From the IMG/VR virus record IMGVR_UViG_3300042503_000838, positions 61,843-125,842 of that record: a stretch of DNA of 64,000 nt. The stretch is one strand, 5' to 3'. The DNA is from a virus. Of this stretch, positions 1 to 64,000 are shown piece after piece (positions within the stretch are counted from its first letter, which is position 1; the number at the start of each line of letters is the position of its first letter). A model generated the notes under the pieces. It was not told where the DNA came from. It did no database searches and worked only from the letters and a program-made list of their open reading frames with translations. The position numbers were made by a program, and so were the translations under genes.

Positions 1-68
1 CCTACTCCTTCAGCCTTGAAAATCCTTGTTAACAGAATTCTAGCTCAAGCAACTTTTAAGTGCTACAG

Positions 69-395
69 TCAAGAACTTGCCGATGCAGCCAAGTTGTAAG
101 CCTGGTTGAAACCTGTCGGCAAGCGCATTTTGCTTTCAACTAAAGATGTGGGATTATTTTGCAACGCAAGGAAACGCTGGAACATGCTCCCAGGATCTTT
201 CTGTTCCGACTTGAATTTACTCAAGCGATCAAAGCCAACACTTGTGTATGTTGGCTGATCCTTGCCGCTCAGGTCACCGAAAGAATAGGGGAGATCGCCA
301 AAGGATGTGTAGCGTTCTCCCTTAAGCAGCTCAGATACTTCCCCAGGGGTGTAATCTGAACCTAGATAAGTTTGTCGGTTTTTGAGACTTGTCAT
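69..395 (-). CDS. Hypothetical protein at the 3' end of the virion block
   Basis: 108 aa, not recognised. Polar, with no membrane segment and no clear motif; the N-terminal half is rich in Ser, Gly, Asp and Tyr. Its ATG overlaps the stop of the upstream lysozyme-like gene (TAATG at 393-397), so it is translationally coupled to it and belongs to the same late operon. The 68 bases beyond its stop hold nothing I can identify. Confidence 0.65.
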   Translation of the reverse strand: MTSLKNRQTYLGSDYTPGEVSELLKGERYTSFGDLPYSFGDLSGKDQPTYTSVGFDRLSKFKSEQKDPGSMFQRFLALQNNPTSLVESKMRLPTGFNQAYNLAASASS

Positions 396-1090
396 TATTC
401 AAACATCCTCATGGCATCAAGTGGAGTCAAATTATATGGATTTGACGCCTTTAGGAGATCTTCCGGAGACATCGTTGCATTCGTGACGCCTGCACTGAGA
501 CTGTTCTTGAGAACATACCCAAGCAACGCATCGGCAAGTGAATTGCCTTTCTCTACTGCTTTTGCAGTTTCCGGTGATGGAGTTGAAGCAGGTGCGGTTG
601 GTTGTACATCCTGACCATAAACTTTCTGTAGTTCAGAAAGCTTTTTGACAGGCTGCCCGTAATAGCTTCTACCCGTTTCCGTTGGAAGAGATGCCCACTC
701 TGGAGCCAGGGCTGCTGATACACGAGGACTAAACCCTTCTTTTTCAAGGGTAGCCAAGCCACCAATTGGCATCAGGCGATTACGCATCGCACGTGTTGCC
801 GCGATGTCTTGGTTAGCAGCACTGAAGTCTTGAAGCCCTAAAGCACTGGCATGTGACTGCCAGCTTGGTGTCAAGAACTGATAAGCACCAGCAGCAGAGC
901 TTGCGTACCCACCGGTGTTAATTACCCTGTCGGGATGACGCTTTAGGTCTGGTGCCAAGCCACCGCCAAACATGACCCGATAAGAATCGGGACCACCCCT
1001 TTCGGTGCCTTCTGCAAAGCGAAGAACTCGCAGTGCATTCTGCACGCTTGGACTTTTGACTTTTTGTTCCAGTAGCTGGCGTTCGTTCAT
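395..1090 (-). CDS. Lambda-R-like lysozyme (GH104-type lytic enzyme), virion block
   Basis: 231 aa. Residues about 15-120 resemble the lambda R endolysin/lytic transglycosylase fold: FAEGTERGG (catalytic Glu candidate E27), then YRVMFGG, HPDRV, STGAGRYQ-like ASSAAGAYQFL, and WASLP near residue 138. These enzymes cleave the MurNAc-GlcNAc bond of peptidoglycan. A Pro/Ser-rich linker and a C-terminal extension of about 70 aa are not part of the lambda enzyme. Because it sits at the end of the virion gene block, and a separate two-domain endolysin occurs at 61035-62147, I infer a virion-borne wall-penetrating enzyme rather than the main lysis enzyme; the alternative is a second endolysin. Confidence 0.8.
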   Translation of the reverse strand: MNERQLLEQKVKSPSVQNALRVLRFAEGTERGGPDSYRVMFGGGLAPDLKRHPDRVINTGGYASSAAGAYQFLTPSWQSHASALGLQDFSAANQDIAATRAMRNRLMPIGGLATLEKEGFSPRVSAALAPEWASLPTETGRSYYGQPVKKLSELQKVYGQDVQPTAPASTPSPETAKAVEKGNSLADALLGYVLKNSLSAGVTNATMSPEDLLKASNPYNLTPLDAMRMFE

Positions 1091-1100
1091 AATGATGCTC

Positions 1101-1217
1101 TTATTCTCCTACCCAGTTTGAACTTGCTTTGAGACCAGGAATGAATACGGTTTGCAGCGAAAGGGCCGTAGCCAAATAGGTCAAAGTACGTTTAACAAAC
1201 TTAGGGCAGAGAATCAT
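1101..1217 (-). CDS. Possible 38-aa hydrophobic peptide before the lysozyme
   Basis: A short ORF (ATG at 1217, TAA at 1103) in the gap between two virion genes. The peptide has a basic N-terminus (KFVKR) followed by a hydrophobic stretch of about 18 residues, then a polar tail; this could be a single membrane segment. No Shine-Dalgarno is visible. It lies immediately upstream of the lysozyme-like gene, the place where a holin could sit, but nothing in the sequence proves this. The remaining bases of the 1091-1302 gap show nothing else. Confidence 0.35.
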   Translation of the reverse strand: MILCPKFVKRTLTYLATALSLQTVFIPGLKASSNWVGE

Positions 1218-1302
1218 GGTTTTAAAGCAACAACACTGGCCCCCGTAGATCAAAGATCTATGTCCAGTTGGCTGGGCTTACATGCCTTGCAATGCCAGAG
1301 AA

Positions 1303-2127
1303 TTACTTTTGAGTAGAAAAGATCGAGTCTTTAAACATTTCAAGAAGCTTTTGGGCTTCTGCACCCTTGGGATCAAACTTCGGAAGCTCAGACCCTACAG
1401 GCTGTAGGCCCGTTGCACCAGCATAAGAAGCACTTGGCATATCAGTGGGCATGCCGAGGGGAGCACTCTGTAAAGTTTGGCCTTGATTAAACCCTGCATA
1501 AGGTGCTGCAGAAGCACCTGCAAAAGAATTTGCAGGTAAAGGTGAGAGACCTAAACCTTGGGCAACCTTTGCAACACCATACGATTCTGGGGAAACGGGA
1601 GGTGTCGTACCAAGGGGGGAGCTGTTATCAAATGGGAAGTTCATGGGAGAGCCCATTTGACCCACCCCAAGAGTGCGTTGGATTGCATCGTAACCGGCTT
1701 GGCCAGGCTTAACTTTTGCTGCAAGTTTGGGATTGGCTTTTGCCCACATCTGCATCCCCATATCTTCTGCAGATTGCTCAGCGGCAGAACCAGGGCCAGC
1801 AGCAACTGCTTCTTTGCGAGCCTTTTCGTAACGCTGAAGTTCTGGGTCTTGTGCGGTCAGCTGGGCAACGCGAGATGCTTCTTGCTGATACGCACGCTCT
1901 GCAGCAGGATTAATGCCTGCACTAGGAATTGGCTTCTGGGCACTGCCGGGAACGTAGCGACCATACATGCCAGTTTTCTGCGCTTGCTGAGAAGGCTCCG
2001 TATAAGGAAGGCGCCCTTTTAACAGCTGACCACCTGCGTAACGCATTTCATTCCCCAAGCCTGCAAGCAATGGGTTTGTCAAAGGTGCAGGAAAAAACCG
2101 ATTAAGTAGATCAGACATTAACGCCAA
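1303..2127 (-). CDS. Hypothetical virion-block protein, Ala/Pro/Gly-rich
   Basis: 274 aa, not recognised. The N-terminus is followed by long low-complexity, Ala/Pro/Gly/Gln-rich segments with repeated YAG-type motifs and a short helical C-terminus (KLLEMFKDSIF). Such composition is common in the minor virion proteins of this block. It overlaps the 3' end of the upstream gene by 10 bp, which supports co-translation within the late operon. Structural role is inferred from position only. Confidence 0.7.
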   Translation of the reverse strand: MALMSDLLNRFFPAPLTNPLLAGLGNEMRYAGGQLLKGRLPYTEPSQQAQKTGMYGRYVPGSAQKPIPSAGINPAAERAYQQEASRVAQLTAQDPELQRYEKARKEAVAAGPGSAAEQSAEDMGMQMWAKANPKLAAKVKPGQAGYDAIQRTLGVGQMGSPMNFPFDNSSPLGTTPPVSPESYGVAKVAQGLGLSPLPANSFAGASAAPYAGFNQGQTLQSAPLGMPTDMPSASYAGATGLQPVGSELPKFDPKGAEAQKLLEMFKDSIFSTQK

Positions 2128-2618
2128 ACCTCATGTAAATAAATACGGGTGCCTACGGAAACATCGGCAGGTCCAGGTAAAGCCTGGATAAATTCTGCGC
2201 CAGAGCGTTCGTAGCGATAACGAGCCTGGAACGGATCTTTATAGTTGGGCACATAAAGAATCTGCGCCAACCTATTGGTTTCGTAGAGATAGATCTCATC
2301 CCAAACCTTTAACGCTTCTTTGGCATTGCTGGAGCGAATCGTACGATCCACGTCACCCGCAATACTTTCGAGACGTGTAGAGGGCGAAGTTGCTACTTCT
2401 GTTTTCTTTTCAGCTGTGTCGCAACGACCAAGTTGAATAGAAATTTTATCGTAGAAGTAAGAGTCCGGAATGGTGTTCATCGCCTCTTCCAGACGAGCGT
2501 AGTCACCCGCCGGAACAGATACGGTGAAATACCCCAAATGGTACCTGACTTTGCTTTTATCGAAATCCGATAATTGCACTTCTACTTCCCTTTGTTCTTC
2601 AATTATAAATGCATACAA
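2118..2618 (-). CDS. Hypothetical protein, probable tail/virion component
   Basis: 166 aa, mixed alpha/beta composition without membrane segments or repeats. The C-terminal part (QARYRYERSGAEFIQ, then GTRIYLHEVWR) looks like a folded beta domain. It abuts the permuted M23-like gene upstream (stop of that gene at 2619) and overlaps the next gene by 10 bp. Not recognised; a tail or connector function is only an inference from its place among virion genes. Confidence 0.7.
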   Translation of the reverse strand: MYAFIIEEQREVEVQLSDFDKSKVRYHLGYFTVSVPAGDYARLEEAMNTIPDSYFYDKISIQLGRCDTAEKKTEVATSPSTRLESIAGDVDRTIRSSNAKEALKVWDEIYLYETNRLAQILYVPNYKDPFQARYRYERSGAEFIQALPGPADVSVGTRIYLHEVWR

Positions 2619-3317
2619 TCACGCAAACTGATCTAAGATGCTTGCATCAATTGTGTAACCTTCATATGGATCAAACGTGCTTGCTTTGCGTTTGGTGGCG
2701 CCAGTGAGGAGGTCACCTAGTGTCTGTCCTAGTAATTGCTCAGCAAGATTCTGTTTCTTTTCTTCAGGTTTCTGCTCCACTGAAAATAAAGATTTAAGCA
2801 TCTCAAGCGCCGCATCACTGGAGGGTGTGCTTGCCGTTGGCTTGGGTGCGGTAGAACGTGCACCTGCAGCTTGTTGTCCCAGGTCTTTTAAATGACCAAC
2901 ACCAATCTCGTACCGTTGATCAGGCGTAATAAAAGTACCGAGATTGCCGTAGCCCCCTTGGTTCTGCTTGGGTGCATACGTTCCGCCATCAGAGACGTAC
3001 TTAAGCTGTGTCCCCTCAGGTCCAGCAAGATCCCAACCTTGGTGAAAAGTAGATGCCCCTGCCGTTGGCTGAGCCCTTGGTCCATACTTGGAGGTGAGCG
3101 TCAAACCAGCAGCGGGATTTAAATCTAATTGTCCTTGTTGATTTGCAGTGATTAAAGGGATTTCTTTTTCGCCTACACGAAATCCTGTCAAGCGACTCTT
3201 GATGGTGCCAGGGTCAATGTACTTGTTAGATGCCAAGTCTTTGACATAGAAGTGCCCATGGGGACCAGTCGAGGTCCCAGTGGAACCAATTGTTCCAAAG
3301 TAATATTTTTGGCCCAT
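2619..3317 (-). CDS. M23 (LytM-like) peptidase domain in circularly permuted order
   Basis: 232 aa. M23 metallopeptidases normally run YGxR, HxGxD, GHL, then STGPHxHFEV and IDP. Here the protein begins with the family's C-terminal signature (GSTGTSTGPHGHFYV, H20/H22, IDPG near 34-37) and only later carries the N-terminal signature (YGPR at 78-81, HQGWD with H92 and D96, GGYGN at 121-125, VGHL at 140-143). All zinc-ligand motifs are present but in permuted order. Family knowledge: these enzymes cut peptidoglycan cross-bridges. I infer a virion or tail-tip wall hydrolase, possibly enzymatically inactive. The C-terminal 70 aa are coiled-coil-like and unrecognised. Confidence 0.7.
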   Translation of the reverse strand: MGQKYYFGTIGSTGTSTGPHGHFYVKDLASNKYIDPGTIKSRLTGFRVGEKEIPLITANQQGQLDLNPAAGLTLTSKYGPRAQPTAGASTFHQGWDLAGPEGTQLKYVSDGGTYAPKQNQGGYGNLGTFITPDQRYEIGVGHLKDLGQQAAGARSTAPKPTASTPSSDAALEMLKSLFSVEQKPEEKKQNLAEQLLGQTLGDLLTGATKRKASTFDPYEGYTIDASILDQFA

Positions 3318-3340
3318 ATCAACTAAGCATTGTATTCATT

Positions 3341-3370
3341 TTAAAATAAAAACCCCTGGTTTCCCAGGGG
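3341..3370 (-). terminator. Rho-independent terminator after the HhH gene
   Basis: On the minus strand a 7-bp stem CCCCTGG/CCAGGGG with a 4-nt loop (353-370) is followed by TTTTTATTTT. It lies between the HhH gene (stop at 3384) and the M23-like gene, so it should cut or attenuate late transcription at this point. Confidence 0.8.
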
Positions 3371-3383
3371 CCTACTTTGTTTA

Positions 3384-3794
3384 TCAAACTCGAATCAGAT
3401 CAGCCGCAAGAACTGCTCCCCAGTCCACTCTTTTAATCTGTTTGAGTTGCTCCAAGTTATTGAATCGCTCACCCGATAAAGACATCTGTAGATCCTTGAT
3501 TTCTCGGGCAGTTTTAAGACCGATACCCTTGATATGATCAGCGATCATTTGGGCGGTAGCGGAATTAATATTCAAACGATTATCAGGAGGAAAAGCACGG
3601 GGCTCTTCTTTTGCGGCTTTATCTTTTACCTGAAGAGTTTGTACCGTTTTAGTGGCTGTCTCATCAGGCAGCAACTCGCTTTTGTAGGCGGTGTAAAGGC
3701 GTCCGTCCTGGTCTTCAACCATGAACCAATCACCATTATCGAACTCACTTACAACTTTGACGCGAGCGCCTGTTTTTCTGTGCTGATACAACAT
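3384..3794 (-). CDS. SH3-like plus helix-hairpin-helix (ComEA-like) protein
   Basis: 136 aa. The first 45 residues look like a small beta-barrel of SH3/KOW type (GARVKVVSEFDNGDWFMVED). Residues about 75-130 carry a helix-hairpin-helix DNA-binding repeat of the ComEA type: LNINSATAQMIADHIKGIG, then KTAREI. HhH domains bind duplex DNA without sequence specificity. In the middle of the virion block this suggests a packaged or head-interior DNA-binding protein; that role is inferred. Its start codon lies just behind an 8-bp hairpin that could affect translation. Confidence 0.7.
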   Translation of the reverse strand: MLYQHRKTGARVKVVSEFDNGDWFMVEDQDGRLYTAYKSELLPDETATKTVQTLQVKDKAAKEEPRAFPPDNRLNINSATAQMIADHIKGIGLKTAREIKDLQMSLSGERFNNLEQLKQIKRVDWGAVLAADLIRV

Positions 3795-3795
3795 A

Positions 3796-3822
3796 AGGAC
3801 CAGGGAGTTAATCTCTGGTCCT
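3796..3822 (-). promoter_or_regulatory. 8-bp hairpin just upstream of the HhH gene start
   Basis: AGGACCAG (796-803) and CTGGTCCT (815-822) form a perfect 8-bp stem with an 11-nt loop. It lies between the decoration-like gene and the ATG at 3794. There is no T-run, so it is a poor terminator; it may be an RNA-processing or translation-control element, or stabilise the 3' end of the abundant capsid messages. Confidence 0.5.
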
Positions 3823-3834
3823 AGTTTACCCTAA

Positions 3835-4638
3835 TCAGCTGACAGTGCGACCGGTCAGGTAGCCGTCGATGTCTTCGTAACCAGGGGCTTCATCGGGCTG
3901 GATGTAGCACACTTCCACAACCAGGTAACCGGTGCGGCCTGCGCTTGCATCACCACTGGAGATGTAGAAGCCACCGGAAGTGGTGGTGCTGTTGGCGGTT
4001 TCCTTAGCAAACACCCGAAGGGTGGTAGCAGCAGTAGCAGCGTAGTTAACAGTACCAGGAGCAACGCCAGTGGCGCCGGTGATGGTCAGGAAGGGGTTGG
4101 TGCCATAACCAGCGGTGCCACCAGCGAAGTAGATTTCGCCAGCCTGGGTGCCGGAAACGGTGGAGGTCAGGTTGGCCTGAATAACACCTTCGCCCACGCC
4201 AGAAGCGGCGGTGGGGTTGTTGGAGCTCACGCGACCGAACGAGATCACGTTACCGGTAGCGGCATACACACCAGAGGCCACGCGGCCATCACCCCAGCCA
4301 GAGGCCACGGAGATAGCAGTACGGTACACGTAAGCAGGCAGGGTGCTGTTACCAGAGATCACCATGCCGGTGATGTCGGTACGGGTGTCGTCATTCCGGT
4401 AGGGGGAAGGAACGATCACGCTTGCCGAAGCAACAGGACCAGAGCCAGAGGTAGCAGTAACTGCTACATAACCACGTTGCTGGAAGTAGCGGTAGCCAGG
4501 GAGAGCCAGCACCGAAGTGGGGCCACCATTCGAGCCATCAACGCTGCCAGAATAATCGGCGTCAATGTTCTTATACCAGCCGTTCAGGGGCTCAGCCCAG
4601 TTGCCGGGATAGATTTTCTTAGCGGACAAATAGGTCAT
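3835..4638 (-). CDS. Probable capsid decoration or major virion structural protein
   Basis: 267 aa, rich in Gly, Ser, Thr, Ala and Val, with alternating hydrophobic/polar patterns that predict a beta-rich fold and almost no charged residues. It follows the capsid gene directly (34 bp apart) with a reasonable AGGAA Shine-Dalgarno, and shares its strongly biased codon use (mostly C-ending), which implies high expression. Both facts fit a head decoration protein or another abundant virion protein; the family is not recognised. Confidence 0.7.
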   Translation of the reverse strand: MTYLSAKKIYPGNWAEPLNGWYKNIDADYSGSVDGSNGGPTSVLALPGYRYFQQRGYVAVTATSGSGPVASASVIVPSPYRNDDTRTDITGMVISGNSTLPAYVYRTAISVASGWGDGRVASGVYAATGNVISFGRVSSNNPTAASGVGEGVIQANLTSTVSGTQAGEIYFAGGTAGYGTNPFLTITGATGVAPGTVNYAATAATTLRVFAKETANSTTTSGGFYISSGDASAGRTGYLVVEVCYIQPDEAPGYEDIDGYLTGRTVS

Positions 4639-4672
4639 TTATTTTTCCTGTAGTTTAGTTATTGTTTATTGA

Positions 4673-5839
4673 TCAGATGGTGCCGTCATCTTGCACATAG
4701 CTGAACGCGGTGGTCACAAAGTCCTTGTTCAGGATTTCGAAACCGGCGTACAGTTGCCAAATTAAGATAATAAAACGGCTGAAGTCATCGTTGTTGTTGA
4801 TGAGCACCTGAGCGTTCGGGCCACCGATACCCACGCCAATGGCTTGAGGACCGAAGAAATAACCCTGGGCCACTTCCTTGGAAGCGTAGGTACCACCGGT
4901 GCCGTTGAAAGAAGTGTTGATGCTCTTGGTCGGGAAGTTGGTCGACTCGAAGAACTTGACACCTTCAAACTGCACGCCGGTAGGCATGACAGGTTCACCG
5001 GCCAGGAAGTAAGCTTGACCAGCCTGGGGACCTTGGAAGAAGCTGGCGTTGTTAGGCATCATGGGGTTGCCCATGTACATGCCTTGGCCAGGATTACCAG
5101 CGTAACGAGCGATCTCACGGAAGTCGGGATCACGACGCAGGTGCATCATGAAGGTAGGATCGCAGATGCAGCGATACAGACCATCAGCGTAAGTAGGAAC
5201 GTTGCGCTTGCGCAGGTCCTTAACAACGGTCAGCAGGTCGGTACGCACCTGGAACTGTTGAACTTCGTTGTCGTACTCGGTAGAGGTGTAGGCAATACGG
5301 CCAGAAGCGTCCTTGACCTTGCCACCGGGGAAGTAGTAACCACCTTGGGTAGTGCCAGCAGCACCGTTAGCTTCAGCTTTGGCGAGTTCATCAATGAACA
5401 CGCGGTCGCGCCAACGACGGTAGTCATCCAGCAGCGTCAGGCTACCGATGGACTGGTGGAACATGTTGAGGTTGCCAGTGTCCAGCAGCAGGCGCTGAGC
5501 AGTGACCAGGGTCTCACGGGCAATCTTGAAGGTCGAAGGCTGGGTAGGATCACCCGGGTCTGCAGGACCGGTGTATTCCTTAAGCACCACCAGGACTTTC
5601 TCCTTGGTGATGTTACGGCTGTTAGCGGTACCGATGGTTTGGTCGGCAATACGCTCACGGCTGTCCTTAGTACCAGGGGTACCCCAGAACTTATAGCGGT
5701 CTAACTGAACGGTTTGACCGGGTTGGCGGGTGAAGTCGTGGACAACCACAGGCTCCACTGCCATCTCGGCAATGTAGGCAGGGTGGGGACGGTAAAGTTC
5801 CGCACCAAGGATCTTTGGAAAGTCGGTATCAAGAAACAC
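4673..5839 (-). CDS. Major capsid protein
   Basis: 388 aa. Identified by position (after portal and scaffold, before a decoration-like gene), by size, by strong codon bias and by a capsid-like layout: an N-terminal arm with PGQTVQLDRYKFWG, a long central helix region (LLLDTGNLNMFHQSIGSLTLLDDYRRW), a P-domain-like stretch with FMMHLRRDPDFREIARY, and a C-terminal beta-rich part ending VTTAFSYVQDDG. HK97-type fold is expected from family knowledge but not shown here. The start is GTG, chosen because of a perfect GGAGG 8-9 bases upstream. An 861-nt open frame on the other strand is an antisense artefact of codon bias. Confidence 0.85.
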   Translation of the reverse strand: MFLDTDFPKILGAELYRPHPAYIAEMAVEPVVVHDFTRQPGQTVQLDRYKFWGTPGTKDSRERIADQTIGTANSRNITKEKVLVVLKEYTGPADPGDPTQPSTFKIARETLVTAQRLLLDTGNLNMFHQSIGSLTLLDDYRRWRDRVFIDELAKAEANGAAGTTQGGYYFPGGKVKDASGRIAYTSTEYDNEVQQFQVRTDLLTVVKDLRKRNVPTYADGLYRCICDPTFMMHLRRDPDFREIARYAGNPGQGMYMGNPMMPNNASFFQGPQAGQAYFLAGEPVMPTGVQFEGVKFFESTNFPTKSINTSFNGTGGTYASKEVAQGYFFGPQAIGVGIGGPNAQVLINNNDDFSRFIILIWQLYAGFEILNKDFVTTAFSYVQDDGTI

Positions 5840-5945
5840 TTTGTTTTATCCTCCAATATCGCAGGAAGTGTTTTATCGGGTAAAAGATTCAGACATCAGT
5901 GTGTCTTATCTAACACAAATTTTAGCAGTTGGTAATTTAAAAAAA

Positions 5946-6527
5946 TTACATGTACTGCATTGTAGGCGTTTTGTAACGCGCACCAGCGGAATTGCTGGAA
6001 CCATAGGACTCAGGATCAACTGGCCCGCTTTGCTGGAAACCGGGTACACCCATAGATGCAGGGATGGCACCAAGTGCAACACCACCTAAACCAGCAATGG
6101 CCCCACCAGCAGGAACTAGACCGGCAGCAAGGCCACCACTAATATTCCGTTGTACGTTCTGGGTGGGGAAAGGAAGTGCAGCTGACATCCCAGCGACAGG
6201 ATTACCAAAAAGACGCGTGTCTACTGCATCTACGACATCAGCAGCAACATTAGCTGCTCCACGACGCAATCCTTTTTCCGGAAGATCACGTGCAACATCG
6301 CCAAGTTTATTGCCTAGTTTAGTTGTTTGCTTTTGTGCTGCAGCAACCAAAGCTGGATTGTATTTACCAGCGAGGGCACGTGCTCCGAGTAAACCAGCCG
6401 CCCCACCCAATGCGCCGGCACCAGCAGCAAGAGCAGTAGTGCCGGGATCTTCGCCTTGAGAAAGGGCGTACCCACCCGTGGCTAAGCCAGCTGCAGCAGG
6501 TACACCTAATTTAAGGAGTGGACGCAT
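5946..6527 (-). CDS. Glycine-zipper membrane-active virion protein
   Basis: 193 aa with two long Gly/Ala-rich hydrophobic segments (residues about 8-50, including GAGALGGAAGLLGARAL, and about 130-165, including GGLAAGLVPAGGAIAGLGG). Glycine-zipper helices of this kind insert in or cross membranes; in podovirus-like phages such proteins are ejected with the DNA. It lies between scaffold and capsid genes. Function as an internal or ejection protein is inferred; the family is not recognised. Confidence 0.7.
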   Translation of the reverse strand: MRPLLKLGVPAAAGLATGGYALSQGEDPGTTALAAGAGALGGAAGLLGARALAGKYNPALVAAAQKQTTKLGNKLGDVARDLPEKGLRRGAANVAADVVDAVDTRLFGNPVAGMSAALPFPTQNVQRNISGGLAAGLVPAGGAIAGLGGVALGAIPASMGVPGFQQSGPVDPESYGSSNSAGARYKTPTMQYM

Positions 6528-6531
6528 CGCC

Positions 6532-7506
6532 TCACTCCATCACAAACAGTTTGTTTGCAACAACTTGAGGCTGAGCCTGGTTCAGGAGACGCCAAGCATT
6601 CTGGGGATCACGGGCCATTTGCTCACCGAAAGAACCCCAGAAGTTTTCAGGAGCTTGGGGAGCGGCAGCAGCAGGAGGTGCAGGGAACTGACCAAGTTGG
6701 GGTTGTTCCAGGGCCTGGGTCGGATACCCACGAGTCTCTAATTGAGCTTCGTTTTCGTACACAGGATACGGACCTTCGGGACCAAAAAACTTCAGCGTGT
6801 AATCGCTGAGCACATCGGGGTTGGTCAGGATCTCGTTGTACGCCAGGTTTTCCTGGTGCTCGTTGACCGCAAAGTTAGCGTAACCGGTCAGTGCATCAGC
6901 GGCGCGGTTTCCCCACGCGACGGCGCTGTCCAGCATCCCTTCCAGATTCAGGGCGTAGTTGTTCAGCAGAGCCGGAGCTTCCACCCCGTACGCGTCGATT
7001 ACCATCCGGCTTTCCTGGCTCAGCCCCAGGTAATCCGCGATCTCCGCCAAGGACGGACTGGAGGAGGTTTGGGAATAGTTGGGCGAGGATTCCTGGCTGA
7101 GATACGAGGTCGGCGCTACCGATTGTTGCGTATTGGGGCCGCTGATCTGGCCGTAATTGGCTGGGGTATACGCTGTCGGCGCCTGCGAGGGTGCTCCCTG
7201 GAACGGGGATTGAACTGGAGCGCTCAGCAGGTTCACCACCTTGTTGAACGCCGATTCCCATGGGTTCCCCGTCGATTCCGCCGGTTGGGATTGGGGGGCG
7301 TACTGCGTAGGGGCTGATTGGTAGCTGGGGATCGCCTGAGGTACCGCTTGGGGGTAGCTGGTACCCACCTGATAAGCCACTGGAGCCGCCTGGTAGCTGG
7401 CCGGAGTTGCCTGAGGAGCCGGAGCTGCCATCACGTAACTGCTCGGAGCGACGGCCGCTGGTGCTTGGCTCGTCTGTGGGATCGATTGGACGGTAGCGTC
7501 CTGCAT
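6532..7506 (-). CDS. Scaffold-like protein; 5' part overlaps the portal gene
   Basis: 324 aa. The first ~150 residues are Pro/Ala/Gln/Tyr/Ser-rich and disordered; the rest is helical (LAEIADYLGLSQESRMVIDAYG, LNLEGMLDSAVAWGNRAADAL). Size, disorder and position between portal and capsid match a head-assembly scaffold. The start is well supported: AAGGAG lies 7-10 bases before the ATG at 7506. That start sits inside the portal frame, shifted by one base, and the two frames stay open together for 611 bp (6896-7506). Alternative: a virion protein replacing a scaffold. Confidence 0.75.
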   Translation of the reverse strand: MQDATVQSIPQTSQAPAAVAPSSYVMAAPAPQATPASYQAAPVAYQVGTSYPQAVPQAIPSYQSAPTQYAPQSQPAESTGNPWESAFNKVVNLLSAPVQSPFQGAPSQAPTAYTPANYGQISGPNTQQSVAPTSYLSQESSPNYSQTSSSPSLAEIADYLGLSQESRMVIDAYGVEAPALLNNYALNLEGMLDSAVAWGNRAADALTGYANFAVNEHQENLAYNEILTNPDVLSDYTLKFFGPEGPYPVYENEAQLETRGYPTQALEQPQLGQFPAPPAAAAPQAPENFWGSFGEQMARDPQNAWRLLNQAQPQVVANKLFVME

Positions 7507-9256
7507 AACTCATCTCCTTTTGTAGAGCTTCTAAAGTGCGATACAGATATGGAGTTAAATCCAATCGTGGATCTGCAGCCATCGGTAAGTCCGGTGATTG
7601 CGGATGGGGGGTCTGCATCATTCCACCCACCAGGCGAGCAAATTGAGAGTAAGCACCCTGCAATTCATTCACCATCCTGAACGGGAAACCTGATAGCATC
7701 CCGGCCCTTTCTTCATCCGTCTTAGACGGGAAGAGGTACTTCAGTGCTTCAATGCTATCAACACCTAATTCTTGCAGATTTCGAACAACAATGGAGTTGT
7801 TCAGTACATCTTGCGTGGAATCTTCATATACAGGTCCCAACCAACGCCACTGCATTGTGACATCACCATCTGGAATCAACCCAAGTACACCAGGGGGGAT
7901 CTGCTGAGTCTTCAAGCAAGCCATCATCAATTGCTTGACCTGATCCTCGAATGCACTCATTGCATCGTTGTAAGCAGCAATGTCTGCGTCAGATGCAGTT
8001 TCAGGTAGTTCCAGGGGTTTCTCTAGTCCTGCCGCTGCCGCCAACGTCTCTCGGAACAAGCGTTCTTCCTGGTAAATAATGAGTTCCAGGCAACGGCACA
8101 CACCATAGGTGTAAATGGCGTTTGCTTTTTTCTTCGATGTTGCGGAAACACGTCCAAACAAGGACTTGTACTCTGTTGCGGTAACACCTGCAGAAATAGA
8201 AAGCTCGTCAACGCCACCTAAGGCAGTGCGTATTTCTTCTCGATACTGACGCGCAAAAGAATTCTGGTCACCAGTGATGGCATCTGGGACAATGTAACCA
8301 ACTCGGTCATTGGGTTCCAAGTTTGCAATCACCCTTGGCACACGGATCTGACCGTCAACACCACGGGAGATAGGATCTGCCTTGAACCGAGACTGGCTCA
8401 TTGCACCCATGCCAGCAAAGCCTGAGTTGGCTGCGATAGAAGGACGCTGTACAGATACATCCCCACCAGCTTCCATCAGGTCCGTCTTGGGACGAGACGA
8501 AAGAAGGGTTGGGTTACCAAAGAACTGCACGTTCTTCCGCATGGTGCGGACCATCTCATCATGCGTGCAGATGTGGTTGGCTAACGCTTCAAACTCACCA
8601 ACACCTTCAGTCGAGAAGCCTTTGGGATTATTGAAGATTTCAACGCAGGGAATAAATCCAAGCGTATTTTTAAACGTTTTAGTTTTACCTGGATTCGCTT
8701 GATAAACAGTATCAAAAGAAAGTTCGCCTTCCGAATGAGTCTCCTCAATTGTTCGACGTTTGATTGAAAGGCGAATGTAGCGTTTTGCTCCGCCTTGTCC
8801 CATATAAGCAGGGCCTGTCAGGTTGTTGCTGGCAATATCCTGCTGGAAGCCAAGACCCTGGCGGACCTTGTAGCTATAGATGATTACAACTTCGTCAAGC
8901 TCGCCGTCAATGTTGTAGAAAGAACGATATTCGTGACGCCTGAAATAATAGAGGCGATAGTTGTTTTGCGTGGGCCGGATATAAAAGATACCCTGGCCAT
9001 CACACATGAAATAGTCCCAGATTGAATCCAGGCGTGTGTCAATTTGATTGTATTTGACTACGCGATCAATAAAGTCTTTGCGTTGATTACCGAAGTTATC
9101 TTGTGCAGGGAAAAACTCAACACCTTGGCGGATGCCAAAGAGCTTCATCTGTGCAAGGTGTGACGCTACGATGCCCGTATCAATAGACGCGCCGCCGTCT
9201 TTATCGAGATACGAGTCGACAATTTCTTTAAGGCGTGATTTAGCGTCTACGGCCAT
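6896..9256 (-). CDS. Portal (head-tail connector) protein with a long low-complexity tail
   Basis: 786 aa. Residues 1 to about 580 look like a T7-type portal: IWDYFMCDGQGIFYIRP near the start, a central DNA-tunnel region with PDAITGDQNSFARQYREEI and SATSKKKANAIYTYGVCRCLE, and the acidic loop DPRLDLTPYLYRTLE at about 560-575. It forms the dodecameric ring through which DNA enters. The last ~203 residues are Gly/Ser/Pro-rich, unlike any portal domain, and are encoded by the same bases as the scaffold N-terminus in another frame. The start has AAGGGG ten bases upstream. Whether the tail is a functional extension or read-through of an overprinted frame is undecided. Confidence 0.85.
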   Translation of the reverse strand: MAVDAKSRLKEIVDSYLDKDGGASIDTGIVASHLAQMKLFGIRQGVEFFPAQDNFGNQRKDFIDRVVKYNQIDTRLDSIWDYFMCDGQGIFYIRPTQNNYRLYYFRRHEYRSFYNIDGELDEVVIIYSYKVRQGLGFQQDIASNNLTGPAYMGQGGAKRYIRLSIKRRTIEETHSEGELSFDTVYQANPGKTKTFKNTLGFIPCVEIFNNPKGFSTEGVGEFEALANHICTHDEMVRTMRKNVQFFGNPTLLSSRPKTDLMEAGGDVSVQRPSIAANSGFAGMGAMSQSRFKADPISRGVDGQIRVPRVIANLEPNDRVGYIVPDAITGDQNSFARQYREEIRTALGGVDELSISAGVTATEYKSLFGRVSATSKKKANAIYTYGVCRCLELIIYQEERLFRETLAAAAGLEKPLELPETASDADIAAYNDAMSAFEDQVKQLMMACLKTQQIPPGVLGLIPDGDVTMQWRWLGPVYEDSTQDVLNNSIVVRNLQELGVDSIEALKYLFPSKTDEERAGMLSGFPFRMVNELQGAYSQFARLVGGMMQTPHPQSPDLPMAADPRLDLTPYLYRTLEALQKEMSYAGRYRPIDPTDEPSTSGRRSEQLRDGSSGSSGNSGQLPGGSSGLSGGYQLPPSGTSGDPQLPISPYAVRPPIPTGGIDGEPMGIGVQQGGEPAERSSSIPVPGSTLAGADSVYPSQLRPDQRPQYATIGSADLVSQPGILAQLFPNLLQSVLGGDRGLPGAEPGKPDGNRRVRGGSSGSAEQLRPESGRDAGQRRRVGKPRR

Positions 9257-9295
9257 TAACTATTTACCCCTTGTTCTGTTAATACTAACAATAAA

Positions 9296-9640
9296 TCAGA
9301 CAACTGTCTTGCCAATAAAACCTTGGGGGAGCTGCCCACCAGGGAAGAAGGCAGCATTACCCATGGGGACACCCCCTTGGAACCCACCCATGGCAAGTGG
9401 AAGTTGGGGGCCTGCACCAGGCATGATGCCACGCCGCTTGAGTTCTTCGTTTAGCTGTTGATTTTGTTGCGTGCCGCCCTCGTAAAGACGCTTGAGCTGT
9501 TCGCCAGAACGGCCACCTAATGCACCTGCGCCCTTATTGATGTCAAAGCTGGGGGAACCAGCGACCAAATCGTTTGCATTCCCAACCCCGGCCATATTGC
9601 CTGCGGGAAAACCGTAATCGCCATTATAGTAACGAATCAT
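9296..9640 (-). CDS. Small virion-block protein, hypothetical
   Basis: 114 aa; Gly/Pro/Asn-rich ends with a helical centre (SGEQLKRLYEGGTQQNQQLNEE). Starts behind a strong GGAGG. It sits just upstream of the portal gene in transcription order, where small head-completion or portal-associated proteins are common. Not recognised. Confidence 0.7.
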   Translation of the reverse strand: MIRYYNGDYGFPAGNMAGVGNANDLVAGSPSFDINKGAGALGGRSGEQLKRLYEGGTQQNQQLNEELKRRGIMPGAGPQLPLAMGGFQGGVPMGNAAFFPGGQLPQGFIGKTVV

Positions 9641-9823
9641 TTAATCCTCCAGTACTTCGTAGCCTGCTATGTCATTCAGTCTACTCAATACAATTCCATT
9701 TCCTTTTAAATTCCACTCGAGAATATCACCCTCTTCCCAGCCAAGTTCTTCTGTTATCTCCTCCGGAAACGAAATGAAAATATCTCCGTTCTCATCTTCT
9801 TGAACTTCAAGGATGTAGCTCAT
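9641..9823 (-). CDS. AbrB/SpoVT-like DNA-binding domain protein
   Basis: 60 aa. The pattern GDIFISFPEEITEELGWEEGDILEWN matches the swapped-hairpin AbrB/MazE-type fold (beta-hairpin, short helix, LGW-x-EGD turn, then beta strands). Known members are transition-state regulators and antitoxins, and single-domain copies are common in cyanophages. No toxin partner is next to it, so I favour a small regulator. Its stop adjoins the next gene start, and its start overlaps the upstream gene by 4 bp. Confidence 0.7.
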   Translation of the reverse strand: MSYILEVQEDENGDIFISFPEEITEELGWEEGDILEWNLKGNGIVLSRLNDIAGYEVLED

Positions 9824-10113
9824 TTTGCCAAAAGCTTTTCCATAAGCTTATCAAGCTTAATATTGATCTGCTTAAAGTTGTCATGCATTTCTTGGATCTC
9901 CCTGAGGAAGTCCACTTTTAAAACGTATTCAAGCGGCATGCGATTGACTTGATTTTCAAGAGAAGTCACTTTATTCTCTTGTGTTATCAACATGTCATGT
10001 AATTGTTTCATGCGCTCATACGAGCGGCCTAATATTTTATTTGCGACCCAAGACCCCCCTGTAAGTGCGGAAATTACCGCTGTCAAACCAAGGGCTAAGT
10101 ACTCTGGTCCCAC
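9820..10113 (-). CDS. Single-TM protein with coiled coil (possible holin/spanin-like)
   Basis: 97 aa. Residues about 5-25 (YLALGLTAVISALTGGSWVA) form one membrane helix; residues 35-95 are charged heptad-like helix (ITQENKVTSLENQVNRM, QEMHDNFKQINIKLDKLMEKL). TM plus coiled coil is typical for phage pinholins, spanin-like or tail-chaperone proteins; the sequence alone does not choose between them. Overlaps the AbrB-like gene by 4 bp. Confidence 0.6.
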   Translation of the reverse strand: MGPEYLALGLTAVISALTGGSWVANKILGRSYERMKQLHDMLITQENKVTSLENQVNRMPLEYVLKVDFLREIQEMHDNFKQINIKLDKLMEKLLAK

Positions 10114-10145
10114 GACTGCAAATGCTTTTTTATTGATTCTAATTC

Positions 10146-10205
10146 TTAGTAATCAAGATGAAGCTGCCCCTTGCGTGCAAGTCCGTTAACAAGCCAAACC
10201 AACTT
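10146..10205 (-). pseudogene. Displaced copy of the terL 3' end (18 codons plus stop)
   Basis: Read on the minus strand from 10202 to 10146 this encodes LVWLVNGLARKGQLHLDY and a stop, identical in all 18 residues to the end of TerL at 10632-10689, but 14 of 18 codons differ synonymously. Directly upstream of it in frame is a stop codon, so it is not translated as an exon of its own. The HNH gene lies between the two copies and its last codons overlap this relic in another frame. It looks like the original 3' end displaced by insertion of the HNH cassette. Confidence 0.85.
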
Positions 10206-10632
10206 TATTTAAGCGTTGCTCGTACGTTTTTATGCGATGGCAATTGGCGCATAATACTTGGCATTTTTTTATTTCTTCTTTTAATGCCTCAATATTGGTT
10301 GTATGCATTTTGGCGATATCGCGTGATTTGGTAACAGGGTCTAAATGATCAAAATCAAGGGCAGCATGATGATCCTTGTATCCACATTTTTCGCAACCAC
10401 GTTTTAATTTTTCATTTTTAATAATTTTTGCATTACGTTTTTGTGCTCTTTTTGCGGCATCGCGACAGCTAGTCTCTCTTTTTGCCCATGCCTCCGGACT
10501 GAGCCAATTCATCTGAAATGTTCCGTCTTTATTGATTCTTGATTTACGTCTATATCCCAAAAAAATCCGTCCGTCAAGACCGACTTCACCATACTTCCAG
10601 GGTTTATTTGTTTCAGGATTGACACGTTCCAT
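10186..10632 (-). CDS. HNH homing endonuclease inserted at the terL 3' end
   Basis: 148 aa. Residues about 85-140 show the classical HNH zinc-binding nuclease: CEKCGY, then LDFDHLDP (catalytic His in DH), and CQVLCANCHRIKT. The N-terminal 60 residues (RIFLGYRRKSRINKDGTFQMNWL) probably recognise DNA. The gene starts exactly on the last base of the terL stop codon (TAATG) and is followed by a duplicated terL end, the expected signature of a mobile cassette that rebuilds its target gene. Its AT-rich codon use differs from TerL. Confidence 0.88.
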   Translation of the reverse strand: MERVNPETNKPWKYGEVGLDGRIFLGYRRKSRINKDGTFQMNWLSPEAWAKRETSCRDAAKRAQKRNAKIIKNEKLKRGCEKCGYKDHHAALDFDHLDPVTKSRDIAKMHTTNIEALKEEIKKCQVLCANCHRIKTYEQRLNKVGLAC

Positions 10633-12158
10633 TAATAATCAAGGTGTAGTTGGCCTTTGCGGGCGAGGCCATTGACTAACCATACTAACGCGTCGACCGT
10701 GTCATCGTGACTACTGACACCAAAGTTTGTCAGTTCTTCAAACATGTTTGTGAAGTTACGGTAACGATTGAAGATAATCTTACGATCCTCGAACATGCCA
10801 ATAATGCCACGGAAACGAGCCAATTTATCTGCTCTAAATCCCTTAACTGGATGCCACAGTAAGTTGTAAAGACCTTCGTTGCTTAGGCAGACTCTCTTGA
10901 AGTCCGCCTCCAGGGACGCTTGGTACTGGACTGCTTCCGACCAAATGTCGCAAGTTGAATAAGTCGGAAAGTAATTCCCGTTATCATCGCGACCAAGAAT
11001 AGACCAATCATTGAGTAGCTCTTTCATTGCGTCAAGTTTTTCCAGGTTGCCCATTACGCGAATGCGGCGATAATCAATGATGTGTATACGATCATCAACA
11101 CGACCACCTAGCACCATTACGGTGTAGTCATTCTTTTCCTTGATGCCTGCGGATAGGTCGACACCAATGCCAAGAGCGTCAAATTCAGTTGAGATTTCAG
11201 CTTTAACAATTAGCTCTGGTGCCAGGGAGAGCTCGTTCTGTCTAATAACTTGATTCATGTATTGGAACGAAAAGGCAATTGGCGCCTGCCTTTTCTTTTC
11301 CTTTAGGTAATCAAGGGACCACATCTCAGGCCAATAGGACTCTTCGTCTCCGGTGACGGGATCATTTTGAATTGCAGAGAGAACAATCTGCGTCCAGTTG
11401 TTTTGTTCGTTGAATGTGGTTGCGTGAATGTCATCATGTCGGAAGCGAGTTCCAAGGCAGATGGCCCGTCCACCTTCAAACATGGTTGGTGCAATCACTG
11501 CGTTCCAGTTCTCCTGCATCATTTTTCTGATGTCAGGGTTTGCGATATCCGCCGAACTTTTAATGGCGTCATCAATGCAAACCAGATGACTACGCTTGGA
11601 GGTCACCGAACCTTTGAGGCCTGCAGCGCAGAGCGTGAACTGTTCGTCACCCGTGGTCTCAATACCAGCAAAGCGATGGTCAATTGACCAGTACTCATTA
11701 CTGGTTACGTTCTTGAGAAGACGTACCTTTGGAAATACTTCTTGGTAACGCTTGCTCTCAATGATACGTTTGATTGTTGCCGACTTAGAACGAGCAATGT
11801 CAACCGTATACGACAGATAAAGAATCTGAAGGGGCATCTTGGCTGTGGTATGCACGCCAATTGCCCATGCAGTGAACAACCCCAAGCTTGTGGACTTGGC
11901 GCTACCCCTGGGCGCCAATAAGTCAATATTGGGGCCAGCAACTTTAATCAGGCAGTTACTATCTTCCCCTGTAACGAAATGACGATGCCATTCCTTATGG
12001 TGCTTCGCAGGAGGTTTATCGGCTACATACTCACAAAAAAAGCTGAAATCTTCTCGCGCTAACGCAAGAGAATCTTCGTTTTTTGGTTTTCTAAGTTGTT
12101 GGTTCTTAGCTGCTGCCTTTGCGTTTCGCCTGTGTGTTAAGTGAAGATACGAAGGCAC
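10632..12158 (-). CDS. terL: Terminase large subunit
   Basis: 508 aa. ATPase domain with Walker A-like APRGSAKST at residues 82-90, Walker B LVCIDD followed by AIKSSAD, and a coupling motif around ILYLSYTVDIARSK. The C-terminal nuclease domain has GIGVDLSAG near the first catalytic Asp and SHDDTVDALVWLV with the last. It cuts concatemeric DNA and pumps it through the portal. The length is normal. The final 18 codons appear to be a recoded copy (see the relic at 10146-10205), probably supplied by the HNH cassette; the protein end is therefore intact. Confidence 0.93.
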   Translation of the reverse strand: MPSYLHLTHRRNAKAAAKNQQLRKPKNEDSLALAREDFSFFCEYVADKPPAKHHKEWHRHFVTGEDSNCLIKVAGPNIDLLAPRGSAKSTSLGLFTAWAIGVHTTAKMPLQILYLSYTVDIARSKSATIKRIIESKRYQEVFPKVRLLKNVTSNEYWSIDHRFAGIETTGDEQFTLCAAGLKGSVTSKRSHLVCIDDAIKSSADIANPDIRKMMQENWNAVIAPTMFEGGRAICLGTRFRHDDIHATTFNEQNNWTQIVLSAIQNDPVTGDEESYWPEMWSLDYLKEKKRQAPIAFSFQYMNQVIRQNELSLAPELIVKAEISTEFDALGIGVDLSAGIKEKNDYTVMVLGGRVDDRIHIIDYRRIRVMGNLEKLDAMKELLNDWSILGRDDNGNYFPTYSTCDIWSEAVQYQASLEADFKRVCLSNEGLYNLLWHPVKGFRADKLARFRGIIGMFEDRKIIFNRYRNFTNMFEELTNFGVSSHDDTVDALVWLVNGLARKGQLHLDY

Positions 12159-12190
12159 GACTAGTATTTAACGTATCTTTAAATACTACC

Positions 12191-12355
12191 CTATTTTTTT
12201 TCTTTCTGCTTTCGCTTTTCGTCCTGGTACTTACGCGCTTTATCTAAAGCAGCCTTGCGTTTTTCCTTGTCTGACATCTCAGACCCATCTTGGTTCTTTG
12301 CTTCTTTTTTCTTGAGGTATTCAAGAAACTGAGGAGGCATCTTACCTTTTGCCAT
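12191..12355 (-). CDS. Small basic protein upstream of terL
   Basis: 54 aa, too short for most gene callers. MAKGKMPPQFLEYLKKK start, then many Lys/Arg/Glu, helical throughout. The ATG overlaps the stop of the preceding gene (ATGA at 12352-12355), and terL follows 33 bp after its stop. Likely a nucleic-acid-binding or head-associated accessory protein; not recognised as a named family. Confidence 0.6.
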   Translation of the reverse strand: MAKGKMPPQFLEYLKKKEAKNQDGSEMSDKEKRKAALDKARKYQDEKRKQKEKK

Positions 12356-12657
12356 CAGCGCATACCTTGACGAATACGAGCAATCATCTGCTGGTAGGCA
12401 GGAGATCCTTCAGCTTCTCCTTCAAGAGTACGCATTGCGCGGCCGGGACCAAAAGAAATTCCCGGTGGTGTTCCACGGGTTAAGCCTTCTGATACTGCTG
12501 CGCTACCGGAGATATCCCCTTCTTCCGTCATGGGGCTACCCATGGGTGCAGGAGCCGTTGACAGTGCCTGACGACGACGGCTGACACCTTCGCTAGCCAT
12601 CTGCTGCTGTTGGCGAGCCCTGCCGGCAAGCTGGGTATTATTTGCGTTTGCGCCCAT
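12355..12657 (-). CDS. Hypothetical protein in the terminase cluster
   Basis: 100 aa. Gln-rich helix at residues 8-30 followed by Gly/Pro/Ser-rich disordered sequence and a short C-terminal helix (AYQQMIARIRQGMR). No membrane segment. It lies between the candidate small terminase and the small basic gene; a packaging or minor virion role is only inferred from context. Confidence 0.65.
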   Translation of the reverse strand: MGANANNTQLAGRARQQQQMASEGVSRRRQALSTAPAPMGSPMTEEGDISGSAAVSEGLTRGTPPGISFGPGRAMRTLEGEAEGSPAYQQMIARIRQGMR

Positions 12658-12693
12658 GCCTGGTAACTGGATTTAAACCTATCTTAGTACGGA

Positions 12694-13350
12694 CTATTCT
12701 TCTAGTTGCATGCGAGACCACACGCTCATTGACGCTTCTTCCAGGGGGATCTCAATTGGATCATCTTTGAAAATCGAGAGGAGTTCTCGAATAGCACGAT
12801 CTGCACCAGCCATCAAGAGGCCCTTGCGATCTTTATTGGAGGTATAAGTTTCTACTTGTGCAATTGTGCCACGTAATTCTTTTTGCATGGATGCAAGACG
12901 TGCCACGCCTGCATCACGCTTGACGAGACCCTGCTCTACATCTTCGCGTAACTTACGCATATCCTCTTGCATCTCATCGATTTCGTACAAGAGTTTTTTA
13001 CGGTGGTCTGGCTTGACGTAACGGTCCTTAATCCAGAGCTCACACGGAATTGCACTACCTTTGTATCCAAGGAATCTTGAATACAGATAGATTTCAATTG
13101 TTGAGTAGTTATCGGATGCAAAAGAGAGAAATGATTCTTGAGTAGAAGCGTCTAAGTTATCTACCCAAGCGTCAAATATCTCAATATCGATAAGCTCGCT
13201 GGGCCTGGTTGTAGTCTCGCTCTTCGTCCCTCTGCTTGAACTGCTGACCTTGTTCGGCGGAAGTGCGCTGCTCGGTTGCGCCTTTACCGATTGTTTCACG
13301 TTCTTGTTCACCAGCAGTCTCCATTTTTTTCTTAGAGAATTCGTAAGCAA
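12694..13350 (-). CDS. Candidate terminase small subunit; start uncertain
   Basis: 218 aa if begun at 13350. From about residue 53 on (ELIDIEIFDAWVDNLDA) it reads like a well-folded helical protein with a coiled coil at 120-165 (LLYEIDEMQEDMRKLREDVEQ). It precedes terL by three genes, the usual place for TerS, and TerS proteins are helical DNA-binding oligomers. The first ~55 codons overlap the 85-aa gene at 13181-13438 in another frame and look like shadow sequence; no in-frame ATG exists near 13183, so an unusual start (ATT at about 13188) is possible. Confidence 0.55.
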   Translation of the reverse strand: MLTNSLRKKWRLLVNKNVKQSVKAQPSSALPPNKVSSSSRGTKSETTTRPSELIDIEIFDAWVDNLDASTQESFLSFASDNYSTIEIYLYSRFLGYKGSAIPCELWIKDRYVKPDHRKKLLYEIDEMQEDMRKLREDVEQGLVKRDAGVARLASMQKELRGTIAQVETYTSNKDRKGLLMAGADRAIRELLSIFKDDPIEIPLEEASMSVWSRMQLEE

Positions 13351-13438
13351 CGCCAGCAGCTTGACGATATTTATCTAGATCAAACCAGTCGTCTTCACTT
13401 GACTGGCCAACCGGAACATCGGCAAAGCTGCTGGTCAT
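13181..13438 (-). CDS. Small acidic-start protein, virion block
   Basis: 85 aa; N-terminus FADVPVGQSSEDDWFDLDKYRQ then a highly charged Gln/Glu/Arg helix. The motif DDWFDLDKY parallels DDYFDINKF in the neighbouring 58-aa gene (13464-13640), which suggests the two arose by duplication. Overlaps the 218-aa frame by 170 bp. Function unknown. Confidence 0.65.
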   Translation of the reverse strand: MTSSFADVPVGQSSEDDWFDLDKYRQAAGVAYEFSKKKMETAGEQERETIGKGATEQRTSAEQGQQFKQRDEERDYNQAQRAYRY

Positions 13439-13463
13439 GGCTTATAAAGTCTACGAGAAAAAA

Positions 13464-13640
13464 TCAGAAGTTGCTCATCATACTGGCAAGACCTTGGGCA
13501 TAAATATCCCGACGGCTTTCCAGAGATTTTTGACGCTGTTGACGACCCTTGGAACCCTCTAAGCGCTGGAGCAGCTGCTCGAACTTATTAATATCAAAGT
13601 AGTCGTCAGAGTCGGCTTGACCAGTAGGAGTAGAAGCCAT
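13464..13640 (-). CDS. 58-aa paralogue-like small virion-block protein
   Basis: Short gene (ATG at 13640, TGA at 13464). N-terminus MASTPTGQADSDDYFDINKF followed by a Gln/Arg-rich helix. Resembles the first third of the 85-aa neighbour, with the same spacing of the DD-Y/W-FD motif. Without it, the interval 13439-13680 would be empty; codon use fits the block. No function assigned. Confidence 0.6.
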   Translation of the reverse strand: MASTPTGQADSDDYFDINKFEQLLQRLEGSKGRQQRQKSLESRRDIYAQGLASMMSNF

Positions 13641-13680
13641 ACATTTAAATCATTAACTGTTTTAATTATACCCGATACAT

Positions 13681-14580
13681 TTACGAGAAATTAAATGCAC
13701 CAACCAATTGTTTGTAAATGTCGCCCTGTGCGCTAATCTTCGCTAACTGCTTAGTGCCTTCATTTTTAAGGGTCTGGGTTTCTTTATCAATCTCACCCTG
13801 AAGGTTGGTTAGGCCAGCACTATACAGGTACTGGCGAGTATCCCTGAGATTTTGCTGCTGTTCTTCAATTTCGGCGGGTGTTCCAGTGAAGCTACTGCCG
13901 AAGTCAGGGGTTGTTACCTTGGTACGGCCAGCTAAATCACCGCCGTATTTAGGCAGCAAGTTCTGTGCAAAAGTAAATGCACGCTTGCCGGTACGCTCAC
14001 CTTTTTCGTCGGTAGTTTGCTTACCGAACATAGTGTCGTAGTAATTATCTAAGTAACTCTGGTTGAACTTCTTTTGATACTCGGAACCTTTTTGAACAGA
14101 CTCCTTAAGATCATTGATATCACGGTAATAACCTTGGTTGAACCGTGATAAAGCAGTGCTTTTCTCTTCTTCTGTAGCTTGGCGGCCAAGAAGTTCTTCA
14201 TAGGTGGCGCCAATACCGGTCTGTAGTTGGCCGGGACGCACCTCTTTCTGGTAGATGTCCGACAGTGAAGAAACATCCGCTTCAGGCGGCGTTAAGTCGT
14301 ATTTAGCAGCGTAATCCCTTAGGCGAGATGCAGCGTCTTGATAACTAAGCAGGCCAGACCTAAGCTCGGATTCAGCTCCAGCCTTTAAGCCCGCATAACC
14401 TGCAGCACCTGCCGCTTTACGTGCATCGGCCTCGCGTTTAGCCTCAGCTCTTTCAGCTGCCGCACGCTGTTCAGCTGCCGATTCACGCTCCTGCTGATAC
14501 TTTAAATAATTCGCAAAAGTATCATCCTTCTGGACTTGAGGAGGTTGATAATTTACGTTAGTTCCGCGTCCGCCACCCAT
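13681..14580 (-). CDS. Ala/Gln-rich helical virion-block protein
   Basis: 299 aa. A long N-terminal charged helix (YQQERESAAEQRAAAERAEA) is followed by alternating helices and Gly/Pro turns; EELLGRQATEEEKSTALSRFNQ resembles the short DUF4214-like helical repeats seen in virion proteins. No TM segment. Begins with MGGGRGTNV. Placed among internal or minor virion proteins by position; otherwise unknown. Confidence 0.7.
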   Translation of the reverse strand: MGGGRGTNVNYQPPQVQKDDTFANYLKYQQERESAAEQRAAAERAEAKREADARKAAGAAGYAGLKAGAESELRSGLLSYQDAASRLRDYAAKYDLTPPEADVSSLSDIYQKEVRPGQLQTGIGATYEELLGRQATEEEKSTALSRFNQGYYRDINDLKESVQKGSEYQKKFNQSYLDNYYDTMFGKQTTDEKGERTGKRAFTFAQNLLPKYGGDLAGRTKVTTPDFGSSFTGTPAEIEEQQQNLRDTRQYLYSAGLTNLQGEIDKETQTLKNEGTKQLAKISAQGDIYKQLVGAFNFS

Positions 14581-14595
14581 AGTTCAGTACCCTGA

Positions 14596-15093
14596 TTAAA
14601 TAACCATAGAGCTAACATTTGTCGGAGCTTTACGCCCAAACATTGCAGCCATTGGCGCTTCTGCCAGCGCTTGCCCTCTCTTCATAGCTAAAAGATTTTC
14701 AAACCGTTGGGCCTGTTGCCTTTCCGGGCTGATAGCAGCAGATCTTTCTCGCCTTGAAGCCTCTGAACCATAGCCAAAGGCCAGGTCAGCCAGTCGGCCA
14801 CCAAGCTCGGATTCACGTGCTTCTTTTTGACGACCAAACGCCAGATCTTCAGCAGTCTGTCCAAATACCCTGGCACCCAAGCTTTCGCCCAGCTGACCGT
14901 ACATGCCCTCCCTGCTGAGCATTGCATTGGTTTCCAGTGCAGAGTTCTGTGCACGAAGCTGGGCTTCAAGCCCAGAGCGCATAATGTCTTGCTGCCGACG
15001 CTGACCAGCGATCTGAAAAGGAAGGCCAATAAGCCCTAGGCCGGCCGACGCAAGAGGTCCGCCAGCCCCTGACCAAAAATCTGATGCAGCCAT
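14596..15093 (-). CDS. Internal-virion-like protein with hydrophobic N-terminus
   Basis: 165 aa. N-terminal 8-28 is Gly/Ala/Leu-rich (GAGGPLASAGLGLIGLPFQ), then an amphipathic Arg/Gln/Glu helix to residue 130. This arrangement (short membrane-active segment plus long helix) resembles small ejected virion proteins such as T7 gp14-type, although sequence similarity is not evident. Confidence 0.65.
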   Translation of the reverse strand: MAASDFWSGAGGPLASAGLGLIGLPFQIAGQRRQQDIMRSGLEAQLRAQNSALETNAMLSREGMYGQLGESLGARVFGQTAEDLAFGRQKEARESELGGRLADLAFGYGSEASRRERSAAISPERQQAQRFENLLAMKRGQALAEAPMAAMFGRKAPTNVSSMVI

Positions 15094-15132
15094 ACGTTCG
15101 ACCTATTATTGTTTTTATTTTAATACAGGTAT

Positions 15133-15633
15133 TCAGCCACGCCCAAAATATTGGGTGCTAGGTGCAGCACTGCCAACTGGTTGAATGGTACGTTGAGGGA
15201 ACGTGCGATAGGTCTCGGAAACAATTGCAGGAATGTTTCCGTAAGTACCAAGCATTAATTGCAGGTCCCCGGCGCCGCCAAATGCACTGGCAATTTTATC
15301 TGGCAGCTTGTTAATTTGATTGTACATGGAAGCAATGCCCAGGCTTTCTTTGCCTAGCAGCTGCCTTTCCTTTGCTTGGCGCAACTGACGGGCTTCTTCT
15401 TCGGCTCGTTCTAACGTGTTGGCTGCTCTGTCTTCTCTTCGTGCCTGGGTCAGATAGTTTGTAAGTGTTGCTAGGTCTGACTGAGGGCCCTCGGGAGCAG
15501 GGAAGCCCCCTGGAGTGGCTCCACTACCTGGCGTAAATGCCATATTAATACCAGGGCTTGAAAGATCTACTCCCTTGTCCCAGCCAAACTTGGCGGCGCC
15601 CTTCGTGATATTAGGAGGAACTGTTAGTGCCAT
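15133..15633 (-). CDS. Hypothetical virion-block protein
   Basis: 166 aa from ATG at 15633 (two further in-frame upstream codons, TTG ATC, also belong to the open frame). The centre is a Glu/Arg/Gln helix (LTQARREDRAANTLERAEEE). The upstream gene's stop at 15636-15638 nearly touches the start. No recognisable family. Confidence 0.65.
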   Translation of the reverse strand: MALTVPPNITKGAAKFGWDKGVDLSSPGINMAFTPGSGATPGGFPAPEGPQSDLATLTNYLTQARREDRAANTLERAEEEARQLRQAKERQLLGKESLGIASMYNQINKLPDKIASAFGGAGDLQLMLGTYGNIPAIVSETYRTFPQRTIQPVGSAAPSTQYFGRG

Positions 15634-15635
15634 GA

Positions 15636-16643
15636 TCAACCAAAGCTGATGGACGGAGCGGAGAGAGTTGCGTTTGCATACGGATTATTTGCAATCATGG
15701 TACGCAGGGTGGCACCCGCTTCTGCTTGTGCACCACCAGCTAACTTGAACATGCCTGCTTGACGACCAAGGTTTTGGTAGATTGCACCTTGACTTGCTTG
15801 AAGCTGCTGAGCAGCAATTAAGTTCTGGCGACGTTCGTGATCAGCGATGGGCAGAAGACCCTTTTGTAATTCAATTTGCTTGTTAAGAGCGTAATCCGTA
15901 ATCTCTTTCGTTTTGGCGATATCGTAATTACCCATCGTCTGTGCTTCTTTCAGACGGTTGGCAAGATCGCGTTCAAATTGGTTTTGCTCAAGACCAGCCT
16001 GGTTCAAGGCAATACTTGTACCAGGGACGTACATCGGCGTGCCGCCTACAGGAGCATTAGCACCTGCTTCTACTTTGCCCGTTGCTGCTTTAACTGCACC
16101 TGCTGTTGCTTGTTGAGCTGCACCACCAACCAGGCCAGGAATTAAGAAGCGAGCAGCGAGACCAGCTGCTTTTGCTGCGGGAGGGCCAGCCATCAAACCT
16201 TTTGTTAACGCAGTGGTTGCTGCGTTTGCACCCATGCCTGCAAGCACGCCAACAGGAGCACTGACCGCAGCGCCAAGGGGATCACCGGAAAGCAGCGTAC
16301 CTACTGCACCAAGAGCCGCGCCCGATTTACCACCGGCTGCGCCACGATAAGCACCTGCCTGGTTCTTGAACATACCACCAGGCTTCAACAGTTCTTCCCT
16401 CGCAGACTGCGCAGTTTGGCCAGCCCTGCCTAAAAGATCTTTTCCTTTTTCCTTAAGGCTTGCCATATGAGCCTGAAAGGCATCAGGTTCAGCAGTTTGG
16501 GGTGTAAATTGCGGAGCTTGTTGAGCTTGCGTTTGCGCAAATTTTAAAACACGTTGACCAGTAGCAGGGTCTACCGTGTAGTCAATTGGAACACGTTTTC
16601 CTGTAGCTGGATCTACCGTGTACCCCAATGCTTCAGTGGCCAT
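15636..16643 (-). CDS. Virion-block protein with TVDPATG repeat and glycine-zipper segment
   Basis: 335 aa. The N-terminus carries a tandem 14-residue repeat (YTVDPATGKRVPID and YTVDPATGQRVLK). Residues about 110-190 are Gly/Ala-rich with several zipper-like hydrophobic stretches; the C-terminal third is a Gln/Glu helix. Likely one of several membrane-active or internal virion proteins in this block. Not recognised. Confidence 0.7.
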   Translation of the reverse strand: MATEALGYTVDPATGKRVPIDYTVDPATGQRVLKFAQTQAQQAPQFTPQTAEPDAFQAHMASLKEKGKDLLGRAGQTAQSAREELLKPGGMFKNQAGAYRGAAGGKSGAALGAVGTLLSGDPLGAAVSAPVGVLAGMGANAATTALTKGLMAGPPAAKAAGLAARFLIPGLVGGAAQQATAGAVKAATGKVEAGANAPVGGTPMYVPGTSIALNQAGLEQNQFERDLANRLKEAQTMGNYDIAKTKEITDYALNKQIELQKGLLPIADHERRQNLIAAQQLQASQGAIYQNLGRQAGMFKLAGGAQAEAGATLRTMIANNPYANATLSAPSISFG

Positions 16644-16686
16644 TACTATATTTACCTTTATTTTTAAATTCTATCAGTACCTTAGT

Positions 16687-17673
16687 TTAAGACATTGGCA
16701 GCTGTGTATCTAACTGTTTTGCTGCTAATGCCTGGTTTGTTAACACGCCAAGGATGGCTCCACCTGACGCACCTGCCAAGCCACCGATAACACCACGGCG
16801 ACCTTGCTGTTTAGGTTGGATTGCAGTGTCAATATCAGTGGCTTTGGCTCCAGGGATTAGGTTCAGTTGTTGCGCCTGTGGGGGCCGTGGTGCAGTAGCT
16901 AAACCAATACGTGCCCCAGCGATGCCACCAGCCAACGTTGTTACCGTTGGAATGCTTACGGGATAACCAAAGACACGTGCCTCGGGAACACCCTCTAAGT
17001 TCTCACTTGTCGCCTTGACGGATCCAAGGAGGGCTGGTTCGTTATACAAGAAATTCAGGTAGTTTGCATAACGCCCCTTGGTAAGGCTTGGGATTTCTTC
17101 TTTTGCTTTTTCGTATGCAAGGGGACGACCCTGCCGGCCCTGCATGAAACGCTCAAAAACTTCTGTGGCTGGATCTAACGATTGCGTTGGATCCTCTGGA
17201 TCTGGCCGATTTTGCTTGTAGCCTTTTGGCCGCCCCAGCTCTGCAATATTGGTGGGGTCGTATGCACCGCTCAAAGCAAAAGCAGGAGTTACAACGGAAC
17301 CAATAATGGCTGCTGATGTGTAACGCGGCAATTCACGTTTGGGATCAATTATTTTGGCGGCTGCTTTATCAGCCATTGCAATGGGATGGTTTACAGCCCA
17401 CCATAGGTTTCTTGTTTCCTGGTTGATGATATCTCCTGCTACACGTGCAGTGTATGCACCAAGAAAAGCACCGGGTGTTTCCCTAGCTGAAATACCAGTC
17501 TCTTTGAGGCTCTGCTTGAATTGTTTATCTCTTAACGTGCTAGGAGCGTACTTACCGCCTTCCATGGCCGTTTGACGCATGACCTCGAGGCCAACATCTA
17601 AACCACCCTTGAAACCCTTAACGTTCAGGGAAGGGCCGCCTTTTTGTCCGATGTAAGAAGGAAGGGTAGCCAT
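16687..17673 (-). CDS. Hypothetical internal virion protein
   Basis: 328 aa. Contains a moderately hydrophobic segment near residues 120-135 and a clear glycine-zipper at the C-terminus (GVIGGLAGASGGAILGVL). Its ATG overlaps the stop of the upstream gene at 17673. Composition and order support a coordinated set of head-interior proteins; no family is recognised. Confidence 0.7.
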   Translation of the reverse strand: MATLPSYIGQKGGPSLNVKGFKGGLDVGLEVMRQTAMEGGKYAPSTLRDKQFKQSLKETGISARETPGAFLGAYTARVAGDIINQETRNLWWAVNHPIAMADKAAAKIIDPKRELPRYTSAAIIGSVVTPAFALSGAYDPTNIAELGRPKGYKQNRPDPEDPTQSLDPATEVFERFMQGRQGRPLAYEKAKEEIPSLTKGRYANYLNFLYNEPALLGSVKATSENLEGVPEARVFGYPVSIPTVTTLAGGIAGARIGLATAPRPPQAQQLNLIPGAKATDIDTAIQPKQQGRRGVIGGLAGASGGAILGVLTNQALAAKQLDTQLPMS

Positions 17674-18233
17674 TAGCCTGCGCTCTGTAACATTGCAAGA
17701 GTTTCAGGGGGAAGCGTTACGCCTGGGTAATGGAACGTATGCTCTAAACCTTGCATTTGGAATTGGGTGCCAGGAGATAAAGCCTGTTGTTGGAGGCGGT
17801 TAATATCCTGGCGTTGGGTAGCCTGCTGATAAATTTGCTGTTCTTGAGATATGTTTGTCGGTTCCACGGGATTTTGATTGTTGTACAGCGCACCTCCGGT
17901 GGCTACATCAACGAGTGGCATCGATGCCAAGGATGCGCCAAGGTTCAAGGCTGACTCTGGCCCAGAAGGCATGTAGGGCAGTTCCTTGGTGATTGTCTTA
18001 CCCCCCTTGGTGACGATAGTTGCAGTGCCCGCTGGAGTACCAGGGAACATCTTCCGTGCTGCACCAACAACCGGATAGTTAAGCAGGAAATCCCCTGCGG
18101 CGTATGCAAGACCGGCCACAGGACCTTGCGTCAGTGTGCCGACACCAAAGTTAAGTGCCGCCCCAGGGAGAGCTGCCTTAGCCGCCTGGCGAGACGTTTG
18201 ACTTGTTATTAGTTTACCTAATGCACCTAACAT
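17673..18233 (-). CDS. Hypothetical virion protein, Ala/Gly/Pro-rich
   Basis: 186 aa. N-terminus MLGALGKLITSQTSRQAAKAA followed by alternating Gly/Ala hydrophobic stretches and a Gln-rich middle (QEQQIYQQATQRQDINRLQQQ). Overlaps the next gene by one base. Probably part of the same set as the neighbouring glycine-zipper proteins; function inferred from context only. Confidence 0.65.
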   Translation of the reverse strand: MLGALGKLITSQTSRQAAKAALPGAALNFGVGTLTQGPVAGLAYAAGDFLLNYPVVGAARKMFPGTPAGTATIVTKGGKTITKELPYMPSGPESALNLGASLASMPLVDVATGGALYNNQNPVEPTNISQEQQIYQQATQRQDINRLQQQALSPGTQFQMQGLEHTFHYPGVTLPPETLAMLQSAG

Positions 18234-18252
18234 TGCTCTTGCGCCTATTGTT

Positions 18253-18927
18253 CTATGTTACTCGTGGTTTTCCTTCTGTTTTACCAGGGGAAGCATTTGT
18301 TTCAACACTATTTTCATTTGCTGTAGTTTCTCCTTCCTCTTCTTCTTTCTTTACGGGCATTGACTTGACTACACCTTTGCGATCCAGGAGCTGTGCAATG
18401 GACGGCTTGTCTTCCACTTCATTTTCCGCACGCTTTTCAGCCATGGCCATGATGTAGCCATTGGGATCCGGATTCCTCATGCGAGGCATGGGATTCTTAG
18501 CGATCTTACCAGGATTCAGTGTGGGGCTGAGCTTGTATGCTTCGATCCACTCTGGCTTGAAGTCGGGTTGATCTTGTGGACGTTGAGAGGTACGCGCCCT
18601 CCCTTCTTCAAAGTCGTAATCATTGGGACGGTTGAAACGACCAAGTCCTTCAAATAATTCGTACTCAGGTGTTACCTCTTCATTTGCATCGAAGAACGGC
18701 GCATTGCCTACGAAGTTCAGTGATGGGTTAAGGGTTTGTTTGCGGGTCATCCCGCGCTTGAGCAAGTCAGCAGACTCAAATCTCGATGGGTTCCAGGGAT
18801 AGTCACCTGTCTCCGGTTTAGAGCGGAACAGCTCATCAAAATCAAGACGCTTTGTGATCTGCCCCTGTCTGTTGAAAGGGTTTTGGATGTACCGTCCAAG
18901 GTCAAGGCGAGGATCTTGCGCCATCAA
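18253..18927 (-). CDS. Hypothetical virion-block protein, charged
   Basis: 224 aa; Asn/Pro/Arg/Glu-rich, likely extended or loosely folded, with a Glu/Lys-rich C-terminus (KKEEEEGETTANENS). No hydrophobic segment. Its start overlaps the stop of the 75-aa basic gene by 4 bp. Unrecognised. Confidence 0.65.
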   Translation of the reverse strand: MMAQDPRLDLGRYIQNPFNRQGQITKRLDFDELFRSKPETGDYPWNPSRFESADLLKRGMTRKQTLNPSLNFVGNAPFFDANEEVTPEYELFEGLGRFNRPNDYDFEEGRARTSQRPQDQPDFKPEWIEAYKLSPTLNPGKIAKNPMPRMRNPDPNGYIMAMAEKRAENEVEDKPSIAQLLDRKGVVKSMPVKKEEEEGETTANENSVETNASPGKTEGKPRVT

Positions 18928-19151
18928 TCGTTAGCTGCTTTTGTTTTCTTTTTGTTATGTAAGCCTACAAGGGTCTTGCGTAAGTTTGCTTGCTTCACTG
19001 TTTTCTCGTCGTACTTATCAGGGTTGGAAAGTACGTTCTCTTGTAGCTGGGCGGAGGAGATGCCCTTCTTCTTTGCCTTAGCTGTAAAGGCGCCTTCCTT
19101 GATGTCGGCACCTTGGATCCACTTTTTATCTTTCTTTTTTTCTTTAGTCAT
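18924..19151 (-). CDS. Small Lys-rich protein of the KWIQGA type
   Basis: 75 aa, strongly basic. KKWIQGADIKEGAFTAKAKK and the later TVKQANLRKTL match a small basic family that I recall from many phages and some large DNA viruses; its function is not established. The charge suggests binding to packaged DNA. Two bp separate it from the 975-aa gene. Confidence 0.7.
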   Translation of the reverse strand: MTKEKKKDKKWIQGADIKEGAFTAKAKKKGISSAQLQENVLSNPDKYDEKTVKQANLRKTLVGLHNKKKTKAAND

Positions 19152-19153
19152 GA

Positions 19154-22081
19154 TTAGTTTTTACGGCTTCCACGGCGGCGTCCTGCTTGAGCTTGTAATT
19201 GTTGCATTACTGCTCCAAGATTAGATACCTCTGGTTCGTAGTATTCTACCGTTTCTACATTGACCGGAGACGTGGCAGAGGGTAAGTTTACCTCTAGCTG
19301 CTCCGGAGAATATTGGTAGTTACCAGATAGAACACGATTTACGGGACCCATTGCAGGGGCGGCTGGACCAGTGTAAGGATTTTGCGTACGCGCAAAAGAA
19401 CCGATGTTCATAGTAGAAACACGCTCGGTGCCTACCTTTTGTCCTGTCAACGGATTGCGAACAGGAACGGCACGCATACCTACACCAGATTGGGGTGTAG
19501 ACATTTGAGAACGTAAGGCAGACATCTGAGCACCCGTAGGGGTGCTACTCATACCAAGCATTGCCTCTGGTGCAACACCACTGCGCATGCCTTCTTGCAT
19601 AACTTTACGCTGAGAGGCAGTATCAATGCGAGGCGCGTAGTATGCAACGTTTTCACCGTCATAGTCATCGCTAATGGTCATGGGGTCGATGCCGCCTTCG
19701 CCACGAACTTGGTAACGTCCGGGGATAGGGCCAGAGGTGCCTTCGGTTTCGTAAATGGGATAACCCCCTTTATTGAAACCTTTAACAACTTTTTTACCTT
19801 CGGGTGACAACTTGATGGGTTCGCCGTAAATGGGAGTGTCTTTCTCTGTTTTAAGCAAGCCCATTACAAAAGCATTGGCCTCTGTCGGGTAATAAGTATT
19901 ACCAGTGGTTTGGCTGACTTGCGGCTTGAGAAGGGGAAGATCAATCCCTTCTTGATTCATTAGATAATCATCAACAGATTTAATGATGAAGCCTTGGTAG
20001 TCATAAGATTCACCAATATCGGCCAAGGTTTTACCTTGCGCCAGACCAATTTTTAATGCATCGGGATTTTTTTCGCGTAAGTAAGCGGCCTTGGCGCTTG
20101 GGTTATTGAAATAATCTGATTGTGCTTGTGCTGCAACATTTTGAATCGTGGCACGATCCAAAGATACAGGCTCTGGTTGTGAACTTTTGAGTGTAGTCCA
20201 ACCAACTTGTTGATCATTTTGTGCCAGGGGGGTACGCCTGATGCCGATTAATGGCGCCTCTCCGGTGATAATGCGTGCTGTCGTTGGTTTATAAGGACGA
20301 CGGATGTTAGTTCCACGGATGGTCTCACCATATATCACGGATGGCGACCAATTGGCAACGGGTTGAGTTGTAATTTTGTCAGGTACAACATCTACGGCAG
20401 TTTCAAAACCACCAATCAATTTATTAGTGCCGACATTAATATCAGCCGTTTCGATCCCCATTCCACCTTTGTAGCCAACATCTTGCATGCGTAAAAGTTG
20501 GCCAAAAGATTTGGTGGGGTCTGGAGAAGCAACGTTGAGGCCTGTGGTCTGAATGCCTTCTGCAGTGCGGCGCAGGGGTAACACAACGTCAGCCGAACGT
20601 AACTGACGCTCGGATCCAGGGGCAGCCCCCGTTGCTTGTTGGATTACACCTGGAATCTGCGTTGTTCCTTTATTGGTGCGTTCACGGAAGGATTCAGTTT
20701 CAATCAATAGATTCCCAACGCCTTCTGTATCGCCATAATCAGTGCCCATCTCGCGATTGGCAGTCATTACCTCGGTTGGGTCGATATCGTAATCGTCGAT
20801 TTCTTGATAGTAATTACCTGTGTTGGGGTCATAAGTAAAACCAGCTTGTTCAAGTTTTTCTTTTTGACCTAGTTGTTTGAGATCAGCCGTTTCTGCATAA
20901 GTCAGCCCTCTTCCACCAACACCAGCGGTTTGTAGTTCTTCCATGGGGGCTTCCGTCATAGAAGCGCGTGCGCCACCGGCAATCTCCATCGTCGGGTTAC
21001 TGCTGACAGCGCCGCCACGAATCTTAGGTGTAGTCCCAAGAAACTCACGAATCTGCTCGCGGGGTACAGCAGGATTCAAGATCTGATCACGGATCTCCCG
21101 TGGATAAGATGCAGCTGCCATCGTACGCTCAAGAACTTCTTGAGGAGTAAAACGACCACGAGGCGTAGCAGAATCAGAGACCGTGCTCAGATCTAAAGCA
21201 CGGCCTGCACTTAAACCTGCTTTAGTTGAAACAGTGCCAATTTTGGCGCCACGCATTGCACGGGCTTGTTGTGGGGACAGTTCCAGCTCACCGGTTAAGT
21301 CTGAAACACTACGTCCGCCTCTTTCATAACGAGCACCGTAGTACTGCTGGGCTTGACGGCCCATCTCCTCAAGCTGTTCTTCCAGTTCCCATACGTTACC
21401 CGTGACTGCTGCACGTGTTGTTTCTTGAGGAAAGTTTTTAACCTGTTTGACAACAGCATCGATTCTTTCAACGCGATCTGCATCGCGACTAAAACTAGCA
21501 AAGTCATTAGCGTTAACGTCACGTTGCTCTGGAATAACAACGCCTCTATTAACAACTTGATCCAGGCCTGGGTCTGTTGCTTCAACCTGCTGCTTAACAA
21601 CCGAAGGGCGCTGCTCAACTTGCACAGAAGTTAAGTCTTCGGCTGGTAATACAGCACCTTTGCTTTCCAGGAAGGAACGGGGCGTGAACTGGGGGGCAGC
21701 AGGTGCTTGCGTTGGTGTTTGAGGTGCAGGCGGCTTGGAGGGTGCAGGCACATCTTCGGAACGCCCTAAATCACGCACCAAACGCTGCGCAGGGCCTCCA
21801 TATTCTTTAGGTGAGGGGGCTACAGCTGTTTTTGCGGGCGCTTTCCGTAAAGCACGGGTAAGTCCGTACGCACCACCGGCGAGACCGGCTGCGGCGGCAC
21901 CAATACCTAGCAAATTGGTGAGGTTAAACCCACCTTCTTGCTCCTGTTGGGGAGCTTTGAGCTGATTACGGCGGAATTCAAGTACTTCAGGGGCCATTTC
22001 GGCCCGTTCCCTGGGATCTTCTGGGACTGGGGCTCCAGTGGCACGGCTGTATGCGTAAAAATCAGCTGGGGAAAGTGCCAT
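19154..22081 (-). CDS. Largest virion protein (975 aa), putative internal or tail protein
   Basis: 975 aa. A glycine-zipper membrane segment lies at residues 50-75 (LTNLLGIGAAAAGLAGGAYGL), followed by Pro-rich linkers and a very long Thr/Gln/Pro-containing region with YDxNTGNYYQE- and GYPIYET-like patches. No enzyme motif found. It is the first gene of the leftward block and so is transcribed first of the late genes. Its length and zipper fit a gp15/gp16-like ejection protein or a tail component; sequence similarity to either is not visible. Confidence 0.75.
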   Translation of the reverse strand: MALSPADFYAYSRATGAPVPEDPRERAEMAPEVLEFRRNQLKAPQQEQEGGFNLTNLLGIGAAAAGLAGGAYGLTRALRKAPAKTAVAPSPKEYGGPAQRLVRDLGRSEDVPAPSKPPAPQTPTQAPAAPQFTPRSFLESKGAVLPAEDLTSVQVEQRPSVVKQQVEATDPGLDQVVNRGVVIPEQRDVNANDFASFSRDADRVERIDAVVKQVKNFPQETTRAAVTGNVWELEEQLEEMGRQAQQYYGARYERGGRSVSDLTGELELSPQQARAMRGAKIGTVSTKAGLSAGRALDLSTVSDSATPRGRFTPQEVLERTMAAASYPREIRDQILNPAVPREQIREFLGTTPKIRGGAVSSNPTMEIAGGARASMTEAPMEELQTAGVGGRGLTYAETADLKQLGQKEKLEQAGFTYDPNTGNYYQEIDDYDIDPTEVMTANREMGTDYGDTEGVGNLLIETESFRERTNKGTTQIPGVIQQATGAAPGSERQLRSADVVLPLRRTAEGIQTTGLNVASPDPTKSFGQLLRMQDVGYKGGMGIETADINVGTNKLIGGFETAVDVVPDKITTQPVANWSPSVIYGETIRGTNIRRPYKPTTARIITGEAPLIGIRRTPLAQNDQQVGWTTLKSSQPEPVSLDRATIQNVAAQAQSDYFNNPSAKAAYLREKNPDALKIGLAQGKTLADIGESYDYQGFIIKSVDDYLMNQEGIDLPLLKPQVSQTTGNTYYPTEANAFVMGLLKTEKDTPIYGEPIKLSPEGKKVVKGFNKGGYPIYETEGTSGPIPGRYQVRGEGGIDPMTISDDYDGENVAYYAPRIDTASQRKVMQEGMRSGVAPEAMLGMSSTPTGAQMSALRSQMSTPQSGVGMRAVPVRNPLTGQKVGTERVSTMNIGSFARTQNPYTGPAAPAMGPVNRVLSGNYQYSPEQLEVNLPSATSPVNVETVEYYEPEVSNLGAVMQQLQAQAGRRRGSRKN

Positions 22082-22184
22082 GAGCTGTTATTACTTGTGT
22101 CTTTTATCTTTTGTCATTCTATTGTTTACAAATCTCGGACGTAGTGACGCTATATTTAAAGAATAACTTTAATTCGCACCAGGG
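22082..22184. promoter_or_regulatory. Divergent intergenic region between late and early blocks
   Basis: The 103-bp gap separates the leftward virion block from the rightward early block, so promoters for both are expected here. Reading plus, TTTACA at 22127-22132 and TATATT about 20 bp later are weak matches to bacterial -35/-10 boxes; the spacing is too long for confidence. No other repeat or operator is visible. Confidence 0.35.
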
Positions 22185-22397
22185 ATGGACGCTGGTAAAC
22201 GGCAAAAACGAGTTGAAGGTCTCGAAGCCATCAAAGATAAGGCCTTGTCACTTGCACGTGAAGGCCGCGACTCTTTCGAGGTACGTGATTTTGTAACCGA
22301 AGCCAAAAAAGAGCTTGCATATGAGCTTCCCGACGAGAAAGCCTTCACAAAAGCGATGAACGCAACGCTGGCATATAAGCGGCAAAAAGGGAATTAG
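22185..22397 (+). CDS. First rightward gene, small charged hypothetical
   Basis: 70 aa, charged and helical (KRQKRVEGLEAIKDKALSLA). Preceded by CCAGGG seven bases upstream rather than a standard Shine-Dalgarno, and followed 24 bp later by a strong terminator, so it may be a single-gene transcript. Unrecognised. Confidence 0.6.
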   Translation: MDAGKRQKRVEGLEAIKDKALSLAREGRDSFEVRDFVTEAKKELAYELPDEKAFTKAMNATLAYKRQKGN

Positions 22398-22421
22398 AAA
22401 TTTTTTAAAACTTTGAAATCA

Positions 22422-22447
22422 CCGGGGCTAAACACCCCGGCTTTTTT
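22422..22447 (+). terminator. Rho-independent terminator
   Basis: Stem CCGGGG/CCCCGG (422-427, 435-440) with loop CTAAACA, followed by C and six T. Separates the 70-aa gene from the next early module. Confidence 0.88.
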
Positions 22448-22671
22448 GTGTAAAAATTTGGGGTAGACGGGTATTTTACGTACACAAATCAAAGTTTACT
22501 TCAAAGTAAGGCCCCTATATAGGTCAAAATAGGAAACAAAATTTCCTGACGCTTCTCACAACACCCAACCTAAGTGAAATGTGGGAAGAAAAAAAAGAAT
22601 GGCGGGTAGGTAGATAAGTATATCGGGGGCTGCGCATCCGTACCACGCAGGATACCACCGCATTCAATTCA
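22448..22671 (+). promoter_or_regulatory. Untranslated leader region with short palindromes
   Basis: About 220 bp without a gene. CCTATATAGG (22514-22523) is a 10-bp perfect palindrome, and AGGAAA-caaaa-TTTCCT (22531-22547) a short hairpin or operator. The following leader is A/G-rich. An early promoter is expected somewhere here because a terminator lies just upstream; I cannot place it. Confidence 0.4.
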
Positions 22672-22974
22672 ATGGCTAGTGTTATTGCAACAATCAGCGA
22701 GCAAGAGCTTGATTATCGCATCGAGCAAGCAGCATTTGCGCTATTTGAAGGTAAGCGAGTCAAGCTAAGAGCAGGTTTATTCCGCGCGAGTGGAATTACA
22801 CCGAAGCAACTAATGGATCAATTACTCCAGACCTTGTATTGCCAAGAGCTAGAGATGATCCAGAGTGAGTATGGCGTCGCGTGTGAGTATATCGAGCCAC
22901 GACAGTGGCGAGTAATGATTACACGAAAGCCTGAAGATTATAGCTTCGTTGTACAAGCAACCTGCATTGGTTGA
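22672..22974 (+). CDS. Hypothetical early protein
   Basis: 100 aa, alpha/beta composition: N-terminal helix (EQELDYRIEQAAFALFEGKR), GITPKQLMDQLL and a C-terminal beta-like stretch (RVMITRKPEDYSFVVQ). The start ATG follows CATTCAATTCA without Shine-Dalgarno, as in most early genes here. Followed by a terminator 12 bp after the stop. Family unknown. Confidence 0.65.
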   Translation: MASVIATISEQELDYRIEQAAFALFEGKRVKLRAGLFRASGITPKQLMDQLLQTLYCQELEMIQSEYGVACEYIEPRQWRVMITRKPEDYSFVVQATCIG

Positions 22975-22986
22975 CGGTTACATCTT

Positions 22987-23009
22987 CCCCTGGGCAACCA
23001 GGGGTTTAT
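22987..23009 (+). terminator. Rho-independent terminator
   Basis: Stem CCCCTGG/CCAGGGG (987-993 and 998-23004) with loop GCAA and a T/A-rich tail. Same stem as the terminator at 3341-3370 but on the opposite strand. Confidence 0.75.
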
Positions 23010-23137
23010 ATAGCCCTCAATGTGTGTAAATCAACACAATTCCGTACTATTTCATCGCGCATATGGGGCGCCGGCATCTTAGCACACCTGTGTTCATATA
23101 GAACAGTTGGCTAATGTCCACCGGATATTATGTGCAT

Positions 23138-23190
23138 ATCCCGACGTGAAAGGTCGGGATTAAAACGTCAAGCTGGACGTTAAACGTAGC
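23138..23190 (+). ncRNA. Structured leader: 8-bp hairpin plus pseudoknot-like unit (copy 1)
   Basis: ATCCCGAC/GTCGGGAT (138-145, 153-160) forms an 8-bp hairpin with loop GTGAAAG. Directly after it CGTC (166-169) pairs GACG (176-179), the linker TTAAACGT follows, and AGC (188-190) can pair with GCT (172-174 region) in the loop, matching the recurrent leader family seen seven more times downstream. It ends 25 bases before the ATG at 23216. Confidence 0.6.
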
Positions 23191-23215
23191 ATTGACTCTT
23201 TACTAACTCAACAAC

Positions 23216-23404
23216 ATGACCTCATTCAAGAACTGGGCCACATCCGTCTGTGTTGCAGCAATCATCATCGGCATCGGCACGCAAGTAATGATGCACCAAC
23301 TAGATCAAGCAACTGCACAGCAATGTGCTAATCACGACTGGCCCAAGCAAGCACACGACATCCACATGGATTGGTGTGCGGCTAACAATTATTCAACCAA
23401 CTGA
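23216..23404 (+). CDS. Small secreted or membrane-anchored early protein
   Basis: 62 aa. Residues 8-27 (ATSVCVAAIIIGIGTQVMMH) are a single hydrophobic segment suitable as signal anchor; the rest is polar with two Cys (QQCANHDW and MDWCAA), which could form a disulfide in the periplasm. Start context is an AC-rich CTAACTCAACAAC leader. Its stop overlaps the tRNA-like element that follows. Confidence 0.6.
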   Translation: MTSFKNWATSVCVAAIIIGIGTQVMMHQLDQATAQQCANHDWPKQAHDIHMDWCAANNYSTN

Positions 23405-23445
23405 GTACCAGGTGTGATGCCAGGGGATCGAATCCCCTACTCAGT
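23400..23445 (+). ncRNA. tRNA-like minihelix: acceptor stem plus T arm only
   Basis: ACTGAGT (23400-23406) pairs perfectly with ACTCAGT (23439-23445). Between them lies a T arm AGGGG-ATCGAAT-CCCCT (23422-23438), one base away from the tRNA consensus TTCRANT loop. Only 15 nt occupy the place of the D and anticodon arms, so it cannot be a normal tRNA. The next base is A (discriminator position) but no CCA follows directly. It is placed exactly at the stop codon of the 62-aa gene. Either a decayed tRNA or a processing signal recognised by RNase P. Confidence 0.65.
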
Positions 23446-23483
23446 ATTGCCATCCACTGAAGGTGGCTATAACTCAACTCAAC

Positions 23484-23693
23484 ATGACTGCACTCAACCT
23501 ACGTAAGAACACTGCTCAGTTCCTATTGAGCACTGCTCAGTCTCTATTGAGCACAGCATCTTTTATTGAGCAAGCCAAGGTTCCCAACAAGGAAGATATT
23601 GGCGAAAAGCTGAACGAGTATAGAACTCGGGCTGCGGCACTTATGATGCCGAACGACATGGCATTCGTTATCACACCTAAGACTGAAGCCTGA
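23484..23693 (+). CDS. Hypothetical early protein
   Basis: 69 aa from the ATG behind CTCAACTCAAC (23484); the open frame itself begins earlier with GTG, which I reject because of this leader. A repeated STAQSLLSTA segment and a charged centre (VPNKEDIGEKLNEYRTR) suggest two helices. Followed immediately by an attenuator-like structure. Confidence 0.6.
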   Translation: MTALNLRKNTAQFLLSTAQSLLSTASFIEQAKVPNKEDIGEKLNEYRTRAAALMMPNDMAFVITPKTEA

Positions 23694-23742
23694 CTCCTGC
23701 ACTAAGGGCCTATGGGCCTTTTCTGCAGGACTCAACATCCTG
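23694..23742 (+). ncRNA. Attenuator-like double hairpin, copy 1
   Basis: Starts right after the stop codon. Outer stem CCTGCA/TGCAGG (696-701, 724-729) encloses an inner GGCC-TATG-GGCC stem extended by A-T and G-T pairs and followed by T residues. CAGGA (726-730) can instead pair with TCCTG (738-742), destroying the outer stem. A second copy at 24193-24241 keeps both alternatives, with changes that preserve pairing. This is how attenuators and riboswitches are built; ligand or effector unknown. Confidence 0.65.
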
Positions 23743-23768
23743 TCATCAAACCTACCGAGCTCAACTCA

Positions 23769-23990
23769 ATGCTCTGCTACTATCCACACGAAGGTGCCAC
23801 CGAACGCATCACTTGGCATGGTGGGGAATCAACCATGCTTCACTACCAGGTGCAAGTAGATGACTACAAGGGAGATCCTGATTGGATCGAGCGTGAATCT
23901 CAGACATTCATGGGAGGAATGCCTTGTGGCACCAAGGAACTACTAGCTGCAATGTCTGATTACTACCAAAGCATCGTTCAACCTTACTGA
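23769..23990 (+). CDS. Hypothetical early protein
   Basis: 73 aa from ATG at 23769 behind GAGCTCAACTCA. Beta-rich start (MLCYYPHEGATERITWHGGE), then SQTFMGGMPCGTKELLAAMSDYY. No membrane segment. The next gene begins 2 bases after its stop (TGACATG), indicating coupling. Unrecognised. Confidence 0.6.
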   Translation: MLCYYPHEGATERITWHGGESTMLHYQVQVDDYKGDPDWIERESQTFMGGMPCGTKELLAAMSDYYQSIVQPY

Positions 23991-23991
23991 C

Positions 23992-24192
23992 ATGAACAAC
24001 AACTACTTCACAAACGCTGTGCTTGCCCTCGTTATGGGCGCAGGAGCAGGCATGCTGCTATCTGCTGGAGCACAGCAACTACTCAACAAGCACTACGTCA
24101 AGACATGCCCAGCAAAGCCAGGGCATCAACTCATATACATGCGTAGCTTTCTAGGCGATGCATACTATTGCTTAGATAAGCGCACACTCTGA
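23992..24192 (+). CDS. Small exported early protein with two cysteines
   Basis: 66 aa. Hydrophobic residues 8-28 (AVLALVMGAGAGMLLSAGAQ) look like a signal anchor; the exterior part has two Cys (KTCPAKPGH and YYCLDK). General design equals that of the 62-aa protein at 23216, suggesting related early envelope-targeted proteins. Function unknown. Confidence 0.6.
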   Translation: MNNNYFTNAVLALVMGAGAGMLLSAGAQQLLNKHYVKTCPAKPGHQLIYMRSFLGDAYYCLDKRTL

Positions 24193-24241
24193 CTCTTGCA
24201 CTAAGGGGCTTCGGCCCTTTACTGCAGGACTCAATATCCTG
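24193..24241 (+). ncRNA. Attenuator-like double hairpin, copy 2
   Basis: Directly after the stop codon of the 66-aa gene. Outer stem CTTGCA/TGCAGG (195-200, 223-228; one G-T pair) with inner GGGC-TTCG-GCCC (206-217), then CTTT. CAGGA (225-229) can alternatively pair with TCCTG (237-241). Compared with copy 1 the inner stem and tetraloop differ but pairing is kept, which supports an RNA function. Confidence 0.65.
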
Positions 24242-24266
24242 CATCAAACTTGTAGCTCAACACCAC

Positions 24267-24464
24267 ATGAAACACACAGTTCGTTTGGAACCAGGGCGAT
24301 TTATCCACCTTGATTCTTACTATGCGTCTCATGAGACACGCCTTAGTAAGATCTGCGTGGTAGCCCTGACACTAACCATTGCCGCACTCACTGCAGGTGC
24401 AGTGATCGGCATGGATATCACAAACCCAACTCCTACTCAACACCATGACAACACTCAGCGCTAA
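24267..24464 (+). CDS. Small single-TM early protein
   Basis: 65 aa. Soluble N-terminal 27 residues then a membrane helix (ICVVALTLTIAALTAGAVIG) and a polar tail. AC-rich leader AGCTCAACACCAC before the ATG. The 3' end overlaps the next gene by 20 bp. Third membrane-directed small protein within 1.3 kb. Confidence 0.6.
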   Translation: MKHTVRLEPGRFIHLDSYYASHETRLSKICVVALTLTIAALTAGAVIGMDITNPTPTQHHDNTQR

Positions 24465-24783
24465 CATCAAACTTATCGAAGATCGCATCCAGGAACTCTG
24501 TGATGCACTACAAGATCACTTTTACAAACAGTACCAACGTGTCTGCACATATGAAATTGTGCGAGGCGTTAAGTACTACAAGATCATCCACGTCTGCAAC
24601 CCTGGCTGTGAACGTGAAGGCAGGTCAGTCCATGCATTTGTCGCAAGGCAAACAGGGACTGTATACAAGCCTGCCTCATGGAAAGCACCAGCGAAACATG
24701 CCAGGTACCAGCTACTAGATGACGGATCATTTGCTAGGTGCCTAGAAAAAGCAGACTGGGCTGGAGCGTACCTCTACCTGTAG
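24445..24783 (+). CDS. Hypothetical early protein
   Basis: 112 aa, Cys/His/Lys/Tyr-containing soluble protein: RIQELCDALQDHFYKQYQRV, VRGVKYYKIIHVCNPGCEREG, then HAFVARQTGTVYKPASWKAP. The CNPGC pair and other Cys might bind metal but no known finger pattern fits. Overlaps the previous gene, so translation is likely coupled. Confidence 0.65.
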   Translation: MTTLSANIKLIEDRIQELCDALQDHFYKQYQRVCTYEIVRGVKYYKIIHVCNPGCEREGRSVHAFVARQTGTVYKPASWKAPAKHARYQLLDDGSFARCLEKADWAGAYLYL

Positions 24784-24820
24784 TCACACCACAGGTAGCG
24801 TACCACCCTCGCATCACACT

Positions 24821-24854
24821 ACATGCGTTGTTGCATAGCTAGCAACCAGCATGT
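24821..24854 (+). ncRNA. Leader hairpin with ATAGCTA loop
   Basis: Two-tier hairpin: outer ACATGC/GCATGT (821-826, 849-854), internal loop, inner GTTGC/GCAAC (830-834, 842-846) closing the 7-nt loop ATAGCTA. Same architecture and nearly the same loop as the repeated element at 26307 and 26578, with different stem bases. Ends 27 nt before the ATG at 24882. Confidence 0.55.
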
Positions 24855-24881
24855 AACCTAACTCAGCACCAACCCAACTCC

Positions 24882-25097
24882 ATGGAACTCCTCAATCAAT
24901 TTGATGTTGCTAACCCTGATCACGTCTCAGTGATTACCAGGGATGGCAAGGTTATTATCTCCATCCGCAAGGATGGGACAGATGTAACTATTGGTATTCC
25001 CCATGGGTCTAGCAACAACATCTTTAACACAACCCCCCGGCCCCCTCTACAACAGCCAGCACCACAGATAAAGGCTGTTAAGGAGGTAAGGCCTTAG
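24882..25097 (+). CDS. Hypothetical early protein
   Basis: 71 aa. First half beta-like (HVSVITRDGKVIISIRKDG), second half Pro/Gln-rich and disordered. AC-rich leader CACCAACCCAACTCC before ATG. Unrecognised. Confidence 0.55.
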   Translation: MELLNQFDVANPDHVSVITRDGKVIISIRKDGTDVTIGIPHGSSNNIFNTTPRPPLQQPAPQIKAVKEVRP

Positions 25098-25160
25098 TTG
25101 TTTTCTTGATAAACAACGGTTATTAGGATTCCAAGTAACTGAACTCACCCCAACACTCCA

Positions 25161-25535
25161 ATGAAATCACGCATCTCTGTCCTTAAAGAAGACCAGATCT
25201 GGGCACTGCGTTGCAAAGGATATCGCTACGACTTGATCGCTAGCATTGTCAACTGCAGCCCAGTATCTATGACACAGGTACTCCGACGGGTAAGGCAACG
25301 TCCTCCCGTCAAGGAAGACCCAATCAAACGTGGCCGTTACCGTGGCTTCCTAAGTGATGCCCAGGTAAATGACATTCGTAACCGTGCCAAGTACAAGGAA
25401 CCCATTGGGTTTATTGCCAGGGCTTACGACATGACACCAGAGGCCATCTATGCAATCGTCAGCTACAGGACCTATAAGGAACCCTGCAAAGATGATGTAT
25501 TTATCCCACGCTTTGCTAACAGACTCATGAGGTAG
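25161..25535 (+). CDS. Early protein with two helix-turn-helix units
   Basis: 124 aa. Two HTH-like stretches: EDQIWALRCKGYRYDLIASI with VSMTQVLRRVRQ (residues about 8-45), and SDAQVNDIRNRAKYKEPIGF with AEAIYAIVS-type recognition helix (about 65-105). The second resembles the HTH tails of homing endonucleases (also in the 112-aa protein at 31628). A DNA-binding regulator is the simplest reading. Confidence 0.65.
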   Translation: MKSRISVLKEDQIWALRCKGYRYDLIASIVNCSPVSMTQVLRRVRQRPPVKEDPIKRGRYRGFLSDAQVNDIRNRAKYKEPIGFIARAYDMTPEAIYAIVSYRTYKEPCKDDVFIPRFANRLMR

Positions 25536-25551
25536 TACATAAGTATTATCA

Positions 25552-25572
25552 ATCACCCCACAATGGGGTGAT
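25552..25572 (+). terminator. 9-bp hairpin after the HTH gene
   Basis: ATCACCCCA/TGGGGTGAT with a 3-nt loop. No long T-run follows, so termination strength is uncertain; it immediately precedes the pseudoknot-like leader at 25581. Confidence 0.55.
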
Positions 25573-25580
25573 CCTACTCA

Positions 25581-25608
25581 CGTCCTGAGTAAGACGTTAA
25601 ACTGCTCA
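25581..25608 (+). ncRNA. Pseudoknot-like leader, copy 2
   Basis: Stem 1 CGTC/GACG (581-584, 593-596), loop CTGAGTAA, linker TTAAACT (597-603), then GCTCA (604-608) pairing TGAGT (586-590) inside the loop: an H-type pseudoknot. 22 nt later comes the ATG of the 47-aa gene. Confidence 0.65.
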
Positions 25609-25630
25609 CCGTTCCATCTCAACTCAGACC

Positions 25631-25774
25631 ATGATTGAACTTGATCAGAACTACAACGCTGACTTGCTTGATGCTATGGCAGACATTGCCTACGAGCAGG
25701 AGCAAGCCATGTTTGAATCCAATCAAGAAGAATGGATTCTAGTTGAACATCCACTTACTTACCAAGGTGACTAA
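25631..25774 (+). CDS. 47-aa acidic early peptide
   Basis: Short gene, ATG at 25631 behind CATCTCAACTCAGACC, stop at 25772-25774. Acidic and helical (ADLLDAMADIAYEQEQAMFE). It has the complete early module, pseudoknot leader plus AC-rich spacer plus ORF, which is the main evidence that it is a gene. Next start is 2 bp after its stop. Confidence 0.6.
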   Translation: MIELDQNYNADLLDAMADIAYEQEQAMFESNQEEWILVEHPLTYQGD

Positions 25775-25776
25775 CC

Positions 25777-26235
25777 ATGGCCAAATCAATTCAACGCACT
25801 GAAGTGTGGGATGAAGACCCAATCATTCTCTTCATCACACTCATCTCAATCTCAATCACACTCATAGGAGATCTCATCTCATGTCTCTTCAACCTGAACA
25901 ACTGCTCATCGCAGACGCTTTCGGCTACGAACCCTGTGGTCCAGACGAAGCTTCAGAACAGTACCAAGCCTACGCAGACTTCCAAGACGCACCCAAAGGC
26001 GCCATCGCCTGCACTGGTAACGTCTACCGAAACAAGCGTGGAACCCTCCGTTGCTACTGGATCCCAACCGGTGGCAACTACTCAGCCCAGGACAAAGAAG
26101 ATCTCGAAGGATGGTACGACGTCCCAACCAACGAAGAGATCGAGGAGTACACATTCGACAGCTGCTGCCTCACTCCCTGTGGAGACGAAGTCGAACCCGA
26201 TCATTCCGACAGCTGGCTTAGGATTCTCGGCTTGA
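25777..26235 (+). CDS. Possible small TM protein whose 3' two thirds overlap another gene
   Basis: 152 aa open frame. The first ~35 residues (ILFITLISISITLIGDLISC) form a convincing membrane segment; from residue 36 on it is Ser/Thr/Pro-rich and coincides with the 119-aa gene in another frame, where codon use clearly favours the 119-aa protein. The start ATG lies 2 bp behind the previous stop. The TM part is probably expressed; the tail may be non-selected sequence or true dual coding. Confidence 0.45.
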   Translation: MAKSIQRTEVWDEDPIILFITLISISITLIGDLISCLFNLNNCSSQTLSATNPVVQTKLQNSTKPTQTSKTHPKAPSPALVTSTETSVEPSVATGSQPVATTQPRTKKISKDGTTSQPTKRSRSTHSTAAASLPVETKSNPIIPTAGLGFSA

Positions 26236-26240
26236 TCTAA
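25881..26240 (+). CDS. Hypothetical early protein, acidic
   Basis: 119 aa. GGAGA lies 9 bases before the ATG, an exception among early genes. Third codon positions are dominated by C, as in well-expressed genes of this phage. The sequence looks folded: ACTGNVYRNKRGTLRCYWIP, DLEGWYDVPTNEEIEEYTFD, with Cys pairs (DSCCLTPCGDE). No family recognised. Confidence 0.65.
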   Translation: MSLQPEQLLIADAFGYEPCGPDEASEQYQAYADFQDAPKGAIACTGNVYRNKRGTLRCYWIPTGGNYSAQDKEDLEGWYDVPTNEEIEEYTFDSCCLTPCGDEVEPDHSDSWLRILGLI

Positions 26241-26275
26241 CCTACATCACATAACACTAGCGTTATGCTGACATG

Positions 26276-26293
26276 CGCTATTCGCGAATAGCG
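26276..26293. promoter_or_regulatory. 18-bp perfect palindrome
   Basis: CGCTATTCGCGAATAGCG is a perfect inverted repeat without spacer. It could be an operator for a dimeric regulator or, in RNA, a hairpin. It lies 36 bp after a stop codon and just ahead of the repeated ATAACTA hairpin. Confidence 0.5.
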
Positions 26294-26306
26294 AACAGTA
26301 AGTACC

Positions 26307-26336
26307 AGGGTATTGCCAGATAACTACTGGCCTACC
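26307..26336 (+). repeat. 30-bp direct repeat forming ATAACTA-loop hairpin, copy 1
   Basis: Identical over 30 bp to 26578-26607. Contains GGTA/TACC outer pairs and the inner stem GCCAG/CTGGC (315-319, 327-331) closing loop ATAACTA. Lies 27 bases before the ATG of the 68-aa gene. Related in design to the hairpin at 24821. Confidence 0.7.
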
Positions 26337-26362
26337 TATCTAAACTCAAAGCGATTAACACA

Positions 26363-26569
26363 ATGCCACAAAGAATTTTTGTTTTCAAAACCACTGAAGT
26401 TACTTCAGATGGCAGACCTTATCTTCTAGCTATACCAGAAGATAAGATAACTGAACTGCGTACAACTTATGGCAGCGATAACATCTATGCAATTGTTAAC
26501 GGCACGAAAGTCAATTGTTCCTTTGAGCGATTGATCAAAGAACTAGGTACGCCTCACAACTGTTTTTAA
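26363..26569 (+). CDS. Hypothetical early protein
   Basis: 68 aa: beta strand start (RIFVFKTTEVTSDGRPYLLA), helix (EDKITELRTTYGSDNIYAIV). Compact small fold, unrecognised. Flanked on both sides by copies of the 30-bp hairpin repeat, suggesting a duplicated leader unit. Confidence 0.6.
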   Translation: MPQRIFVFKTTEVTSDGRPYLLAIPEDKITELRTTYGSDNIYAIVNGTKVNCSFERLIKELGTPHNCF

Positions 26570-26577
26570 ACTCATCA

Positions 26578-26607
26578 AGGGTATTGCCAGATAACTACTG
26601 GCCTACC
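26578..26607 (+). repeat. 30-bp direct repeat forming ATAACTA-loop hairpin, copy 2
   Basis: Perfect copy of 26307-26336, 271 bp downstream, again in an intergenic leader. Perfect identity in noncoding sequence implies recent duplication or strong constraint. Confidence 0.7.
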
Positions 26608-26625
26608 CCCTGCACCCCTGCAAGA

Positions 26626-26672
26626 AGTACCAGAGGTGCACCCTTAATCTATTAGGGAATACCTCTGTACTA
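26626..26672 (+). ncRNA. Long two-part hairpin in the leader of the 95-aa gene
   Basis: AGTAC-c-AGAGGT pairs with ACCTCT-GTACT (11 bp, one bulge) and encloses CCCTtAAT/ATTAGGG. The element follows repeat copy 2 directly and ends about 30 bases before the ATG at 26704. Confidence 0.55.
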
Positions 26673-26703
26673 CACACCATTCATTCACTTACCAACCCAA
26701 GAC

Positions 26704-26991
26704 ATGACACCTACCTACCGTCAACCCAAACTTAATGAGTACCACAAACTCACAGATATTCTTGAAGAACTACAAGCAATGTCTCAACGTGAGAGCAAGA
26801 GGCATGAAATAGATCAACACCTGACTCCATCCATGCTTGCTCTACTGGATAACGAGATCATTCCCATACTTGAGAATGAACTGGAATGGGAACCATCAGA
26901 TGCAGACCTTAGCTGTGATGGTGAACCGCCCCTGACTGCTGATGAAATGCACACTGCAGCATGGCGTCAGCACCAGGAACTGCATAGCTAA
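26704..26991 (+). CDS. Hypothetical early protein
   Basis: 95 aa, acidic, mostly helical (LNEYHKLTDILEELQAMSQR, LDNEIIPILENELEWEPSDA). Leader without Shine-Dalgarno. No family recognised. Confidence 0.6.
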   Translation: MTPTYRQPKLNEYHKLTDILEELQAMSQRESKRHEIDQHLTPSMLALLDNEIIPILENELEWEPSDADLSCDGEPPLTADEMHTAAWRQHQELHS

Positions 26992-27030
26992 CAGCCCTAC
27001 CGCAACATTAAGGAATCATTAAGACCACTG

Positions 27031-27068
27031 GTCATGGCTTGCTGCCACCTGGTAGACTTGCCGTGACC
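27031..27068 (+). ncRNA. 9-bp leader hairpin
   Basis: GGTCATGGC pairs with GCCGTGACC (one T-G pair) around a 20-nt loop. It stands about 28 nt before the ATG of the 67-aa gene, in the same place as structured leaders of other early genes. Confidence 0.5.
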
Positions 27069-27096
27069 ACACTCAGATCTCACTTGACACCACACC

Positions 27097-27300
27097 ATGT
27101 CCGACAGCATTCGCATCCCAGACTCAATTGATCTTCAGCGTCTACAAGCTATGCAGCTTGTAGCCAAGATGAAAGAATCAGCTGATAAACATGGGGTTGG
27201 TTTCATTGGGGGCTTCATTGCCCCCAATGGAGAGAAATTCATCATGACAAATATGGATGATGAAGATACCCAAGCATTACTACCTGACAATTTGAAATGA
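27097..27300 (+). CDS. Hypothetical early protein
   Basis: 67 aa; helix DLQRLQAMQLVAKMKESADK then a Gly-rich turn and beta segment (GFIAPNGEKFIMTN), acidic tail. The stop overlaps the start of a 26-aa membrane peptide (ATGA). Confidence 0.6.
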   Translation: MSDSIRIPDSIDLQRLQAMQLVAKMKESADKHGVGFIGGFIAPNGEKFIMTNMDDEDTQALLPDNLK

Positions 27301-27377
27301 CAACCATTGAATTCTTGATTCTATTTGGAATTCTTGTTTGCTTTTCCTTGTTACTTAACTATTTGATTTATGGATAA
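27297..27377 (+). CDS. 26-aa single-TM microprotein
   Basis: ATG at 27297 overlaps the upstream stop (ATGA) and its stop overlaps the next gene's ATG at 27370. The peptide is one hydrophobic helix (IEFLILFGILVCFSLLLNYL). Double translational overlap is good evidence for a real gene. Possible membrane modulator; unknown. Confidence 0.55.
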   Translation: MTTIEFLILFGILVCFSLLLNYLIYG

Positions 27378-27666
27378 ACACAAAGCAATGATCGATGAGA
27401 TCATTGACAAATTCAACTTTGAACGAGTGCACATTGCTATGACAGCACTTGACTGGCAATGGGCAACCACAGCAGGTAATGGATATGCAATACCAACACT
27501 AACCAAACTCAAAGCAATGGCACGTACTTTGTTACGTGAATCCTTTAATGAAACACAAGTTAGCAGTGGTGGTTTTGTAGCCACTTACCATCCCAAGGAC
27601 GAACTTACCTCTGAGTATTTTGACTTGAAGTTTGTACTCCATCACGCAGATTCTTACGATGACTAA
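27370..27666 (+). CDS. Hypothetical early protein
   Basis: 98 aa. Helical start (HKAMIDEIIDKFNFERVHIAM), then LDWQWATTAGNGYAIPTLTKL and a beta-like end (YFDLKFVLHHA). I recall similar small proteins with a W-xW-A-IPT core in phages but not a named function. Overlaps neighbours on both sides by 8 bp. Confidence 0.65.
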   Translation: MDKHKAMIDEIIDKFNFERVHIAMTALDWQWATTAGNGYAIPTLTKLKAMARTLLRESFNETQVSSGGFVATYHPKDELTSEYFDLKFVLHHADSYDD

Positions 27667-28009
27667 CCAACAACATCCCATTATTCCGCCACAAGATCTA
27701 CGCAACAAGTGGCTTGATGAGGCGCCAAGTACCAGTGTGTACGACTATCTCATTGACAGCGCAGCACAATGGGGTGCCGACACGGAGCTAGAAGCCTGTT
27801 GTGAGTGGCTTGTAGCACACCAATGGCTTTCGGCATCTGGCGCATGTCTTTTAAATCTTCGTACTGACCGTCGTCCCAGGCCTCTTAGCCTGAAGGAACA
27901 GGCGTTAGCAGTACTTGAAGAAGAACCTGAAGATGCTAAAGAACTTATTGTGTTTGACACAGATCAAGTTAATCTCATCCGCCGCGCACTCGAGGCGTTA
28001 CCTGAATGA
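27659..28009 (+). CDS. Cyanophage-type small protein (PPQDL...AAQWGAD...RRALEALP family), copy 1
   Basis: 116 aa from ATG at 27659. Contains HPIIPPQDLRNKWLDEAP, AAQWGADTELEACCEWL and an end RRALEALPE. The protein at 32265-32597 has the same order of motifs, so the two are paralogues. Such short proteins recur in cyanobacterial phages and Synechococcus genomes; function not known. Ends 4 bp into the next gene (ATGA). Confidence 0.75.
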   Translation: MTNQQHPIIPPQDLRNKWLDEAPSTSVYDYLIDSAAQWGADTELEACCEWLVAHQWLSASGACLLNLRTDRRPRPLSLKEQALAVLEEEPEDAKELIVFDTDQVNLIRRALEALPE

Positions 28010-28203
28010 CTGACAAATCACCCATCAACTTTGATAAGACCATCGCTGGGTTTAACATAACCGAGCATGGTATTAAATCATTCACCAAATCAATTCAACT
28101 TGGTCCGTTCCAGATTACACTTAACGCTAGAGAATCTGGTGTACGTGGATCTATTTCATTGCCTGGCACAGGCTTGAGCAAACGAAACATACGTTTGCTC
28201 TGA
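28006..28203 (+). CDS. DUF4236-like small beta protein
   Basis: 65 aa. Beta pattern SFTKSIQLGPFQITLN followed by SGVRGSISLPGTGLSKR resembles the DUF4236 N-terminal module, which has the same IGP...SxxGxxxSxxG-x-PGTGLS layout. Function of that family is unknown. Coupled to the previous gene by ATGA. Confidence 0.55.
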   Translation: MTDKSPINFDKTIAGFNITEHGIKSFTKSIQLGPFQITLNARESGVRGSISLPGTGLSKRNIRLL

Positions 28204-28206
28204 TCC

Positions 28207-28237
28207 AAGGACCTGGGATGTCCTTAAACTCATCCAG
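28207..28237 (+). ncRNA. Pseudoknot-like leader, copy 3
   Basis: Stem 1 AAGGAC/GTCCTT (207-212, 220-225), loop CTGGGAT, linker TAAACTC, then ATCCAG (232-237) pairing back to CTGG-AT in the loop. Stem 1 differs at several positions from other copies but stays paired. ATG follows at 28257. Confidence 0.6.
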
Positions 28238-28256
28238 TCCAACTCAACCTCATCTC

Positions 28257-28454
28257 ATGAACTCGACCGAACTCCACGCCATGATTGCCCGCATGGACAG
28301 CTATGGCGGCTCATTCGTATCCTCAATAGCACAAGCACTACGCTTTGCTGATCCAAAGAATCGGCAGCGTTTGCTTGATGCATTCCCTGATCTTGTCCAG
28401 AAGTATGGACCTCAAGGTCAGTTTGCCCAAGCCAAACAACTCACACAGGTGTAA
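28257..28454 (+). CDS. Hypothetical early protein
   Basis: 65 aa from ATG at 28257 (behind CTCAACCTCATCTC). Helices MNSTELHAMIARMDSYGGSF and DPKNRQRLLDAFPDLVQKYG. The frame opens earlier, inside the pseudoknot element, at an ATG I reject. A similar short protein type (R-x-LLDAFPDLV-xKYGP) occurs in cyanophages as I recall; no function. Confidence 0.65.
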   Translation: MNSTELHAMIARMDSYGGSFVSSIAQALRFADPKNRQRLLDAFPDLVQKYGPQGQFAQAKQLTQV

Positions 28455-28457
28455 CCC

Positions 28458-28706
28458 ATGCAAGTCCTAGCAATCGAAGACACATTCATTGACGGCAACG
28501 ATGTCACAGTTACAGCAGTGGTTGACGAAATGCGTCTCATTCGCAAGTCGACTTACCTCGACCCTGATGAGTACGCTCCTGCACTATGCAGAACAAGCTT
28601 CGAACTGGATGAGGGAGAACAAATCCCTCTTGACGAAGATGGCTTCTGCGATTATCTTGCTTTGCTCAACCCTGACTGGGAATTACTCCCAGTAGATAAC
28701 GACTGA
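28458..28706 (+). CDS. Hypothetical early protein, acidic
   Basis: 82 aa, strongly acidic with beta-like start (MQVLAIEDTFIDGNDVTVTA) and EQIPLDEDGFCDYLALL. Three bp after the previous stop. Acidic mimicry of DNA is possible for early phage proteins but nothing specific is visible. Confidence 0.6.
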   Translation: MQVLAIEDTFIDGNDVTVTAVVDEMRLIRKSTYLDPDEYAPALCRTSFELDEGEQIPLDEDGFCDYLALLNPDWELLPVDND

Positions 28707-28713
28707 CATCACA

Positions 28714-28741
28714 CGTCCTGGACATGACGCTAAACTGTCCA
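28714..28741 (+). ncRNA. Pseudoknot-like leader, copy 4
   Basis: Stem 1 CGTC/GACG (714-717, 726-729), loop CTGGACAT, linker CTAAACT, stem 2 TGGAC/GTCCA (719-723, 737-741). One of the clearest copies. The ATG of the 580-aa gene follows at 28770. Confidence 0.7.
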
Positions 28742-28769
28742 CTCACTCCGAACCTACTCCGAACTTATC

Positions 28770-30512
28770 ATGCAGTTTCAATTACCCTCGAACCTTCAAA
28801 CAGAACTCCTGGCTTACGATCCCAAGCTCAAGCAGCTTCAACGTGAGCAGAATCCTATATCAACCAAAGCTAAAGCTAAGTTTCCACTTGGTGCAGTCTT
28901 TGATCTGATACCTGCTGATGTTGTTACACCTACAAAGCTTGAGCAAGTAATAACAGATCTCAATGCCAGGGGTGTAGCACATCGCCATACTCAGTTTACC
29001 AAGGTAACAGATATTGCTACACCAAGAGCACGCACTATTACCTATGCCATCATCTATCACTATGAGAAGGTGTGGTATGCAGCATGGCTACCACCCAAAG
29101 GACAAGAGAATGATTATGTATATGGCTATGCATATGCATACAAGAATCTTGATTCAGTACGCAAATCTATTCCAAGTTCGTTGCTTCAAAACAATAGTAC
29201 AACTCCAGTTGAATATGTTAAGTACGGACGCAGTGAGTTCTGTGTTGTACGCCAGAACTTAACCAAGGAAGATATTGCCAACGGCAATACAACTCATTGG
29301 TGGTGCCCTTGCTACGTATCATACGGCAAAGGCGGTAATATCAGGACAGCTATATCCGCATTTGAATCTGCACTTAGCCAAACCATTCCCAAGTGGGATG
29401 ACTCACGTAAATTCTTTGATCGTATTGTCACCAATAATTGGGCTACAATTCTTGGATTAAAACGTTGCAGTAAGTATTGGAATACTTTTGCAGATCCAGA
29501 GCAAGCTATGCGTGATGCAATTCCATCTGCAGATTTGTTTTACGGAATAGCTGATACATACAAGAAGGATAATAATGATTATCACAGCCAAGTATATTGC
29601 ATTGCTCATCGCGTACTGCATATAGTTGGTACACCATTCTTCCGCAAGTGGATTCAATCGCAATGCGATGAAGCCATTGCAATGTTTAATAACCCTGAGA
29701 ACAATCTATTCTGCAAGATAACTCAACCTTGGAATCGTATTGAAAAACTAGTGCAGGCTATTGATTACGTTAATAATATTTGGCCGGACTGCCCTGTTGA
29801 TTTCTATCAGAACCATATTGAATATCTAATTGGCACACGACTTGATCGTTACGTAGGTGAAAAGGCAAAGACTTGGTTGTGCACACATATGCAACCAGCT
29901 TCCTTCTTTCATATCCTCAAGAAAAACTACGAAGATCAGATCAATGATAAATCCAGTAGCTTGTCTTACTACACAAGCACTGAGATAGGCAAGCTTACAT
30001 TCTATTTAACTGAATGGAATGACTCACTATCAATGCTTGATGATGTGCTCAACAATGACATGACCATTGATCCGCCAAGGCGTTGGCGCCTGACTGAGTT
30101 CCATGATCATGTGCAAGCAGAAGCATGGAAGATCAAGCATCCAAACGCTAGCCTGCCCCAGGATCTATTCCCCTCACCTGTCAAGGTTGAAGTGGGTGAT
30201 GAACGCTGGTCATTCTTCCAGCCTCATGACACACATCAATTGTCAGCATGGGGCCAGGCCGTACGTAATTGCGTCGGCAATGCCAGTGAGTATGCCACTG
30301 GTGTACGCAAGAAGAAACATTTCATTGTGCTCTGTATGGTTGACGGCAAACCTCAGTTCACTGTCCAACTCAAAGTTGAGATGGGCATGATGAGCGTTAG
30401 CCAGATCGTTGGTACATCCAACCAGCGGTTGACGCAAGAGCAGAAGGATTCCTACACAGAAGCCTTTGGCAAAGCGTTGAAACTTCAAGCAGATGCGCTA
30501 GAGTCTGTCTAG
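28770..30512 (+). CDS. PcfJ-like protein
   Basis: 580 aa. The C-terminal ~90 residues match the PcfJ-like pattern: LSAWGQAVRNCVGNASEYATG, FIVLCMVDGKPQFTVQL, then QIVGTSNQRLTQEQ (small-molecule-like HCVG...YxxxI...PxxTIEL...Q-GxxN order). The N-terminal 450 residues are unique, helical and Tyr/Trp/Asn-rich. PcfJ-like proteins occur in phages and conjugative plasmids; activity is not known. AT-richer than neighbours. Controlled by a clear pseudoknot leader, without Shine-Dalgarno. Confidence 0.7.
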   Translation: MQFQLPSNLQTELLAYDPKLKQLQREQNPISTKAKAKFPLGAVFDLIPADVVTPTKLEQVITDLNARGVAHRHTQFTKVTDIATPRARTITYAIIYHYEKVWYAAWLPPKGQENDYVYGYAYAYKNLDSVRKSIPSSLLQNNSTTPVEYVKYGRSEFCVVRQNLTKEDIANGNTTHWWCPCYVSYGKGGNIRTAISAFESALSQTIPKWDDSRKFFDRIVTNNWATILGLKRCSKYWNTFADPEQAMRDAIPSADLFYGIADTYKKDNNDYHSQVYCIAHRVLHIVGTPFFRKWIQSQCDEAIAMFNNPENNLFCKITQPWNRIEKLVQAIDYVNNIWPDCPVDFYQNHIEYLIGTRLDRYVGEKAKTWLCTHMQPASFFHILKKNYEDQINDKSSSLSYYTSTEIGKLTFYLTEWNDSLSMLDDVLNNDMTIDPPRRWRLTEFHDHVQAEAWKIKHPNASLPQDLFPSPVKVEVGDERWSFFQPHDTHQLSAWGQAVRNCVGNASEYATGVRKKKHFIVLCMVDGKPQFTVQLKVEMGMMSVSQIVGTSNQRLTQEQKDSYTEAFGKALKLQADALESV

Positions 30513-30527
30513 CGCGCACAGGCTTGC

Positions 30528-30555
30528 CAGTCGTAGCCTCGATACTAGGGCTGGC
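30528..30555 (+). ncRNA. Leader hairpin before the 74-aa gene
   Basis: TGCCAG and CTGGCA (6 bp) with an inner TAG/CTA pair set. It precedes the ATG at 30564 by 9 bases, so the structure could control access to the start codon. Confidence 0.45.
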
Positions 30556-30563
30556 ATTCATCT

Positions 30564-30788
30564 ATGACTGAGTACACCGACGACCAACTCCTAGCACAAG
30601 CACTCGCCAACATTGGTGAATACATACATACTCATGGCACACCTGATTATGTATTGATTGATGAGCAGGATCCTCGCAATGAGGATGACTACGACACATG
30701 GAGCTATGGCACTGAGCCATTGCCACATGATCACACTTGGCAGCACACATCAATTGATGTGAGTGTAAGTCCAAGTGAGCCCGAGTAG
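30564..30788 (+). CDS. Hypothetical acidic early protein; 3' end overlaps a tRNA
   Basis: 74 aa, acidic (DEQDPRNEDDYDTWSYG), with N-terminal helix (TDDQLLAQALANIGEYI). Its last codons and stop (TAG) are the first ten bases of the tRNA at 30779, so RNA processing of the tRNA would destroy the end of this message, a potential link between the two. Confidence 0.6.
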   Translation: MTEYTDDQLLAQALANIGEYIHTHGTPDYVLIDEQDPRNEDDYDTWSYGTEPLPHDHTWQHTSIDVSVSPSEPE

Positions 30789-30855
30789 CCCAGCGGTAGT
30801 AGGCAAGCGACTTAAAATCGCTACAGCGTGAGTTCGAATCTCACCTCGGGTACCA
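30779..30855 (+). tRNA. tRNA with anticodon UAA (Leu), encoded CCA, short variable loop
   Basis: Acceptor GCCCGAG/CTCGGGT, D arm, anticodon stem AGCGA/TCGCT with 7-nt loop CTTAAAA (U33, anticodon TAA, reads UUA), variable loop of only 5 nt (ACAGC), T arm GTGAG-TTCGAAT-CTCAC, discriminator A and CCA. The anticodon assigns leucine, but bacterial tRNA-Leu normally has a long variable arm; this is a class I body. tRNA gain by phages usually supplements codons rare in the host. Confidence 0.9.
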
Positions 30856-30878
30856 ACCTTTCATTCAACTCAAACACA

Positions 30879-31241
30879 ATGAACATCTTTGCCTGCTTCA
30901 AGCACATCGTCCCTGAGTTCCATGCGTACTCAGATCATGACAAGCGCTACAACATTGGCGCCACCTGGACCGCTCAGGATGGCCTGCAAGACTTCCATAA
31001 CCTAGAGCTTCGCTACGTACACAACTCAGAGCGGCTGGCTCTCCAGGGGGATCCTCAGCCTGATGGGAGCTGGAAATACGTGGAGCCCAATGGCAATGTC
31101 CACACCATCAGCGCAGAACGTGCCAAGCACTTCATGGATCAGACCCATGCTCATGCCACCATCATGTGCGACATGTTGGAAAAGTTAAGATCCTCTGGTG
31201 TGATGGGTGATGCACTAGACACCAGCGCTGAACCCGTCTAG
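30879..31241 (+). CDS. Hypothetical early protein
   Basis: 120 aa from the ATG at 30879 (behind TTCAACTCAAACACA); the open frame extends back into the tRNA, which I reject. Soluble, with SDHDKRYNIGATWTAQDGLQ and a C-terminal helix. RYVHNSERLALQGDPQPDGSW looks like a beta hairpin domain. Higher GC than the 580-aa gene. Followed by a strong terminator. Confidence 0.65.
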   Translation: MNIFACFKHIVPEFHAYSDHDKRYNIGATWTAQDGLQDFHNLELRYVHNSERLALQGDPQPDGSWKYVEPNGNVHTISAERAKHFMDQTHAHATIMCDMLEKLRSSGVMGDALDTSAEPV

Positions 31242-31260
31242 TATTCATGCGGAATGTTCG

Positions 31261-31287
31261 GACCCCGGCGCAAGTCGGGGTCTTTCT
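31261..31287 (+). terminator. Rho-independent terminator
   Basis: GACCCCG/CGGGGTC (261-267, 276-282) with 8-nt loop and TTTCTCT. It ends 3 bases before the ATG at 31290, so it also lies in the leader of the next gene. Confidence 0.8.
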
Positions 31288-31289
31288 CT

Positions 31290-31631
31290 ATGAACCAACC
31301 TAATCTCATTAATCTTGATCTCGTTGATGAAGTAGTCTCCCGTGTTCCAAGTTGGACATGGGCTGCAGTGCGTGACTCACTGGTAGCAAACCTAGTTGAT
31401 GCCATGCCTGGTGCAGTGGTTGAACAACTTACTGGTGACTATGACAACTTTGATCGAGCAGAAGAAATCCTATTGGACTACTACAACCCAACTGAACGCA
31501 ACCGTGATTTAATTATTGATGCATTCAAGATACTAGGTGATGAAAACACTCTGTATATTCTTGATGCATTGCAATTGGATAAGGTTGCTGAACCACAAGA
31601 CAATGCACCTTGCTCTATTGATACACAATGA
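31290..31631 (+). CDS. Hypothetical early protein
   Basis: 113 aa from ATG at 31290; the frame opens upstream across the terminator, rejected. Helical acidic protein: VDEVVSRVPSWTWAAVRDSL, TGDYDNFDRAEEILLDYY, RDLIIDAFKILGDENTL. No family recognised. Its stop overlaps the next start (ATGA). Confidence 0.65.
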   Translation: MNQPNLINLDLVDEVVSRVPSWTWAAVRDSLVANLVDAMPGAVVEQLTGDYDNFDRAEEILLDYYNPTERNRDLIIDAFKILGDENTLYILDALQLDKVAEPQDNAPCSIDTQ

Positions 31632-31966
31632 GATGTCAATCATGTGACAGCAAGAACACACGTGTTACCTGCACTGACCACAGCGAAACATTTAGTAAAC
31701 GCTACTGCCGCTGTCTCGACTGCGGCTTTAAGTTTCGTACTATTGAGCGTTATGAACATTACCGCCGTGGTCCCAAGAAGGGTGGTAAGCTTGCGGATAC
31801 ACAAGGATCCAACAATGGATTCTCTGTGTTGACTGAGCAGAACATCTTGGACATTCGCAAGTTGAAACGAGAGGGCAAAACTAATTTTGCAATCTCTGTT
31901 ATCTACGGCATCAACCGTGGGCATGTTTCACGTATTGTCAACCGCAAAGTCTGGACTCACATCTGA
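31628..31966 (+). CDS. Zinc-ribbon plus HTH protein (NrdR-like ribbon)
   Basis: 112 aa. N-terminal zinc ribbon: MRCQSCDSKNTRV, then CRCLDCGFKFRTIERYEHYR (four Cys in two CxxC pairs, with the R-x-C-x2-C-x2-FRTIE layout of the NrdR N-terminus). C-terminal HTH: LTEQNILDIRKLKREGKTNF followed by NRGHVSRIVNRKVW, typical of homing-endonuclease tails. The NrdR ATP-cone is absent. Probably a DNA-binding regulator. Confidence 0.7.
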   Translation: MRCQSCDSKNTRVTCTDHSETFSKRYCRCLDCGFKFRTIERYEHYRRGPKKGGKLADTQGSNNGFSVLTEQNILDIRKLKREGKTNFAISVIYGINRGHVSRIVNRKVWTHI

Positions 31967-32268
31967 TGACAACCAAAGCTCAATTCATCTATCAAGTTGG
32001 CGACCGTGTTGCCGAACGACCCAAGACTCATGGCTTGATTGCAATCAGGCAAGAGGTTAAGGATCGTATTGCTCAGTACCGCAACCAGCGGTACGGCACT
32101 GTAATTGAAGTGGTCACCAAGCAATTGAAGAGTAAGCGCACCATGAAGATGTTGCGTGTTCAATGGGATCACCTCAAGACACCAACGGAACATGCGCAAT
32201 GTCGCATCTGTCCTGTTGAAGTATTCCCTCAACTCATGGATCAAACCTGTGCATTACTTGGAGAATGA
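31966..32268 (+). CDS. Hypothetical early protein, KOW/SH3-like
   Basis: 100 aa, basic. FIYQVGDRVAERPKTHGLIA and YGTVIEVVTKQLKSKRTMKM followed by LRVQWDHLKTP form a pattern typical of small beta-barrel (SH3/KOW-like) proteins that bind nucleic acid or protein. Function unknown. Overlaps both neighbours by a few bases. Confidence 0.6.
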   Translation: MTTKAQFIYQVGDRVAERPKTHGLIAIRQEVKDRIAQYRNQRYGTVIEVVTKQLKSKRTMKMLRVQWDHLKTPTEHAQCRICPVEVFPQLMDQTCALLGE

Positions 32269-32597
32269 CAATGACTAATCATCCCATCACCCCACCTCGC
32301 GAACTTATGGAGCAGTGGGCCTCGGAAAAATGCTACGACGAACGCGACTGGCTTTATGAATTTCATATTGCCACACGCGCTGCCCAGTGGGGTAGCGACC
32401 AGGAGCTGGAGGCTTGCTGCGAGTGGGTGGAAGATTACGCAGAGTGCGGTAATTCGCTTCGCCTCGCCCGCCGCCCCAAGTCGCCGAGCTTGAACAGTAT
32501 TGCGATGCAGATGCTGGGGACGATTGAGCGCGATGGCCACTACATCCCTGAGATCACTGACACCATCCGCCGCGCCCTAGAGGCCCTCGATGACTGA
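32265..32597 (+). CDS. Cyanophage-type small protein, copy 2 (GC-rich)
   Basis: 110 aa (ATG at 32265 or 32271). PITPPRELMEQWASE, AAQWGSDQELEACCEWV, LRLARRPKSPSLNS and IRRALEALDD repeat the plan of the protein at 27659-28009. Unlike that copy it has a visibly higher GC content and opens a GC-rich stretch up to 33297. Such genes are common in GC-rich marine Synechococcus/Cyanobium and their phages, so recent transfer is likely. Confidence 0.75.
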   Translation: MTMTNHPITPPRELMEQWASEKCYDERDWLYEFHIATRAAQWGSDQELEACCEWVEDYAECGNSLRLARRPKSPSLNSIAMQMLGTIERDGHYIPEITDTIRRALEALDD

Positions 32598-33078
32598 CCC
32601 CACCCCCACCGACTGGCGAGCGCTGTGCGCTGAGCTGCTGGAGATTGCAGAGATGTACTCCGATGGCGGTCCGGATTACGCTTTATTTGAGCGAGTACTT
32701 GCTCGTGCCCGCGCCGCCCTGGCCCAGCCCGAGCCGCAGGGGCCGACGGATGAAGAGCTGCACGACCTGTGGGATCAGGAAGGCCCTGAGGCTGACTTCC
32801 AAGAGTGCCGCCGCTTTGCCCGCGCTGTCCTTACCCGCTGGGGCCGCCCCGCCATCGAGCCGGTGCCGGAACAGACTGACTTAATTCTTAGGTCTATCAG
32901 AAAGAACACACCGCGTTACAGAATGTCTGTCATTGTTAGTACATATGACAGCGCAATTGACGCCAGGATGCATGTTATCTGGTCTGCTCTTGATCTAAAC
33001 AAAGAAATCCTTGAGTCAGTTTCAATTCCCGAACAACTTCCACCACTGGGCGCTGCCGGTGCCACAGCAGGAGGCTGA
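32590..33078 (+). CDS. Cyanophage-type hypothetical with hybrid 3' part
   Basis: 162 aa. N-terminal 95 residues (DWRALCAELLEIAEMY, ARARAALAQPEPQGPTDEEL, FARAVLTRWGRPAIEPVPE) match a GC-rich family often found in cyanophages. After base ~32880 the GC content drops and the rest (LRSIRKNTPRYRMSVIVSTY) looks unrelated, until GC rises again at the end. The gene seems to contain an internal replacement. Function unknown. Confidence 0.7.
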   Translation: MTDPTPTDWRALCAELLEIAEMYSDGGPDYALFERVLARARAALAQPEPQGPTDEELHDLWDQEGPEADFQECRRFARAVLTRWGRPAIEPVPEQTDLILRSIRKNTPRYRMSVIVSTYDSAIDARMHVIWSALDLNKEILESVSIPEQLPPLGAAGATAGG

Positions 33079-33081
33079 GTG

Positions 33082-33297
33082 ATGGCTGACCTCTCCCCCG
33101 CCGCGCAGGTGGTGCTGGACGCTGCCGATGCGTTTAGCTGTCCTGGTCCAGATGACTGTCTCAACGATGTTTCAAAGGTTGTTGCCGCCGCTCTTCGCGC
33201 TGCTGTTGAGATCTACTCCGAAGAAGGAAACGGTGAAGGGCCTCAGTGGTTTCTCGTTATCGCCGCTGAACTAGAAAACATCCAGCCGCTGAGCTAA
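33082..33297 (+). CDS. Hypothetical early protein (GC-rich island)
   Basis: 71 aa from ATG at 33082 (GTG at 33079 also possible). DLSPAAQVVLDAADAFS, VVAAALRAAVEIYS and a C-terminal helix; the SPAAQAVLDA...AALRAA plan is familiar from cyanophage small proteins. Last gene of the GC-rich stretch. Confidence 0.65.
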   Translation: MADLSPAAQVVLDAADAFSCPGPDDCLNDVSKVVAAALRAAVEIYSEEGNGEGPQWFLVIAAELENIQPLS

Positions 33298-33306
33298 AAA
33301 ACACCC

Positions 33307-33600
33307 ATGGCTAAAGTCAGTTACCTCACCAGGAAGATGTCTGATAAAGACTTCTATCTGTCCCAGGCATCAAGGCCACGGCCAGTCAATGCATTTAGCA
33401 AATACCGTGGCGTAAGTAAAGGCAACAAAGGTATGTATCGTGCCGTGTTGACTTTCAAAGGTAAGCGTTATTACCTTGGCAACTATGAAGATGAACTAGA
33501 TGCAGCACGTGCCTATAACAAGGCAGCGCTTGCAATCATTGGTGACTATGCTTTAATCAATGAACTATCAGAAGAATCCAACGCAATTAAACAACAATGA
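33307..33600 (+). CDS. AP2-domain DNA-binding protein
   Basis: 97 aa. AP2/ERF-type fold: SKYRGVSKGNKGMYRAVLTF, GKRYYLGNYEDELDAARAYN, KAALAIIGDYA. In phages AP2 domains are usually the DNA-recognition tail of HNH homing endonucleases (compare 46625-47194); here no nuclease domain is attached, so it is either a remnant or a stand-alone binding protein. Confidence 0.8.
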   Translation: MAKVSYLTRKMSDKDFYLSQASRPRPVNAFSKYRGVSKGNKGMYRAVLTFKGKRYYLGNYEDELDAARAYNKAALAIIGDYALINELSEESNAIKQQ

Positions 33601-33836
33601 ACCCAGGAGAACAACGTTGCCCCAAATGCCACGGTATCATGCGTCTTGTTATGCAAGAGCAGACGTATAACAAACGTGCTAAACGTAAACGTCATGAATG
33701 CTACGAATGCAAACACAGGAGTACAAGTTACGCAGTGAGCGATGAATTCTTTCAGCAGTTAATTGCTGCACATGATATTGTGCAGCGGCTTCAAGGATTT
33801 TACTTTGACCATTGCGATCCATTGGAAGATGACTGA
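33597..33836 (+). CDS. Zinc-ribbon early protein
   Basis: 79 aa. CPKCHGIMRLV and CYECKHRSTSY provide two CxxC pairs typical of small zinc ribbons of the Ogr/Com type. The C-terminal half is helical. Could be a regulator or adaptor for transcription; not more specific. Coupled to the previous gene (ATGA). Confidence 0.65.
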   Translation: MNPGEQRCPKCHGIMRLVMQEQTYNKRAKRKRHECYECKHRSTSYAVSDEFFQQLIAAHDIVQRLQGFYFDHCDPLEDD

Positions 33837-33978
33837 CCCAAAAGAGAGGCTGTGTTCTCAGCAGATTGAAAAACTAATTGAAGACTACAAAGAACCAGGG
33901 AAAGCTAGGCAGTTCCTTATGGATGCCGGGATCATTGATGCGGATGGTAACTTAATGCCACCGTACCAACCTATTTGA
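33829..33978 (+). CDS. 49-aa early peptide
   Basis: ATG at 33829 overlaps the preceding stop by 8 bp. Helix SQQIEKLIEDYKEPGKARQF followed by DAGIIDADGNLMPPY. The frame opens further upstream inside the preceding gene, which I reject. Unknown. Confidence 0.55.
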   Translation: MTDPKERLCSQQIEKLIEDYKEPGKARQFLMDAGIIDADGNLMPPYQPI

Positions 33979-33980
33979 AT

Positions 33981-34217
33981 ATGGATTACTCCGTTAAGCA
34001 AATAGCTATTGAATCATGGGAAGCACTTGCTCTTGGCGGTTTAGATACACGGGAGTACGTACATGCAATGCTGTACATCCGCAACGCCTTGGAGTTTGTT
34101 CCAGATGATTTGATGAGTGAGGTGGTGGATGGTGAGTACTCTCGCGTACTGACCTACCCGCCGTCCACCGGCGACGGAATGCCTAGTGACTCCGAAAAAA
34201 CTACGAACGAATCGTAG
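33981..34217 (+). CDS. Hypothetical early protein
   Basis: 78 aa from ATG at 33981 (two in-frame codons upstream include a TTG). Helical N-terminal half (VKQIAIESWEALALGGLDTR), polar disordered C-terminus. Unrecognised. Confidence 0.55.
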   Translation: MDYSVKQIAIESWEALALGGLDTREYVHAMLYIRNALEFVPDDLMSEVVDGEYSRVLTYPPSTGDGMPSDSEKTTNES

Positions 34218-34259
34218 CACCAAAACCCTTGCACCGCAGGGGATCTGGTAAGATTCAAT

Positions 34260-34287
34260 GGTCCTGGAATGACCTTAAACTTATCCA
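34260..34287 (+). ncRNA. Pseudoknot-like leader, copy 5
   Basis: Stem 1 GGTC/GACC (260-263, 271-274), loop CTGGAAT, linker TTAAACTTA, stem 2 TGGA/TCCA (265-268, 284-287). Stem 1 carries a compensating change relative to CGTC/GACG. The next ATG (34329) lies 41 nt further. Confidence 0.6.
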
Positions 34288-34328
34288 CTGGTTACATTAG
34301 TTTTACTAATCAATCACATTCAACACCA

Positions 34329-35117
34329 ATGCAACTCCTCAAATTTTCCAACGGCAACGGCAAGCTCAAGAACCGTCTGATCTTCTCGCTGCCTGCTGGT
34401 CACTCATGCCCACACGCTGGTGTGTGCAAGACATTTGCTGACCGGGTCACCGGACTCATTACTGATCTGCCCCAGTACACGGGCACAGAAGCAGATGAGT
34501 TCCGTTGCTTTGCTGCCATGGCAGAGGTACGGCCTACCGTTCGTGCGGCACGCTGGCACAACTGGGATCTTATCCGCGAGACTATGCATCGCAATGGGAA
34601 CCAGGCTGTGTTGCTGCGTGACCTGATCGACTTGTCACTCAGTATGCAAGCACCAAAGGAACTGGTGCGGGTCCATGAGTCGGGTGACTTCTGGACTGAG
34701 AATTACATGCGGGCTTGGCTGATGGTTGCTGCCCAGCGGCCCAAGCAAAAGTTCTATGCATACACCAAGTCCCTTGGTATGTGGTACAACTTGCGTGATC
34801 AGATCCCGTCCAACTTTTATCTCACCGCATCTTGCGGTGGGACACTCGATTACTTGATTCCCAAGTATCCGGATGTGTTCCAGCGGGTGGCATACGTTGT
34901 GTACACAGAAGAGGAAGCGGCTGCACGCGGACTTGCTGTGGATCATGACGACAGCCACTGCTTAGGTGACAAACCGTTTGCACTACTGGTACATGGGAGC
35001 CAGCGTGCTGGATCTGAAGCAATGCAAGCTGTTACACAACGCAAGAAGACTGGGGGCTTTGTCGGGTATGGTAAAACATTCCAAAAAGAATCTGTAGAAC
35101 CTTGCGTTGCTAAATAG
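34329..35117 (+). CDS. GP88-like phage protein
   Basis: 262 aa from ATG at 34329; the earlier in-frame ATG (34269) lies inside the pseudoknot leader and is rejected. Motifs: FSNGNGKLKNRLIFSLPAGH, CPHAGVCKTFAD, RVHESGDFWTENYMRAW, and SQRAGSEAMQAV. These match the phage gene-product-88 family (known from mycobacteriophages and others); it has conserved Cys/His and an HxSGDF core suggesting a metal- or nucleotide-binding enzyme, but the activity is unknown. Confidence 0.75.
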   Translation: MQLLKFSNGNGKLKNRLIFSLPAGHSCPHAGVCKTFADRVTGLITDLPQYTGTEADEFRCFAAMAEVRPTVRAARWHNWDLIRETMHRNGNQAVLLRDLIDLSLSMQAPKELVRVHESGDFWTENYMRAWLMVAAQRPKQKFYAYTKSLGMWYNLRDQIPSNFYLTASCGGTLDYLIPKYPDVFQRVAYVVYTEEEAAARGLAVDHDDSHCLGDKPFALLVHGSQRAGSEAMQAVTQRKKTGGFVGYGKTFQKESVEPCVAK

Positions 35118-35125
35118 ATGAGGTA

Positions 35126-35156
35126 ACATCTGTCAGTCTTCTTGATTGACAGATGT
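35126..35156 (+). promoter_or_regulatory. 10-bp inverted repeat overlapping a start codon
   Basis: ACATCTGTCA (126-135) and TGACAGATGT (147-156) pair perfectly around an 11-nt loop. The ATG at 35153 is inside the 3' arm, so folding would hide it. AGATG at 35116-35120 can also pair with CATCT, offering an alternative hairpin. Suggests control of translation of the next gene or termination after the GP88-like gene. Confidence 0.6.
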
Positions 35157-35386
35157 CTTACATGCTTGCTTGCTGGAGGTGGAATGAACCTTACGGCGTC
35201 ACTGCCTCCAGTTCTTCTAATAAATTTGAACTGATTCCGCTAGACTCAGACTCTGCATTATCCAAGGTCTTCAGTCATCCGTACCGCTCGGGTGCACAGA
35301 AAATCTTGAGCTGGATCAAAGAGAATGACGACAGCATCAACGGTGAAGAACTCTCAATTCAAGATGTTGCCAGGTTCCAAAGATGA
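35153..35386 (+). CDS. Hypothetical protein coupled to DNA polymerase
   Basis: 77 aa if started at 35153 (74 aa from ATG 35162). Contains FELIPLDSDSALSKVFSHPY and KILSWIKENDDSINGEEL. The 3' end overlaps the polymerase start in another frame. Unknown; may help translation of the polymerase. Confidence 0.6.
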   Translation: MSYMLACWRWNEPYGVTASSSSNKFELIPLDSDSALSKVFSHPYRSGAQKILSWIKENDDSINGEELSIQDVARFQR

Positions 35387-37190
35387 ACATTGGCTAATAA
35401 TCGATTTGGAGTCCAATGGTCTCTACGATAATGTGACGGTAATCCATTGCATTGTCATTCATGACATTGGACTCCAACAAACTTTTAGTTATGGGCCTGA
35501 TCGCATTGCTGATGCTCTTGCTCATCTGGCAACCGCTGATGTTTTGATTGGCCACAACATTTTGTTTTATGACATTCCAGTCCTAAACAAACTGTATCCA
35601 TCTGTACAACTCAACGGAAGAATCATTGACACACTCATCTGCACCAGGCTCATCTGGCCCAAGGAAATCCTCTACACCCTTGACGATGAACAATATACGC
35701 AGGTTCCGAAGGGACTCAAGGGGTCTGCATCCCTCAAGGCATGGGGATGGAGGTTGGCCGATCACAAGATCAACTTCAAAGACTTCAGTGAATACAGTGA
35801 AGAAATGTTGGCATACTGTCAGCAGGACGTTGCTGTTACTAAGAAGCTTTGGCAGCACATCACAAAAGAAAACTACCCGCAGCCTGCGCTCAAGCTTGAG
35901 CATGATCTTGCCCTGGCAATTGAAAAACAAATTAGAGCAGGCATTCCTTTTGATGTGGATGCATGTCTTGATTTGGTGGATAGTCTCAGAGCAAAAGAAG
36001 CAGAGCTTGAGGCACACCTAAAGGAGATCTTTCCACCTACCAAGATTGAATCAATCTTTGTTCCAAAGGTAAACAACTCGAAACGTGGTTATGTCAAAGG
36101 ACAACCGTTCACTAAAGTTACGTATCAGGAGTTTAATCCTGGGTCTCGCGATCAGATTGTACAACGCCTCACAAAAAAATATGGATGGCAGCCCGAAGCC
36201 ACCACTGAAAAAGGTAATCCAATTCTTAATGATGATGTACTTGATGCTTTGCCGTACCCAGAAGCAAAACCACTAGCTGAATATATGTTAGTCAAGAAAC
36301 GTCTTGGTCAAATTGCTGATGGTAACAATGCTTGGTTAAAGCTTGTTAATAATGATGATGGCCGTATGCACGGTGATCTCATTACCAATGGATGTATTAC
36401 GGGCCGAGCGAGTCATCGTAATCCCAATATGGCCCAAGTGCCAGCAGGTTATTCACCTTACGGTCATGAATGTCGTTCGTTGTTCCATGCTCCTGATGGT
36501 TGGGATCTTATTGGGATCGATGCTAAAGCTTTGGAGCTTAGGTGTCTTGCTGGGTATCTAGCCATCTGGGATGATGGTGAATACTCAGCAATGGTTACAA
36601 ACCCTGAGGTTGACATTCACGTGTACAACCAAAAGATGTTTGGTGTTGAAACCAGAGACATTGCCAAGCGTTTGCTGTATGGGGTTTTGTATGGTGCTGG
36701 TGCACTTAAGGCTGGTACAATTATTGATCCGAATGAAAAAGATGAAGTAGTTCTTAGAAAACTAGGAGCTACTGCAATTAACTCATTCATGGATGGGGTG
36801 CCTGCACTCCGGAAACTCAAACAACTTATTGATGAAACCATTGGCTTACGCGGTTATCTTATCGGCCTTGATCGTCGGACGTTACATTGTCGTTCCGCTT
36901 TTAAAGGATTGAATGTTTTGTTGCAAGCAAGTGGTGCAGCAATCATGAAGCAAGTTGTTGTCACCACGCACAACAACATTGAACAGAACCTTGGCTTGGT
37001 TCACGGCAAGGATTGGGAGCAACTCCTGTTTGTTCACGATGAGATTCAAGTGGCATGTGCTCCACAGCACACTGAGCTGATCAAAGAGCAAGCATTGGCT
37101 GCGTTCCCGCAAGCGCAACAATTCTTTGGATTCCGCTGTCCTATAGAAGGTGATGCTAAGGTGGGCTGCACCTGGGCAATGACACACTGA
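35364..37190 (+). CDS. Family A DNA polymerase, T7-like, with 3'-5' exonuclease
   Basis: 608 aa from ATG at 35364 (621 aa from an ATG at 35325 deeper in the overlap). Exonuclease motifs: LIIDLESNG, GHNILFYDIP and YCQQDVAVTKKLW. Polymerase motif A GIDAKALELRCLAGYL, motif B RDIAKRLLYGVLYGAG and motif C VHDEIQV. This replicates phage DNA. It is shorter than T7 gp5 (704 aa). T7-type polymerases need a host thioredoxin; the thioredoxin loop cannot be located with certainty. An endonuclease gene follows after 5 bp. Confidence 0.93.
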   Translation: MLPGSKDEHWLIIDLESNGLYDNVTVIHCIVIHDIGLQQTFSYGPDRIADALAHLATADVLIGHNILFYDIPVLNKLYPSVQLNGRIIDTLICTRLIWPKEILYTLDDEQYTQVPKGLKGSASLKAWGWRLADHKINFKDFSEYSEEMLAYCQQDVAVTKKLWQHITKENYPQPALKLEHDLALAIEKQIRAGIPFDVDACLDLVDSLRAKEAELEAHLKEIFPPTKIESIFVPKVNNSKRGYVKGQPFTKVTYQEFNPGSRDQIVQRLTKKYGWQPEATTEKGNPILNDDVLDALPYPEAKPLAEYMLVKKRLGQIADGNNAWLKLVNNDDGRMHGDLITNGCITGRASHRNPNMAQVPAGYSPYGHECRSLFHAPDGWDLIGIDAKALELRCLAGYLAIWDDGEYSAMVTNPEVDIHVYNQKMFGVETRDIAKRLLYGVLYGAGALKAGTIIDPNEKDEVVLRKLGATAINSFMDGVPALRKLKQLIDETIGLRGYLIGLDRRTLHCRSAFKGLNVLLQASGAAIMKQVVVTTHNNIEQNLGLVHGKDWEQLLFVHDEIQVACAPQHTELIKEQALAAFPQAQQFFGFRCPIEGDAKVGCTWAMTH

Positions 37191-37195
37191 GTGGT

Positions 37196-37600
37196 ATGGA
37201 CAACAAGCACAGAACAGGAGCGGTAAGCGAGCTAATTGCTCAGACATGGTTTCTTAAAAATGATTACGAAGTATTTGTTCCTGTTGTTCAACAAAATTTA
37301 TATGATTTAGTTGTATACAAAAACAATCAATTTCAAAGTGTACAAGTAAAAACAGCATATCAAATGTGGTCTGGAAAATTAAGTTATTATCTTGTTCGTT
37401 TGGGTAGGACTAGATATCAAAACAGTGGAAAAGTAATAAAAGAATACAAAGAAACAGAAAAATTTGACCTGCTTTTTGTTGTTAGAGAAAATAGCAAATG
37501 GTTGATTCCTTGGAATGAGATACCAAAAAAGAAAACAATTTATTTTAATGGTAAAAATAGAATCGCTGGTTACAACTCAGACGATTGGTTGGTAGATTAG
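37196..37600 (+). CDS. PD-(D/E)XK endonuclease, probable free-standing homing enzyme
   Basis: 134 aa. Motif order fits the PDDEXK_5 / I-Ssp6803I type: GAVSELIAQTWFLKNDYEVF (E in first helix), then VVQQNLYDLVVYK (Asp) and SVQVKTAY (QxK). Clearly AT-richer and Lys/Asn-richer than the polymerase gene just upstream, suggesting recent arrival. I-Ssp6803I itself is a cyanobacterial homing endonuclease. A Holliday-junction-resolvase-like role in replication is the alternative. Confidence 0.75.
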   Translation: MDNKHRTGAVSELIAQTWFLKNDYEVFVPVVQQNLYDLVVYKNNQFQSVQVKTAYQMWSGKLSYYLVRLGRTRYQNSGKVIKEYKETEKFDLLFVVRENSKWLIPWNEIPKKKTIYFNGKNRIAGYNSDDWLVD

Positions 37601-37606
37601 TTTACT

Positions 37607-37632
37607 CGTCCTTGGCATGACGTTAAACTGCC
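37607..37632 (+). ncRNA. Pseudoknot-like leader, copy 6
   Basis: Stem 1 CGTC/GACG (607-610, 619-622), loop CTTGGCAT, linker TTAAACT, stem 2 only GGC/GCC (614-616, 630-632). The core is conserved. ATG of the SSB gene at 37656. Confidence 0.6.
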
Positions 37633-37655
37633 TTAACAACTAACTTCTCGAACAC

Positions 37656-38465
37656 ATGAACTTTGTTTCTGTTTGCGCTCAGACCACTGAAGTACCACGT
37701 GAGGTATTCATCAGCGCAAGTTCTACAGCCATGCGTTGCATGGTAATGCTGCCTCCCGTAGGCAAGAAAGCTCCAACGCCAATCGAACTCAATGTGTACG
37801 GTAAGAATGCCGAGCGTTTTTCCCGAGTACCCAAGGGTGCACAGATCTACATTCACGGCGCCAAGCTACGTTTCGAACTTGAGTCCAGAACGTTTTCGTT
37901 ACATGGAGGAATTATTGCTCCGGCTAACGATCAGTTCCCGATCTTCAACACAGTTATCCTCAGCGGTCGCTGCGTCAAAGACATTGATCAAGAAGATGCA
38001 CGAGCCTTCAAGACAACTGCCGATGGTTTGATGATCTGCAACCAAACTCTTTCTGTTAATACAGGAAGGAATCAGGCAGATCTGTTTAACTTCTTTGCCA
38101 TGAACTCGGCAGAAGATAAGTTAAACAATGCAGAACTACTGGTTAACTTCACACGTAAAGGAACTGGTCTTACGATCCAGGGTCGTTTGATCACTGATGC
38201 GTGGAAGGATGCCAACACGGGTGAGAAGCGGTCTAACACCAAGATCCAGCTGGTGTCCATGACCCTGGCACCTAAGGGTCAAGGGGAAGTGAAGCCAATT
38301 GCACCGCAGACAACCGTTGCCTCCAGCGAGAATGTCACTAGTCTGTGGGGTGGCCGTACCGCTGAAGAAGGCTCTGACCCCTGGACGCAAAGCTCTGGTG
38401 GTGGGCTGCCTGATCTCCCCGGTCAGTACGGCTCCGCACCTGACCTTGAAGAAGTTCCCTTTTGA
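37656..38465 (+). CDS. ssb: Single-stranded DNA-binding protein with two OB folds
   Basis: 269 aa. Second OB fold at about residues 95-205: FNTVILSGRCVKDIDQED, KTTADGLMICNQTLSVN, LVNFTRKGTGLTIQGRLITD and AWKDANTGEKRSNTKIQLVS, a bacterial-SSB-like order. The first ~90 residues form a similar, diverged OB unit (PREVFISASSTAMRCMVM, KGAQIYIHGAKLRFELES). The tail ends DLEEVPF, like the partner-binding tip DDDIPF of bacterial SSB. It coats ssDNA at the phage fork; neighbours are polymerase and nuclease. Two-domain layout is unlike the one-domain homotetramer of the host. Confidence 0.8.
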   Translation: MNFVSVCAQTTEVPREVFISASSTAMRCMVMLPPVGKKAPTPIELNVYGKNAERFSRVPKGAQIYIHGAKLRFELESRTFSLHGGIIAPANDQFPIFNTVILSGRCVKDIDQEDARAFKTTADGLMICNQTLSVNTGRNQADLFNFFAMNSAEDKLNNAELLVNFTRKGTGLTIQGRLITDAWKDANTGEKRSNTKIQLVSMTLAPKGQGEVKPIAPQTTVASSENVTSLWGGRTAEEGSDPWTQSSGGGLPDLPGQYGSAPDLEEVPF

Positions 38466-38470
38466 TTATC

Positions 38471-38710
38471 ATGACTAAATCAGATCAACGCATGAAGTTT
38501 ACCCTTGAGGAAGAAGAGTACACCGTCGTATTCCAAAGCGCCGGTGTTACTACTGATGAAATCCTTGAGCACTTCATCATGTTTATGAAGGGCTGTGGGT
38601 ACAAAGAAGACAGTGTTTACGCTGCGCTCCAGGAATCCCTAGATGAACGTGAAGCTTTGTCAAAGGCAGCTGCGCTTTATGACAAGGATGCCTGCAAGGA
38701 CCTAGTGTAG
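38471..38710 (+). CDS. Hypothetical protein downstream of ssb
   Basis: 79 aa from ATG at 38471, 5 bp after the ssb stop. MKFTLEEEEYTVVFQSAGVT then helices (DEILEHFIMFMKGCGYKEDS, YAALQESLDEREALSK). Common small phage type with a beta start and helical end; function unknown. Co-transcribed with ssb. Confidence 0.65.
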   Translation: MTKSDQRMKFTLEEEEYTVVFQSAGVTTDEILEHFIMFMKGCGYKEDSVYAALQESLDEREALSKAAALYDKDACKDLV

Positions 38711-38715
38711 GTCAC

Positions 38716-38742
38716 CGCCTCGGGATGGCGTTAAAAACGTCC
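38716..38742 (+). ncRNA. Pseudoknot-like leader, copy 7
   Basis: Stem 1 CGCC/GGCG (716-719, 727-730) is a compensatory variant of CGTC/GACG; loop TCGGGAT; linker TTAAAAAC; stem 2 reduced to GGA/TCC. ATG of the 339-aa gene follows at 38765. Confidence 0.55.
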
Positions 38743-38764
38743 ACGTCCAAACCCTGAACAAACC

Positions 38765-39784
38765 ATGATTGCCTCCATGACTACTAAGAAAACTTCTGCG
38801 CTTGCAACACGTGGACTCGATTCTTTCAAACTTTTTCAATCCAAAGAATTTGTTTCGGGGTACCAGAACCTCGTCACTATCCAGCCCCTCAACAAGTCCA
38901 AGACACGAGGTTGGTTCGTGCGGAACTCAGACCTGGACACTTGCGGCTGGAGTGCCACTGAAGATCAGTTTGCTAAAGGTTCAGTTATCTGGAACTACAA
39001 GCAAACTTTTGGTATGGCTCCCAACACTTCAGTGGAAGAAGGGCTCAATTTTGTTGAGCCTCGAATTCAAATCCTTCTTCGTTCTCCCCTCATGGTTGAG
39101 GAAACCACGGGGATGAGGCAGACGATTGGTACCTTTGACAACCCTGATGTCAAGGAACTGTGGGAAGCTGACAAGATTGCTGCTGACCTGGAAGGTAGCA
39201 AAGGCAATCTCTACAAGCGTAAGTACAGCGTACGCACCAAGTACCTGGTTTACATCCTGACCCAGGACAACAAACGTGCCCATAAGATCCCGATGGTGCT
39301 GACCCTGAAGGGATTGAATGGCACTGATGTTTCCGAAAAAGTCAAGCTGTATGAAAAGGAAATGTCCAAGTGCCTGAGCAAGGCACTGGATGCTGAAGTA
39401 CCCCTGAGCTTCAATGAAAAGTTCTATGCAACTACCGTATTTACTCCGGTACTTGCCAACGAAATGCGCGGAGCCAACAACGTTGAGATCTGTGCAATTG
39501 AATCTTTTGACATTCCTGGTTACAGCACCCAAGAAGAAGCAGTCGAATCATTGAATCGCCTGTCGATTCCTGATGAAGATCGTGAATCTACTTGGAAGTA
39601 CCAAGAGTTGTTCAATGATTACATCAACATCCATGCCAAGCAGGATGCACAGAAGCTTGGTGGTGCCTACGGCATCAAGGATGGTGTCGAGATTCTTCCT
39701 GTGTCTCGTACCATGGATACGGTAGAGGTAAAGGCCCTGCCTGCTCGTGATGAAACCACTGGTGAAGACATTAGTCTTGCCTGA
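38765..39784 (+). CDS. Conserved early protein, possibly DUF5895-like
   Basis: 339 aa. Soluble alpha/beta protein: LVTIQPLNKSKTRGWFVRNS, EPRIQILLRSPLMVEETTG, YSVRTKYLVYILTQDNKRAH, MVLTLKGLNGTDVSEKVKLY. The layout recalls a cyanobacterial/cyanophage family (DUF5895) without known function; this assignment is from memory and weak. It has the full early module (pseudoknot plus AC-rich leader) and good codon use, and its place next to ssb suggests a replication or recombination role. Confidence 0.65.
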   Translation: MIASMTTKKTSALATRGLDSFKLFQSKEFVSGYQNLVTIQPLNKSKTRGWFVRNSDLDTCGWSATEDQFAKGSVIWNYKQTFGMAPNTSVEEGLNFVEPRIQILLRSPLMVEETTGMRQTIGTFDNPDVKELWEADKIAADLEGSKGNLYKRKYSVRTKYLVYILTQDNKRAHKIPMVLTLKGLNGTDVSEKVKLYEKEMSKCLSKALDAEVPLSFNEKFYATTVFTPVLANEMRGANNVEICAIESFDIPGYSTQEEAVESLNRLSIPDEDRESTWKYQELFNDYINIHAKQDAQKLGGAYGIKDGVEILPVSRTMDTVEVKALPARDETTGEDISLA

Positions 39785-40004
39785 TGGAATCAGTGGTGTC
39801 CTTGATCTTGCTTGAGTAATTCTCCTGCATTAAATCAAGGGCATCATTAACTAAACCTTTGATAGCTATCTGCCGTGTTGTTGCAATCTTTGTTAACAGC
39901 ACGGCAATTTCTTTTAACTCACTAAGTGATGTACATTCATTTATTGTTCTGAACATCTTCTCTTGCCAAAACAAATCCTCTGCAGATGATTCGAATTTCA
40001 ACAT
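39771..40004 (-). CDS. Hypothetical protein on the opposite strand
   Basis: 77 aa in a 300-bp gap of rightward genes. Helical: TSLSELKEIAVLLTKIATTR, IKGLVNDALDLMQENYSS. The pattern of an SLSELKEIAxxL helix followed by a TRxxAIKGLVNDAL helix looks protein-like rather than shadow sequence. Its 3' end overlaps the end of the 339-aa gene by 14 bp (convergent). A single reversed gene within the early block is unusual; it may have its own promoter. Confidence 0.55.
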   Translation of the reverse strand: MLKFESSAEDLFWQEKMFRTINECTSLSELKEIAVLLTKIATTRQIAIKGLVNDALDLMQENYSSKIKDTTDSIRQD

Positions 40005-40085
40005 GAGATTAAATTGTTTAAGTTCATTCTACTTGTTGCATTTAAGCTGATTTGAAACCAATGGATTGTATTAAGGATTACCGCC

Positions 40086-40283
40086 ATGAAGCCTGAGCAC
40101 AAAGCTGTTCTAAAAGTTGGAGGTTCCTTTGGCCTACTTGGTGCGGGTGTCCTTGCTCTTGTGGGCACTCCTGTGGCATGGGCTGCGCTTGCTTACGGAA
40201 CGTACCGTGTATCGCGGGCGGCGTACCAGGATGCCAAGGACCGTGCTACCATCCAGGAAGACGACAGCTCCTGGCACGTCTGA
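40086..40283 (+). CDS. Small hydrophobic protein
   Basis: 65 aa: a membrane hairpin-like stretch VGGSFGLLGAGVLALVGTPV and AWAALAYGTYRVSRAAYQ, then an acidic tail (KDRATIQEDDSSWHV). AAGGATTACCGCC leader gives a weak Shine-Dalgarno. Possibly membrane-associated; unknown. Confidence 0.55.
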   Translation: MKPEHKAVLKVGGSFGLLGAGVLALVGTPVAWAALAYGTYRVSRAAYQDAKDRATIQEDDSSWHV

Positions 40284-40307
40284 TCAAACTCAACTCAAAC
40301 TCAACTC

Positions 40308-41255
40308 ATGTCCAACCAAACTCAGCAGGAACTCAACGCGGCGCAGGCTGCGATCTACACACGCACCAACATCGGGCGTGCGTACCAAGGTTTTGATGAC
40401 ACCGAAATCGCTGGTATTTATCTGCGAGGTGATCATTGTATTGTGGTGCGTCGCGATGGTAGTGAGCAGGCTTATGACCGGCAGCTGATCAAGGCTGCCT
40501 TCCAGCAGTATACGCATCGCCTTAAAGATTTCTTTGCTTATCTTGGCCCCAACTACAGGGGGCCAAGTGTCTGGCACAACAATGCTTATGTCATGTTCAA
40601 AGGTTGGAACTATACTCATGCACTTGGACACCTGACATCCAATGCAAAACTTCAACAGCACTGGGCCGACAAATTTATACACCTATCAGACCCTGCCAAA
40701 GTCGTTGCCCTCCTCCAGAATGAGCAGACGGATCTGGGACATTTGGTTGCGCCGGATGGGCTTCGGAGCCCGAATCGGCCAATTGACTTGGAGTCTGAGC
40801 TGGAGGAAAACGCCTCAGGTATTCAGGCCAGCACTCCTGAACCTTACTGCTCATGTGGGTCCTTTCAGCGTCAGCTTCTTAATGTTTCGTTATTCCAACA
40901 GGAAGTTGAAGGATTCAAACCCTGGTGCATCCACCTGACTTGGTTCCATAAATACCGTGAGCTTCTGTGCAAGCGCACTGAAGTGCGTAATGCACTGCCC
41001 AGTGGTACACCGGATAAGTGCGTGGCGTGGTGGTATGCACCGCCTCAGGATCACACCAGTGCTGGTAAGTTTGTACTGCTACATACTAAGTCTGGTGCTC
41101 AGGCTCCCTTGACCCATTGGCGTACCTACAAACCAAGGGAGGTATTCAACCAGGAACATGCCTGGGATCTGTTCTTCAATATGATGGAGGCTGGTTACGT
41201 ACCGTTCCCTGGCATTGCACTACCTCAACTGCAATCTGCAATTAAAAAGAAATGA
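40308..41255 (+). CDS. SWIM-type zinc-finger protein
   Basis: 315 aa. A CxC...CxH finger lies at about residues 182-212 (YCSCGSFQRQLLN ... WCIHLTW), the SWIM arrangement. The first half is helical with YTRTNIGRAYQGFDDTEIAG. SWIM fingers bind DNA or protein in recombination and ubiquitin-related factors of other organisms; here the role is unknown. Leader contains three CAACTCAA copies and no Shine-Dalgarno. Confidence 0.65.
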   Translation: MSNQTQQELNAAQAAIYTRTNIGRAYQGFDDTEIAGIYLRGDHCIVVRRDGSEQAYDRQLIKAAFQQYTHRLKDFFAYLGPNYRGPSVWHNNAYVMFKGWNYTHALGHLTSNAKLQQHWADKFIHLSDPAKVVALLQNEQTDLGHLVAPDGLRSPNRPIDLESELEENASGIQASTPEPYCSCGSFQRQLLNVSLFQQEVEGFKPWCIHLTWFHKYRELLCKRTEVRNALPSGTPDKCVAWWYAPPQDHTSAGKFVLLHTKSGAQAPLTHWRTYKPREVFNQEHAWDLFFNMMEAGYVPFPGIALPQLQSAIKKK

Positions 41256-41443
41256 GCTTTCTTGCTTGGGTTGAAAAACTTCATGTAAAAGTTATTGATG
41301 AGGAGGATGGTGGTTGCATCATCCGCATTGATTGGGATGATGCCGATCCAGATCTTGAATACTGGACAAACCTTGGTGAAGAAGGACAAAAATCCTTTAT
41401 CATTCAAGCATTAATCAACGCACTTGATTGCTATATCGATTAA
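41252..41443 (+). CDS. Hypothetical early protein, acidic
   Basis: 63 aa, acidic (EEDGGCIIRIDWDDADPDLE) with a helical C-terminus (SFIIQALINALDCYI). Coupled to the SWIM gene (ATGA). Small acidic phage proteins of this DWDDADPDL type recur in phages; function unknown. Confidence 0.6.
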   Translation: MSFLAWVEKLHVKVIDEEDGGCIIRIDWDDADPDLEYWTNLGEEGQKSFIIQALINALDCYID

Positions 41444-41460
41444 TACTTAGGGGAATCAAT

Positions 41461-41488
41461 CGTCCTGGTCATGACGTAAAACTGACCA
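41461..41488 (+). ncRNA. Pseudoknot-like leader, copy 8
   Basis: Stem 1 CGTC/GACG (461-464, 473-476), loop CTGGTCAT, linker TAAAACT, stem 2 TGGTC/GACCA (466-470, 484-488). Compared with copy 4 (TGGAC/GTCCA) stem 2 shows a two-sided compensatory change. Precedes the 39-aa gene. Confidence 0.7.
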
Positions 41489-41507
41489 CGACCTATACAA
41501 CCAACTC

Positions 41508-41627
41508 ATGCTCGAAGCCATTGCATCCTTTGTTCTTCCTGTTCTTAAAGATATTCTTTGGACAGCGGCCGCAGCGCTGCTGGCCTATGCACTAAACAAA
41601 TTTCAATCCCATCTCCAAAACATCTGA
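41508..41627 (+). CDS. 39-aa membrane peptide
   Basis: ATG at 41508, TGA at 41625. Hydrophobic throughout (ASFVLPVLKDILWTAAAALL) with a Lys/Gln tail; could be a small holin or membrane anchor. It owns a complete leader module (pseudoknot plus CCAACTC spacer), the strongest argument that it is a gene. Next ATG is 3 bp after the stop. Confidence 0.6.
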   Translation: MLEAIASFVLPVLKDILWTAAAALLAYALNKFQSHLQNI

Positions 41628-41630
41628 GCC

Positions 41631-42344
41631 ATGACTCAACTCACTCAAGCTAAACTCAAGGATCTAAACATACTCAAACTCTACGAGCACTATGGTGCCT
41701 TGGAACGCAGTCTTCCTCTCCTCACTCCTGAGTCCCAGGAACTGGCGCAAGCTGAGCTGGAGGCCTGTGCCTCTCTCCGTTCAGAGAAGGTCGACCGTAT
41801 CTATTACGCTATGGCGGCCCATGAGGATGCTCTTGAACGCATCAAAAAAGAAGGGGATATCATCACCCAAGCCAAGCGTCATCATGAGTCCCAACTGCGA
41901 TCCCTCAAGGGTTTGCTAAATTGGTTACGGCGTGCACTGCCATCTGATTCCAACAAGATCAGTGGGCGCAATTATCAATTCACCCTCATACGTAAGAAGG
42001 AGTTAACTGTTGAGATCACGTCAGACCCAGAGTTTTGGGACACTGAAGAACGCAGCAAATTCTGCATTGAGCAAGAAACAACCACAACCAAACGAATCGT
42101 GGTACGTTCAATGTCAGGAGAAGTCCTTGATGAAAGGACTGAACCCCGAACCAAACAAGAAGTTCTCCCAAACCTCGATGCCATCCGCAACGCCTACCAA
42201 GCCGGTCAGCACCTACCACACGGAGTCAAAGTTGTCCAAGAATACTCGGTCCGTTCCCAGCGCATCTTCTCAAACAAGTCAGTGGATCTGGAGGCATCCG
42301 AACATCTCGGAGAACTTCTACCAGAAGCTAGAACCCCCGACTGA
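41631..42344 (+). CDS. Siphovirus Gp157-like protein
   Basis: 237 aa. Long coiled-coil N-terminal two thirds (LEACASLRSEKVDRIYYAMA, DALERIKKEGDIITQAKRHH, ESQLRSLKGLLNWLRRAL) followed by NYQFTLIRKKELTVEI. This matches the Gp157 family layout (EKxDxIxxxI...EixrL...LKxYL...k..t..fxLxIRk). Gp157 was linked to phage resistance when expressed in Streptococcus; in phage clusters it sits beside recombination/SSB genes, as here. Confidence 0.75.
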   Translation: MTQLTQAKLKDLNILKLYEHYGALERSLPLLTPESQELAQAELEACASLRSEKVDRIYYAMAAHEDALERIKKEGDIITQAKRHHESQLRSLKGLLNWLRRALPSDSNKISGRNYQFTLIRKKELTVEITSDPEFWDTEERSKFCIEQETTTTKRIVVRSMSGEVLDERTEPRTKQEVLPNLDAIRNAYQAGQHLPHGVKVVQEYSVRSQRIFSNKSVDLEASEHLGELLPEARTPD

Positions 42345-42366
42345 TCTCGAGGACGCACACATCCGC

Positions 42367-42585
42367 ATGTCATGTCACAACCATAGTGTTGATGACTTCA
42401 ATCTCCAGATCCAGATGAATGAATTGGAGATGTCCATGCTTTGTGACGGTGACGAGCCAGTGCCTTACCACAACGATAAGGTCGATGAGCTTGAGCAAAA
42501 GAAACTTAAGCTTTTGCTTGGTAAGCGCTTCCACCAGAATGCAGCTCGTGCCTACTGGTACTACCTGGCGCGTGGTGATAAATAA
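42367..42585 (+). CDS. Hypothetical early protein
   Basis: 72 aa from ATG at 42367. The open frame begins at 42010 inside the Gp157-like gene; only the part after the latter's stop has protein-like composition (HNHSVDDFNLQIQMNELEMS, KLLLGKRFHQNAARAYWYYL). Unknown. Confidence 0.55.
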   Translation: MSCHNHSVDDFNLQIQMNELEMSMLCDGDEPVPYHNDKVDELEQKKLKLLLGKRFHQNAARAYWYYLARGDK

Positions 42586-42620
42586 GTTGCCATACAATAA
42601 GTAAATATAAGAGGTGCCCC

Positions 42621-42884
42621 ATGTCTGATGAAAGTAAGCTGGTTGATTTACTGGCGGGTTTCACTCAGGCAGGGACACCTCTTCCCGCATTGATTGGCAC
42701 AAAGCTTGAGTGGCAAGTGACAGCGTTAACGGCAGGGATGCTGGCAAATAAAAACCTTGCTGCATCTATGGATGCAACCGAGATGGTTGATGCCGCTATT
42801 AATTACACCCATCTAATTCAAGAACGTCTTGGTTACTACCAGCAAAACCAAGCGCATTCCCTTGAAAGGCTTTTAGGAAACTGA
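42621..42884 (+). CDS. Hypothetical protein before the tail-fibre gene
   Basis: 87 aa; helical, moderately hydrophobic (LVDLLAGFTQAGTPLPALIG, LEWQVTALTAGMLANKNLAA). Has AAGAGGTGCC before the ATG, a Shine-Dalgarno of the late type, so expression may switch to a late pattern from here on. Upstream TTGCCA and TATAAG could be promoter boxes but the spacing is poor. Confidence 0.6.
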   Translation: MSDESKLVDLLAGFTQAGTPLPALIGTKLEWQVTALTAGMLANKNLAASMDATEMVDAAINYTHLIQERLGYYQQNQAHSLERLLGN

Positions 42885-42894
42885 CATTAAAATA

Positions 42895-42915
42895 AAAGAA
42901 CTGAAATAGTTCTTT
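42895..42915 (+). ncRNA. 8-bp AT-rich hairpin before the tail fibre
   Basis: AAAGAACT/AGTTCTTT with loop GAAAT ends 3 bases before the fibre ATG (42919). It may regulate translation or be a weak terminator. Confidence 0.5.
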
Positions 42916-42918
42916 GAG

Positions 42919-44181
42919 ATGTCGCAAACCAAAGCTCAGTTAATTGATAATCTAGTTCAACCAATCACTGGTGCATTAGGTAGTGCATCTGCACCAACTT
43001 TTAGCTTTACTGCAGACCCAAATACTGGTTTGTATTCCCCAGGGGCAGATCAAGTAGCTATTAGTACAGGTGGTACAGGCCGTTTATTTGTTGATGCAAG
43101 TGGCAATGTTGGTATTGGTACGGCAAGTCCCTCCTCTTCTTTTCATGTTTTAAATCGCGGTTTATTTGATACAGCAAATAGCGGTGTTTCAGGAAACGTA
43201 GGGCTTGCTGTTGGCAATATTGGGGTGGGTTTTAACTGGCAAACAGGAAACGCACTTAGTATTCATACAGCTAACAGCGAACGTTTGCGTATTGATGCCA
43301 GTGGCAGGCTCTTAGTTGGCACGTCTTCGAGCGCTAGCGCTGGCAACGCTCAGTACGCATTAGTTCAAGTTCGTGGCAACTCGTTTAGCACCGCTAATAA
43401 CGCCATACTTGCCATTGGCCGTGGTGAAGCTGCCACATCTATCACAGCTAACGAAGACATTGGCAACATCTCATTTACCGATAGCGCGGGCAATGAGTTT
43501 GCGGAGATTAAATGTAGTGCCGATGCAAATGCCGGATCGGGTGACTATCCAGGCAGGTTAGTGTTCTCCACTACCGCCGACGGAGCGAGCAGCCCGACGG
43601 AGCGGATGAGGATCAGGAATGATGGCGCAGTTCTTATAAATAATACATCAATGCTTCTTAACGAGAGGTTCCATGTCACGAACAGTGGAGCTTCTGCAAG
43701 CACAGCCTGCTTTATATTTGGCTCAACGGATGATCGTCCTATTGTTTCTACATTGCACCAGGGTTCTGGCGGGGCCACTTCTCGCACTCACTACCAGTTT
43801 TACAACAATGGTGGGTTTATTGTTGGATCGATAACAGCCACGGGCTCAGGTACGTCATTCAATACATCTTCTGATTATCGCCTAAAAGAAAACGTCGTTC
43901 CTCTGACCGGCGCAATTGATCGCATCAATCAGCTTGAGGTTCATCGCTTCAACTTCATTGCGGATCCCGACACCACGGTTGATGGCTTCCTTGCCCACGA
44001 AGCTAAGGCCGTAGTTCCTGAGTGCGTCACTGGCGAGAAGGATGCCGTCGATGACGAAGGCAAGCCTAAATACCAAGGCATCGACCAATCCAAGCTGGTG
44101 CCGCTGCTGACGGCTGCGTTGCAGGAGGCGCTGTCTGAGATCGAAAGTCTCAAGGCTCGTGTTACTGCGCTAGAGCCATAA
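42919..44181 (+). CDS. Tail fibre with C-terminal S74 intramolecular chaperone
   Basis: 420 aa. N-terminal two thirds are beta-repeat fibre (FTADPNTGLYSPGADQVAIS, GNVGIGTASPSSSFHV, LRIDASGRLLVGTSSSA). The C-terminus is the peptidase S74 chaperone: SSDYRLKENVVPLTGAIDRI, HRFNFIADPDTTVDGFLAHE, YQGIDQSKLVPLLTAALQEA and a trimerising coiled coil. S74 domains fold the trimer and cut themselves off before the Ser of SDYRLKE (catalytic Ser/Lys pair present). It likely binds the host surface. Confidence 0.9.
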   Translation: MSQTKAQLIDNLVQPITGALGSASAPTFSFTADPNTGLYSPGADQVAISTGGTGRLFVDASGNVGIGTASPSSSFHVLNRGLFDTANSGVSGNVGLAVGNIGVGFNWQTGNALSIHTANSERLRIDASGRLLVGTSSSASAGNAQYALVQVRGNSFSTANNAILAIGRGEAATSITANEDIGNISFTDSAGNEFAEIKCSADANAGSGDYPGRLVFSTTADGASSPTERMRIRNDGAVLINNTSMLLNERFHVTNSGASASTACFIFGSTDDRPIVSTLHQGSGGATSRTHYQFYNNGGFIVGSITATGSGTSFNTSSDYRLKENVVPLTGAIDRINQLEVHRFNFIADPDTTVDGFLAHEAKAVVPECVTGEKDAVDDEGKPKYQGIDQSKLVPLLTAALQEALSEIESLKARVTALEP

Positions 44182-44266
44182 GTCCTACTCACTAACCTGT
44201 AACAAATAAAACCTTTGTCCTTAAACGGTAAAACAACTGCTAAGGTATAAAGGTTCCCAATTTTTA

Positions 44267-44467
44267 ATGATGGAATCTGTTGTTGTTCCAAGGCTGACCG
44301 TATCTTTTGCGGTTGACCTTGAGGTTGAATACAATGCCTTTGAAGGTAAGACGCCACAAGATGTGGCCATTGCGCTCCAGGATGAGCTAGACGACCTTCT
44401 TTTTGAGACAAGCCCAACCATCAAAGGTGTCTTCACTTCCATTACCGCAATTGATTCCAATGACTGA
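44267..44467 (+). CDS. Hypothetical protein
   Basis: 66 aa, ferredoxin-like beta-alpha-beta pattern (PRLTVSFAVDLEVEYNAFEG, VAIALQDELDDLLFETSP, IKGVFTSITAID). Unknown. Preceded by TAAGGTATAAAGG, a possible -10-like sequence, and by an imperfect AACCTTT/AAAGGTT hairpin. Confidence 0.6.
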   Translation: MMESVVVPRLTVSFAVDLEVEYNAFEGKTPQDVAIALQDELDDLLFETSPTIKGVFTSITAIDSND

Positions 44468-44753
44468 AGAACTTCTTAAGAAACTCAATACTACTGGCGC
44501 ATTTGATACGCCTTGGTTGAAAGAGCAACTGCGTAACTGGGACGTGGTTGAAGAACAAAAGAAGGCTGACTTTATGGAACGCCTGTACCAGGTCTACAAA
44601 CCAACCAACCATTGCTACACAGGTTTGTGGCAACGTTTCTGCATGACCGAAGCTGGTACCACGATGCGTGAACGGTACTTTGAGATGCTTGCTGCAGTCA
44701 AAGAGTACGAAGAACTGGTGGAAAAACAAAAGAAACTTGAGGCAACTGCCTGA
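44460..44753 (+). CDS. Hypothetical protein, charged helical
   Basis: 97 aa from ATG at 44460, overlapping the previous stop by 8 bp. Helices MTEELLKKLNTTGAFDTPWL and KEYEELVEKQKKLEATA; CYTGLWQRFC in the middle. Unknown. Followed by a strong terminator. Confidence 0.6.
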   Translation: MTEELLKKLNTTGAFDTPWLKEQLRNWDVVEEQKKADFMERLYQVYKPTNHCYTGLWQRFCMTEAGTTMRERYFEMLAAVKEYEELVEKQKKLEATA

Positions 44754-44781
44754 AGTTCAAGTTGAACAATTTATACTTATT

Positions 44782-44813
44782 GAACGTGCCACACTAGTGG
44801 TACGTTCTTTTTT
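44782..44813 (+). terminator. Strong Rho-independent terminator
   Basis: GAACGTGCCAC/GTGGTACGTTC (782-792, 797-807; one G-T pair) with a 4-nt loop, followed by six T. The best terminator in the window. Confidence 0.92.
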
Positions 44814-44816
44814 ATT

Positions 44817-45203
44817 ATGGACAATCAAGTGGATGAGCCTATGGACGCCATTAACAAATGGCAAGAATGGTATCGATCTAATCGCGTGATTGCTGAGATG
44901 GATACTCCAGGTGTCTCCAAGGACTCACGTGAGTCTCTTCATGATACAAGCAATGTCACAAGCGTCATGCCAGAATGGCGGGATACCCTGATGGAACTTG
45001 CTTCAATGCAACTAGACACTACTGAATTCAAAAAGAAAGCAACTGAGTATTTTGCCGACACAATTGCTGAGTTCTTTAATGAGCTGTCTGGGGCTGAACT
45101 TTTCGAATGCTTCTTGACTGCTGCACATAACAATGCCGAGCTGGTCAAAAAAGAATATGACAAAGCTCAAGAGTTGGTTGATCTTCTACGGTGTAAACAA
45201 TAA
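44817..45203 (+). CDS. Hypothetical protein
   Basis: 128 aa, acidic, helical: AINKWQEWYRSNRVIAEMDT, ELASMQLDTTEFKKKATEYF, KKEYDKAQELVDLLR. It starts 4 bp after the terminator's T-run (ATG at 44817), leaving little room for a leader, so read-through or an internal promoter must serve it. Unknown. Confidence 0.6.
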   Translation: MDNQVDEPMDAINKWQEWYRSNRVIAEMDTPGVSKDSRESLHDTSNVTSVMPEWRDTLMELASMQLDTTEFKKKATEYFADTIAEFFNELSGAELFECFLTAAHNNAELVKKEYDKAQELVDLLRCKQ

Positions 45204-45251
45204 TAAAAACGCAACTGGTTTAAACTGGTAGAAAGTATATTTGGTGCCAAG

Positions 45252-46580
45252 GTGATTATTCGTTATATCAATGATTACGGCGATGGAACCTCTGGCTACG
45301 CCGATTACGGTTCTGGAATTGTCGTCACTACTGCTAGTGGACAACCTATTGAAGTAACAACGACAACTAGTGGGACGGTTACTGTTCAAGCTGGTGGTAC
45401 GGGCTCTGATGCATTTGGCCGTTTACGTGTTGCTAGTCCTTTAACACTATTTGATTCAAGCCATCGCTACAAAGATAATGGCCTGTGGACCACGGCTACG
45501 GGAACTGGTGGTACCACAACGTTCGATGCTAATGCTGGACTAGTAACACTCAATACAACCACAGCTTCTGGTTCTTCAGTTGTACGAGAAACAACAAAAT
45601 GTTTTTCATATCAGCCAGGGAAATCCCTGTTGGTTATGTCCACGTTTGTAATGAACGCAGCTAAAGCAAATCTGCGGCAACGTGTTGGCTACTACGGTGT
45701 CAATAATGGCATGTTCATTGAGCAGGATGGTGCTACCGTATCACTTGTTGAGCGCAGTTCAGTTACAGGTTCTCCTGTTGACACCAAGGTTGCTAAAGCT
45801 AATTGGAATGTGGACCCAATGGATGGTACGGGTCCATCTGGGTACACACTGGATTTAAGCAAAGCTCAAATCTTTTGGATGGATATTGAATGGTTGGGAG
45901 TAGGTACAGTTCGTCTTGGCTTTATCATCAATGGTGAGTTTGTCCACTGCCATTCATTCCATCATGCCAACTTAATTACTTCAACCTATATCACTACTGC
46001 ATCACTTCCGCTTCGTTACGAAATTACCAATACCAATACAACTGCTAGTAGCAGCACACTAAAACAAGTCTGTTCTACCGTACTTTCGGAAGGTGGCTAT
46101 GAATTGCGTGGCCTGCAGCAAGCTATTGGTACAACCATTACTGCACCATATAACTTAACGACGGCTGGTACTTTCTATCCAATTATCTCACTGCGTCTTA
46201 AATCAACTAACTTGGACGCACTTGTAATTCTTACTGCGCTTTCGGTGCTTGGTGTCAGCAGTACCAACTATCTTTGGCGTGTTGTTGCTACTGCTACAAC
46301 TACTGGCGGCACTTGGGTTAGTGCTGGAACCAGCTCTAGTGTGGAATATAACTTAACAGGTACTGCTACAACGGGTGGTCGTATTCTTGCGCAAGGGTAT
46401 TTCTCTTCTACTAATCAAAGTACTGCTTCTATTGACATCCTCAAAGAAGCGTTGTTTAGTTTCCAACTAGAACGAGACGGTTTAACGAATACTCCGTATG
46501 AGTTAAGTCTTGTTTTAACGGCTGCCGCAGGTACTTCTACGGTGCATGCATCATTGGACTGGGAAGAAATCTCGAGATGA
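45252..46580 (+). CDS. Large virion structural protein (cyanophage type)
   Basis: 442 aa; GTG start at 45252. Beta-rich, Thr/Ser/Gly-rich: DAFGRLRVASPLTLFDSSHR, YKDNGLWTTATGTGGTTTFD, RQRVGYYGVNNGMFIEQDGA and HFIxNGExVHxH-like INGEFVHCHSFHHAN. I know this GRLRVSxPxxLFD...GYFdxxNGiFf plan from virion structural proteins of large phages. Likely tail or baseplate. It stands apart from the main virion block on the other strand. Confidence 0.75.
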   Translation: MIIRYINDYGDGTSGYADYGSGIVVTTASGQPIEVTTTTSGTVTVQAGGTGSDAFGRLRVASPLTLFDSSHRYKDNGLWTTATGTGGTTTFDANAGLVTLNTTTASGSSVVRETTKCFSYQPGKSLLVMSTFVMNAAKANLRQRVGYYGVNNGMFIEQDGATVSLVERSSVTGSPVDTKVAKANWNVDPMDGTGPSGYTLDLSKAQIFWMDIEWLGVGTVRLGFIINGEFVHCHSFHHANLITSTYITTASLPLRYEITNTNTTASSSTLKQVCSTVLSEGGYELRGLQQAIGTTITAPYNLTTAGTFYPIISLRLKSTNLDALVILTALSVLGVSSTNYLWRVVATATTTGGTWVSAGTSSSVEYNLTGTATTGGRILAQGYFSSTNQSTASIDILKEALFSFQLERDGLTNTPYELSLVLTAAAGTSTVHASLDWEEISR

Positions 46581-46624
46581 GGCGTTAATACGCTATAATT
46601 TACAAGCACGTTACCGCTTGCTCT

Positions 46625-47194
46625 GTGTCCATCCTCTTAAAAAACCGGCTTTCCCTGGAAACCCATCGCAGTTTGATTGAGGAACGTTTTTACATTTGTA
46701 CGGAATCCCCTAGTGGATTGCGGTATAAAGTAAACTTACGCGGCTCTGCCAAAGCAGGTACTGTTGCAGGTTCTTGTAATCACAATGGTTATTGGCAAAT
46801 CGGCATCCGCATAAATGGAACATATAAAAAATTTCAAGCACATCGTATTGTTTATTTTCTTCAAACAGGTATAGATCCTGGTGAGTTAATTGTTGATCAC
46901 GCACAAGGAATTGAAAACCCGCTTGATTTAAGAGGTGGCACTCAAAGTGATAACTTAGGTAACGCAAAAAAAAGATTGTTGGTAAACGGTAAGCCAACAA
47001 CAAGCAAATACAAAGGAGTTAGTTGGTTTACTCGTACACAAAAATGGCGAGTTGAAATTAAACATCAAGGTAAATCAATACATCTTGGTTATTTTGATGA
47101 CGAAATTACCGCTGCTTTAATGTATGACGCAAAAGCTTTTGAATTGCGTGGAGACAAAGCACGTTTAAATTTTCCACACGAGATAAGTCGATAA
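46625..47194 (+). CDS. HNH homing endonuclease with AP2 domain
   Basis: 189 aa; GTG start. HNH part: HRIVYFLQTGIDPG, ELIVDHAQG (catalytic DH), QSDNLGNAKKRL. C-terminal AP2 domain: TSKYKGVSWFTRTQKWRVEI, SIHLGYFDDEITAALMYDAK. AT-richer than the structural gene before it. TATAAT stands 26 bp upstream, a possible own promoter. Typical mobile cassette inserted between two genes. Confidence 0.85.
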   Translation: MSILLKNRLSLETHRSLIEERFYICTESPSGLRYKVNLRGSAKAGTVAGSCNHNGYWQIGIRINGTYKKFQAHRIVYFLQTGIDPGELIVDHAQGIENPLDLRGGTQSDNLGNAKKRLLVNGKPTTSKYKGVSWFTRTQKWRVEIKHQGKSIHLGYFDDEITAALMYDAKAFELRGDKARLNFPHEISR

Positions 47195-47243
47195 GTCGTT
47201 AAGGTGTTAACGGCTGATAAACTGGAACTATTGATCAAGACTT

Positions 47244-47798
47244 ATGTATACCCCTGCACCCCAACAGTACCAAGCTGTTGAAGCACCTCAGCTTCAAGCT
47301 GTTCCTCAGCCCCAGGACAAACCCAAAGCGCCTGCCAAGTCCAAGGGTAGTAACGATGTTGGTGCATTTATCCAGCAATGCATCTCTCTTTGCTCATACC
47401 TTAAAGAACTAGAAACGCAGGCACACCTTTGCCATTTAAACTATGAGGGCGGAAACTTTTTGGGAGTCCACGCATTCCTTAAAGAGCAATACGAAGCTCA
47501 CCTTGCGCAATTTGATGCGCTTGGTGAGTTTATTCGCAGCATGGATTTTTATACCCCAATGTGTAGCAAGGGATTGGCTGATGCGGGGCCAGGTATCCAG
47601 CATGTTACTAGCTATAAAGGAACCGACATGCTTGGGGTGTACTACAAAAATCTTGAGGAGCTTGGCATGAAAGCTAAAAAACTAGAGCCTATTGCTTCTA
47701 AAGTTGGAGCTATTGATATTCAAAACTTCCTTGCCGACTTGACAGGCCAAGCTTTTAAAGCAGCTTGGCAAATCAAAGCTACCCTAAGGAATGGTTAA
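47244..47798 (+). CDS. Dps-like ferritin-fold protein
   Basis: 184 aa. A Pro/Gln/Lys-rich N-terminal tail of ~35 residues precedes a helical domain: AHLCHLNYEGGNFLGVHAFLKEQ (His, then His 13 later) and HLAQFDALGEFIRSMD (Asp and Glu four apart), the same order as the Dps ferroxidase signature HWN...FxxxH...D..AErIR. Dps proteins store iron and protect DNA against peroxide. In a cyanophage it could guard phage DNA under photosynthetic oxidative stress; the Lys/Pro tail might bind DNA. Alternatively a diverged virion helix-bundle protein. Confidence 0.6.
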   Translation: MYTPAPQQYQAVEAPQLQAVPQPQDKPKAPAKSKGSNDVGAFIQQCISLCSYLKELETQAHLCHLNYEGGNFLGVHAFLKEQYEAHLAQFDALGEFIRSMDFYTPMCSKGLADAGPGIQHVTSYKGTDMLGVYYKNLEELGMKAKKLEPIASKVGAIDIQNFLADLTGQAFKAAWQIKATLRNG

Positions 47799-48052
47799 TC
47801 ACTCCAGTGTTCAAGCCTATGGCAGTTGCAGCATAGAGGAATACATTTCTTTATTTCCTCTTCGATGCGGCGCCAGCTGTATCCGTGGTTAACCATATTT
47901 GATATGTTATGGTCCTTGTCACCAACATGGTGAAACTCAAGGACACGATGATCATTCACCCCACAGTGCTGGCAATTCAAAGTCTTCTTGTACTCAAGAA
48001 ACTTTTGTCTATTGCGCTGGAGTATTTCCTTGGAAGTTGGCACCAAAGCCAA
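47795..48052 (-). CDS. Small HNH endonuclease
   Basis: 85 aa. CQHCGVNDHRVLEFHHVGDK (Cys pair, catalytic HH), then IKKCIPLCCNCHRLEHW. Complete minimal HNH without a specificity domain. Its 3' end overlaps the Dps-like gene by 4 bp in convergent orientation and it stands just after the 210-aa gene. Likely a mobile nuclease. Confidence 0.85.
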   Translation of the reverse strand: MALVPTSKEILQRNRQKFLEYKKTLNCQHCGVNDHRVLEFHHVGDKDHNISNMVNHGYSWRRIEEEIKKCIPLCCNCHRLEHWSD

Positions 48053-48083
48053 TCACTACTGTATTAAATATAACAACAAACAG

Positions 48084-48716
48084 TTAGCCGTCCGTAGTGG
48101 ATGTCTCGTATATGAAATGATCGGACGTTTCAATCATCCGTGAGTTTTCCACGCTGTACTCAGTCAAGTCAATCTCGTATCCAGGATTTTTTTCAATCCG
48201 ATTCTTAAGCCAGGCATCGTCGTACCAAATGATTCGGTTATTGGGGTACGCATAAAAATTACCGTCATCCATTCGGAAGAAGTGCGCACACTTGTGCTCA
48301 GGTGTTTCACTAAAGTTTGTATTAAGAGTTGACTTAGATTCCCAAGACCAGTCAAGGGTAAACATGTAGATGCCACCCTTCTTCTCACCTTTAAAATTGA
48401 TTAGCTCTGCACGTAAGTTTGAAAGGCGTGACCTGACCTGTACGTCGATATACGGTGAAAAACAATCCCACCACATACACTCATTCAGTTCAGGCTTAGG
48501 GGCATCTGGTTTCCAGCAAAGAGCATGGATCGGACGCCTTGTCCAGTTAACACCATTCTCCAGGAACACCTCAAATAAAGGGACGTGTTTCTCCAGGGAT
48601 GCCACGGAGTGTACGTCGCACAACGTCACGTCACCATGGCCTTGTTTATGGTTGTATAAAAATTCGTTTCGAATGTAGCAAGTAAATGTCGGCAGGTTGT
48701 GATTTAAGTAGCTCAT
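48084..48716 (-). CDS. Hypothetical protein, folded, Trp-rich
   Basis: 210 aa. LPTFTCYIRNEFLYNHKQGH, RPIHALCWKPDAPKPELNEC, MWWDCFSPYIDVQVRSRLSN, IYMFTLDWSWESKSTLNTNF, CAHFFRMDDGNFYAYPNNRI. A conserved-looking soluble enzyme-like protein that I recall as a phage hypothetical without known role. Directly downstream of two tRNA-like elements. Confidence 0.7.
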   Translation of the reverse strand: MSYLNHNLPTFTCYIRNEFLYNHKQGHGDVTLCDVHSVASLEKHVPLFEVFLENGVNWTRRPIHALCWKPDAPKPELNECMWWDCFSPYIDVQVRSRLSNLRAELINFKGEKKGGIYMFTLDWSWESKSTLNTNFSETPEHKCAHFFRMDDGNFYAYPNNRIIWYDDAWLKNRIEKNPGYEIDLTEYSVENSRMIETSDHFIYETSTTDG

Positions 48717-48746
48717 CTAACTTGCCACAATTTGTTTACTATATAG

Positions 48747-48820
48747 CACCTGGGTAGGATTCGAACCTACATCGCCCTGCAGCGCAGCAGCCGTACTATC
48801 CAATTGTCTCGGACCAGGTG
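48747..48820 (-). tRNA. tRNA-like element 1: perfect acceptor and T arms, abnormal anticodon arm
   Basis: 74 nt. Acceptor CACCTGG/CCAGGTG and T arm GTAGG-TTCGAAT-CCTAC are canonical. The D arm has the GG of the D loop but a weak stem. The anticodon region folds best as CTGC-TGCGCT-GCAG, a 4-bp stem with a 6-nt loop, so no anticodon can be assigned (GCG or TGC possible). No CCA encoded. A decaying tRNA or a non-translating tRNA mimic. Confidence 0.55.
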
Positions 48821-48822
48821 AG

Positions 48823-48894
48823 TCAACCGCATTGGAATCGAACCAACTATCTAACTCCCTTGTCGGGGTGTCCTGCCACTGGACTACCGGTTGA
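48823..48894 (-). tRNA. tRNA-like element 2: canonical D and T arms, shortened anticodon loop
   Basis: 72 nt. Acceptor TCAACCG/CGGTTGA, TA at positions 8-9, D arm GTCC-AGTGGCA-GGAC and T arm GTTGG-TTCGATT-CCAAT are all good. The anticodon arm is CCC-CGACAA-GGG or shorter, without U33; GAC (Val) could be the former anticodon. Two nt separate it from element 1, so they form a tandem pair on the minus strand. Confidence 0.55.
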
Positions 48895-49151
48895 GTGACC
48901 CCTCTGTTTGTGCGTCATTAATAACTGAGTGAGGATGCCTGCAAGCCCGTGCGCCCGGTGTAAAGCCGTCCTCGTTATCAAGCTAGGCATGAGGGGTGTT
49001 ACTGATTCGTCGCGCTTGCCAAATGGGTCGAGGGCGCACCAGGGAATCAATCTGGCAAAGGTGATCAAACCTCCGGCCTGGAAATCCAGGACTTCGATGA
49101 TGGATCAGGTGTGCAAGCAGGGACCTGACCTCTATCGATTTAATTATACAC
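48895..49151. other. Gap without assignable genes
   Basis: About 250 bp upstream of the tRNA-like pair on the minus strand. GAGGATG/CGTCCTC (about 48930-48972) can form a 7-bp acceptor-like stem around 29 nt, but no T-arm loop is present. CCTGG-aaat-CCAGG lies near 49080. No ORF with protein-like composition. It may hold further degenerated RNA genes. Confidence 0.4.
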
Positions 49152-49178
49152 AAAAAATCCTGGTTGCTCAGGCCAGGA
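49152..49178 (-). terminator. Rho-independent terminator (minus strand)
   Basis: TCCTGG/CCAGGA (158-163, 173-178) with a 9-nt loop, followed on the minus strand by TTTTTT. It ends transcription of the small basic-protein genes before the tRNA-like pair. Confidence 0.8.
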
Positions 49179-49254
49179 CTAGGTCTAATTACTTACCGCC
49201 AATACCTACGGGACGAGACGTGTGTATTGAGCACTGAAAGTATAGCGCGATACC

Positions 49255-49425
49255 TTATTTCTTTTTGGCAGCAGCCTCTTTTTTCTTCGCAATCATTTCT
49301 TTAAACTTGTCGCGGGCTTCAGTTTGCTTAGCAGATGCGCCACCTTTGCCTTTGACAGGGGGAGTAGCTTTACCTTTTGCGGGCGGCACAGCTTTCTTGG
49401 GGGGAATAGCCTTTTTCTTTTCCAT
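49255..49425 (-). CDS. 56-aa Lys/Pro/Ala-rich basic protein
   Basis: Short gene, ATG at 49425, TAA at 49255. Begins MEKKKAIPPKKAVPPAKGKA and ends in KKKEAAAKKK: histone-tail-like composition. Lies downstream of the DUF5872-like genes and shares their basic character. Probably binds nucleic acid or, like many such proteins, is packaged. Confidence 0.6.
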   Translation of the reverse strand: MEKKKAIPPKKAVPPAKGKATPPVKGKGGASAKQTEARDKFKEMIAKKKEAAAKKK

Positions 49426-49458
49426 GATAATCAGGAATCTTTATTAAGTATACGTGAG

Positions 49459-49668
49459 TTATTTATCTTTGTAACGTTTGGATGCACGGGCTGCTTTGCC
49501 CGCCTTCTTTGCTGTCTCTGTGTTAGGTACAAACTGTTTACCTTCTTTGCTACCAGCGCGTTTCTTGCGGTCAGTCTCCTCTCTTTCCTCCTTGGATAAA
49601 GAGGCCCATGCTTTTTCCGGCAAGTAACGTTTGGTGTAGCCAGGTTGAATTGCTTTATCACTCGCCAT
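49459..49668 (-). CDS. DUF5872 C-terminal-half protein
   Basis: 69 aa from ATG at 49668. GYTKRYLPEKAWASLSKEER, then DRKKRAGSKEGKQFVPNTE correspond to the second half of DUF5872-type proteins as I remember them (KRYLPKKAWExLSxxEkxxTDrKKrxGSkxGKQFVPNT). Here it is a separate gene, overlapping the gene for the first half by 11 bp. Strongly basic. Confidence 0.65.
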   Translation of the reverse strand: MASDKAIQPGYTKRYLPEKAWASLSKEEREETDRKKRAGSKEGKQFVPNTETAKKAGKAARASKRYKDK

Positions 49669-49942
49669 CTTTATACCTCTTGGCTGCAGCTTTAGCCTTA
49701 GAACGCTTTTCGTACTCGTCCTTGGTCTGCCATTTTTCTTTGCCCCATTTCTCCAGGGACTTTTGCTTCTCACCCTTGCCGCCTTTGTATCCCCCGCCTT
49801 CTGATTTGTATTCTTGTGCTACAAGTTGAGCTTTACGTGCGGACCATTGACCTGGCTTGCCACCCTTTGAGCCAGCCATAACACGATCTTTGATGCGCTC
49901 ACGTAATTCCGGTTTGGAATACTTACTATCGTCCTGCGCCAC
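49658..49942 (-). CDS. DUF5872 N-terminal-half protein
   Basis: 94 aa. SKPELRERIKDRVMAGSKGG, KPGQWSARKAQLVAQEYKSE, GGGYKGGKGEKQKSLEKWGK: the first half of DUF5872, a small basic family found in phages and large DNA viruses, function unknown. It ends with a second basic tail (KAAAKRYKDGE). The family is usually one chain; here it is split in two overlapping genes, by fission or frameshift. Confidence 0.7.
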   Translation of the reverse strand: MAQDDSKYSKPELRERIKDRVMAGSKGGKPGQWSARKAQLVAQEYKSEGGGYKGGKGEKQKSLEKWGKEKWQTKDEYEKRSKAKAAAKRYKDGE

Positions 49943-50096
49943 TCGACTTTAGTTCTCTTTCTTTTAATATTTTAAGCCACTTACATTCCTTGGCAGACCG
50001 TGCCCAGTCCTTACCAGGGTTTGGGATCTTTGATTCGAGTTCCCAAAAATAATTTTGGAGGCGTTCAGCCTCCGTTGGAAGCTGATACTTAGCCAA
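49926..50096 (-). CDS. Hypothetical small protein; TTG start proposed
   Basis: 56 aa from TTG at 50096, which overlaps the upstream stop; an ATG at 50156 exists but lies deep inside the upstream gene. Helical: LPTEAERLQNYFWELESKIP, GKDWARSAKECKWLKILKER. Unknown. Its end overlaps the DUF5872 gene start by 17 bp. Confidence 0.5.
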   Translation of the reverse strand: MAKYQLPTEAERLQNYFWELESKIPNPGKDWARSAKECKWLKILKERELKSSGAGR

Positions 50097-50340
50097 AGTT
50101 GGTGGGGCTGTCGTGCTGCTTACCAAACTTGTGCATAATTTCCTCAAGAGACTCAAGGGACTCTAGGCGTACCAGGATGTCAGTCAGTGTGCTGATCGTT
50201 ACAGGATGCTCGGTGCGGGCTGCAAACGCAAGGGCTTCACGCAGGTTTACCGTGGCATCATCAATGGATTGTTTGACCTGGTTGGAAAGAGTCATTTCAG
50301 AACCTTTGGGGTTTCTTGGTAAAAGAATTACTTGTGGCAT
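50089..50340 (-). CDS. Hypothetical helical protein
   Basis: 83 aa; from residue ~16 helical (LSNQVKQSIDDATVNLREAL, TISTLTDILVRLESLESLEE). The ATG encoding METLSNQ-like MTLSNQ at residue 16 is an alternative start. Unknown. Upstream lies an 84-bp gap with nothing identified. Confidence 0.6.
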   Translation of the reverse strand: MPQVILLPRNPKGSEMTLSNQVKQSIDDATVNLREALAFAARTEHPVTISTLTDILVRLESLESLEEIMHKFGKQHDSPTNFG

Positions 50341-50424
50341 TCTATCCTCACCATTAATACTATGTTAAGTGTGACGCATTTTTGTGTATATACCTATGGG
50401 ATATACCGGAAAAAACAGTAGGGA

Positions 50425-51021
50425 TTACTGTAGTTCTTCCCAGATCCAGCCCACTTGATAGCTGTCAAGAAACGCAGGAATACCAAGGGCATCCATGAGT
50501 TCATAAATCAAACGTCCTTTGCCTAAACGTTTGCCTTGCGGAGATGTGATGTTGTCATCAACAATGATTAAAGTGCCAGGGTTGATGATGTTTTTGGCAG
50601 CAAACAACTCTTTGAGGTGGTGAGCAGCCGGTGCCCAATCATTGTTCCAATCGGTGATGTTGTACGAGTCTAGGTACAACAGATCACAGCGCCCCTCCAA
50701 AGTACCAAGGAACTCAACTGAGTCCGACTCAATAACCTCAGTGTTGCTGCTGGTACTTGAGTTGGCTAGCTCGCAAGCATTCGGATCAATGTCAACAGAA
50801 ATCAACTGGCCGCCATGGGCACTAACGTATTCGTCAAAAAGGAGAGTGGAGCAACCGTCGCCTGTGTAGTTGTCTTCCTCTCGGTACGTACCCGTCTCAA
50901 TAATGATGGGGTTTTGGACCCCATTTAGGTGCTGGAAAATTTTTTGGAAACCGTCAGCCCGAGCGCCAAGCTTGGGTTTGACCGTAGAAAAATACGTGGT
51001 CCAGTCCGTTGCTTGGGTCAC
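50425..51021 (-). CDS. Class I SAM-dependent methyltransferase
   Basis: 198 aa; GTG start overlapping the upstream stop (GTGA). Rossmann motifs: IIIETGTYRE (motif I variant, E-x-G-T), LISVDIDPNACELA (acidic end of beta 2), CDLLYLDSYN (motif IV region), GTLIIVDDN. Resembles phage and FkbM-like small-molecule methyltransferases. Substrate unknown; DNA, a sugar of the host surface or a protein are all possible. Confidence 0.75.
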   Translation of the reverse strand: MTQATDWTTYFSTVKPKLGARADGFQKIFQHLNGVQNPIIIETGTYREEDNYTGDGCSTLLFDEYVSAHGGQLISVDIDPNACELANSSTSSNTEVIESDSVEFLGTLEGRCDLLYLDSYNITDWNNDWAPAAHHLKELFAAKNIINPGTLIIVDDNITSPQGKRLGKGRLIYELMDALGIPAFLDSYQVGWIWEELQ

Positions 51022-51179
51022 AGGTCGACTCGGATGTATTCAATATCCTTGGATTGTAACTCCAATTCAAACGCATCGGCTTCAATCGTTTCAACGTCGT
51101 CAAATACGCGTTGATTCAGGATGCCAGTACGCTCTTCATCATCAATGTCGTAATAAAACCTGGTCAGGTTAATAGACAC
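51018..51179 (-). CDS. 53-aa acidic protein between hli and the methyltransferase
   Basis: GTG at 51179 overlaps the hli stop by 11 bp; TGA at 51018 overlaps the methyltransferase start. Sequence begins with SINLTRFYYDIDDEERTGIL and continues DVETIEADAFELELQ: acidic, likely beta-rich. Tight overlaps on both sides make it a credible operon member. Unknown. Confidence 0.55.
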   Translation of the reverse strand: MSINLTRFYYDIDDEERTGILNQRVFDDVETIEADAFELELQSKDIEYIRVDL

Positions 51180-51408
51180 CTACAAACTCCCAGATGGATT
51201 TGTGGGTTACAAACTCCCATTGCAGGATGAAAATTACGGCAAGCATGGCAGCACGCCCATTAAATCGCTCGGCATACCAGAGGTAATCCTCAGGGTGGGT
51301 CGGCAAGGTTGCAATGTTTAAGTCTGGGCAGTAGCGGCTGACAATTTCTTGGGCGATCCAGGACAGGCAGTTGTACCAACCTTGGATCCAAAGCACTGCT
51401 TTGTTCAT
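51169..51408 (-). CDS. hli: High-light-inducible protein (Hli/HLIP)
   Basis: 79 aa. The C-terminal 33 residues carry the chlorophyll-binding helix AERFNGRAAMLAVIFILQWE followed by an HLIP-like end (SIWEFVG): ExxNGRxAM is the family signature. The N-terminal 45 residues are an unusual extension with Trp and Cys. HLIPs bind chlorophyll/carotenoid in thylakoids and protect photosystem II during stress; cyanophages use them to keep host photosynthesis running. It is the middle gene of an overlapping cluster with a 34-aa TM peptide upstream. Confidence 0.88.
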   Translation of the reverse strand: MNKAVLWIQGWYNCLSWIAQEIVSRYCPDLNIATLPTHPEDYLWYAERFNGRAAMLAVIFILQWEFVTHKSIWEFVGVY

Positions 51409-51509
51409 TGGTTTCTAAAAACTTCGGCAGCAAACAGGTAGGCGTCAAGACCTACAACAAGAACAATAGCGGCAATCAGCCACATAATTGTCCGCCTTTG
51501 GTTTTCCAT
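51405..51509 (-). CDS. 34-aa single-TM protein upstream of hli
   Basis: ATG at 51509, TGA overlapping the hli ATG (ATGA). Basic N-terminus (MENQRRTIM) and one helix (WLIAAIVLVVGLDAYLFAAE). Size and topology equal those of the many small photosystem/cytochrome subunits, and the tight coupling to hli suggests a thylakoid partner; I cannot identify a specific subunit. Confidence 0.6.
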   Translation of the reverse strand: MENQRRTIMWLIAAIVLVVGLDAYLFAAEVFRNQ

Positions 51510-51561
51510 TGTCAATCACTAGGCATATACGTTAGGATAACAGCAATATACAAAACCTTCA

Positions 51562-52416
51562 ATGGTTGCTAGAATTGAGTCAAGCGATCCATGGTCGCTG
51601 AAATATCAAGAGCAACCAGAGTTGATGCGGGAGCTTAATAGCCGCCCCGCCCGTATTACAATTAACGGAAAGCGACACTACCATACACCGTTTGTAACTG
51701 GGCCGGCGCCATCGGTCACAACAATTATCTCAGAGACAGCATCCGAAGCAAACAAACGGAAGCTGGAGATGTGGAGTAAAAACAATCCAGGTGTAAAAGA
51801 AGCTGCTGCCGAACGTGGAACTGCTATCCACTATGGCATGGAGTGCTACCTGAAAGGGGATAAAAACCCTGAGATCCCGCCTGACTACCAAGATTTTTGG
51901 TCGGGTATGCCAGGGATTCTTGATCAGTTTGACGAGGTACTGTGGGCTGAAACTCCTTTGCTCGACAAACATCAATTCACACTATCAGACGATGGTATCG
52001 GCAGGGTGTGGGCGCATGATGATGAGGGCAGGGCTTGGGTTGGTTCACCTGACATCATTGGTGTTGTAGGGAACAAACTGACGCTTGCCGACCTTAAGAC
52101 CAGTGTCAAGCCCTACAGTCGCAAGTGGCCCAAGGACCTGGAGAAGGGGTCGATGGAGTGGCGCGACATCCTCGGTGGGCACATGAAATTTAAAAAGACG
52201 TGCAAGCAACTTGCTGCGTACGACCTTGGTATTGAGCAGACTCTTGGGATGCGGGTCCAGCAGGCAGCCATCTTGGTGTCAACGCCTGTCCGCACTCAAG
52301 TCTTCAAGATCTCCAGAAAATTTTTGGATTCTTTGAGGGGTGACTGGTTGGCGGTCGTAGCTGAGTACTACAGCCAGATCGAACGCTGCAATGTCTACGA
52401 TCCAGATTTGATTTGA
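51562..52416 (+). CDS. PD-(D/E)XK exonuclease, RecB/Cas4-like
   Basis: 284 aa. Motifs in order: RGTAIHYGMECYL (GxxxH), GSPDIIGVV (Asp), LTLADLKTSVK (DxK, catalytic ExK equivalent) and KQLAAYDLGIEQTLG (QxxxY). This is the RecB C-terminal nuclease pattern, used by many phages as 5'-3' exonuclease for recombination and host DNA breakdown. It precedes the primase-helicase gene and complements the polymerase/SSB set. Confidence 0.85.
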   Translation: MVARIESSDPWSLKYQEQPELMRELNSRPARITINGKRHYHTPFVTGPAPSVTTIISETASEANKRKLEMWSKNNPGVKEAAAERGTAIHYGMECYLKGDKNPEIPPDYQDFWSGMPGILDQFDEVLWAETPLLDKHQFTLSDDGIGRVWAHDDEGRAWVGSPDIIGVVGNKLTLADLKTSVKPYSRKWPKDLEKGSMEWRDILGGHMKFKKTCKQLAAYDLGIEQTLGMRVQQAAILVSTPVRTQVFKISRKFLDSLRGDWLAVVAEYYSQIERCNVYDPDLI

Positions 52417-52419
52417 GCC

Positions 52420-52602
52420 ATGCCCTGGAATATTGATGATCCTATGGAGAGGCGCAAGCGTATTGCCTGGTCTGTCGCAACTTCGTCTTGCATTAAGACT
52501 AGGCAGGATCCTGTAGATGTTTACAACAGACTGATGGACGAATGGGATGAGGTCGATGAAAAAAACCCGTGGAATTTTTCGTATGAGTCCAATAAGACTT
52601 AG
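52420..52602 (+). CDS. Hypothetical small protein
   Basis: 60 aa, acidic: RRKRIAWSVATSSCIKTRQD, YNRLMDEWDEVDEKNPWNF. Three bp after the exonuclease stop, so co-transcribed. Unknown. Confidence 0.6.
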   Translation: MPWNIDDPMERRKRIAWSVATSSCIKTRQDPVDVYNRLMDEWDEVDEKNPWNFSYESNKT

Positions 52603-52723
52603 TGATTTAACAAAATCTTGATGGCCCTCTTGGATTGGCGCACAAATAGTATTAGATTTGTTAAAGTGTAAAAGGCAGCGGTGCGTCAACACCCTGCCCA
52701 CGGTAACCACTACTACTGGTCAC

Positions 52724-53257
52724 ATGGAAATCCTACCTGGTTTTAAGCTCTGCCGCAAGGGTTTGCACTTGTATGCCGCAGATAAAAAAAGATGTAATGA
52801 GTGTCGCAAGAACACTAAAAATACATGGAACAAAAATAACAAAGAAAAGCTAAAAAAATATAGGCAAAAATATTATAAAAACAACAAAGAGGCACTTTGT
52901 AAAATAAATAAAAAATGGAAGCAAAAGCACCGCAAACAGCATTGTATAACCTGCGCGGCTTGGCACAAAAACAACCCTGGTAAATCAAGGGCGCTTTATG
53001 CAAAGCAGCGTGCAGCCAAAAAGAAAGCAATTGCCCCTTGGGCAAACATGAATAAAATAAAAAAAATATATGAACAAGCAGTAAAGCTAACAAAAGAAAC
53101 AGGTGTCCAGCACCATGTAGACCATGTTTATCCGCTACAAAACAAATATATGTGTGGATTGCATGTAGAAACAAATCTTCAAATTTTAACCGCGCATGAA
53201 AATATTGCTAAAAGCAACAGAAGTTGGCCAGGGCAACTTGACTGTCAGAGAGGGTAG
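52724..53257 (+). CDS. HNH endonuclease with zinc-finger repeats
   Basis: 177 aa from ATG at 52724 (an in-frame ATG at 52658 is less likely). [20 protein letters not shown] (double Cys finger), a Lys/Asn-rich linker with a second finger ([14 protein letters not shown]), and the nuclease core [20 protein letters not shown] followed by [15 protein letters not shown]. Much more AT- and Lys-rich than the flanking genes, a sign of a recent mobile insertion between exonuclease and primase genes. Confidence 0.82.
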
Positions 53258-53273
53258 TCTCATGAGACTACCC
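53252..53273. terminator. 10-bp palindromic hairpin at the HNH stop codon
   Basis: A perfect 22-bp palindrome (GGGTAGTCTC arm, 2-nt spacer) begins inside the HNH stop codon and is followed by AACTTTTAAATTTTTTT. It can act as terminator for the HNH transcript and, because of symmetry, in both directions. Confidence 0.7.
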
Positions 53274-53346
53274 AACTTTTAAATTTTTTTTGAAATGGAT
53301 TGGCTTAGGCCGTCTAGGATAAGAAGACACACAAGTCAAGCCTCCT

Positions 53347-53532
53347 ATGGAAATCCCGGTTTCCGTAGGCGAGTGGATGAACGCACTCCAAAATCGCATG
53401 ATGAATGCGATGGATGGGGATTGTTTTCTCTTGCCTACTTACATGCATCTTCATGCGTATACGTTGGTGAAGGACGCGGTATTTCCCGAGCGGGACTTTA
53501 AAGTGGAGATCAAGCAGCACACGGAAGCATGA
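53347..53532 (+). CDS. Hypothetical small protein before primase
   Basis: 61 aa: ISVxVGEWxNALQ-like MEIPVSVGEWMNALQNRMMN and VFPERDFKVEIKQHTE. Stop overlaps the primase start (ATGA). Unknown; possibly a primase accessory subunit. Confidence 0.6.
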   Translation: MEIPVSVGEWMNALQNRMMNAMDGDCFLLPTYMHLHAYTLVKDAVFPERDFKVEIKQHTEA

Positions 53533-56150
53533 CGAGCAAACAACAATTAGCACTTAAACCCGGTGAGGTACGTTTTGACTACATCCCCAAGGATTGGCCG
53601 CTCACGCCGTTGGGTCCAAACAAAGACCCGTACGTCTCAAGTTGGCAGAACAAGCCGTTTGGCATTTCCGAGATCGAGGAAGAAATCATCGTTGGCGCAT
53701 GCAAAGCCATCGGTCTTCTCAGTGGTCCTGTCTACAACCTTCCTTATGGTTTGGTGTGGGTTGATGTTGATGGACCGAGTGTCTACAAGCTTATCGAAGA
53801 GCTGTCAGACCAACCCTTCGCGACTGCTCTGCCAGATACGCTGACCATTTGTAGTGGTAAAGAAGGACGCGAACGGAAGCTTTATCGGGTAGACCGGGAA
53901 AAGCATAAGCATTTCGTAAGGAACAAATACATTTGGCACGCAGAAGAAAATAAAGAAAAGCTTGAGGTCCTATGGCGTAAGCACCAAGGTGTTCTCATGG
54001 GGACTCACCCTGAGACTGATGGCTATTACACCAGTCCCAACCAAGGTTTCGAGTGGGTTGATTCCCTGCCTGAAATGCCTGATTGGTTAATGAATACCAT
54101 CATTAACAAAAATATCAAGCAGGGGGTTCCAGCAAAGGAGACCACTCGGATTGTCGGTAATGGTTTTGCGATCAACACTCAAATTGAGCTTGATCGTGAC
54201 ATGAAGCTGGCCAGGGAGGCAATGTGGGCCATGCCCCCCGAAGCAGCTGACGACTACGACATCTGGATCACCGTTGGGCAATCACTCCATTCCTTGGATG
54301 AATCTCTGCTTGATGAATGGGACGAATGGTCCAGGCAATCAGAAAAGTATAGGGAAGGTGAGTGCCACAGGCGTTGGCTTTCCTTTAGTCGTGGTGGTGG
54401 TCGGGGTGTTGGCTCCCTTGTTTACATTGCAAAGGAGAATGGTTGGCAGCCGCCCCAGGACCACAAGGTTCATGCCGTTGATGATGAGACACTAGAACAT
54501 GTGTCGAAACTGCTGGAAGAATTAGAAAACGGTCTTGATATGGCTCAGGCAACTGCGGTTGAAGCTCGCCCCCCGCTGGTGAAAAAGACAAAGCGTGTAC
54601 AGGAGGCAAGCTCAGAGGGAAAAGGAAAAGACCAAAAACCCAAAAACCCTTCATCGGACAAAATCACCGACATACTGCTCGACCTGTATAAAGGCAATTT
54701 GCTGTTTAGTCAACCGCACGGGCAATTTTTCTTGTATCAAAAGGATAAGAAGAAAGGACTGTGGTCGCCACTGACCAAGGTTGAAATGCTAGGGGACATC
54801 CGCAACAAGCTTAAAGACCTTGGCGATTACCTGCCCAAAGGGTTCAGCACGAACCTAATGAACGATATCTTCACGCAGCTACAGGCTTCGCTTGTGTTTG
54901 ATGATTGGTATGACGGTGGTCAACACCTGTTGTTCACCAATGGTGTATTGAATATTGATACACGTGAACTACTTCCGTTTAACAGGGAGCTTCACATCAC
55001 GCAACAAATGCCTTACGCCTACGATCCGGCGGCAGGTTGTGAAGAGATTGTTGCCTGGCTTAAGCACACTCAACATGGCAGTTGGGAACGCGCCCAGGTT
55101 CTACGTGCATGGTTGCGGGCCACACTCCTGGGTTGCTACGAGATCCAAAAGTTTATTGAGATTGTGGGCCCAGGTAAGTCTGGTAAATCCACCTATGCAA
55201 ACCTGGCCGTCGCACTGGTCGGTAAGCAGAACACCTACTCAACAGACTTTGAGAATCTGGAGAAGAACAGGTTTGAAGCGGCTAGTTACATGGGTAAAAA
55301 GCTGTTGCTGTTCCAGGATGCAGACCGTTGGGGTGGGTCCGTATCAAAACTGAAAGCCATCACTGGTAATGACTGGATTCGTTCTGAGCGCAAATACCAG
55401 ACTGAAAGTCAAGACCCCTTCCAATACCATGGGGTCGTGATGATTACCGCCAACGAGGCCATTCAGTCCACTGACTACACTTCTGGTCTTGCTCGTCGCC
55501 GTCTCACCATTCCGTTTGATCGTCCATTTGAAGGTGGGCAAGCAGAGCAAAAGGAACTGATCAAGTTCAATTCCAAAGGTGAGCCGGAGGGTGTGTTTGC
55601 TCCCTTGCTGCCAGGTTTGGTGAACTGGTTATTGGACATGTCAGCTGACGACATGCGTACCTACCTCATGGAGCCCAGCAAGAAAATCAACTTCTTTAAG
55701 AAGTATGAGAAGATGCAAAACATGAGGTCCAACCCGTTGCTTGATTGGATGGAGCACAAGGTTGTATTCGATCCAGGGGAGTCGTGTGCTGTTGGTTTTA
55801 CAAAGGTTTCTCCTGGTGGCGCAACAATGTACATGAACTGGAACTCGTGGCTGTATGCAAGCTACGCAGAATTCTGCCGTAGTTCGAATGTGGGCACAAT
55901 GTCCCGCAATCGTTTTGAGCCCTTGTTCATTGACATCTGCAGGCACCAGCTGAAGATCAATGTCTACAGCAACCGCAATACCAAAGGTGTTCGCGTATAC
56001 AACGTGTGCGTGCGCGAAAGCAACCAAAAATATGACGATTGGCCTTCCATTGTGGAAGTATCTGCAGAGCGGGATAAGTACAAAGAATTTTACGGAATGG
56101 CCCTAGATGCGCCTACCAATGAGACAATGGAGGTTGCTGAAGAAAGCTAG
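53529..56150 (+). CDS. PrimPol/SF3 primase-helicase
   Basis: 873 aa. N-terminal primase-polymerase-like domain: GLVWVDVDGPSVY (DxD catalytic pair) and VLMGTHPETDGYYT. Middle: a PriCT-like segment (DYDIWITVGQSLHSLDESLL). C-terminal SF3 helicase with D5-N region (KFIEIVGPGKSGKSTYANLA: Walker A at about residues 547-555), LLFQDADRWGG (Walker B), SRRRLTIPFDRPF (Arg finger region) and ITANEAI (motif C). It primes and unwinds DNA for the family A polymerase. Length is normal for fused enzymes. Confidence 0.9.
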   Translation: MTSKQQLALKPGEVRFDYIPKDWPLTPLGPNKDPYVSSWQNKPFGISEIEEEIIVGACKAIGLLSGPVYNLPYGLVWVDVDGPSVYKLIEELSDQPFATALPDTLTICSGKEGRERKLYRVDREKHKHFVRNKYIWHAEENKEKLEVLWRKHQGVLMGTHPETDGYYTSPNQGFEWVDSLPEMPDWLMNTIINKNIKQGVPAKETTRIVGNGFAINTQIELDRDMKLAREAMWAMPPEAADDYDIWITVGQSLHSLDESLLDEWDEWSRQSEKYREGECHRRWLSFSRGGGRGVGSLVYIAKENGWQPPQDHKVHAVDDETLEHVSKLLEELENGLDMAQATAVEARPPLVKKTKRVQEASSEGKGKDQKPKNPSSDKITDILLDLYKGNLLFSQPHGQFFLYQKDKKKGLWSPLTKVEMLGDIRNKLKDLGDYLPKGFSTNLMNDIFTQLQASLVFDDWYDGGQHLLFTNGVLNIDTRELLPFNRELHITQQMPYAYDPAAGCEEIVAWLKHTQHGSWERAQVLRAWLRATLLGCYEIQKFIEIVGPGKSGKSTYANLAVALVGKQNTYSTDFENLEKNRFEAASYMGKKLLLFQDADRWGGSVSKLKAITGNDWIRSERKYQTESQDPFQYHGVVMITANEAIQSTDYTSGLARRRLTIPFDRPFEGGQAEQKELIKFNSKGEPEGVFAPLLPGLVNWLLDMSADDMRTYLMEPSKKINFFKKYEKMQNMRSNPLLDWMEHKVVFDPGESCAVGFTKVSPGGATMYMNWNSWLYASYAEFCRSSNVGTMSRNRFEPLFIDICRHQLKINVYSNRNTKGVRVYNVCVRESNQKYDDWPSIVEVSAERDKYKEFYGMALDAPTNETMEVAEES

Positions 56151-56509
56151 TGAGTAATGGGCGGCACTTAATCCTGGATCTCTATGACTGTGATCCAGCG
56201 TTATTGGATGATTATGAGGAGCTTCAGCGTTTGCTTGAGGCTTCTCTTGTCTTAGCAAAAGCCAATATTCTGCGGATCATTGGTGAAAAATTTAAACCTC
56301 AAGGTGTGACGCTGCTTGCATTGCTGGCTGAGTCCCATGCAAGTATCCATACCTGGCCAGAGATTGGGTATGCAGCAATCGATTTATATACGTGTGGGGA
56401 TACAACGCAAACGCATCGAGCAGCTGAGTTTTTAAAGGCAAAGCTCAAAGCTAAAACAGCGGAAGAAAAAGAACTCGTGCGAGCAACAACTCCTTGCGCT
56501 TCTGTATAG
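56150..56509 (+). CDS. speD: S-adenosylmethionine decarboxylase proenzyme (SpeD)
   Basis: 119 aa; GTG-type start overlapping the primase stop. RHLILDLYDCDPALL, FKPQGVTLLALLAESHASIHTWPE, AAIDLYTCGD. The ESH site is the self-cleavage point: cleavage before S62 gives the pyruvoyl cofactor. H63 and the CGD cysteine are also present. It makes decarboxylated AdoMet for spermidine synthesis; polyamines help package DNA. speD is a known auxiliary gene of cyanophages. No spermidine synthase is in the window. Confidence 0.92.
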   Translation: MSNGRHLILDLYDCDPALLDDYEELQRLLEASLVLAKANILRIIGEKFKPQGVTLLALLAESHASIHTWPEIGYAAIDLYTCGDTTQTHRAAEFLKAKLKAKTAEEKELVRATTPCASV

Positions 56510-56532
56510 TTGAGCAAGACGTTCTCTATTAA

Positions 56533-57816
56533 ATGACCAAGAAACCTAAACTGCTTTGGTCCGGTGACATCATCGCCAAGACCGGGTTTGCTCGTGTCAC
56601 GGAAAATGTGCTTGAGCGCATCTGTGAAGAGTATGAAGTTGTAGTGCTCGGCAATAACTGGTGGGGTGACCCGCATCCGCTCTGTGATAAGTACCTGATT
56701 TATCCCTCGTCCACTCGCCACCAGACCGCACCCTTTGGTGAGCAGCGCATTCGAGAGATTGTGGAGAAAGAGAAACCAGATCTCATCTTCATCATGAATG
56801 ATCTGTGGATTCTGAACGAGTTGTATCGTCAGATCCAGGACATCCACAAGACTGGGGCCTTCAAGTTTGTTGGTTACTACCCCATGGACAGCTACGGCTG
56901 GACTGGGTGCATCCTTGACACCATGAATGATTGGGATGCGTCCATCTGTTATACGGAATTTGGCGCAAAAGAAGTTGTGGCCGCTGGTTACCAGAAGCCC
57001 ATCGCTGTAATTCCTCACGGCGTCACCAAGGGTCAGTTCTATCCCATGGATAAGAGTGAGGCCCGTAAGCGTCTTGGTCTGTCGGATGACATCTTTGTGG
57101 TGTTCAACGGTAATCGCAACCAGTTCCGCAAACGGATCGACATTACGGTTGAGGCTTTTGCCAAGTTTGCAAAAGACAAACCGGATACACAACTGTATCT
57201 ACACATGGGACTCAAAGATCAAGGTTGGGACTTGATGCCGATGTTCGCCAGGGCAATGGGTCGGGAAGGGCTGGATCCCAATGGACGCATCATCCTTACT
57301 GCGCAATCTGAAGGGCCGCCGAATGTGGAGGTGGATTTCCTGAATGCGATCTACAACGCAGCTGATGTAGGCGTCAACACTTGCAAGGGTGAGGGCCACG
57401 GGTTGGTCAACCATGAGCATGCGGGTTGCCGTGTTGCTCAGGTGGTGCCTGACCATACCAGTACTAAAGAGATCTTTGAGGGTGCTGGTCGCCTGATCCG
57501 TTGTGACCACGTTGATGTGGATACGAACTACGCACGGGAAATGCCTTGCCCATCAGCTGATCACCTCGCCGAAATCTTGACGGATCTCTATGAGAACCGT
57601 GAGAAACTTGACGAGACTGCACGCCTCTGCTACGAGCGTGCCACCTCTCCCTACTATGACTGGGACAACATCGCACCTCAGTTTGCAGGGCTGTTCCAGG
57701 AGGTCCTAGAGGGCTCCTATGGGGATGCACACTCGACTCCCGTGGAAGCAAAGGAAAACAAGAAGGAGAAGAAAAAAGAAAAACGCAAGAAGCGTCTGGT
57801 AGGCGCAGTAGCCTGA
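56533..57816 (+). CDS. GT4-type glycosyltransferase
   Basis: 427 aa. GT-B fold pattern: LWSGDIIAKTGFARVTENVL at the N-terminus, IAVIPHGVTKGQFYPMDKSE at the domain junction, FVVFNGNRNQFRKRIDITVE, and the donor-site EGHGLVNHEHAGCRVAQVVP (E-x-H/FG-L...E-x-x-A-x-G). Ends with a Lys-rich tail (KENKKEKKKEKRKK). In phages such enzymes modify virion proteins, DNA or host surface glycans. A strong terminator follows. Confidence 0.85.
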   Translation: MTKKPKLLWSGDIIAKTGFARVTENVLERICEEYEVVVLGNNWWGDPHPLCDKYLIYPSSTRHQTAPFGEQRIREIVEKEKPDLIFIMNDLWILNELYRQIQDIHKTGAFKFVGYYPMDSYGWTGCILDTMNDWDASICYTEFGAKEVVAAGYQKPIAVIPHGVTKGQFYPMDKSEARKRLGLSDDIFVVFNGNRNQFRKRIDITVEAFAKFAKDKPDTQLYLHMGLKDQGWDLMPMFARAMGREGLDPNGRIILTAQSEGPPNVEVDFLNAIYNAADVGVNTCKGEGHGLVNHEHAGCRVAQVVPDHTSTKEIFEGAGRLIRCDHVDVDTNYAREMPCPSADHLAEILTDLYENREKLDETARLCYERATSPYYDWDNIAPQFAGLFQEVLEGSYGDAHSTPVEAKENKKEKKKEKRKKRLVGAVA

Positions 57817-57831
57817 CCAGGGTGGAGATCA

Positions 57832-57856
57832 ACCCTCGCTTCGGCGGGGGTTTTTT
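57832..57856 (+). terminator. Rho-independent terminator with UUCG loop
   Basis: ACCCTCGC-TTCG-GCGGGGGT (one T-G pair) followed by TTTTTT. Closes the primase-speD-glycosyltransferase operon. Confidence 0.92.
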
Positions 57857-57884
57857 ATTGGCAAAAAACGGTCAGGTGGGGGCC

Positions 57885-58221
57885 AGGGGGGACTTTGGGC
57901 GCAATTTCCGACTTTACCTAGTTTTTTATTCTTATATAAGCTGCAATACACTTTCCAATACACTTTGCCCAACAATGTATGGATTCGTCACCCCGTCTCA
58001 AGCGTGTCTTATAAAGAGACTACGTGGCGGTTGGGACGCGGGGTGCGGGGAGCCAACAAGAGGAGCAGTTGTCTCACTTGAGTCTCAATAAAAACAAATC
58101 CGTACACTGTTCAGAACAATGTATTGGTTTATGTATGGATTTGTGTATTGAACAATGTATTGCAGCTTATATAAGAATTAAAATACTGGTATAGTCGGAA
58201 AACACAACCAAAGTCAGCCCT
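57885..58221. repeat. 337-bp region with 79-bp terminal inverted repeats and iterons
   Basis: The left end (57885-57963) and the right end (58143-58221) are inverted copies. The inner 59 bp match at about 50 positions, including a perfect 22-bp core containing TTATATAAGCTGCAATACA; the outer 20 share AGGG..GACTTTGG...TTTCCGAC. Short repeats of the type CAATACAC / AATGTATTG occur at least seven times in both orientations, several outside the inverted repeat. The centre is GC-rich and non-coding. Options: replication origin, MITE-like mobile element, or a paired promoter region. No target-site duplication is evident. Confidence 0.75.
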
Positions 58222-58278
58222 AACGGTGTTTAGTCGACTATTCCAGTGCTACGATCCCTTGGTACCACTGCCTTACCA

Positions 58279-58647
58279 ATGGCCCGTTCCTACAAGGAGC
58301 TACTTCCCCTCTGGTACCTACAGACCAAACTCAAGCTTTCCGACCTCTATCCCAGCGGTTTGGAATGGGTTGAGACCACTGGCTGGCACACGGCGGGGGA
58401 GATGGCTGGCAAGTTGATCACGCCAGGGAACTACTACTTGGTACGCATGAACGGCGACCAGTTCCACGCGCATCGTCTGGTGTACTTCCTACGCACAGGC
58501 GAAGACCCTGGCAGTAGGGATGTCGTCTACGCCAAGACCAATCCTGAGCGAGACAACCGAAAAGAGCTGGTACTGCACCAGCGAAAAACCCCAACCCCAC
58601 CCCGTCGCCGCAACGCTCCCCGTGTACAACGAAACATTGATGGCTAA
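58279..58647 (+). CDS. Degenerate HNH-type protein
   Basis: 122 aa from ATG at 58279. FHAHRLVYFLRTGEDPG and DNRKELVLHQRKT correspond to the first and last parts of a cyanophage HNH family (AHRLVYFLxTGxDPG...VVDHxxxNPxDNRKENL), but the catalytic DH is replaced (DVVYAKTNPE). The active site therefore seems lost; the protein may still bind DNA. It overlaps the next gene by 8 bp. Confidence 0.65.
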   Translation: MARSYKELLPLWYLQTKLKLSDLYPSGLEWVETTGWHTAGEMAGKLITPGNYYLVRMNGDQFHAHRLVYFLRTGEDPGSRDVVYAKTNPERDNRKELVLHQRKTPTPPRRRNAPRVQRNIDG

Positions 58648-59323
58648 TTACAAATCTCAACTTGAGACAATTGAATCCAAAAACAACTTCAGGTTCATCC
58701 AAGACATCGACAGCCTTTCCAGTGAAGAGCTTGAAGGGCACGGCTACTACAAGGGATTTCCCTGCGTCCACAACCACACCATCAGAGACAAGGAACTGCA
58801 CTGGTGCTATCACTGCGTCTTGAAAATCAAAAGCAACATCTGTGGTTTTGACGTTAACTACTTGGATGCGTCCTACAAACACAAGTGTGTTGCCCTATGG
58901 AACAAGATAGGGATTGGTTCGTTTGAAGACTGCTGGGAAATAAAAGGTGATACAGGCCGGACCCCTAAACGGCTGGCGTTTCCCTCTTATCGCACTGCTT
59001 TTTCAGCAAATCGTTCCGAGAATGTCACTGTCCATAAGATCGCCTATCAATGTGCATGGGGCGATATCGGTGCAATGGTGGTCACGCGTGTGTGCCAGAA
59101 CAAAGCCTGCTGTAACCCACTGCACTTAATCTCTTCTTGGAATAGGGTCTACCCACCAAGCAAGGTTTATCCCTTTGAGGTTGAGTTTAAAGCAGAGAAG
59201 CTGATGCAATATGCCAGGGCACGCAAGGAGATAGATCCACGAGTCTTAGCTGAGTCTCAGTATAAGAATACGATTGAACACCCCTTGGCCGTAAACGGAC
59301 CACCCGATTATGACGAGGGGTAA
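58640..59323 (+). CDS. HNH-like zinc-binding homing endonuclease
   Basis: 227 aa from ATG at 58640; upstream part of the open frame is a shadow of the preceding gene. HKIAYQCAWGDIGAMVVTRV, CQNKACCNPLHLISSWNRV fits the HNH_3/zinc-HNH homing core (HRxxYxxxxG...vxHxC.nxxCCNPxHL), though the first catalytic His position reads TRV. N-terminal half has a second Cys/His cluster (CVHNHTIRDKELHWCYHC). Probably a mobile nuclease; activity uncertain. Confidence 0.7.
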   Translation: MANYKSQLETIESKNNFRFIQDIDSLSSEELEGHGYYKGFPCVHNHTIRDKELHWCYHCVLKIKSNICGFDVNYLDASYKHKCVALWNKIGIGSFEDCWEIKGDTGRTPKRLAFPSYRTAFSANRSENVTVHKIAYQCAWGDIGAMVVTRVCQNKACCNPLHLISSWNRVYPPSKVYPFEVEFKAEKLMQYARARKEIDPRVLAESQYKNTIEHPLAVNGPPDYDEG

Positions 59324-59365
59324 ATTCCCCGCAAGTACAATAAAGAAAAGGAATTATACCAAATA

Positions 59366-60112
59366 ATGACGCGTAATCAGTCAACTCAACGCCAACGGAC
59401 TGCTCAAGATCCGTTGTTGATTGGGTCGTTTGCAGAAACGTCAATTCGTTATTTGACGGGAACATTGGGCCCGTTGAACCAGGTAGTTGGGCGCTCGGAT
59501 ACTGCACAATATTCCAATGGTGGCTTTGGCGGCGGTACTTACAACCATTGGTTCAAGGTAAAACTTGAGGCACCTGCGTGGATCATTATTACAAAAGGAC
59601 CGCCGCGTCCCAAATACATTCAGGTTTCGCCTTTTGATTTAAATCGGAATCCAATTGAAGGGCGTAGCATATTTGATGCTGACAGCGTATCGGTATCTAC
59701 AGACGGCGAATTGTTTTACCCCTACGTTGGGCACGTCATGAATGCCCAATCAGACTTGTACAACCTTTACGACCCACGACGCTTAGATAAAGGTGACGAC
59801 CGTTACTATCCCCTGGAAATCGGCGAATACCTTTTGTGTGTATCAAGCACTCGAAATGAGCGCATTGAGTATGCCGTCGCTATTGTTATAGAAGTTGCGG
59901 ATCCAACACCAGTTTTACTTCTGGAAGACTACAGTCGATTACTCTATGAAGATACTGAAGAAAGTTTTGTCCTTATGGACACAACGCCAAATTATACCGG
60001 CGCTGAAGATCATGAACACTCCTTGACTGAGTGGAAAACCGCTTGGCGAAGAGAACGTCAAGATTACGTACCCTTCCCTGAAGTACTCGTTCCTTTGACA
60101 ACAAAACCATGA
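59366..60112 (+). CDS. Beta-rich virion-like hypothetical protein
   Basis: 248 aa. GFGGGTYNHWFKVKLEAPAW, IIITKGPPRPKYIQVSPFDL, YPLEIGEYLLCVSSTRNERI followed by an acidic, Trp-containing C-terminus. Immunoglobulin-like or tail-decorating beta fold is likely; I recall similar proteins in cyanophage structural proteomes but cannot name the family. Shine-Dalgarno AAAGGAAT 18 bases upstream is weak. Confidence 0.65.
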   Translation: MTRNQSTQRQRTAQDPLLIGSFAETSIRYLTGTLGPLNQVVGRSDTAQYSNGGFGGGTYNHWFKVKLEAPAWIIITKGPPRPKYIQVSPFDLNRNPIEGRSIFDADSVSVSTDGELFYPYVGHVMNAQSDLYNLYDPRRLDKGDDRYYPLEIGEYLLCVSSTRNERIEYAVAIVIEVADPTPVLLLEDYSRLLYEDTEESFVLMDTTPNYTGAEDHEHSLTEWKTAWRRERQDYVPFPEVLVPLTTKP

Positions 60113-60246
60113 CGCACTTTTATAGCTGGATTAAAAACTTATTTGCAAGGCCCAAGAAAAAAACGGCAAAGAAACAAAAAACAAACTTTGAAGTTTACTG
60201 CGAACTAAACCCTTGGGCGCCAGAATGTCGTGTCTATGAAGACTGA
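60109..60246 (+). CDS. 45-aa basic protein
   Basis: ATG overlaps the previous stop (ATGA), stop overlaps the next start. MTHFYSWIKNLFARPKKK, then KTNFEVYCELNPWAPECRVY. N-terminus amphipathic and basic, C-terminus with two Cys. Tight coupling on both sides argues for a real gene. Unknown. Confidence 0.6.
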   Translation: MTHFYSWIKNLFARPKKKTAKKQKTNFEVYCELNPWAPECRVYED

Positions 60247-60473
60247 TGAGCAGTGATGCAATCAAGGCAACGACGGATCAAAAAGACTGGGACGATTTTT
60301 TTGCCGCAGGGTATGATTTTAAAACTGCGGTTGATCCCTTGGATTCGTACGCAGAACGGGTGCGTTTGGCTTGCGAGCTTAGCGGTAAGCAAATCAAAAA
60401 GACAAATCAACGACTGGATGAACCAAAGAAAAAAACGTACAGTCCGCCGATTGAGTTCGAATTTGACAGGTAA
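60246..60473 (+). CDS. Hypothetical protein
   Basis: 75 aa. DQKDWDDFFAAGYDFKTAVD, YAERVRLACELSGKQIKKT and a Lys/Pro tail; acidic first half. Coupled by ATGA to the 45-aa gene. Unknown. Confidence 0.6.
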   Translation: MSSDAIKATTDQKDWDDFFAAGYDFKTAVDPLDSYAERVRLACELSGKQIKKTNQRLDEPKKKTYSPPIEFEFDR

Positions 60474-60693
60474 GCTTGGTCCCAAGACCCAGGCTTTGGC
60501 TATTCGTCAGGTGCGTCAATGGATAATTGAGCTGCCACCAGGGGATTCTATTTGTTTGAAGTGTGAATCAGCACGGCCAGACAAACAGTTTCATGTATGG
60601 AAAAAATGGTTTATGCGCCATGAGGATAGTAAATGGGAAGCCTCAGACGAGCACAAGTCTTTTTTCTTTTACAAATCAATGCTCGTAGAATAA
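60463..60693 (+). CDS. Hypothetical protein, Trp/Lys-rich; start uncertain
   Basis: 76 aa from TTG at 60463; an ATG at 60418 in the same frame gives 91 aa but overlaps the previous gene more. GPKTQALAIRQVRQWIIELP, CLKCESARPDKQFHVWKKW, FMRHEDSKWEASDEHKSFFF. CLKC-x-S looks like half a zinc finger. Unknown. Confidence 0.5.
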   Translation: MTGKLGPKTQALAIRQVRQWIIELPPGDSICLKCESARPDKQFHVWKKWFMRHEDSKWEASDEHKSFFFYKSMLVE

Positions 60694-60711
60694 AAGAAAC
60701 AAGATAAAACC

Positions 60712-60876
60712 ATGGAGCACCTTAACAAGTACCTCGAAGTAGCACTTGCCATTCACGCGGCATGCTCTGCTATCTGTGCCCTGACTCCGACCCCTAAAGA
60801 TAATCGGATTGTCCGCAAAATCTACAGATTGATTGAGATTGGTGGCCTGGTGATTGGGCGCGCTAAGCAACGCTGA
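60712..60876 (+). CDS. 54-aa holin-like small protein
   Basis: ATG at 60712, TGA at 60874. YLEVALAIHAACSAICALTPTPKD then VRKIYRLIEIGGLVIGRAK. I know this layout (hydrophobic helix, LTPTPKD, second helix with IGRAK) from small phage proteins near lysis genes. It lies next to the endolysin, though on the opposite strand (convergent). A holin role is plausible, not shown. Confidence 0.6.
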   Translation: MEHLNKYLEVALAIHAACSAICALTPTPKDNRIVRKIYRLIEIGGLVIGRAKQR

Positions 60877-61038
60877 TCAATCAGGTAACACCTGACTCCA
60901 GAACACAACACCATCGTTGTCTTCTACCCATTTTCTAGTTGCGTAAGCCTCTTCTTTACTGAGGGTTGCGCACTTTTTTTCGTCGCCAACTTCCCAGCAA
61001 AGATTGACGCGAATCTTTAAATCTTTATTACGTTTCAC
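60877..61038 (-). CDS. 53-aa protein coupled to the endolysin
   Basis: GTG at 61038 overlaps the endolysin stop (GTGA); TGA at 60877, one base after the convergent holin-like gene. KDLKIRVNLCWEVGDEKKCA, AYATRKWVEDNDGVVFW: small soluble mixed fold. Unknown; might be a lysis regulator. Confidence 0.55.
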   Translation of the reverse strand: MKRNKDLKIRVNLCWEVGDEKKCATLSKEEAYATRKWVEDNDGVVFWSQVLPD

Positions 61039-62147
61039 TTTGATACGGTAATTGCCCAGCCCGTATTTTTGCCGTCACATTCCCAACGGCGCAGCCAATT
61101 TTTCTTGCTGTACTTAACACCTTTGCCACGCGCAGCAGAATTGCTGACGTACCCACCATTTAGCATATCTGCTTTACCATTTGGATCGTTGTGGACAAAA
61201 GTGTCTGACGTAAAACCAATGCAGCAAGTCCAGTGGCCACCACCCGTGGGATAGTTAATGCTTCCCTGGTGCAGCCAACCAACAGCTACCGGCCTGCCGT
61301 TGCGAATTTCATTTTCTAATAAAGCGGAATTACCGTTGGTGATAAAAGTTGCCTTGAGCCCCAAGGAACGCAGTGCTGCAAGCTGAGCATCTTTATTGGT
61401 TGTATCTCCGTACTTTGCGCGAATTTTGTTGTACTCGTCATCTGATTTAACTAAGCCGTAATAGGCCGCAATCATTGCGCAGCTCGAGGAAAAACACTCG
61501 CGATAACCAGTTCCCGATACGTTATCAAGTTGATAAAAATAAGGGACCGACAGTATTTTGGACGTTGTTACATCTTTTGCCTCGACCCCAGGGGTACCAA
61601 GCTGCCGATCCATGATCTGAATTAACTTGGTGCTGTAGCCTGGATCAGTAGCATAATTTTCAGTAACCAATAACTGGGCACAGTTATTCCTACTAGTGGC
61701 TCTGTTCACGCCTTTGTATGTACCGTAGTCTTTGTACCAGCGATCAACTAAGTAGCAAGTACATGTATATAGATCTGGAAAATCAATAAACCCAGCTTTG
61801 ATTGTTATCCATTGATCATTGATAAATTCTCGAGTATTTACTGTCGTGCCAGACCCCTTGAGACCATAGTAATTATGCGCACCTGATGTATTTTTTCCCC
61901 AGTTTGACTCAAGGGCCCACTGCGCGGCTACGCATTCTGGGTATTTTGCCCCAGCGTCTTTACCTGCTTTTAATACACCTTCCCAGGTATTGGGATATTC
62001 CTTGGTAGCTCCGGGGGATTCTCTGTATCTTGAAGCAAAACCAGAGCGCTGCTCTTCCGTCAACTTGGAGTCAAGCCATGCCCAAGCATCAACTTGATGT
62101 TTGAACCGTTTGTCATAGATAACAGCATTGTTCAGTGTTAGGTCCAT
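61035..62147 (-). CDS. Two-domain endolysin: glucosaminidase plus C39-like peptidase
   Basis: 370 aa. Residues ~45-195: glucosaminidase/GH73-type domain (CVAAQWALESNWGKNTSGAH, catalytic Glu E80; NYYGLKG; FIDFPDLYTCTCYLVDRWYK; NYATDPGYSTKLIQIM). Residues ~205-370: papain-like C39 peptidase fold (VPYFYQLDNVSGTGYRECFSSSCAM with the nucleophile Cys region, GGGHWTCCIGF with His, FVHNDP with Asn/Asp). One chain can thus cut both glycan and peptide. Position beside tail-fibre genes leaves open that it is tail-borne; size and domain pair fit an endolysin. Confidence 0.85.
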   Translation of the reverse strand: MDLTLNNAVIYDKRFKHQVDAWAWLDSKLTEEQRSGFASRYRESPGATKEYPNTWEGVLKAGKDAGAKYPECVAAQWALESNWGKNTSGAHNYYGLKGSGTTVNTREFINDQWITIKAGFIDFPDLYTCTCYLVDRWYKDYGTYKGVNRATSRNNCAQLLVTENYATDPGYSTKLIQIMDRQLGTPGVEAKDVTTSKILSVPYFYQLDNVSGTGYRECFSSSCAMIAAYYGLVKSDDEYNKIRAKYGDTTNKDAQLAALRSLGLKATFITNGNSALLENEIRNGRPVAVGWLHQGSINYPTGGGHWTCCIGFTSDTFVHNDPNGKADMLNGGYVSNSAARGKGVKYSKKNWLRRWECDGKNTGWAITVSK

Positions 62148-62380
62148 TAGCTTAAACCAAACAATTCTTTCAGTTCCGCCACACTCAGCCCAGCCGCCTC
62201 GAGCTTCTGCTCAGTGGTCAGCTCAAGCACGGGCTCGGGCTCAGGGGCAGGCTCGGGGGTGTTGCCCTCATCGAGCCAGCGCAGGTATGCCTGGTAGTCG
62301 GTGTTGGCAGGGTCGGGCGGGATGCAGGCGTTGTCCGCGAGACGGATAATACAGTTGGAGGCAGTAAGTTGGTAAATCAT
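62147..62380 (-). CDS. Small tail-associated protein (cyanophage type)
   Basis: 77 aa. IIRLADNACIPPDPANTDYQ, AYLRWLDEGNTPEPAPEP, then a Glu-rich helix. This DPxNxDYxxYLxWLxxGNTPxPA motif is frequent in small proteins next to phage tail-fibre genes. Stop and the endolysin start touch at 62147. Confidence 0.75.
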   Translation of the reverse strand: MIYQLTASNCIIRLADNACIPPDPANTDYQAYLRWLDEGNTPEPAPEPEPVLELTTEQKLEAAGLSVAELKELFGLS

Positions 62381-62383
62381 TGG

Positions 62384-63160
62384 TCACAGCTCAGCAGAAG
62401 CAACAAAGGTGTCATTGAAGGCACTTGTATTTAAAGCCATGGGACGATAAGCAGTCATGCCCGAAAAATTAGTAAAAGTAACTAGGCCACCGCGAGCATT
62501 GCCAACATACTGAAATACCGCTGCCGTGGACTGTGTATAGTTAAGAGCTCCATCCGTTATAGTAAGGACGGCAGAAGTGATAAGCGTAGGAGTCGCTCGC
62601 ATTTCTACTGGGAATAATGGACTTAAGTAGGCAAGGGTTGCAGTAGCGGGATAACCATTGGCGCTTGAAATCCGACAGAAGTATCTCTGACACAACGCCA
62701 GCTCCTGCCCATAACTCCTGCGCTCAAAAGGAGTGCTTCTAGTGCCAGGCTCAAGTTGTGCCAAGGCAAACGTGCCACCGCTAAAGCGCACCGTGGTATC
62801 CACTCCACCAACCAGGGTGACGGTGGCACCGTTAGCGACAGAAGAGCCTGCAACGGTGGCTGTAGCAGTGCCTGTCCAGCTAAGTACATAGCTACCACTG
62901 AAAAGATTGATCCCCTCAACAACCTGTTCAACACCACCGGCAGGCGCGGTAACTGTGCGAACGTTTGCGCTGTCAGTCCAAGAGATGTTCTGACCTGAGG
63001 TCACCACGCGCCAGCGGTCCAGGGTGTACTGGTTGGCTGCAGTCGTGGCTGTACCGGAGACATAACCACGTTGGTTGATGGTGGGGTTTCCGTTGATGAG
63101 TGCATTACGCATCCCACCGATAGGGCCACTGTTAATTGACGATACGTTTAACGTGCTCAT
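62384..63160 (-). CDS. Tail-fibre/tail-spike-like protein
   Basis: 258 aa. N-terminus MSTLNVSSINSGPIGGMRNA, LINGNPTINQRGYVSGTATT, YTLDRWRV and later LEPGTRSTPFERRSYGQELA LCQRYF (spaces mine) mark a well-known tail-protein family with a carbohydrate-binding-like beta sandwich. Host recognition is likely. Confidence 0.85.
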   Translation of the reverse strand: MSTLNVSSINSGPIGGMRNALINGNPTINQRGYVSGTATTAANQYTLDRWRVVTSGQNISWTDSANVRTVTAPAGGVEQVVEGINLFSGSYVLSWTGTATATVAGSSVANGATVTLVGGVDTTVRFSGGTFALAQLEPGTRSTPFERRSYGQELALCQRYFCRISSANGYPATATLAYLSPLFPVEMRATPTLITSAVLTITDGALNYTQSTAAVFQYVGNARGGLVTFTNFSGMTAYRPMALNTSAFNDTFVASAEL

Positions 63161-63243
63161 TACTGTGCCCCCAGGGCGGCGAGACGGGTTTCAAGGGCAG
63201 CGTTGGCTGCTTCAAGGGTTTCAAAGATTCTTTTAGGAAGCAT
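63160..63243 (-). CDS. 27-aa coiled-coil peptide
   Basis: ATG at 63243, TAA overlapping the next ATG (TAATG at 63158-63162). MLPKRIFETLEAANAALETR, LAALGAQ: one coiled-coil helix, equal to the trimerising C-termini of fibre proteins nearby (compare the partial gene at 63866). Could be a separated fibre tip or trimerisation helper. Confidence 0.5.
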   Translation of the reverse strand: MLPKRIFETLEAANAALETRLAALGAQ

Positions 63244-63823
63244 TTATACCACCGCCCATATAGTTAATATGTACATTGCAAGTGCTCCCGGACGTATTTG
63301 TAAAACGAAGGATACCCGTTGCCACGTATGTGATCGTAAATGACTGCCCACCACCAGGACTTGCTGTATGCAATGTGCTTGTTGCAATGGTTCCGTTTTG
63401 CGTGCTTCCTAATACAGAAATTAAACTTTGTGTATTAACGCCTCCAGAGCTAGCGTTAATATTATTAACCTGCAGCAGACCAGTAAAATAATGCAAACCT
63501 CCTGTTGAAACAGTTAGATCAATCGTTCCGTTATTGGCAATCTGTCCTTCGGCGTAAATTAACGCTCCTCCTCCTCCTACCCCAATAACTCCTTTTAATG
63601 TTGTGCTAGCTGTTGCAGACTTACTAGCCGTACCAACCAAGAGCCTGCCGCTGGAGTCTTCCACCAAGCTGCTCCACCCAAGCGTGCCAGCAGTGGTGCC
63701 GTTCTTGAGGAACTGGTTTGCGGTGCCGTTACTGCTAGGCAGCACGATTGTGTGGTTACCGCTGGTGGCTGCGCTGTCAATTTCGACATAACCAGAGGTG
63801 GTGCCGTTAAGTCGCAAAGTCAT
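63233..63823 (-). CDS. Tail-fibre protein
   Basis: 196 aa. MTLRLNGTTSGYVEIDSAAT, SGNHTIVLPSSNGTANQFLK, LVEDSSGRLLVGTASKSATA: beta-repeat fibre with the same SGRLLVGT element as the S74 fibre at 42919. No S74 chaperone or coiled coil; the 27-aa coiled-coil ORF follows directly, as if the end had been split off. Confidence 0.8.
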   Translation of the reverse strand: MTLRLNGTTSGYVEIDSAATSGNHTIVLPSSNGTANQFLKNGTTAGTLGWSSLVEDSSGRLLVGTASKSATASTTLKGVIGVGGGGALIYAEGQIANNGTIDLTVSTGGLHYFTGLLQVNNINASSGGVNTQSLISVLGSTQNGTIATSTLHTASPGGGQSFTITYVATGILRFTNTSGSTCNVHINYMGGGINAS

Positions 63824-63865
63824 TACTGGTGTCCTCCGAGGGTGTTGTGTGTGTAGGTCATGGGG

Positions 63866-64000
63866 TTAGGCGGCCTCAAGGGCTGCAACTTTGGCTTCGA
63901 TGGTTTCGATCTTGGCGATGGCTTCTTGGAGCGCTTTCACCAACCGTGCCTCTGTTTTGCTCCAACCAGTAACGGTAAGCATGTCGTCGGTACCCTGGGC
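63866..64000 (-). CDS. Tail-fibre C-terminus, truncated by the window edge
   Basis: 44 codons of a gene that begins beyond 64000. MLTVTGWSKTEARLVKALQE, AIAKIETIEAKVAALEAA is the C-terminal trimerising helix typical of fibres with S74 chaperone (compare LTAALQEALSEIESLKARVTALEP-like end at 44181). Confidence 0.75.
   Translation of the reverse strand, partial: AQGTDDMLTVTGWSKTEARLVKALQEAIAKIETIEAKVAALEAA

Follow-up and report, generated by a model that had tools for sequence, protein, structure and literature searches.

Why should a viral gene for the large terminase subunit (terL) have its own 3' end repeated, in other codons, on the far side of a nuclease gene? The question arises from a 64,000-nt stretch of DNA (the window) that belongs to the 125.8-kb virus record IMGVR_UViG_3300042503_000838. 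Its terL (10632..12158, minus strand) is a complete functional copy of 508 aa (Terminase_6C 5.9e-11; phrog_38 1.7e-76); it shares 82% identity with the cyanophage S-EIV1 terL, and hundreds of relatives are present in IMG/VR. The adjacent gene (10186..10632, minus strand) encodes an HNH endonuclease of 148 aa (Pfam HNH 1.3e-4; phrog_3106 1.1e-29), whose ATG has one base in common with the terL stop codon TAA, an overlap already pointed out in the initial annotation. The last 18 codons and stop of terL (copy 1, 10632..10688, minus strand) and the downstream copy detached from the gene (the relic, 10146..10202, minus strand) both translate to LVWLVNGLARKGQLHLDY followed by a stop. They are identical at 42 of 57 nucleotides and differ at 15, and 14 of the 18 codons are changed, every one silently, so that the repetition claimed at the outset is real. 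The relic had also been placed correctly, while copy 1 ends at 10688 and not at 10689. The relic does lie downstream, as described, but not wholly beyond the HNH gene, since the HNH reading frame terminates within it and shares 17 nt with it. A gene of 97 aa in its native context follows (9820..10113, minus strand).

The duplication was assessed with a flank-versus-flank score, an ungapped comparison of the two HNH flanks, for which 51 mismatched-locus pairs served as controls. A locus nearly identical to the window's (L084) scored 98 and the control maximum was 42, which indicates that the duplication is not due to chance. At least 29 distinct HNH-containing terL loci have both copies, and those with a relic reach whole-flank scores of 79-108, against 42 or less in the mismatched controls. 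In L105 and L106, the approximately 200 nt separating HNH from the relic contain an extra short reading frame, starting MTIILDTQEFLEEITQD. No other coding duplication of a comparable type was found in the 64-kb window; the sole other repeat flagged there (23692/24191) resembles an intergenic hairpin element, a terminator-like structure present in two copies 499 nt apart (23692-23750 and 24191-24250; CACTAAGGG..CCTTT.CTGCAGGACTCAA.ATCCTG). Every terL case is a metagenome contig, and an assembly artefact merging two strains might be suspected; nevertheless, the same order at nearly constant spacing recurs in dozens of independent contigs, with relics and downstream DNA matched to the lineage, and we regard the chance of such an artefact as negligible.

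The HNH gene of the window is intact. Its motif region (residues 80-137, CxxC ... DFDH ... CxxCH; 10222..10395, minus strand) consists of invariant columns, and the confidently predicted structure (pLDDT 90) begins with a beta part at the N-terminus, followed by a long helix and, at the C-terminus, the HNH region. A profile search against solved-structure sequences gave no match, and the best Foldseek hit of the model in the PDB was weak (HNH nicking enzyme 4h9d, E 0.1), so neither search revealed a close solved relative. HNH is present in five of the 80 terL loci nearest to the window and in about 5% of close relatives, and is absent from most; this sporadic presence is observed at one site for which intact HNH-free alleles exist (L005, L061, L051). 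In another group of loci (L151-L156), an HNH gene 44-48% related to that of the window is located after terL without a relic. Elsewhere in the window (46625-47194), an AP2-domain gene (Pfam 5.1e-8) is possibly another mobile nuclease-like gene.

Empty alleles reveal which of the two copies is native. In the HNH-free relative L005, the terL tail is identical to the relic at 55 of 57 positions and to copy 1 at 43, in agreement with the initial expectation that the empty allele should match the relic at the nucleotide level, and the sequence that follows it is the same as in the window. The recoded tract reaches approximately 88 nt into terL (10632..10719, minus strand); here the mismatches between the window terL and L005 rise abruptly from about 3 per 57 nt to 10-13. 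The empty tail of L061 shows 4 mismatches to the relic of L045 and 14 to its copy 1, with terL bodies 2.2% apart. In both L045/L061 and L059/L051, bodies that differ by 2-3% end in tails (last 57 nt) that differ by 25%, and the raised divergence stops about 90 nt before the terL stop. Of the copy-1 tails, 83% have another copy 1 as nearest neighbour (17% expected), but a copy 1 is nearest to just 2% of the relics (28 relics); relics resemble HNH-free tails, and copy 1s resemble each other. The relic of L059 is less clear-cut (12 mismatches to L051 versus 14 for copy 1), and in L070 and L090, with no close empty relative, both copies are equally distant. Because empty alleles and nearest neighbours match in this way, the downstream copy is the native terL end, and copy 1 is the version that arrived with HNH.

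The same design recurs elsewhere. Past the 3' end of a helix-hairpin-helix gene, and in antisense orientation, stands an HNH gene whose subfamily is 41-44% identical to that of the window (L109-L111, L115, L116, L159, L160, L163, L164). The end of the helix-hairpin-helix gene, AVLAADLIRV plus stop, is duplicated in other codons. Empty alleles (L270/L271) match the L111-type relic and its terminator, and the loci with HNH have an additional terminator-like hairpin; the window's own helix-hairpin-helix gene is HNH-free. In L169, HNH has entered a phrog_29158 gene at its 5' end, and the start of that gene is recoded (minus strand; relic 832-742, new start 219 onward). Compared with the empty allele L239, the relic (87/87) and the upstream DNA (60/60) are identical, while the recoded start matches at 66 of 87 positions and the next 129 nt at 126, and the insertion is apparently very recent. 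The match between empty allele and relic thus holds at two genes besides terL, and the idea of a mobile nuclease carrying a recoded gene-end patch, first raised for terL, gains support from all three (L005, L270/L271, L239). Related HNH genes with a diverged duplicate also occur at the 5' end of a DUF3310-like gene (L161, 2900-3600) and at the 3' end of a DUF3310 gene (L404, 2450-3020), and these probably follow the recoded-end design.

In KP34-type Klebsiella phages, a 44% related HNH stands at the end of the DUF3310 gene, where a duplicated end was looked for and not found. In Klebsiella phages RCIP0099 and RCIP0039 (L419, L420; 1413-1655), the DUF3310 gene is followed by what seems to be a remnant of the KP34-type HNH with an internal deletion. 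Another pair differs by the HNH gene itself: it is missing in Bas102 (L425), where the DUF3310 frame extends into the codons with which the HNH frame of EFA-2 (L424) closes. Nine bacterial loci with HNH relatives gave no convincing duplicated ends, and flank scores of up to 60 among them (L410) reflect low-complexity G+C-rich stretches.

The position of HNH directly next to terL, overlapping its stop codon, would also suit a functional part of the packaging machine similar to HK97 gp74, beside which the duplicated tail would be incidental; HNH proteins encoded close to a terminase can take part in packaging, as discussed in PMC10448857. This role was rejected on the sporadic distribution, only one in about twenty close relatives having the gene, and homologues at unrelated genes, often with the recoded-end design, likewise make it highly improbable.

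The recoded tail travels together with the nuclease. In L059 and L101, the terL bodies (19%), relics (19%) and downstream sequences (21%) have diverged, whereas copy 1 is identical and HNH 99% identical (1% divergent); in L094/L095, the body differs by 25% and the relic by 30%, compared with 4% for copy 1 and 9% for HNH. Over all loci, HNH distance is nearly uncorrelated with terL-body distance (rho 0.10), and together with the L059/L101 pair this indicates movement independent of the host gene. The terL tract most tightly coupled to HNH spans -90..-46 before the stop (partial correlation 0.37, p 0.003), and coupling of the tract from -135 to -90 is not significant (0.11, p 0.16). Since L059 and L101 share copy 1 and HNH despite 19%-21% divergence elsewhere, the recoded tail must have arrived ready-made with HNH, and joint transfer of the two is, as far as such sequence comparisons can show it, demonstrated. 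The initial proposal that a recoded copy restores the terL protein stands, with the difference that this copy is not made on the spot but comes with HNH (L059/L101, L094/L095).

Over all HNH-containing loci, copy 1 follows the local terL lineage as well (partial correlation 0.61). Hence the tail does not stay constant in the long run, a general rule of invariant co-travel was rejected, and older tails seem to have been reshuffled or to evolve locally. This lineage signal, and the often lineage-specific amino acids of both copies, are what one would expect if the terL tail, plus HNH, had been duplicated in tandem long ago and then passed on vertically, with codons drifting silently under protein constraint. 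Such a history does not account for sister empty alleles that match the relic, for a divergence jump limited to about 90 nt or for the near independence of HNH and terL distances; moreover, drift after insertion cannot yield the fresh insertion of L169, in which the relic equals the L239 allele at all 87 positions and the recoded end at 66. It is refuted for L239/L169, L061/L045 and L059/L101, and very unlikely as a general explanation.

The pattern of recoding hints at the target of the enzyme. HNH-containing and HNH-free tails differ most strongly at -69..-67, -55 and -52 (Fisher tests by position, p 1e-8 to 1e-12, uncorrected for kinship and not independent, as HNH-containing loci share ancestry). 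In the motif HDDxVDA, which belongs to the terminase nuclease active site and falls inside the Terminase_6C match, the variable residue is Cys in 113 of 127 distinct HNH-free tails and Thr in 20 of 30 tails with HNH, usually with all three bases changed. In the window, the Thr codon ACG (10698..10700, minus strand) replaces the Cys codon (TGY) of HDDCVDA that is the usual state of HNH-free relatives. This position is just upstream of the 18-codon interval to which silent recoding had been ascribed; the description holds for that interval and fails for the wider tract, of which the Thr codon is the non-silent part. As the relic starts 57 to 63 nt before the stop, the insertion lies inside the cluster of strongest differences, which sit on both sides of the relic junction. 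The signature codons are missing from some HNH-containing loci (L108). That recoding destroys the nuclease's own recognition site is plausible.

Alternatively, the arrangement may be real and the recoding a mere by-product, the tail having come from a divergent donor phage to form a hybrid gene whose codons were never selected for immunity. Copy 1 does move with HNH between phages about 19% apart, and fungal precedents have been explained as foreign C-termini (PMC3630166). On the other hand, copy 1s of diverse hosts share a codon signature clustered at the junction, including the three-base Cys-to-Thr change, and there is an HNH-free tail (L008) with just the core of this signature. These two observations suggest selection on the site, short of proof, and the by-product explanation is less likely than not.

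Several HNH-free alleles look like products of nuclease loss. The tail of L004, and equally that of L323 from a distant clade, is copy-1-like in its first part and native in the second, and L044 and L008 retain the core signature without HNH. According to the initial annotation, HNH-free relatives with the upstream codon version would speak against a mobile nuclease; such relatives exist (L004, L323), yet all are chimeras that join copy 1 to native sequence and look like scars of HNH loss. Alleles of the L004, L323, L044 and L008 types could have come from recombination between the two copies or from partial conversion.

Taken together, the data are best read as an HNH homing element in S-EIV1-like cyanophages that moves as one unit of recoded terL 3' end plus HNH gene, a reading to which we assign a probability of roughly 85%. 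The HNH enzyme would cut HNH-free terL near the DDCVDALVW codons, and repair would copy the unit from an HNH-containing phage; crossover positions suggest upstream terL as the left homology arm, and the relic plus downstream DNA including the 97-aa gene as the right one. Since the incoming tail encodes the same residues, terL keeps its function, and the recipient's old tail persists as the relic; both points are visible in the alleles compared above. The changed codons would eliminate the site of the enzyme at the junction, and would also leave the two copies ill suited to deletion by recombination. Occasional recombination between copy 1 and relic would remove HNH and leave a chimeric tail, probably still immune. 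It is reasonably likely, with less assurance than for terL, that a widespread phage HNH family attacks essential genes at their 3' or their 5' end and in sense or antisense orientation, and that each of its lineages brings a pre-recoded, protein-preserving and cleavage-immune patch for the gene end, with loss scars that keep the immunity. In this way, a selfish gene that does not splice can enter the most conserved and essential part of a viral gene without harm, as it supplies a synonymous patch for the repair. The homing cycle of phage nucleases can be read from the sequences of recent insertions, of independent target genes and of alleles scarred by loss, which also yield predictions, open to checks in vitro, of where the enzymes cut and which codons are immune. 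Engineered gene drives use recoded rescue copies, and the HNH-borne terL tail is a natural parallel.

Inteins and group I introns in phage terL represent likewise a selfish invasion of a conserved terL motif, but the HNH element involves no splicing and terL ends before HNH. An intron or intein in the window was ruled out, as terL is uninterrupted with its own stop and an Rfam search around the locus gave no match at E<=1. The S-EIV1 terL (L083 3001-5541; KJ410740.1 54080-56620), annotated only as putative terminase, contains an apparent intein at RSHL^C..LIDD, about 330 aa long and in frame. To our knowledge, free-standing endonucleases of the T4 Seg/Mob type sit between intact genes, whereas the terL HNH element substitutes its own version for the end of the gene, the old one staying behind as a relic. 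The intronless homing of these enzymes shares with our case a nuclease beside an essential gene, sporadic presence and a co-converted diverged flank (PMC2988022). HNH genes in terminase neighbourhoods, including HK97 gp74, are as close to the terminase as here, although the window HNH lacks a conserved terminase association and any indicated packaging role; the passages of PMC10448857 consulted contain no description of a recoded tail with a relic. Nor was a phage precedent for the recoded-end HNH design found among the open-licence PMC papers searched. The closest architecture is that of mobile ORFs in fungal mitochondria, where an endonuclease ORF at the 3' end of a gene comes with a foreign, mostly synonymous C-terminus fused to that gene, and the native C-terminus remains downstream as a relic matching endonuclease-free relatives (PMC3630166). 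Hybrid genes of this kind are Allomyces atp6, Glomus atp6, atp9, cox2 and nad3, Rhizopus atp9 and Mortierella cox2 (PMC3630166). The in-frame recoded end, the endonuclease ORF and the native relic are common to both, but the fungal elements use LAGLIDADG or GIY-YIG enzymes in mtDNA, while an HNH family in a phage contig is found here, with overlapping stop and start codons, several target genes, insertion at both 5' and 3' ends and also antisense, and chimeric scars free of HNH. The element is a phage version of the fungal architecture that differs in enzyme family, host, choice of gene end and strand.
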